From the NCBI RefSeq assembly GCF_963675165.1, contig NC_087387.1, positions 6,155,558 through 6,178,057 of the forward strand: a DNA stretch of 22,500 nucleotides, written 5' to 3'. Below are positions 1 to 22,500 of the stretch, piece after piece. Position numbers and translations under genes: made by a program. Every line of letters starts with the position of its first letter. The stretch's first letter is position 1. The stretch comes from Halichondria panicea. Lineage: Eukaryota > Porifera > Demospongiae > Suberitida > Halichondriidae. Below the pieces are notes generated by a model. The model made no database searches. It worked only from the letters and a program-made list of their open reading frames with translations, and was not told the origin of the DNA.

Positions 1-144
1 GCTGTGAGTCTGTGTAGTGTGTGTCATGTGATCACTAAGCATCATCATCGCCTCTAGTCCTCACATTCAGTCATGTGTTTTCTCGTACTGAGCTTATTTT
101 TCAAAGCTAATGACTGTACTTTGACCCTCCTCCCCCGTCCACAG

Positions 145-426
145 CTTCCGTTCCAGTTGGTCCTGCGTATATGGGATGCCCTATTCTTCCAGGGAGAGAG
201 TGTCCTTGCTGCCATGTCCCTAGTGGTGCTCAAGATGAACACTAGTGAGTGGGACCATCAGTCATGGCTTAAATACCAGCTAGAGTTAATCCTATATCAA
301 TGTACAGTACGTTCACACACATTCTACCCTCCCTACTACACACACATTATAGGCTGGAATATTTTAGTCACTAACTCGTAGAAAACTGATATTATATACA
401 ATGTGCATACTGTATAATCAGACCAC

Positions 427-494
<68 letters not shown>

Positions 495-782
495 ACAGGG
501 CAGTTTCTTCGCGAGCGAGAGGATGGTATTCGTATCTCTCTCCAGGAGCTATCTCGTCAGTCCTTCAACGAAGATGAGGTTATCGCTGAGCTACAGAGTG
601 TGACTGCCGACCTCAGCAAGTCTCGACAAGCCATCCCACAAGTGGTGGGGCTGGTTGAACTGTCAGAGCTCAACAGACAAGCGTTGGAGAGAGCTGCTTT
701 GAACTCTGCCTCTAGTGGAACTCATGATAGCTTAGTGGTGACTGGAGCTAGTCCTGATTCTAGTGCAGAGTCGTGGGTGTGA
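145..782 (+). CDS. USP6NL/TBC1D-like Rab GTPase-activating protein, C-terminal exons (5' part outside window)
   Basis: Two exons are visible, 145-244 and 499-782, with stop TGA at 780-782. The first follows a pyrimidine-rich acceptor (AG at 143-144) and ends at a GTGAGT donor at 245 in phase 1. The second starts after GACAG at 498 and restores the frame. The first exon reads LPFQLVLRIWDALFFQGE, which matches the end of TBC domains of the USP6NL/TBC1D3/TBC1D10 group (PFxLxLRxWDxxxLxGE). The next residues (QFLRER, then SFNEDEVIAELQ) match the stretch after the TBC domain in that group. Family role: stimulation of GTP hydrolysis by Rab proteins in membrane traffic. The catalytic Arg and Gln fingers would be in upstream exons not seen here. 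The C-terminal tail is short (about 60 residues after the conserved part) and serine-rich. The gene converges on the Kelch-kinase gene. The TBC assignment is firm; the exact orthologue is not. Confidence 0.85.
429..491. repeat. (CA)n microsatellite abutting a splice acceptor
   Basis: About 31 uninterrupted CA units fill the end of the last TBC intron. Only the bases CTTGACAG separate them from the next exon, so the usual polypyrimidine tract is largely replaced by CA repeat. Confidence 0.95.
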
Positions 783-963
783 GCCCACCCCCTCAATCTT
801 GTCTGTTTCTATGGTTACACTGATTGTTTGTATGTCACCACACCAACTGTATACAAGTGTGCTTCACTGTTACTGTATGTTGTCTTGTGTATATAATGTA
901 TATCAGAAACAATATTCAATCAACTGACACATAATTGTACGATAATGATGCTTAAAATTATAT

Positions 964-969
964 AATAAA
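964..969 (+). promoter_or_regulatory. AATAAA polyadenylation signal of the TBC gene
   Basis: A canonical AATAAA lies 182 bases after the TBC stop codon. Cleavage 10-30 bases further on would put the transcript end near 980-1000, against or into the last codons of the convergent Kelch-kinase gene (stop at 990-992). Confidence 0.6.
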
Positions 970-989
970 CATGGAATTCCAATTAACTA

Positions 990-3497
990 CTAGTGTGTAA
1001 TGGATGGGATTGATGTGTACACAGATCTGATAGTGATACAACCAAGTACACACAGTTTACCAGATAGTTCAATGCAATAACAATAGTACATTTCCTCGGG
1101 AAGGTCACCACATTGTGTCCACTGGTCTTTAGTGGGATCGTACAGATGGATGCTTGAGGTATCGTTACCTCCATATGCTTCATTACTACCCCCCACAGTC
1201 AGGAGGGTGTTGCCGATGGCGATGGGAGACGACTGATAGAATAGCACACTTGCTACAGATTCCCACACACCAGAACTGGCTCGTGATATGAGGGAGGGTA
1301 CATGAGCTCGAAACACTTCTTTAGTGTTTTGACCTACAAGATACAGTGTGTCTCCAATTAGGCAAGTGCTGTAGTCACCAGTGCTGGGAAGTGGTTCGGC
1401 TGTGATCCATTTATTACTTGTGTTCAGAATGTTCACGTCAGCTATCATAGTGTCGTTTGAGTCAACTCCATCTATAACGATCAGATGGTTCTGATATTCA
1501 ACAACTGCTGGATCAGTTAATGCTTTTGGCATGCGGGGAAGTGACTGGACCCATTGTCGAGAGCTCTCATCGAATGTTAGGATGGTATTCGTGTTATTAG
1601 TAGACTTGTCCAGACCTCCGACCACTAGCAGTCGACCTCTCAGTGTTGCTAAGGTGAATTCCCTCACTGGAGGAGGTGGCAGATCATCCCAGCTATCCTG
1701 ATCTGGTGTGTACACTAGCACAGTCTTAGTCCCGTTATTCTCGCCCTTCATGTACACCTTCCCGTTGATAGTCACAGGTTGACCGTACACATCGATCTTC
1801 CTTGGTATGTCCTTGCATGTTGTCCAGTTGAAGGTGATGGCAGTAGGAACAGTTGGTTGTGGTGTGGTCCACTTGTGTGGTAGCAATGCGTTTCCAGTGC
1901 TCGAATCAACAATCTTGATTGGTTGTGTGGTTTTGTTTGTGGTTGCCTGTAAAAATAAATTCATTGAACATTATGTGAGTGGTGGTATTGCACAAACAAT
2001 TAAGATTTACGCATAAATTAATTAAGGGCATTTTAGTAGTTGTTGCCATCCCAACCCATTGCCCCACCCACTGACACCACCACCCTTCTTGTGGGCATAC
2101 ATTTGCTCATCATTATTCCTATTCTAGGCAATGGCAACCAAAAGTACACTCAAGACAATACATATTGAGGCACAACTCCGTGTATGCATAAGGGACTCCC
2201 CCCTCACACAGTCACCTTTCTCTGTCCTGAGCCCTGAGGTGTGTCCTCCTGAGGCTGTATCTGTGTAGACCTCACTGAACTGGAGAGACGATCAATTTCT
2301 CTGCGTTGTACTTCCAACTGCTCTTGTTGGAGAGTCGTCAGTTCTTCCAGTCCACGAACTTGCTCTCGTTTCTCAGCTTGAAGACGATCGATAGATGCTT
2401 GTAATTGAGTGTTTTGAGCTTGCTTCTCAGCAGCAACTTGCTGTATCTCTTCATCCTTCACAGACACCTGTTTAATCAGTTCCAGCTTGGTTTGGGTGCA
2501 GTTCTGAGGGAGTGTTGTTCCAACCTCCTCCAATCCTCTCAACACCACCGCAGCAGATGGTCGATCTTCTTGGTCATACTCCAGGCAAGCGAGGGTCAAC
2601 TGGACTAGGGTGTGGGTCTCACCAAGAGCTGCTTTCATTGGAATGATGTAATGTTCACGACGTTCGATTTCTGATCGGCCAACAATCCTTCGAGTAGCAG
2701 GATCTCGATATGTTGCAGGTTTGAGATCTTTGGGGAAGGTTTGCGTCAGTGTGAAGAGAGATACCACACCGAAGGAGAATATGTCTATGGCAGTGTTGTA
2801 TCGTGTGACCCCTTCCTCTTGAGCTGCCTCTGGTGGCATGTACACACCAGTGCCTGGCATTTGAGTCATCGAGGCAGCTAGCCGGCCAGGCTGAATGTTC
2901 ACAATCCTAGAAACACCCAAGTCTGCTATCTTGGCATTGAGACCGTTATCGACTAGAATGTTCTTGGCAGACAGATCACGATGGGCAATGGGTGGAGTGC
3001 GGCTGTGCAGATAGACCACTCCTCGGCCAGTCCCCGTCAGAAGGTGCACTTTGAGGTCAATAGGAATGTTGGGGCTGGTTTCCAGAAGGTTGTCGAGGCT
3101 GGTTTGTAGCTTCTCCATCAGTAGGACGGGGAGTTGGGCTCCAGGGAGATAGCACACCCCCAGGAACTGTACTATGTGAGGGTGACGGAGCTGGCTCATC
3201 AGCTTACACTCCTCCACGAAATCATTCACCCATTTCTCAACCTGTGGGGGAAATCAGCCAGTAAATATAATCTATGCTGACTAGAAAAATAAGCAGTGGA
3301 GCTAGAAATAGATCTACCTGCTGTGGAGAGCCCAGGTTGACAAGCTGTTGGTGCAGTTTCTTGGCAGCTACCGTTGCTCCAGGTATCTCTACCTCCTCCA
3401 CACTGCCATAAGCACCTGCTCCTAGTACGCGGCCAGTCAACTCAACAGTAGCGACTATGAATTGCTCCAACTCGGGAGCTGTGATTCTGTTAGCCAT
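990..3497 (-). CDS. Protein kinase - coiled coil - Kelch repeat fusion protein (3 exons, 720 aa)
   Basis: Minus-strand exons are 3497-3318, 3241-2216 and 1946-990, all joined in phase 0 by GT-AG introns of 76 and 269 bp. The ATG at 3497 has a good context (ACAAGATGG). The kinase domain spans about residues 18-315: glycine loop GAGAYGS (26-32), Lys at 46/47, helix-C Glu near 70, catalytic HRDLSAKN (147-154), DLG in place of DFG (167-169) and PPE in place of APE (196-198). HRDLSAKN suggests the TKL/TK side of the kinome; substrate specificity cannot be read. Residues about 320-400 are Gln/Glu-rich heptads (coiled coil). Residues 403-720 hold about six Kelch blades, two with clear VGG motifs (VVGGLD, TVGGSN) followed by Trp. 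There is no signal peptide or membrane segment, so it is probably cytoplasmic. Catalytic residues look intact, so an active enzyme is inferred. Confidence 0.87.
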
Positions 3498-3756
3498 CTT
3501 GTAGGTGAGGGGGAGTACCTTGTTGCATTTGGGCGAGTCTCTTGTAACTGACTACGCATGCGCAAGGACTGAACACCCACACCCACACACCTCACAGAGC
3601 TCACAGGGAGTGATGGTTGTGAGGGAGGGTGCTCTCAGATCTAGAGCAGTGTAAGGTAGTGCCTGGTAGTGTGTGCACTGAACTCTGACTGAGGAGATGG
3701 AGCCTATGATCTGGCAAGAGTATGAGATGGTGAGACTCTAGACACAGTCTAGCATG
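3498..3756. promoter_or_regulatory. 5' flank of the kinase gene, possibly bidirectional
   Basis: No ORF of note. The stretch is rich in short ACCC/CACC runs and contains a palindromic TGCGCATGCGCA-like core (CGCATGCG near 3555). On the plus strand, 3697-3729 could be a very short first exon (MEPMIWQEYEM) followed by a good donor GTGAGA at 3730. Anything downstream of it would have been cut by the element at 3757. No TATA box is evident. Promoter activity is an inference from position only. Confidence 0.3.
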
Positions 3757-4404
3757 CAGGGCCGTAAGAAGATTTTTTAGGTGGGGGGCAGAAAAAAGGA
3801 ATGGACCCTCTCCTTGCGATGCAGGGGGTGGATCCGGGAGGAGGAAATTCCCCCTCTCGTCCCGCCGGAGGCGAAATATTTACATTTTGTATGTTCTCAG
3901 AGATAAACATGAGAAAGATACATACATAAATGAAATAATTTGCATGTGAGAGCTATAGCAAATAGTTTATTCGATGTGTGTTAGTGGAAGCAAAGTCACG
4001 AGCAACTGCTTGAAAGTCAAGCGCATCAGTGTGTATATAAAGTAAGAATTAATAGACGCTGCAGGGGATTCATCGAGCTTCGTAAGAAGGTCTTAGTTCG
4101 CCTATACCTTCTTCATCATGGGCAAGGCTGAGGTGAGGTACTGAATATTGTGCCATAGTGAGTTCTAGCTATATAAATGTCAGCTGCATGTGGATCAACT
4201 TACTTTAGTTACTGTACAGTGTTGTTACAACAAACCACATGCATTAAACTAATGTGGTTAGATTAAATGCATCAGGACTGTGATCTGCTGGACTCTGCAG
4301 AGGAGCCCCACCCCATTTCACTGTCTGAAAACCATGGGGGCAGAGCCCCCCTGGTTTTCAGAGTGGGAACTGGCCCCCCAGCCCCCCTGGTTCTTATGGC
4401 CCTG
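3757..4404. mobile_element. Short non-autonomous DNA transposon with terminal inverted repeats
   Basis: The left end CAGGGCCGTAAGAA and the right end TTCTTATGGCCCTG are inverted repeats with one mismatch in 14. The sequence GCATG sits directly outside both ends (3752-3756 and 4405-4409) as a 5-bp target duplication. Total length is 648 bp. Inside the right end is a second hairpin built on AAAACCATGGGGGCAGAG and its complement (about 4329-4365). No transposase is encoded. One short exon-like stretch (4118-4132, ATG GGC AAG GCT GAG, then donor GTGAGG) follows a pyrimidine-rich tract. It may be a captured host first exon or chance. Confidence 0.75.
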
Positions 4405-4502
4405 GCATGTGAGTTAGCTTGAGGCTTTTATTTTTAGTTCCAAAGTGAAAAACACTAATTTTATGGTTCATTTCATATCGGTGGCACCCGGCCTTCTTGA
4501 GT

Positions 4503-4528
4503 TGCCAGGTCAATAGTACCAGTGTCTA
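4503..4528. repeat. Target site duplication, left copy (26 bp)
   Basis: The 26 bases starting TGCCAGGTCAATAGT are repeated at 7888-7913 with one mismatch (A/G) on the far side of the Penelope-like element. This fixes both ends of the insertion. Confidence 0.85.
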
Positions 4529-4530
4529 TA

Positions 4531-4776
4531 AGTACTTTCGGTAAAATAGCTGTGAGCTGGCTAAGGCTATAATTATAGAGTCACTTTCAATTTGTTTTAT
4601 TGTCTAAGCTTTTCATCGCTAAATGCGAATCTTCAGGACAAAAATAATAAAAACAATTGTGACTTTATAGACAAATGAACACCTGACATGTGATACCCAG
4701 ACATCAAACCAGACATCAAACCAGACAACCAAACAGGTTATACTAGTATTTTACTATAGGGCTACCTAGTCAACGT
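4531..4776 (-). repeat. PLE terminal repeat, 3' copy
   Basis: 246 bp, near-identical to 7593-7840. It starts AGTACTTTCGGTAAAATAGC and ends CCTAGTCAACGT. The copies differ mainly by small indels around 4571-4593. It contains a hammerhead-like motif and a tandem ACATCAAACCAG run near 4701-4728. Confidence 0.93.
4595..4643 (-). ncRNA. Hammerhead-ribozyme-like motif in the 3' terminal repeat
   Basis: Read on the minus strand: stem I UUUUGUC; core CUGAAGA (consensus CUGANGA); stem II UUCGC-AUUUA-GCGAU; core GAAA; a minimal stem III AGCUUA; then GACAAUAAAA, which pairs with stem I (UUGUC/GACAA). The predicted cleavage is after the UUA, between the complements of 4605 and 4604, and satisfies the UH rule. 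A one- or two-pair helix III is the form described for Penelope-like elements, thought to work as dimers. One weakness: the first stem II pair is U·U rather than G-C. Confidence 0.62.
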
Positions 4777-4790
4777 TGACTAGGTAGCCC
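4759..4790. repeat. 32-bp perfect palindrome at the body/terminal-repeat junction
   Basis: The halves GGGCTACCTAGTCAAC and GTTGACTAGGTAGCCC are exact reverse complements with no spacer. On the element's own strand, the body ends in an inverted copy of the first 16 bases of the terminal repeat. The 5' repeat lacks this palindrome and instead abuts a different inverted fragment. Confidence 0.92.
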
Positions 4791-4984
4791 TAAAATTTCG
4801 ACAGACAAGTTTGGAAATAGAGGACACACATATAGACATTAAAGTTATCCCCTAAGTTCGACTCAAATATATTCTTCAAGTTTACACCATCAAAAAGTGG
4901 ATTTCTGTATGTCTTAAAAAAGACCGTGGGGTTTGCTGCCTTTTCCTTTTTTCTTTTATGTTTAATGAGTTGACTTCTTGAGTC

Positions 4985-6505
4985 TTAGCTGACTTCCTCA
5001 AAAATCGTCTTCAAAAACCAGATAGGATATCCTCTATTTCTAAGTCGGTTATAGAACAGATTTCTAATCCTTAGAAAATCACATCTTCTTGTGGATAAAC
5101 GAACGTATCTTAACAGTTCGCCTCTAATGAAGCTCCTTTTAGCATGAGAAGGATGATAGGAGTTAAACGGGATATAGAGATAACGGTTGAGTGGTTTTTG
5201 ATAGGGTAACATTATTAGGTAGTCACCGTATGGGTCTATGCAAATCTCCAACTCCAAAGTAACAACCCAATCTTGCGAAATAATTGTTTTAAGTTTAATT
5301 GATTCTGCTAGATAGTTCAAATTATTAATGAAGACCATTAAGTCGATGTAGCTGCCTCCCCAGATAAAAAAAATGTCATCATGAATCTCCTGTAAAACAG
5401 TAGTCCATTTGTATGTAACACAGTCTCTTCTAATCTAGCCATATAGATAACAGCAGCAGACACAGCCATCGGTGTTCCCATAGCCAGACCCCATATTTGA
5501 TGAAATAAAACTCCATGCATTAGCTTCAAAATAATTGTTAGTGAGAACCAGTCTTGAGAGTTTGATAATGAGAGCAGTCAGTGGTATCTCATGGGGCTCT
5601 ACAGAATAAGTCTATAGCAACAAGGCAACTTTCAAAGGAATGTTAGTATACAACGATGTGACATCAGCAGTGACCAGAAAAATTTCCTTATTAAACTTAC
5701 AGCCTGCGAGCTCGTTAATTAGCTGTATTGAGTCTTTTAAATAGCGGTATTGATGGTAACATTGGACTTAAACACAAACCTCGAAGCTGGGGTAGTGATG
5801 TACGTAGTGGATGCTACAATAGGTCGACCCACCATCGGATCTTTATGCACTTTATAGGTAGTATCAACTTAGCTGGTGAGACATTACTGGCCTGACTTAA
5901 TAAGAACTTGGCCATTCTATCTCCTAGAGGTCTACCATACCTCTGAATAATAACACTCAACTTATTACAAATAGTAGCATAAGGGACTTCTTCTACCGCA
6001 TCGTAAAATTTCTTATCGCTGAGCAGGCGACTCAGCTCCTCTTCATACCAACGACTGGTAACAATCATTGGGCCTAGATTTTTATCAGATGGTAAGATAA
6101 ATATGTTTTTATTAGCAAATAGTTTTCTCAGAGTAGCAAACTCGTGGGTAGATAAATTAGGCTTGTGTTTAATCTGTTGTGGTGAAATAGCACATAGTTC
6201 ATGTCGTATGGCAAGTAGAGGTATTTCGATATAATTATGGTGGACAAATCGGTGGAGTCCAATCTGATCTTACAAGGTGATAGGTATATGCATAGTGTTC
6301 AAACTGACCACTGACCCATATCACGAAAAAAATGTTTGATCCTAATTGATCTAGAAAACTCTTCTAATTGCTTTTTACGTGAATGCACAGAAATAGGTAA
6401 CGGTGAAGGCCTGAAATTTAAACCTAATGATAGTAAGTAACTTTCTGAAAGGCTTAAATTATAATTAGTAAAGTTATGTACTCTAGGACAGAAAAATTTA
6501 AACAA
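4985..6505 (-). pseudogene. Penelope-like reverse transcriptase, frameshifted
   Basis: The conserved parts lie in order but in different frames. These are an N-terminal NYNLSLSESYLLSLGLNF block (about 6470), PSDKNLGP (near 6085), YKVHKDPMVGRPIVAS (near 5845-5800, RT motifs 1-2), ADVTSLYTNIP (near 5660, catalytic Asp of motif A), IWGLAMGTPMA (near 5490, motif B) and DDIFFIWGG (near 5370, motif C with the DD pair). A C-terminal HPSHAKRSF...RGYP block (about 5180-5020) follows. Frame changes occur near 6290-6190, 5850, 5740, 5610, 5535 and 5380. These blocks are typical of Penelope-like RTs of invertebrates. A TAG-class stop at 4985 ends the last segment; an in-frame continuation to about 4797 looks weakly RT-tail-like. 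No endonuclease domain follows. Confidence 0.82.
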
Positions 6506-6582
6506 AATGGTGATACAGTAAGACAGAGATTTTTATTAAATAAACGAATGTAACCCACGTACCACCCTTTTATTAGAAGGAG

Positions 6583-7556
6583 TTACTGCTTTCCTCTTCC
6601 TCTTCCTCTTCCTCTTCTTGCTTTGAAGGGGATGGATTTGAAGGGGGTGGGTCTTGCGTTTTTTGTCTCATCAAACTTTACTTTATTCACTTTCTTTAGT
6701 ATACCTTTACTAGGTGAGCGACTGTTTCTTCTCGAATTAGCACTCGAATTGCTAGATCTCAAACTTCTAGATGAACTTCTAGACAATCTAAAAGATCTCG
6801 AGGATCTATCCGGAGAGATGGTAGGCTTCACATTGATCTCTTCAGCTTTGCTTTAGACCTAGATCTATCTTTATTGATGAGGCCTAACTGTTTGAGTCTC
6901 TGATCAATTACATCCTCCACTCTCATTTCGGGGGCAGTATCCATAGCTGACTGTTTAGGTTTCTTCTTATCAGCTTCGTTTGTAGCTTTCAAAAACACGT
7001 TTTCTCTTGTCAGAGTAAGTTGGCTATGATAAAAGCTTAAGTTCATCCTATATCGTGCTTCAATTATGGAGCGGGAGAACTCATCTCCTTCTGACAATGC
7101 GTTAATCTGAGCAGTTTTAGTCACTTCAAAGACTGAGAGAATGTTCTTCTCTATGTCGAGTTTCTTTGATTGTGTTTCCACTATTTTCCTGGTAGTCTCT
7201 CTTGTTCGATGTTGGAGTGAGGAAGCTTGAGCATTCTGTAGAATTGCGTCCAAAGTTCCTTGGCCATCTTCAAACAGAGCTTTTTTCTTAGGTAGCAAAA
7301 GATCCTTAGGGACAGTTCCTTTCGATCTATGCTCCTCCAACAGTTTTGATTTATGGTGCAGTTTGTCAAGATGCGATTCTTGATACACAATATTACTGCA
7401 GGCAGATATCACTTGTTTCCTCATCTCCAGACCAACATGAGCAAAATTAGGGTGAGATTCCGTTTCAGTACGTTGTCTCTTGACCCTAGTTGCTTCACCA
7501 GATGGTTGTAGTTTCAGGAACATTAAAGAGTCCAGGAATGAATGGGCTATTGCCAT
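6583..7556 (-). CDS. ORF1 of the Penelope-like element (coiled-coil, basic C-terminus; split by a frame change)
   Basis: The first part, 7556-6828, is an open 242-residue frame (it stays open upstream to about 7620 without a start). It is rich in Lys/Glu/Gln with helical, coiled-coil-like composition and ends in a basic stretch. At 6831 a second frame takes over (to 6583): Arg/Ser-rich (about residues 5-40), then basic, ending in RRGRGRGRGKQ, an RGG-like RNA-binding tail. The two were probably one protein of about 320 residues. The junction (ATGTGA) could be a mutation or a programmed shift. I recognise no enzymatic motif; a nucleic-acid-binding Gag-like role is inferred from composition and position upstream of the RT. 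The tail is encoded by the (TTCCTC)n run at 6591-6618. Confidence 0.6.
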
Positions 7557-7592
7557 AAGCCATTGTAGCGCGTCTTCAGCAAAATATAACTC

Positions 7593-7840
7593 AGTACTTT
7601 CGGTAAAATAGCTGTGAGCTGGCTAAGGCTATATAGAGTCACTTTCAAATAATTATTGTTTTATTGTCTAAGCTTTTCATCGCTAAATGCGAATCTTCAG
7701 GACAAAAATAATAAAAACAATTGTGACTTTATAGACAAATGAACACCTGACATGTGATACCCAGACATCAAACCAGACATCAAACCAGACAACCAAACAG
7801 GTTATACTAGTATTTTACTATAGGGCTACCTAGTCAACGT
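7593..7840 (-). repeat. PLE terminal repeat, 5' copy
   Basis: 248 bp, matching 4531-4776. Its ORF-proximal end, read on the minus strand, runs into ORF1, whose open frame continues back into the repeat. Confidence 0.93.
7659..7707 (-). ncRNA. Hammerhead-ribozyme-like motif in the 5' terminal repeat
   Basis: Identical in every core and stem position to the motif at 4595-4643, including the U·U closing mismatch in stem II. Predicted cleavage lies between the complements of 7669 and 7668. Two such sites 3,064 bp apart would release one repeat-body unit from a full transcript. Confidence 0.62.
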
Positions 7841-7887
7841 GACTCTATAATTATAGACTTAGCCAGCTCACAGCTATTTACCGAAAG
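7841..7887 (+). repeat. Inverted 47-bp fragment of the terminal repeat
   Basis: GACTCTATAATTATAGACTT through ACCGAAAG is the reverse complement of the repeat end at about 4534-4582, with small differences (one A missing in TATTTTACC). It gives the whole insertion terminal inverted repeats besides its direct repeats. Confidence 0.85.
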
Positions 7888-7913
7888 TGCCAGGTCAATA
7901 GTGCCAGTGTCTA
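7888..7913. repeat. Target site duplication, right copy (26 bp)
   Basis: Partner of 4503-4528, one mismatch in 26. Confidence 0.85.
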
Positions 7914-8569
7914 AGGCCTTCCATGGTGTGGGTGGTACATAGCAAAAACACTTATGTTATATATGAGATGCATCATCGTATTTTAGTGTTAAAATAACAG
8001 AAATTTCTACATGAAATTTCAAAAGATGCGTTTCATTTGACATGTTTTATGTATATATAATTATAGTAAATGAGCCTCTGATGCACATTGGCTATGGAGT
8101 GATGAGTGGTCTGGATTCCTCAGCACACACATTATACCAGGCTATGTGTGTAATTCTAATTACAACTTCGTATACATTTGCAACTTGTTAGATCTTCACT
8201 ATTAACTGACATCTCACCACATAAAATATATAGCTCGGTCTTCCTCAGACTACAATGGAAAAACCTTATTATAGTGTTGTCAATAGAACTACAGATATGC
8301 TACAGTAAGAATACTCAATCAAAAGTAAAGTGAGCTTAATCGATGACATTATCAGTTTTGCACGGACTGAAAAAATGATTATCAAAAACAGTTTAGCAGT
8401 TTGTGGATTTCCCAAAGATGCATGCATGAGCAAACTATAGCCTCCTTTGCAGGCCCTCCTTTTCTGATCTTTGTCACATTAAGAAGAGGAAAATTGAAGG
8501 AACAAAGAAAGAAAGAAGGAAGCGACAAAGAAAAAGGAGATCAACAGTATGTTTCCAATGCATGATCAG
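7914..8569. other. AT-rich intergenic stretch, no gene seen
   Basis: No ORF of convincing composition and no known motif. It holds a purine-rich run near 8482-8540 (GAAAGAAAGAAGG type). The sequence leads directly into the Kelch-derived fragment. Confidence 0.6.
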
Positions 8570-8735
8570 GGCTGGGAAGTGGTTCGGCTGTGATCCAGTT
8601 GTTACTGGTGGTGTCCAGCATAATCTATTCTGCTGCCGCTGATGGATTTGGCAATATTACTATGCTTTCAATAGCATTACTGGTGCATTTGATGGATTGG
8701 CTCCAGGTTATGGCTGTAGTGAATGGAAGTAAACA
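8570..8735 (-). pseudogene. Decayed fragment of the kinase-Kelch gene
   Basis: Bases 8570-8621 are a close copy of 1382-1435 (shared run GCTGGGAAGTGGTTCGGCTG); the minus strand encodes NNWITAEPLPS against NKWITAEPLPS in the intact gene. Upstream on the minus strand, 8735-8690 reads LPFTTAITWSQSIKCTS, resembling the start of the intact Kelch exon (VPTAITFNWTTCKD). The blades between are missing, so this is an internally deleted relic or a divergent paralogue's remains. It is cut at its 5' side by the repeat at 8748. Confidence 0.7.
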
Positions 8736-8747
8736 GTAAATGACATT

Positions 8748-9688
8748 ATTATGCCTCGAGGCGTAGCCGCACGAGGGATACGGTAAAGCTGACTGTGTGT
8801 GTGTGTGTGTGTGTGTGTCTGTGTGTCTGTTCCAGCTGTAACTGCTCAACGGTTGCAATGCGACGAAAACTAACAGCTTCTATAGGCTTCTAGCCACGTT
8901 CTCTTGGATTTTGATTCGTGGATTAGCAAACCAAAGCTTCTTTCTCGAGTTATGGCTAGTTTGACTCACATTGAAGGCTGTTGCAGTCTCTTCAGAATCT
9001 TTTATAGCATCATCTGTCCGCACAAACTTTCTATTCAACATATGAGTTAGCCTTGCACTAAAGCGCTAGCTTTTTGTTAGCTACAAGACTCAGAAAATAC
9101 CTGTTAAAACAGCTAGCTAGCAGTAGCCATTTGTGAAATTGATCTCTTTGGACACACCCTTTAATTATTCCTATGGATGTAATGCGCATGCGCGCTCATT
9201 CCCCAGATCCAGATCCTCCTGGCAGAATCATATTTTTCTTGAGGGCCTGGTAAGCCACAAAACACTACTATAGATAACAATATGTATGTACACAAGTCTT
9301 TTCTTCTTAAATATTATAATTATACACTGCATGAACTACAGATCCAATTTTCTTCTTTCTTGAGGTCCTGGTATTAAAGCCACATAATACAACAATAGAT
9401 GCATGTAATAAGTCTTTTCTTCTCAGTGACTTTATATAGATAAGCTAACTTTATGAAATAATTATGCACTTCCGCTTATAATTAATTGAAAACAAAATCT
9501 TCTTCTTTGTTGCTTCCTAGATCCTTGAGGTCCTGGTATAAGCAGCCACAAAACACAACAATGATACCATAATTATACAATTGCAAGTCAGTTTTAGACA
9601 GATTATTTTATACACTTTTTCCTCTTCTATACTTTCTCTTCTATATTTTTGAGCGAAAGCAAATCATGGCGAGAGGCATTAGCACAGC
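8748..9688 (+). mobile_element. Interspersed repeat family 'ATGCCTCG', full-length copy A
   Basis: The end-to-end reverse complement of 14788-16169 (minus its LINE insertion). It begins ATTATGCCTCGAGGCG, has a (TG)n tract at 8794-8818 and a long unique body. It then has three diverged copies of a ~100-bp subrepeat starting near GAGG(G/T)CCTGGTA (9240, 9363, 9528), and ends GAGAGGCATTAGCACAGC. The ends share only a seven-base inverted match (ATGCCTC/GAGGCAT). No protein is encoded. It is probably a non-autonomous element; class unknown. Confidence 0.72.
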
Positions 9689-9784
9689 TAGTTATTCTAT
9701 TAAACACTCAACCAGACCAGTTCACCAGTTCCAGACAATATAGCACTAAATCCATTCAAGCAGCTACAGCTGAACTGTCCCATG

Positions 9785-10612
9785 TTATTTAGAATTTTGA
9801 CCACAGTTGCATTGTATGGGAGATAATCTCATGCCTCCAGGGTAACCATAAGAATTGAATAGTCTGAATCCATACACTGAAACACCTAGAAGGCTGAGCT
9901 GTTTTGATGGCGGATAGAATGAGCTCCAGCAGACACATTCATTCTACTTATGTGGCCACACACCTCACCACTTAAACATGTAACATTCTGCCAGTTAGTA
10001 ACAATAGAATAATAATTATGTTCAATTTGAAAACTCTCAGTAGAAACATACACCGTGACATAGTTGGATTCGAACAGAGGAAACGCTTCGACAAAATAGT
10101 TATTTGTATACTGCTCAATTGGAGTGATTATCATCATGAATGGGTCTCCTACGCCATCAATCTGACTACCATACGCATACTGTGCGACCAGTACTGGAGA
10201 AGTAGATTCAATGCTATAGAAACTGTTAATAGGGATTTCAAATTCTCCTCCAGTCTCCTGGAATTCACTGACTGATACAACAGTGTTGCAGGTCACAGCT
10301 ACACTTACTGCTCGGGCACTAAGAACACGAATACGTTCACCAGAAGATCTACCCTCGAGAGATGCCACGAGGAATTTTGAGCCCCATGTCACAGTCGGAG
10401 GCACTTGTTCAACCAGGTGGTCACAACTGCCTATACCTCTCGGAACCTGAGCACAATTAAACACAGACAAAGGTTTGGAGCTAGTTATTCTTGTTCCTGT
10501 GAGATCATTAGTATCACTTGCAATCAGATATGTTTCCATACTATTGAGTGTTATTGTTGAGGAATGGAATTTGACAACAGTTCCATTATCACAAGCCACC
10601 AACAAAATCATA
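9785..10612 (-). pseudogene. IgGFc-binding-protein-type domain, 3' exon with a frameshift
   Basis: The exon starts at 10612 after a pyrimidine-rich acceptor (CTTCCTAG). It reads through ITSSKPLSVFNCAQVPRG, CDHLVEQVPPTVTWGSKF and QYAYGSQIDGVGDPFMMIITP to NSSAF and a stop at 9886-9888. In another frame immediately downstream, VSVYGFRLFNSYGYPGGM continues the same domain to a stop at 9785-9787. One base is therefore missing near 9889. CDHLxEQxPP...WG and SxYGYPGG are hallmarks of the IgGFc_binding domain of Fcgbp-like, mostly secreted or cell-surface adhesion proteins. Domain length (about 275 residues) is near complete, but no upstream exon or signal peptide was found on this strand. The single lesion could be a sequencing error or a real break. 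Confidence 0.78.
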
Positions 10613-10632
10613 CTAGGAAGGGTGCATGTGCG

Positions 10633-10892
10633 TGTGATTACCCATGCATGCTTTCAAAGAGCACTATTGATCTCAACTAGACTGAGTTACAACCAATCAA
10701 AGCCAGCTATCAAAACAAGCTCATTTCAGAAATATCACCAAAACTATAACCGCGTAATTAGAGGCATAAATAGTTAATAACCATGATATTAGCATACATG
10801 TAAATCTAACTGCTTATACTATTGATCTCAACTAGAGTTACAGCCAATCAAAGCCAGCTTTCAAAATAGGCCCCAGAAATATCTCCAAGGCT
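10633..10892. repeat. Tandem pair of a dispersed repeat (inverted relative to 11450-11870)
   Basis: Bases 10664-10742 and 10819-10892 are diverged direct copies (CTATTGATCTCAACTAGA...CCAATCAAAGCCAGCT...AGAAATAT). Bases 10633-10668 are the reverse complement of 11597-11632 with few mismatches; 10744-10776 pairs with about 11790-11820 (TTATGCCTCTAATTAC). No protein. Confidence 0.75.
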
Positions 10893-11449
10893 ATACATAC
10901 AAGTACCTCAACAACATTTGCCATGTGAAAAGTTGCTAGGATTGGCCGGAGGAAACACCAAAAAACGTGGGAAACAAGAAATCTGGCGAGAGCATAACTT
11001 CAATCCGTTACAACTTCATTCATTTTGTGTGCATGTGCTTGCACTTGACAAACCACATTTACAACTTCAACACTTGCACATTTTTATGCTTTCCACAATT
11101 TGTCACTGTAGTTTTCAGTCTTTAAAAGAGAGGGTCCTTAAAAGGGTTGAGGGAGGTGACCACAGCCATATACCCTACAGCCAGTAGAGTAGCAATACAT
11201 AAACAAGAGAGAGAGTCAATGTATTCAGATACCACCTGATGAGCTTTTTCTTTTTAGCCGGGTCACTGTATCGATTTGAGAAACCAGAGTGCAGTAATAA
11301 TTTATTTTACATGCACCATCCTTCAAAAAAGGATATCACTTAATGACTTCTCTCACCATGCACAATTAAGTATAGGGTACATGAATGTATACACCCCAAT
11401 ACTCCAGGGGCCCTAGTGGCATGGAGTATCCTGAGAGTTTCAATGGAGT
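10893..11449. other. Stretch without a supported gene
   Basis: A weak 89-codon plus-strand frame (10918-11187) has no recognisable composition or splice context and I do not call it. No other signal seen. Confidence 0.5.
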
Positions 11450-11870
11450 GTCAGAGCACATCATGGTACAAGTAGATGTAGAGATATTTCTGAAATGGGC
11501 CTGTTTTGATGTACTAGGTTATTAACTCTCAGTTATTAGTCTTGGAGATACTTCTGAAATGCTTTGACTTTGAGACAATAGTAAAGATTATGATTATAGT
11601 GCTCTTTGATAGCCGACATGCATGGGTAATCACTATAATAATTATAGCCTCAGTTCCAACGAAGTTGAAAAATACATAAATCTAGTTACAATACATAGTT
11701 GGTGACCTAGCGTTATTTTAGAGACAACGAGGCTAGGAACAAAGCTAGGGTAATCACATGCATGCACAGTTTCATGGTTATTGAATTATTTATGCCTCTA
11801 ATTACACGGTTATTGAATTAAAGTTTCTATGTGTGTAGTCTTGGAGATAGTTCAATGGGCCTGTTTTGAT
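11450..11870. repeat. Cluster of copies of the 'GAGATATTTCTGAAATGGGC' repeat
   Basis: The motif GAGATATTTCTGAAATGGGC followed by CTGTTTTGAT occurs at 11481-11510, in shorter form at 11541-11561 and in decayed form at 11838-11870. It occurs inverted at about 10709-10740 and 10861-10892, and again at 22475-22500. It appears to be one end of a small mobile repeat. Confidence 0.7.
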
Positions 11871-11877
11871 ATAGAGG

Positions 11878-11943
11878 TAGTCTCGCGAGCAGACGTGGGA
11901 GGGAGGGAACGTTCCCTCTAGGACAAGTCTGCTCGCGAGACTA
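11878..11943. mobile_element. 66-bp palindromic mini-element with perfect 17-bp inverted repeats
   Basis: TAGTCTCGCGAGCAGAC (11878-11894) is exactly complementary to 11927-11943, with a 32-bp centre. The sequence ATAGAGGTA occurs on both sides (11871-11879 and 11946-11954), partly overlapping the left arm. This suggests an 8-9 bp target duplication. Confidence 0.7.
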
Positions 11944-12051
11944 GCATAGAGGTACCAGGAATGTGGATACAAAAAAATGCAGTAATGTTATAGAGCTATT
12001 ATATAAACTGAGTGGGCACATATACCAGTAGATCTATACCCATCAGTTGCT

Positions 12052-12786
12052 ATGAGCTACATAAATACTGCCTTGATCCTGTCAATAATTACAATCACAT
12101 TTGCTCACAAGAAAGCATCTTGTGATGCCCAAGTCACAGGTAAGACTGCATGAATTCTATTATGCTTGTAAAATCCTATGGATACTATAGATGTGACCTC
12201 ATCAACTGGCAAAAAATTTGCGGTTGGTTTCCCTAGAAATCTTCTGATTAAATTAATTATACTAGTGAAAGTACGACACGCGTGCCTCGATTTAGCAATT
12301 AGCATCTGCAATAACGTTGAGCGTGGGCGGATAATTGACGCAGCACAGTGTTTCTTATCTTAGAGGTCAAAATGCAACAAATATTATATACATATATTAT
12401 ATGTAGAGTGTGCTTTTATGGCTGTTGAAAGATACATGTTACTGTATGTTTAACTACAACCACCTAGCCCTCAGTTTGTTCAATGGTTCGGAGACTCTTT
12501 CATCTGCTATAACTTGAATTCCGGTCCAATTTCAACGCTTTTCTGATTTTCTGAAAGCTTAGAAAGAGACTTTCATATTTGAGATATAAAATTAATGTCA
12601 ATTCTCATTTCAGCTGCTACCCCTCACACACACATACAGGGACGGACGCAAGTGATGATGAATGCGTACGCTGACCTTGTGTTCCAGTTTGGAATGGCTG
12701 ACGAGAACCAAGCCGCTTACATTTGTTTAAGGCCCAACACGGCTGTGCAGTACATCAAAGCTGAATGGTTTTACGATGCCTTCAAG
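12052..12786 (+). CDS. Unrecognised secreted protein, first exons (3' part not found)
   Basis: Exon 1, 12052-12139, starts at ATG and encodes MSYINTALILSIITITFAHK, a typical signal peptide core, ending at a GTAAGA donor in phase 1. Exon 2, 12614-12786, follows a good acceptor (ATTCTCATTTCAG), keeps the frame and ends AAG|GTACAC. Its product contains YADLVFQFGMADENQAAYIC and NTAVQYIKAEWFYDAFK; I recognise no family. An alternative or additional exon at 12191 (after ACTATAG, also phase 1) would give DVTSSTGKKFAVGFPRN. That faintly recalls the opening of IgGFc-type proteins, but it soon loses sense. Downstream the gene is interrupted by repeats and a LINE relic, so it may be truncated. Confidence 0.5.
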
Positions 12787-12818
12787 GTACACACACTATA
12801 CACAGCATTAAAACTCTA

Positions 12819-12975
12819 GTTATGCCTCGGTGCGCATGTGCAAGCAAGGTATACGGTACCGATGAGAAGCGATATGGGCTCCCCCCTTATTTTGGGGCCC
12901 CCGGTCCTAAAACGCTAGCGATTTGGGGTGTTAGAGGGGGCCAATTACGCTAGTGATTTAGGGCCCCCCTCGAGA
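12819..12975 (+). repeat. Short composite repeat: 'ATGCCTCG' end plus GC-rich module
   Basis: Bases 12821-12860 (TATGCCTCGGTGCGCATGTG...GGTATACGGTA) match the first ~45 bp of the repeat at 8748. The following GC-rich module (GAGAAGCGATATGGGCTCCC... GCGATTTAGGGCCCCCC) matches the reverse complement of 20625-20740. Confidence 0.6.
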
Positions 12976-13021
12976 TAGCAACGCAATGTTCTACCATGTA
13001 GTCTACCAGGAGAGAAAGGTG

Positions 13022-13872
13022 CCTCATCGATGAGCAAGCTGCCAGGTGCAACCTCTGAAGGTGGCTTTCAGTTCTATATACTATTGATGACCACGGTTTC
13101 AGAGATGCATCCTGTATTTGTTATGGCTGGCCACTGCCATCAACCCCAACTAAGTGCAACTGTGGCTCAGCCTTCTCAGCAAACCATGCGCAATGATTTT
13201 TACCAATTGGCGACTTCTCAACTAGAAGGCATAACAAGCTACGTGACCTGACTGTTTCACTTCTCACCAAAGTCTGCCACAATGTTGCCACAGAACATGA
13301 GAACCCCGACTACAACCACTAAGCGAGACTCTTTATCACACCGCTCAGCTATTTAACCACTGACAATGCCCGCTTAGACATCTGTGCAAGAGGTTCTGGT
13401 TTGCTGCTCAAAACACATATTTTGATGTACCCGAATGCACCCAGCAACAGCTCCAGAACCATCAAAGCTGCCTACAAGAAACATGAGGTACAAGAAACAT
13501 GAGGACGAAAATAAACGGGCTTACAGCCAACGCGTCAGAGACATTGAGCAAGAAGTTTTCACCCCCTCGTCGACGTCTTCTATAAACCACAGGTAGACTG
13601 GGGCAAGAGGCCGCCACCTTCTACAAAAGACTAGCAGACATACTCGCCTGGAAATAAGCTATACTCAGTAGTAATCAGTTGGCTAAGGTGCAAGCTATCC
13701 TTTGCTGCCGTCCGATCTTCAATTATGTGCATCCGTGGAATAAGATCATCAAATCATGGACCCCTATATACGAAACAAGATCATCAATGGACCCCTACGG
13801 AACAATATCATCAAATCATGGACCCCTACGTGATGCTACATCACTCCAAGAGGGCCTGATCCCTCAAATTTA
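13022..13872 (+). pseudogene. Decayed LINE reverse transcriptase, C-terminal end
   Basis: In successive shifted frames the plus strand gives YGWPLPSTPTKCNCGSAF, RDLTVSLLTKVCHNV, SANTTDNARLDICARGF, YKKHEDENKRAYSQRVRDIE, FYKRLADILAW and WLRCKLSFAAVRSSIMCIRG. These are the ordered C-terminal blocks after the RT domain in a non-LTR retrotransposon lineage common in marine invertebrates. It ends in three imperfect copies of a ~30-bp unit (ATCATCAAATCATGGACCCC, 13745-13830). No intact frame remains and no RT catalytic motif is present. Confidence 0.7.
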
Positions 13873-13879
13873 ATTAACT

Positions 13880-14156
13880 GTCACTATAAACTGCTTTCAA
13901 TAAACCATTATATATGTACACGTATACATGCTTCTTATTATTACTATTATACTACTCCTGGTTCTACATAATAATATATCGGTATGAGATGAGGCCAGCG
14001 TCGTACGCATTAGAAGTAATGGAGGTTGAGTCGAGAATCAATGGCAAAAACAAGTAATGGTCTACGTATAATAATGGCAAAACAATAATATTCAATGTCT
14101 ATAATATAGCTTGCTAGCTAGCTATTTAATAACAATTTAACAGTTTGGTGATACAG
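13880..14156. other. AT-rich 3' flank, nothing identified
   Basis: Low-complexity AT-rich DNA with TAGCTAGCTAGC runs near 14110. It contains no ORF. It would be the 3' flank of the minus-strand integrase/Ulp1/PHD gene. Confidence 0.5.
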
Positions 14157-14787
14157 TTAACATGAATTAGATCTACATGTTATACACAGCCATCCTCTTG
14201 GCCTGACCTTGATGTTCATGCATTTAAAGTGAAACCACTTTTGGCATTCTGTACACTCGGTCATTCGGCTATCATATATCTCTGGAAGACCACAAGTGCA
14301 GTACAGCTCGATGATTATCTGTTTGGGGATCACATCTGTTGATTGCTGCCGAATTTTTAGATTGAGGAAAAGTGCTGAACGTTTTAGCTTCAAAACAGTG
14401 CTGAATGTGTGAACACATTTGTTGTGAGTCATACGTTACATCTTTCGTACTCTTCGCCTGTGCAGCATTGTGTGCATTTGCAATGCTGAAAACACCACAG
14501 TCCATTTCTCCTTCTTGCTGCTGTACAGGCTCAATGTAAACTTTGAGTTTGTTGTTTACCGCAAATTGATTGCCATATATTTGAGCTAGCTGTACTTGAA
14601 GACTTGAGGTTAATTCTCCAGTTGAACAGCTGTCGTATAGTCTCAGTTTTCCATTGGTGAGGCTGGAAACAACCCAGTGCTCTCTTTCCTCAACAAATAG
14701 TATCTGAACGGCTGCATATAATTATAGGCGATAATTATTATTATACACTATGTACATTACAGTAATATAACTAGTGTTCAAGCTGGC

Positions 14788-15197
14788 GCTGTGCTAATGC
14801 CTCTCGCCATGTTTTTGCTTTCGCTCAAAAGTATTAGAGTGTTATATTAGTTTCTATAATGAATTTTATATTAAAGTTAGCTTATCCATATAAAGTCACT
14901 GAGAAGAACACACTTATTTACATGCGTCTATTGTTGTTATTTATTGTATTATGTGGCTTACCAGGACCTCAAGAAAGAAGAAAATTGATTCTTCCAGGAT
15001 CTGTAGTTCAGTGTATATAATATCTAAGAAGAAAAGACCTGTGCACATGCATATTGTTATCTATATTGTTATATGTTTTGTGGCTTACCAGGCCCTCAAG
15101 ACAAAGATGATTCTGCCAGGAGGATCTGGATCTGGATCTTGGATATTATTTTCTCACACATGGGGAATGAGCGCGCATGCGCATTACATCCACAGGA

Positions 15198-15245
<48 letters not shown>

Positions 15246-16090
15246 ATTTTCATTTGGATAGGAATGCTGCATCCACCATAATGGTAGGTTTTCATGCAGG
15301 TCCTATATAAAAGAAGAAAAAATATATATATATAAAACATACATATAGATAATTAATTCTTATATGACAGGTGTTCTCCTAGATTGTAATGTGTAGTGTT
15401 TTCAGGGAGGTTTTGAACAACTTTAAGGTGGGGCATGATTTTGAGGATAGCGGGAGACGGTTGTAGTGCAGAGCACCTGAGTATTCAAAGCTCCTTCTAT
15501 AGTGATCAGAGTTTGGCTGGCCTAGGTGAATATTACCTGATCCACGGGTCCCAATGTTGTACAGTGTCGAGTTGAGTTTAAACTTGTTCTTCAGGTAAGG
15601 AGGGGCGAGGTTCAGCAGACATCTGTGAACTAGAGTGAGCATAAACCTCTGCCGCCTTTCTTGGAGTGTAGTCCAGCCAAGTTGGTCCCTGAGGGGTGAG
15701 CTGCTAGTGCGCGGAGGTTTTCCCAATATCACACGCATTCCATAGAATAATTAAAGGGGTGTGTCCAAAGAGATCAATTTCACAAATGGCTACTGCATGC
15801 TAGCTAGCTATAGCTGTTTTAATTAACAGATATTTTCTGAGTCTTGTAGCTAACAAAAAGCTAGCGCTTTAGTGCAAGGCTAACTCATATGTTGAATAGA
15901 AAGTTTGTGCGAACAGATGATGCTATGAAAGATTCTGAAGAGGCCTTCAATGTGAGTCAAACTAGCCATAACTAGAGAAAGAAGCTTTAGTTTGCTAACC
16001 CACGAATCAAAATCCAAGAGAACGTGGCTAGAAGCCTATAGAAGCTGTTAGTTTTCGTCGCATTGCAACCGTTGAGCAGTTACTGCTGGA

Positions 16091-16125
<35 letters not shown>

Positions 16126-16169
16126 CAGCTTTACCGTATCCCTCCTGCGGCTACGCCTCGAGGCATAAT
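14788..16169 (-). mobile_element. Interspersed repeat family 'ATGCCTCG', copy B, inside the last intron of the integrase/Ulp1 gene
   Basis: Reverse complement of 8748-9688 from CTGTGCTAATGCCTCTCGCC to CGCCTCGAGGCATAAT. It has two rather than three of the internal subrepeats (near 14960 and 15085) and a (CA)n tract at 16094-16123. It is interrupted by a LINE at 15201-15736. It fills most of the 1.5-kb intron between 16211 and 14712. Confidence 0.75.
15201..15736 (-). mobile_element. 5'-truncated LINE with (TATC)n tail, inserted in repeat copy B
   Basis: Minus-strand frame 15736-15379 encodes the C-terminal end of a non-LTR retrotransposon protein: RDQLGWTTLQERRQRFML, VHRCLLNLAPPYLK, SFEYSGALHYNRLPLS. 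These are typical of LINE ORF2 tails of the Jockey/CR1-like groups. Its 3' end is a GATA/TATC microsatellite (15201-15243). Imperfect 13-base flanks (15188-15200 and 15737-15749) look like a target duplication. Aligning copy B with copy A shows the insertion exactly here. Confidence 0.75.
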
Positions 16170-16687
16170 TAGTGATCCATCGAGATAACATTATATAAGC
16201 CTAACCCTTACCTCTTACAACAGAGTCATGACATTGCATTGCTTTAAACTCTTTTTGAGTATAAGTAATGTCGATTGAAGACCATGCAGATGAGGGAACT
16301 GATACCTCAGCACTTCATGGGCAGCATACATAATTTATATGCTTGTCACATAGTTTTCCTCTCTTTACAACTGCCCTATCCCTGTAACGTAGATCTAAGT
16401 CAGGTATCCAGAGACTCCCAGCATACCTGGTCTGAGCATGTGCAATAATTATTATGTAGTTATTAGTATATATTAGGTTCTACATATTAATTGACCGTGC
16501 CTGATCACAAAATTAATGTCAAGACAATTATAATTATCTACATGCCATGCACGTGGCTGACAGAAGTTACCTTTTGACTCTTAGGTACAGACTGATTAGA
16601 CTTTCGTCTCTTAGGTGGTGGTGGACGGTCTAAGGGGACATCAATTGGTTGCAAATGAGTCACCACAGGTCCATGTCCATGTATTCT

Positions 16688-16998
16688 GGTGGGGTGGGAC
16701 CATCGGATTTCTCCGGTGGGGAGGGGGCCATTTGGATCTTCTGGTGGGGTGGGGCCATTAGATTTCTCCGGTGGGGTGGGGCCATTTGAATCTTCTGGTG
16801 GGTGGGGCCATTGGATTTCTCTGGTTGGGTAGAGCCATTGGATTTCTTCGCTGGGGTGGGGCCATTTGGATCTTCTGGTGGGGTGGGACCATCGGATTTC
16901 TCCGGTGGGGAGGGGGCCATTTGGATCTTCTGGTGGGGTGGGGCCATTGGATTTCTCTGGTGGGGTAGAGCCATTGGATTTATCCGGTGGAGTTTGGC
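16688..16998 (-). repeat. 27-bp tandem repeat encoding a Pro-rich nine-residue unit
   Basis: About eleven units of GGTGGGGTGGGGCCATTGG-type sequence (plus strand) encode PPEKSDGPT or PPEDPNGPT on the minus strand. Most units are 27 bp, but two are 28 and one is 26, which shifts the frame inside exon 7. A block of about three units is duplicated at higher order (16688-16770 and 16877-16960). Confidence 0.9.
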
Positions 16999-18332
16999 CA
17001 CTGAGAGCTACATTAGGGATCGAATCTCATGCGCATGCAGGCTACATGCATGTATATATGTGCAGTATCAAATTGCCGCCTGTGCTGGTAGCTAAATAAA
17101 TACCTTTTTGTTCAACCAATGAAGAAGGATCCATATAAGCCTGTATTATGCATGTGTTATCACAATTATGGTATATATAGTTATAGGATTAGCTATATAC
17201 ATTCATATTTACCTTGAGACGTTTGATATTACATTTCTTTTTTAACACCTTCCCATCCAAGTCCTTAAGGGTAAAGACACCCTTTCCATCTGAGGTCTTA
17301 ATAATGTATGGTCCACTATACTTGTTTTCGAGCTTTCCACCTTTCCTCTCCTTTTGTTGGGTGTTCTCAACCAAAACCTTGATTCCAGGTTGCAGTTTCT
17401 AAATATAAAATGTATTTAATTTGCTTAGAACAAACTGCACAGTTTGAAATCATATATGCTTCGTACATAATTATAGCATTCGCACACATGAATGTGCAAG
17501 TGTATATATACTTGCATGCAGCCTGTATAATATATACAGGGCTGTATAATTATATACCTCTGGTGAATGCCGTTTATCATAGCACTCCTTTTGCTTTTTT
17601 GAGATTTTTTTATGTTTTCACCAGCTATGCTCTTTATATCTTCTTGCCTCTTGAGCATTTTCTCAATAAAAGCATCTGCAGTTGTCTCTGTATCTATATC
17701 TTCATGCACTGGTCACTATTTCGTTTTGCTCTACATCTGCTTCTATAGGCAGCCGAGCTTCACGATGAAACATCATGAAGAATGGTGAATAGCTGGTTGA
17801 TCGGTGTTTTGACACTCGGTATGCAAACAGAATAGTGTCTAGCTTTGTATCCCAATCATTGTGTGCTTCATTCACTAACTTGCTGAGAGAACGACAGATT
17901 GTCTGATTGAATCGCTCCGTGAGGCCATTAGTCTGAAAATTCAGTGATTAGCCATAATAATTATAACATAATTGCATGTATATCCTATGCATGTATTCAC
18001 TCCTTTTTGCACTAGGTAAAAGTAAAAACGTTCACTCCTTTAAAATAAGTTCGAACTTCTTTTCTGGGGTGGTGTGAAAGTATATCTATATATGGCATCA
18101 TTTATTATACAGTATTTAATTATGTGCATGCATGCTTCTTACTTGAGGATGATAGGCGGAAGTGATTCTATGCTGTGTGTTTGTTCTTTTAAAGAGTGCC
18201 TCAGTAACTTTTATTGACAAATTCTCTTCCTTGGTCACTGAGGATAACAGTAGGGCAGCCGTATGTGCAAAATACCTGCGTTACAGTAAATAATTATAAC
18301 TAATTAGGGCCATTGTATACACAGCACGTTAT

Positions 18333-18448
18333 AGTTATAGACTAATCACAAGGTTTGTATGGAATATACAGTGCATGATACCCGAGGGCTTTGCCCGAGG
18401 TTTGAATGCACTGTATATCCATACAAACCGTGTGATTGGTCAATAACT
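18333..18448. mobile_element. Fold-back mini-element (116 bp)
   Basis: Arms of about 44 bp, AGTTATAGACTAATCACAAG...ACAGTGCAT (18333-18376) and its inverse at 18406-18448, differ at a few positions. The centre holds CCCGAGGGCTTTGCCCGAGG, itself a hairpin. It lies in intron 2 of the integrase gene. Confidence 0.75.
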
Positions 18449-18535
18449 GTTTTCTTGCATGTTGCTATTGACAGCAATTTTGAATTTATTATTACATGTA
18501 GCTATTAGCCATACAAAGAACAAGTAGAGTAGAGA

Positions 18536-19201
18536 ATGAGTTCTACTAGACTAGGTGTAGGCTACTCAATGGACCTTAAACTTAATGTTGCCCCTAAAGG
18601 GTGGTTCTCTGATGAAGAGGGTCCTTTGACAGGTCCTTTGACAAAGAAACAAAAACTTCAACTTGAATCTCGATTTAAAACTGCCACTGAAGAAGACCTA
18701 GGCAGCTACACAGAAAAACAAGCACCAAAAAACACAAATTACTCTACTACTTGGGCTGTTCGCAACTTTTTAGACTGGATAAAGCAGCGGAATTTGCGTT
18801 TTCCAACTGTTCCAGTACCTGAAGCGCTCCTAACATCTGGCACTGCCAAACAATTGGACCGTTGGTTGTCTTTTTATGTACTGGAAACCCGAAATAACAA
18901 AGGAAAACCTTATCCTCCAAAAACCCTTTACCAGCTACTGTGTGGGCTGCTTCGACACATGCGTGGAATAAACCCCAACACCCCCAACTTCCTTGACAAG
19001 ACCAACCCCTCCTACAAGAAGCTCCACCCACAAAACGGAAACATCCAGCTCCTCCCCCAGTTTTGCAGCAAACAAGCCCAGCACACTTCCCAAGAAACGA
19101 GCGGCTCGTACTACTCTCACAAAGCGAAAGGGAAGACACCTATAAGCTATAATTTGCAGCAAACAAGCCCAGCAAACGAGCGGCTCCTATACTACTCTTG
19201 A
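18536..19201 (+). CDS. Crypton/ZMYM-like protein fragment, antisense inside an intron
   Basis: An open 221-residue frame starting at ATG. Residues about 45-150 (RFKTATEEDL, KNTNYSTTWAVRNFLDW, LDRWLSFYVLETRNNKGKPY, TLYQLLCGLLRHMR) resemble the N-terminal, DNA-binding part of Crypton tyrosine-recombinase-derived proteins such as the C-terminal domain of ZMYM2/QRICH1. After NFLDKTNPSYKKLH the match stops. The last 65 residues come from a duplicated sequence (CAGCAAACAAGCCCAGCA at 19066 and 19157) without domain character. The Arg/Tyr catalytic region is absent. It lies between integrase exons 2 and 3 on the opposite strand, so it is probably an inserted, 3'-truncated element. Expression is unknown. 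Confidence 0.62.
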   Translation: MSSTRLGVGYSMDLKLNVAPKGWFSDEEGPLTGPLTKKQKLQLESRFKTATEEDLGSYTEKQAPKNTNYSTTWAVRNFLDWIKQRNLRFPTVPVPEALLTSGTAKQLDRWLSFYVLETRNNKGKPYPPKTLYQLLCGLLRHMRGINPNTPNFLDKTNPSYKKLHPQNGNIQLLPQFCSKQAQHTSQETSGSYYSHKAKGKTPISYNLQQTSPANERLLYYS

Positions 19202-20208
19202 ACAAAGCGAAAGGAACTTTAGGAAGAAGCCAAAGCTAGAATCCCAGCACTTCCATACATCCAGCTCCTCCCCCATGCTTAAGTCATGCTTAATAATTTT
19301 CTTTGTTTATTTTCCTTATCACACAATCATGTTAAATATTATTTAAACACGTGAAAAACATCCATTGTACATCTGTATTAACATTTTCCCTAACCACAGG
19401 GATCTGTATATGATTCCCAATCATTCCTATGTAATAGCAGGTTCTGTATCACAGTTATAAACCATTGTATACCTTAGCAACCACATAGCAACGGGCAAGA
19501 AATAATTTATATAATTATACCGAGTATAAGACATTGGCTACTGACAATGCAGTTTTGTCTTTTAGAGCAGCAGCTACAGCCCACTTTGTGTAGTAATCTG
19601 TAATTGTCATCAAGAACTTGTTTCCTGCTGGAGTTACAGGCAGAGGACCCACTAAATCCATTCCAACCTGATACCAGGCTTCTTCTTTAACAGGAATGGG
19701 ATGAAGTGTTGCACTAGTTTTATGCAACTTATGGTTTTGGCGCTGGCAGTGGTCACATGAAGCAATCTGCAAGAGAAATACCGTTCAATGCACCACACAC
19801 TTGCACTATAACAAGGTATATAAATTTGAAACTTATAACGTAGGCACATACTGTCTTGTACATGTTTGGCCAGTAGTATCGTTGAGTTAGCTGAGAAAGT
19901 GTTTTGTTTTTTCCTAGATGAGCTTGCCCATGGATGCTCTCAATGATCTTTCTTCTGTCTTCTTCACCTTCCACTACCAACCTAGGAGTGTTCTTCTTAT
20001 TTCCTCCTACATACTGCAGCTTGCCCCCGAACAGCACGAAATACTTCACTCTTTTGCGGAGGCCACGCTTCTCCTTTTTGTCAGCGTCTGGTGGATACAT
20101 GCCTGATTTTAGGTAAGTAGTGATAGCAGCATATGGGTACGTCTCAGTTTCTTGCTCTTCCATTTGCAACTTAGAGGAGCCAATTTGCACTTTGGAGTCC
20201 ATTTTCAC

Positions 20209-20620
20209 TGACTTCGGAATTGTGGGAGCAATGTAGACTATACAGTAACTAAAATACTAGCCAAACTGTACTGCATTGTCTTTATATACACCTGATTCAT
20301 TGACAACTAACTGTGTTTGCAAGTCATGGTTACCAAGCTCTACTACACTAGTCAGCAAGAGAGCTTGGTCACCATGACTTTGTGAATCACTGAATGGTAA
20401 GCACTATGTGGGAGACCTCAGACTCTACTTAGCATGATTGGCGAGCCTGAGGGTGCTAGTGTGTAGTAAATCTGGACTATGTCAGCAAGAGAGCTTGGTC
20501 CCATGGGTCAGCCAGCACCTATAGAGTCAGCACATTGTGAGAGATGTATAGTCAGCACTGTGGGATAGAGTCAGCAGGGAATTTTACTCGAGCGAATGAT
20601 TAGCACTGACTTTGTGGTCC
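20209..20620. repeat. Hairpin and short direct repeats upstream of the integrase gene
   Basis: Bases 20321-20341 and 20360-20380 form an inverted repeat (AAGTCATGGT(T/G)ACCAAGCTCT, one mismatch, 18-bp loop). GTCAGCAAGAGAGCTTGGTC recurs exactly at 20351-20370 and 20481-20500. AGTCAGCA-type words recur to about 20578. No ORF. This could include the 5' end of the integrase element, but its terminal repeat was not identified. Confidence 0.65.
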
Positions 20621-20624
20621 CATG

Positions 20625-20745
20625 CAGATCTATAGGGGCCCCATATCGCTGGAGGGGGCCTCAAAGCGAAATAGGGCCGTAGGGGGTGCCCAAATCTCTA
20701 GCGATTTAGGGTCAGGGGGAGCCCCATATCGCTTCTACACTGGTA
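20625..20745. repeat. GC-rich short repeat module
   Basis: GGGGCCCCATATCGCTGGAG...GCCCCATATCGCTTCTAC matches the reverse complement of 12865-12975 (shared AGAAGCGATATGGG and AGCGATTTAGGG). Both ends carry CCCCATATCGCT in direct orientation. Confidence 0.6.
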
Positions 20746-20835
20746 GTGTGTGTCAGGTGTGTGTGTAGACTGTTACAGTAGCCTCGATCCCAGGCCGAGT
20801 TTTCGCTTTTATAAGGGTTAGGCAAACAAATAGCC

Positions 20836-20852
20836 GTACCGCGTACCGTACC

Positions 20853-20883
<31 letters not shown>

Positions 20884-21140
20884 CTGCTACAGCTGCTCTA
20901 GGATCAATGAAGTGCAAGAGTTTCTATAGGCTTCTAGTCATGTTTTCTTGGATATTTTTTTTGTGGATTTGCAAAATAAAGCCTCGTTCTCGAGTTATGC
21001 CTAGTTTTACTTACGTACTTGGAATGCCATTGCAGCCTTTTCAGAGAGTCCGTAGCAAAACTTGTTCACCGAGTGTTGCTACTCTACTTAGTAGTTAGCT
21101 CTGCACTAGAACGCTAGCTATTGGTATCTGAAAAAAGAGT
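20836..21140 (+). mobile_element. Diverged partial copy C of the 'ATGCCTCG' repeat family
   Basis: Following a (TG)n tract (20852-20880), the sequence follows copy A in order: TTTCTATAGGCTTCTAG, ATGTTTTCTTGGAT, CTCGAGTTATG, TTGCAGCCTTTTCAGAG, GCACTAGAACGCTAGCT. It is clearly more diverged than A and B are from each other. At 21345 CTCCACCGAGGCATCA may be the inverted far end (compare ATGCCTCGGTG at 12822). Confidence 0.65.
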
Positions 21141-21838
21141 GAGAAGAGAGCTGCAAGGCTTTTCTGACTTGCAGCCATTAATTTTGCCAATAGTATTGGT
21201 ACCTATACTTTTAACAAAAATCATCGTCGATCATTACCCACTCTTTGAGTTTCTCTGTGATTCTGGATTCTGTTTTAACAAATTTTAATAATGTATAAAA
21301 ACTAGCTATCAGTAGCTTTATGTTATGTAGCTTTGGCACCTCCACCGAGGCATCACGCGGTGCTATCATAATTTATATATAGGCTAGATTGCCGCAACCA
21401 TCCAAGATCTACTCCCACTGCACATGAGTGACTCTATAGCTTGCTCTAGACTCGTACTCTACAGCTCAGACAGGACACAATTTTGTTTGGGGAAGGATAC
21501 ATGCAGACATGCCAGCCAGTCTATAACAGATGTCCGAGCAAACGGTATACAGGGGAGGATTGGAAGAATGAGACTAGCTAGCTATAGAGGTAAGCAATCT
21601 TAATTAATAGCATGCACTGTATGTTTGTTGGTCCTATTGTTGTTGTTATGTTTATGCCGTACCGTAATTTCAAAAGACACGACAGAGGTACGTGGCTAGG
21701 CTACTGTACCCTTTAATGAAGGAGGCTGGAGTGGCCGTCTTGAAAGCATGGTGCCACACACATACTTATTGTGTTCTCACCCCCCCACCCCCCCCCCCCC
21801 ACACACACACACACACACAACATTTCTCCCCTTCACAG
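21141..21838. other. Flank and possible 5' exon/intron of the second TBC gene
   Basis: No solid gene. A very short exon-like ATG at 21568-21589 with donor GTAAGC (21590) exists, but its phase 1 does not join the frame of the exon at 21839. Bases 21780-21820 are a (C)n(CA)n tract just before the acceptor TTTCTCCCCTTCACAG. Confidence 0.4.
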
Positions 21839-22453
21839 GTGTGGAAGATAGGAGATGATGTCGCCGGGTATGTGAGGACAGTGAAGTTGGTTCAGTTAGA
21901 GAGAGAGAGAGAGCAATCAAGTGGGCCACCATGGTCAGTCAGTGGGACAGATACAACCACTCATCAACACTGCATCACAGAAGGGTCAACAAAGATACTA
22001 CCATATATGGGCTGTATAAAACAGATTGCATATAGTGAAGCAATTGTTGATCTAAGCATATCATATCGTACAGCTACCAAAGAGCTACAAAATTTTAGTT
22101 TTGAAATTGAAGTATCCCAACTTAAGTTACGGACATCCAAAGTTATCCTCTAAAACTCTCCTCTTGTGTGCATAATTATAGTTCCCTGATAATGATGAGT
22201 GTCCTCTTGTGCAGGGATCCCTAACTCAGTGCGTGGGTCAGTGTGGAGACATGTGCTCGATATTGAGAACCTACGACAAGACGGTATCTATGAGGCTATG
22301 AAGGAGTTGGGCAGACGCACATCACCTGACGTACGACAGATTGATCTGGACGTGTTGAGGACGTTCAGGAACCACATTATGTACAGGGAACGGTATGGGA
22401 TCAAGCAGCAGGCCTTGTTCCATGTGCTGGTGGGCTACTCCATGTACAATCCT
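21839..22453 (+). CDS. USP6NL/TBC1D-like Rab GAP, N-terminal exons (3' part outside window); possible lesions
   Basis: Exon A starts at 21839. Exon B is 22215-22453, ending CCT|GTGAGT in phase 0. Exon B encodes IPNSVRGSVWRHVLDIE, QIDLDVLRTFRNHIMYRERY and GIKQQALFHVLVGYSM: the start of a TBC domain with the IxxDxxR arginine finger, as in USP6NL/TBC1D3. Exon A contains KWATMVSQWDRYNHSSTLH (21919-21974), the usual segment just before TBC. It lies in a different frame from the start of the exon (VWKIGDDVAGYVRTVKLVQL); the frames part inside a (GA)n run at 21897-21912. The expected splice after AACAAAG (21982) meets ATAC instead of GT. Either this copy is damaged, or the tract differs in length from the true sequence. 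It lies on the same strand as the TBC gene at the window start. Confidence 0.75.
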
Positions 22454-22500
22454 GTGAGTGTGGTGGACTGGAGACTGATATTTCTGAAATGGGCTGTTTT

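Follow-up and report, generated by a model that had tools for sequence, protein, structure and literature searches.

A probable minimal hammerhead ribozyme in each terminal repeat of a decayed Penelope-like element of the sponge Halichondria panicea

Is the short motif that occurs once in each terminal repeat of a Penelope-like element (PLE) in Halichondria panicea a hammerhead ribozyme, and if so, how might it act? The locus lies within a stretch of 22,500 nucleotides (contig NC_087387.1, positions 6,155,558 to 6,178,057 of the forward strand), referred to here as the window, and all coordinates below are positions within it. The original prediction had described two identical hammerhead-like motifs, one per terminal repeat, in which CUGAAGA, a stem-loop, GAAA, a tiny helix III and a UUGUC/GACAA stem follow in order with a UH cleavage site. 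A scan bears out this order of parts: the motif is matched exactly twice, on the minus strand only, from 4641 to 4600 in the 3′ pseudo-LTR (pLTR) and from 7705 to 7664 in the 5′ pLTR. The identity of the two copies is confirmed by the scanner and by a 100% identical 185-bp block that holds both (4592-4776 and 7656-7840, 3064 bp apart). As this is one repeat present twice, the two motifs are not independent.

Hammerhead numbering and the list of core bases are used here as general background. Both copies read, from 5′ to 3′, TTGTC-CTGAAGA-T/TCGC/ATTTA/GCGA/T-GAAA-AGCTT-A-GACAA. The layout is that of type I, with UUGUC/GACAA as stem I, a stem II of 4 bp (UCGC/GCGA) closed by the loop AUUUA, and a helix III of a single pair, A15.1-U16.1, capped by AGCU. 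Both copies contain the core elements CUGANGA, GAA-A and, where cleavage is predicted, UH, as well as 11 of 11 conserved hammerhead bases. Cleavage is predicted after A17, at 4605|4604 in the 3′ pLTR copy and 7669|7668 in the 5′ pLTR copy.

The element that carries the motifs spans 4529-7887 on the minus strand (3.36 kb) and is delimited by a 26-bp target-site duplication (4503..4528 and 7888..7913, one mismatch between the copies). Direct repeats (D3 and D5 for the 3′ copy) and genome matches define a 3′ pLTR at 4531..4776 and a 5′ pLTR at 7593..7840, both on the minus strand, and an inverted copy of the pLTR end forms a tail at the element's 5′ end (7841..7887, plus strand; inverted repeat I8, arm 7836-7879). 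The window element thus has the pLTRs, inverted tail and target-site duplication of a PLE. Translation and tblastn reveal a broken Penelope-like reverse transcriptase (RT) at 4841..6170 on the minus strand, distributed over three frames with stops, and its translation contains DKNLG and related motifs, which we take to be PLE RT motifs. A PLE in the same genome, L071, has RVT_1 and GIY-YIG domains in open frames (GIY-YIG Pfam score 40.3 bits), and its RT matches the window with 26.7% identity over 326 aa (E 3.6e-23), with further pieces at E 5.6e-10. By this homology the window element has a telomerase-like RT with PLE motifs, and its earlier reading as Penelope-like gains support from kinship with a GIY-YIG-bearing relative. 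A 264-aa open frame upstream of the RT (6828..7622, minus strand) gave no family match at or above the curated cut-off. In a narrow motif scan, GIY-YIG, the endonuclease domain of canonical PLEs, was found only in L062 and L071 and was absent from the window and from L031-L050. The pLTR begins soon after the RT in the window element, and L036, a member of another subfamily, aligns continuously across the same RT-to-repeat junction, so the absence of GIY-YIG may be old; PLEs that lack an endonuclease are known, as noted in PMC6431247. Open frames near the element encode Kelch repeats, a protein kinase and an IgGFc-binding domain, a set of animal-like appearance.

Four copies on contig C11 (the window, L032, L033 and L034) were considered as independent insertions and rejected as such: they share flanks on both sides and are therefore segmental duplications of one event. 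The C11 cluster, window included, holds seven motifs, five of them intact and two with a core base lost, as one would expect of a dead copy. An RVT_1 match about 0.5 kb from L010 was likewise rejected as part of the element, its frames reading as those of a Ty3-like neighbour; zinc-knuckle and protease-like frames were recognised there by eye.

We searched the host genome (131 Mb, 39 contigs) for further family copies. DNA similarity gave 57 pLTR matches, window copy included. A pattern with the inner stem I and the palindrome fixed gave 37 exact matches, one with the core and inner stem I fixed and stem II and the loop free gave 40, and one with stem I free and AGCTT fixed gave 41; the reversed control gave 0 in each case. 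The union of the 40-match and 41-match searches comprises 44 motif-bearing places. The original prediction had named non-conservation of the core among family copies as evidence against a hammerhead; instead, the whole core is intact in 26 of the 30 copies fetched by similarity (the 30 best of the 57 matches), and position 17 is A or U in all 26 of these. The four defective copies are L004 (U16.1 changed), L006 (G8), L011 (C3) and L025 (3′ part lost). The AAGCTT palindrome is retained in 27 of the same 30, the best of the 57. These 30 copies are interdependent, as L001-L006 and L008 represent one insertion and others lie within tandem arrays. In an alignment of 21 copies chosen from 41, columns within the motif have a mean identity of 0.93 and those of the flanks 0.67, although the value for the core is biased because of the way in which some of the copies had been retrieved. 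A hammerhead reading of the window motif is supported by this conserved core, together with the stem II covariation and the model match described next.

The sequence of stem II was never fixed by any search pattern, and its variants show compensation: UCGC/GCGA, UCGUA/UACGA (C17:1192414), UUGCUA/UAGCAA (C4:7419162) and UUACGA/UCGUAA (C17:333607). The clearest single case of compensation is C17:333607, where stem II is largely different yet fully paired. Over 19 distinct sequences, a set that includes damaged stretches and leaves out C1:5661713 (closing bases lopsided) and L025, 72 of the 76 cells for pairs 10.2-10.5 hold a standard pair, a level matched by 2 of 20000 arm shuffles. Shuffles of single pairs are weaker, the observed value being reached in 944 of 10000 for 10.3, 180 for 10.4 and 174 for 10.5; pair 10.2 is invariant, and no more than 11 of the 19 sequences have a pair at 10.6. 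A 12-row alignment shows double-sided changes at four stem II pairs, and its covariation score was reached by 0 of 500 shuffles, although kinship among the copies inflates such tests. This alignment deliberately leaves out subfamily A, and also leaves out damaged and near-duplicate rows (C10:1995304, C10:5589890, C2:7939635, C9:419186, C3:7004267, C14:1630194, C1:5661713 and copies with a lost core base), so its 96.7% pairing is flattering. In the same 12 rows we looked for covariation in stem I and found none: the inner three pairs are invariant, and each of the outer two is broken in two of nine rows. At the level of sequence, the double-sided changes in stem II at separate loci are direct evidence for the proposed helix.

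A covariance model built from the 12 rows, and hence without the window's own subfamily, matches both window copies with 50.6 bits (E 1.5e-16). As judged from these alignments, the match shows family kinship, and it is the compensation that shows the helix. A third model match in the window (11537-11570, plus strand, 17.3 bits, E 0.00044) lacks CUGANGA and was taken as chance. The original prediction had proposed the Rfam hammerhead models as a check, and here it found no backing: the whole window gave no hammerhead match at the gathering score, and neither the stretch 4450-7950 nor the motif-bearing relatives L049, L063, L066 and L069 gave one at E≤10. A genome search with RF00163 listed no family copy among the 73 of 13744 candidates that were scored. 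The Rfam models used here therefore miss hammerheads of the window motif's type.

A minimal type I hammerhead of the PLE kind is expected to have a standard pair, usually G-C, at 10.1-11.1. The window motif has U·U here, as the original prediction had noted with the remark that this is unusual. Over the 19 distinct sequences the position is U·U in eight, A·G in seven, A·A in three and A-U in one, such that 18 of 19 are non-standard; on these sequences, the non-standard 10.1·11.1 appears as a family trait that is split largely by subfamily. The axolotl hammerhead HHR_Amex2, which cleaves in vitro, is likewise described with a U·U mismatch there (PMC7229834), so a standard pair is usual and not strictly defining. 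The U·U thus stands as observed, and it is less alarming than it had seemed, being shared by part of the family and by HHR_Amex2. A literature search directed at the 10.1-11.1 pair found nothing.

The AAGCUU palindrome (4606..4611 in the 3′ pLTR copy and 7670..7675 in the 5′ pLTR copy, minus strand) is supported by sequence, family conservation and co-folding. It gives a 1-bp helix III with an AGCU loop in the monomer and a 6-bp helix III in the co-folded dimer. When the loop was left free at 0-12 nt, a four-base loop was found in 40 of 40 matches and AAGCTT in 37, the exceptions being C3:7004267, C17:333607 and C2:7939635. Catalysis by one copy alone should be poor, because its helix III is one pair with a palindromic loop, which should not be stable as a hairpin. 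As a monomer the window motif has a folding energy no better than that of shuffles (z -0.67 to -0.98); stems I and II do form in the minimum of the 44-nt stretch, whereas those of 50 and 66 nt adopt a non-hammerhead fold. From this model and by analogy, poor monomer activity is expected, as in amphibian motifs and as reviews state for PLE hammerhead motifs (PMC7761336, PMC6466107). The two window copies co-fold into a double hammerhead at -17.9 kcal/mol, versus -18.1 kcal/mol for the best co-fold, which is the double-hammerhead layout minus its outer pairs. Among eight sequences co-folded, the plain double hammerhead is the best fold only for the window copy; two keep stem I and lengthen helix III to the eight-base AAAGCUUU, taking in U17, and five lose stem I. 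The energy model thus predicts that the dimer fold is favoured for the window copy.

Taken together, the motif very probably represents a PLE-type minimal type I hammerhead ribozyme, present once in each pLTR of a decayed PLE. What is observed is the sequence with its conserved core and palindrome, the covariation in stem II, the position within the repeats and the accompanying PLE-type RT. Cleavage, its role in unit release and any circle are what we infer beyond these observations. Two motifs, on one two-repeat transcript or on two transcripts, would pair via AAGCUU and exchange the strands of stem I, so that a double hammerhead forms in which two sites can be cleaved. Cleavage at both would free one 3064-nt element unit with a 5′-OH and a 2′,3′-cyclic phosphate, which could then be re-ligated or circularised.

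A footprint of such cleavage was considered, as position 172 of the query, the predicted site, was where a number of partial pLTR matches started; this was dropped once the junctions had been read. At L031, L038, L042, L044 and L045, no junction lies at the cleavage site. The inverted tails of L031, L044 and L045 begin in loop II, L042 and L038 are likewise not broken at position 172, and since subfamilies differ, position 172 is a mere alignment end. L044 and L045 look like mutual duplicates.

These junctions fit an alternative in which the motif is a hammerhead by descent that works as a folded RNA signal, for protein binding or as an RT stop or jump, with catalysis weak or vestigial. In its favour, the short units at L037, L038 and L039 begin in a T-run directly 5′ of the motif, three inverted tails start in loop II, and none of the junctions read is at the cleavage site. 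It is also consistent with the Anolis PLE, for which ribozyme mutants are reported to leave insertion in vitro unaffected (PMC11167929). However, 26 of the 30 fetched copies (the best 30 of 57) retain the core bases, C3, G8, G12 and U16.1 among them, position 17 remains A or U in all 26 while the flanks diverge, and the AGCU loop is palindromic in 37 of 40. We regard this alternative as possible, if rather unlikely.

Far less probable is that the motif belongs not to a PLE but to a retrozyme, a small, non-autonomous element that has a circular RNA and hammerheads of the canonical type I. Animal retrozymes consist of non-coding repeats, about 150-400 bp long and arranged in tandem, which such hammerheads delimit and which are expressed as circRNA. 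The arrays at L037, L038 and L039, where units of 114-124 bp with a single motif follow in tandem, recall this arrangement, but helix III of the window motif is minimal, and the long repeats that hold the motif flank remnants of a PLE reverse transcriptase; with these coding remnants the window element does not fit the retrozyme definition.

Under permissive scanner rules (CUGANGA, stem II ≥3 bp, GAAA, UH, stem I ≥4 bp), 500 dinucleotide shuffles of the window gave 11 motifs, or 0.022 per window, set against the two motifs of the window itself, which were counted under nearly, not exactly, these rules. A scan with stricter helices found two motifs in the window with the true core and none with each of 300 scrambled cores. 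Chance resemblance within an AT-rich repeat, propagated along with that repeat, could draw on the mutual dependence of the window copies and the shared ancestry of most genome copies, but given these counts, the reversed-pattern controls of 0 and above all the compensatory changes in stem II across diverged copies, it is refuted for practical purposes.

Minimal type I hammerheads in Penelope-like elements were reportedly described by Cervera and De la Pena in 2014 and by Lunse, Weinberg and Breaker in 2017. By citation in PMC7761336, PMC6155905 and PMC6466107 they are established, which agrees with the earlier statement that minimal-helix-III hammerheads occur in Penelope-like repeats. The window motif shares with them the type I layout, a near-absent helix III, a palindromic loop, a copy in each flanking repeat and a proposed action as a dimer; a possible difference lies at the foot of stem II, where 18 of 19 sequences have U·U, A·G or A·A, and the window element has a broken RT and, in the narrow scan, no GIY-YIG. 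The motif represents a new, putatively catalytic family of the known dimer-acting minimal PLE hammerheads.

Two further systems offer comparisons. HHR_Amex1 of axolotl and newt, which like the window motif has a 1-bp helix III with a palindromic tetraloop, is reported to be poor as a monomer and good as a dimer, and HHR_Amex2, which resembles the window motif in its U·U at the stem II base, to reach 22% cleavage within an hour when monomeric and a higher value when dimeric (PMC7229834). Both are canonical type I hammerheads in retrozymes with 330-350-bp tandem repeats, whereas the window motif lies in PLE repeats. The Anolis Poseidon PLE (PAc) also carries a hammerhead, described at its pLTR-ORF junction, and in vitro cleavage by this ribozyme is reported to have required the PLE protein; unlike the window element, PAc has an active protein and an ORF that begins at stem II (PMC11167929). 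The role of hammerheads in Penelope-like elements was called unknown in a 2020 review (PMC7761336). The 44 places form a natural series in one genome, with diverged stem II sequences, a mostly non-standard stem II base and the motif laid out singly, as inverted pairs or in tandem, and natural variants could therefore serve to test the dimer idea.

Most deserving of follow-up are the mini-arrays, which are relevant to the link that has been proposed between retrozymes and PLEs. Motifs follow one another at 122 bp in L037 (three in a row), 124 bp in L038 (two) and 114 bp in L039 (two). Each mini-unit starts with the T-run directly 5′ of the motif and GTCCTGAAGA and ends at or near the pLTR end, such that these 114-124 bp hold little beyond the uncut ribozyme motif and the repeat tail. 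They are alike in layout to animal tandem retrozymes, and differ in being PLE-derived and smaller. A tentative and, on balance, doubtful proposal is that a pLTR was pared down to a mobile unit of 114-124 bp (the hammerhead and a tail of about 75 bp) that inserts head to tail via the enzymes of another element; if so, a PLE would here be giving rise to a mini-retrozyme, and the 5′ edge of the ribozyme would be the recurrent breakpoint. A target-site duplication was seen at one of three loci. We looked for a flanking duplication at L037 and found no clear one, and its first unit is preceded by a reversed piece of the element interior and an inverted unit (read by eye). On either side of L038 lies a copy of a 55-bp direct repeat (one mismatch), which fits a genuine insertion, and at L039, again by eye, the mini-unit comes after a full-length pLTR.

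A tandem Penelope-like element (PLE) of about 4.5 kb was found at C12:6451000-6456400 in the same genome, with long open reverse transcriptase (RT) and GIY-YIG frames. No hammerhead was detected in this element by the scanner, by Rfam at E<=10, or by R1, a covariance model built from 12 motif copies of this genome with the window's subfamily excluded. This is at odds with a passage of a review (PMC6155905), according to which a hammerhead is present in all available PLE sequences.

At three other loci (C1:15938700-15939282, C6:1690896-1691228 and C10:5463830-5464198), the hammerhead and a tail of the pseudo-LTR (pLTR) recur together as tandem units with a spacing of 114-124 bp, and in each case the mini-unit starts with a T-run 5' of the motif. 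The C6 locus has a 55-bp direct repeat on both sides. Contig C1 also holds a 63-bp stretch of the pLTR in eight spaced places (C1:1243772 to C1:2069182; 98-100% identity), one of which lies about 1.1 kb away from an RVT_1 match. A further PLE RT-like match falls within a 5048-aa open frame (C7:5186980-5187375, minus strand).

A canonical-looking candidate type I hammerhead was seen at C9:2565689-2565746 (positions 1501-1558 of locus L051, plus strand), in which stem I is GCCAUG/CAUGGC, stem II is GUUC/GAAC and helix III is longer. Against RF00163 it scores 26.3 bits (E 0.019), whereas the cut-off is 34; in a control at E<=10, RF00163 gave matches in 11 of 14 other genomes, with none above the cut-off. 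A DNA search of the genome with the candidate returned one match.

Within the window, a perfect 36-bp palindrome (4757-4792) was identified by eye where the 3' pLTR meets the RT side. A region of about 7.4 kb (8748-16169) is bounded by long inverted repeats, complementary at 79-98% in blocks, and is perhaps a large DNA transposon; inside it are an IgGFc-binding match (9886-10653) and a Ulp1-protease (C48) match slightly below its cut-off (14272-14721). At 16684-17017 there is a short tandem repeat whose spacings range from 27 to 55 bp.
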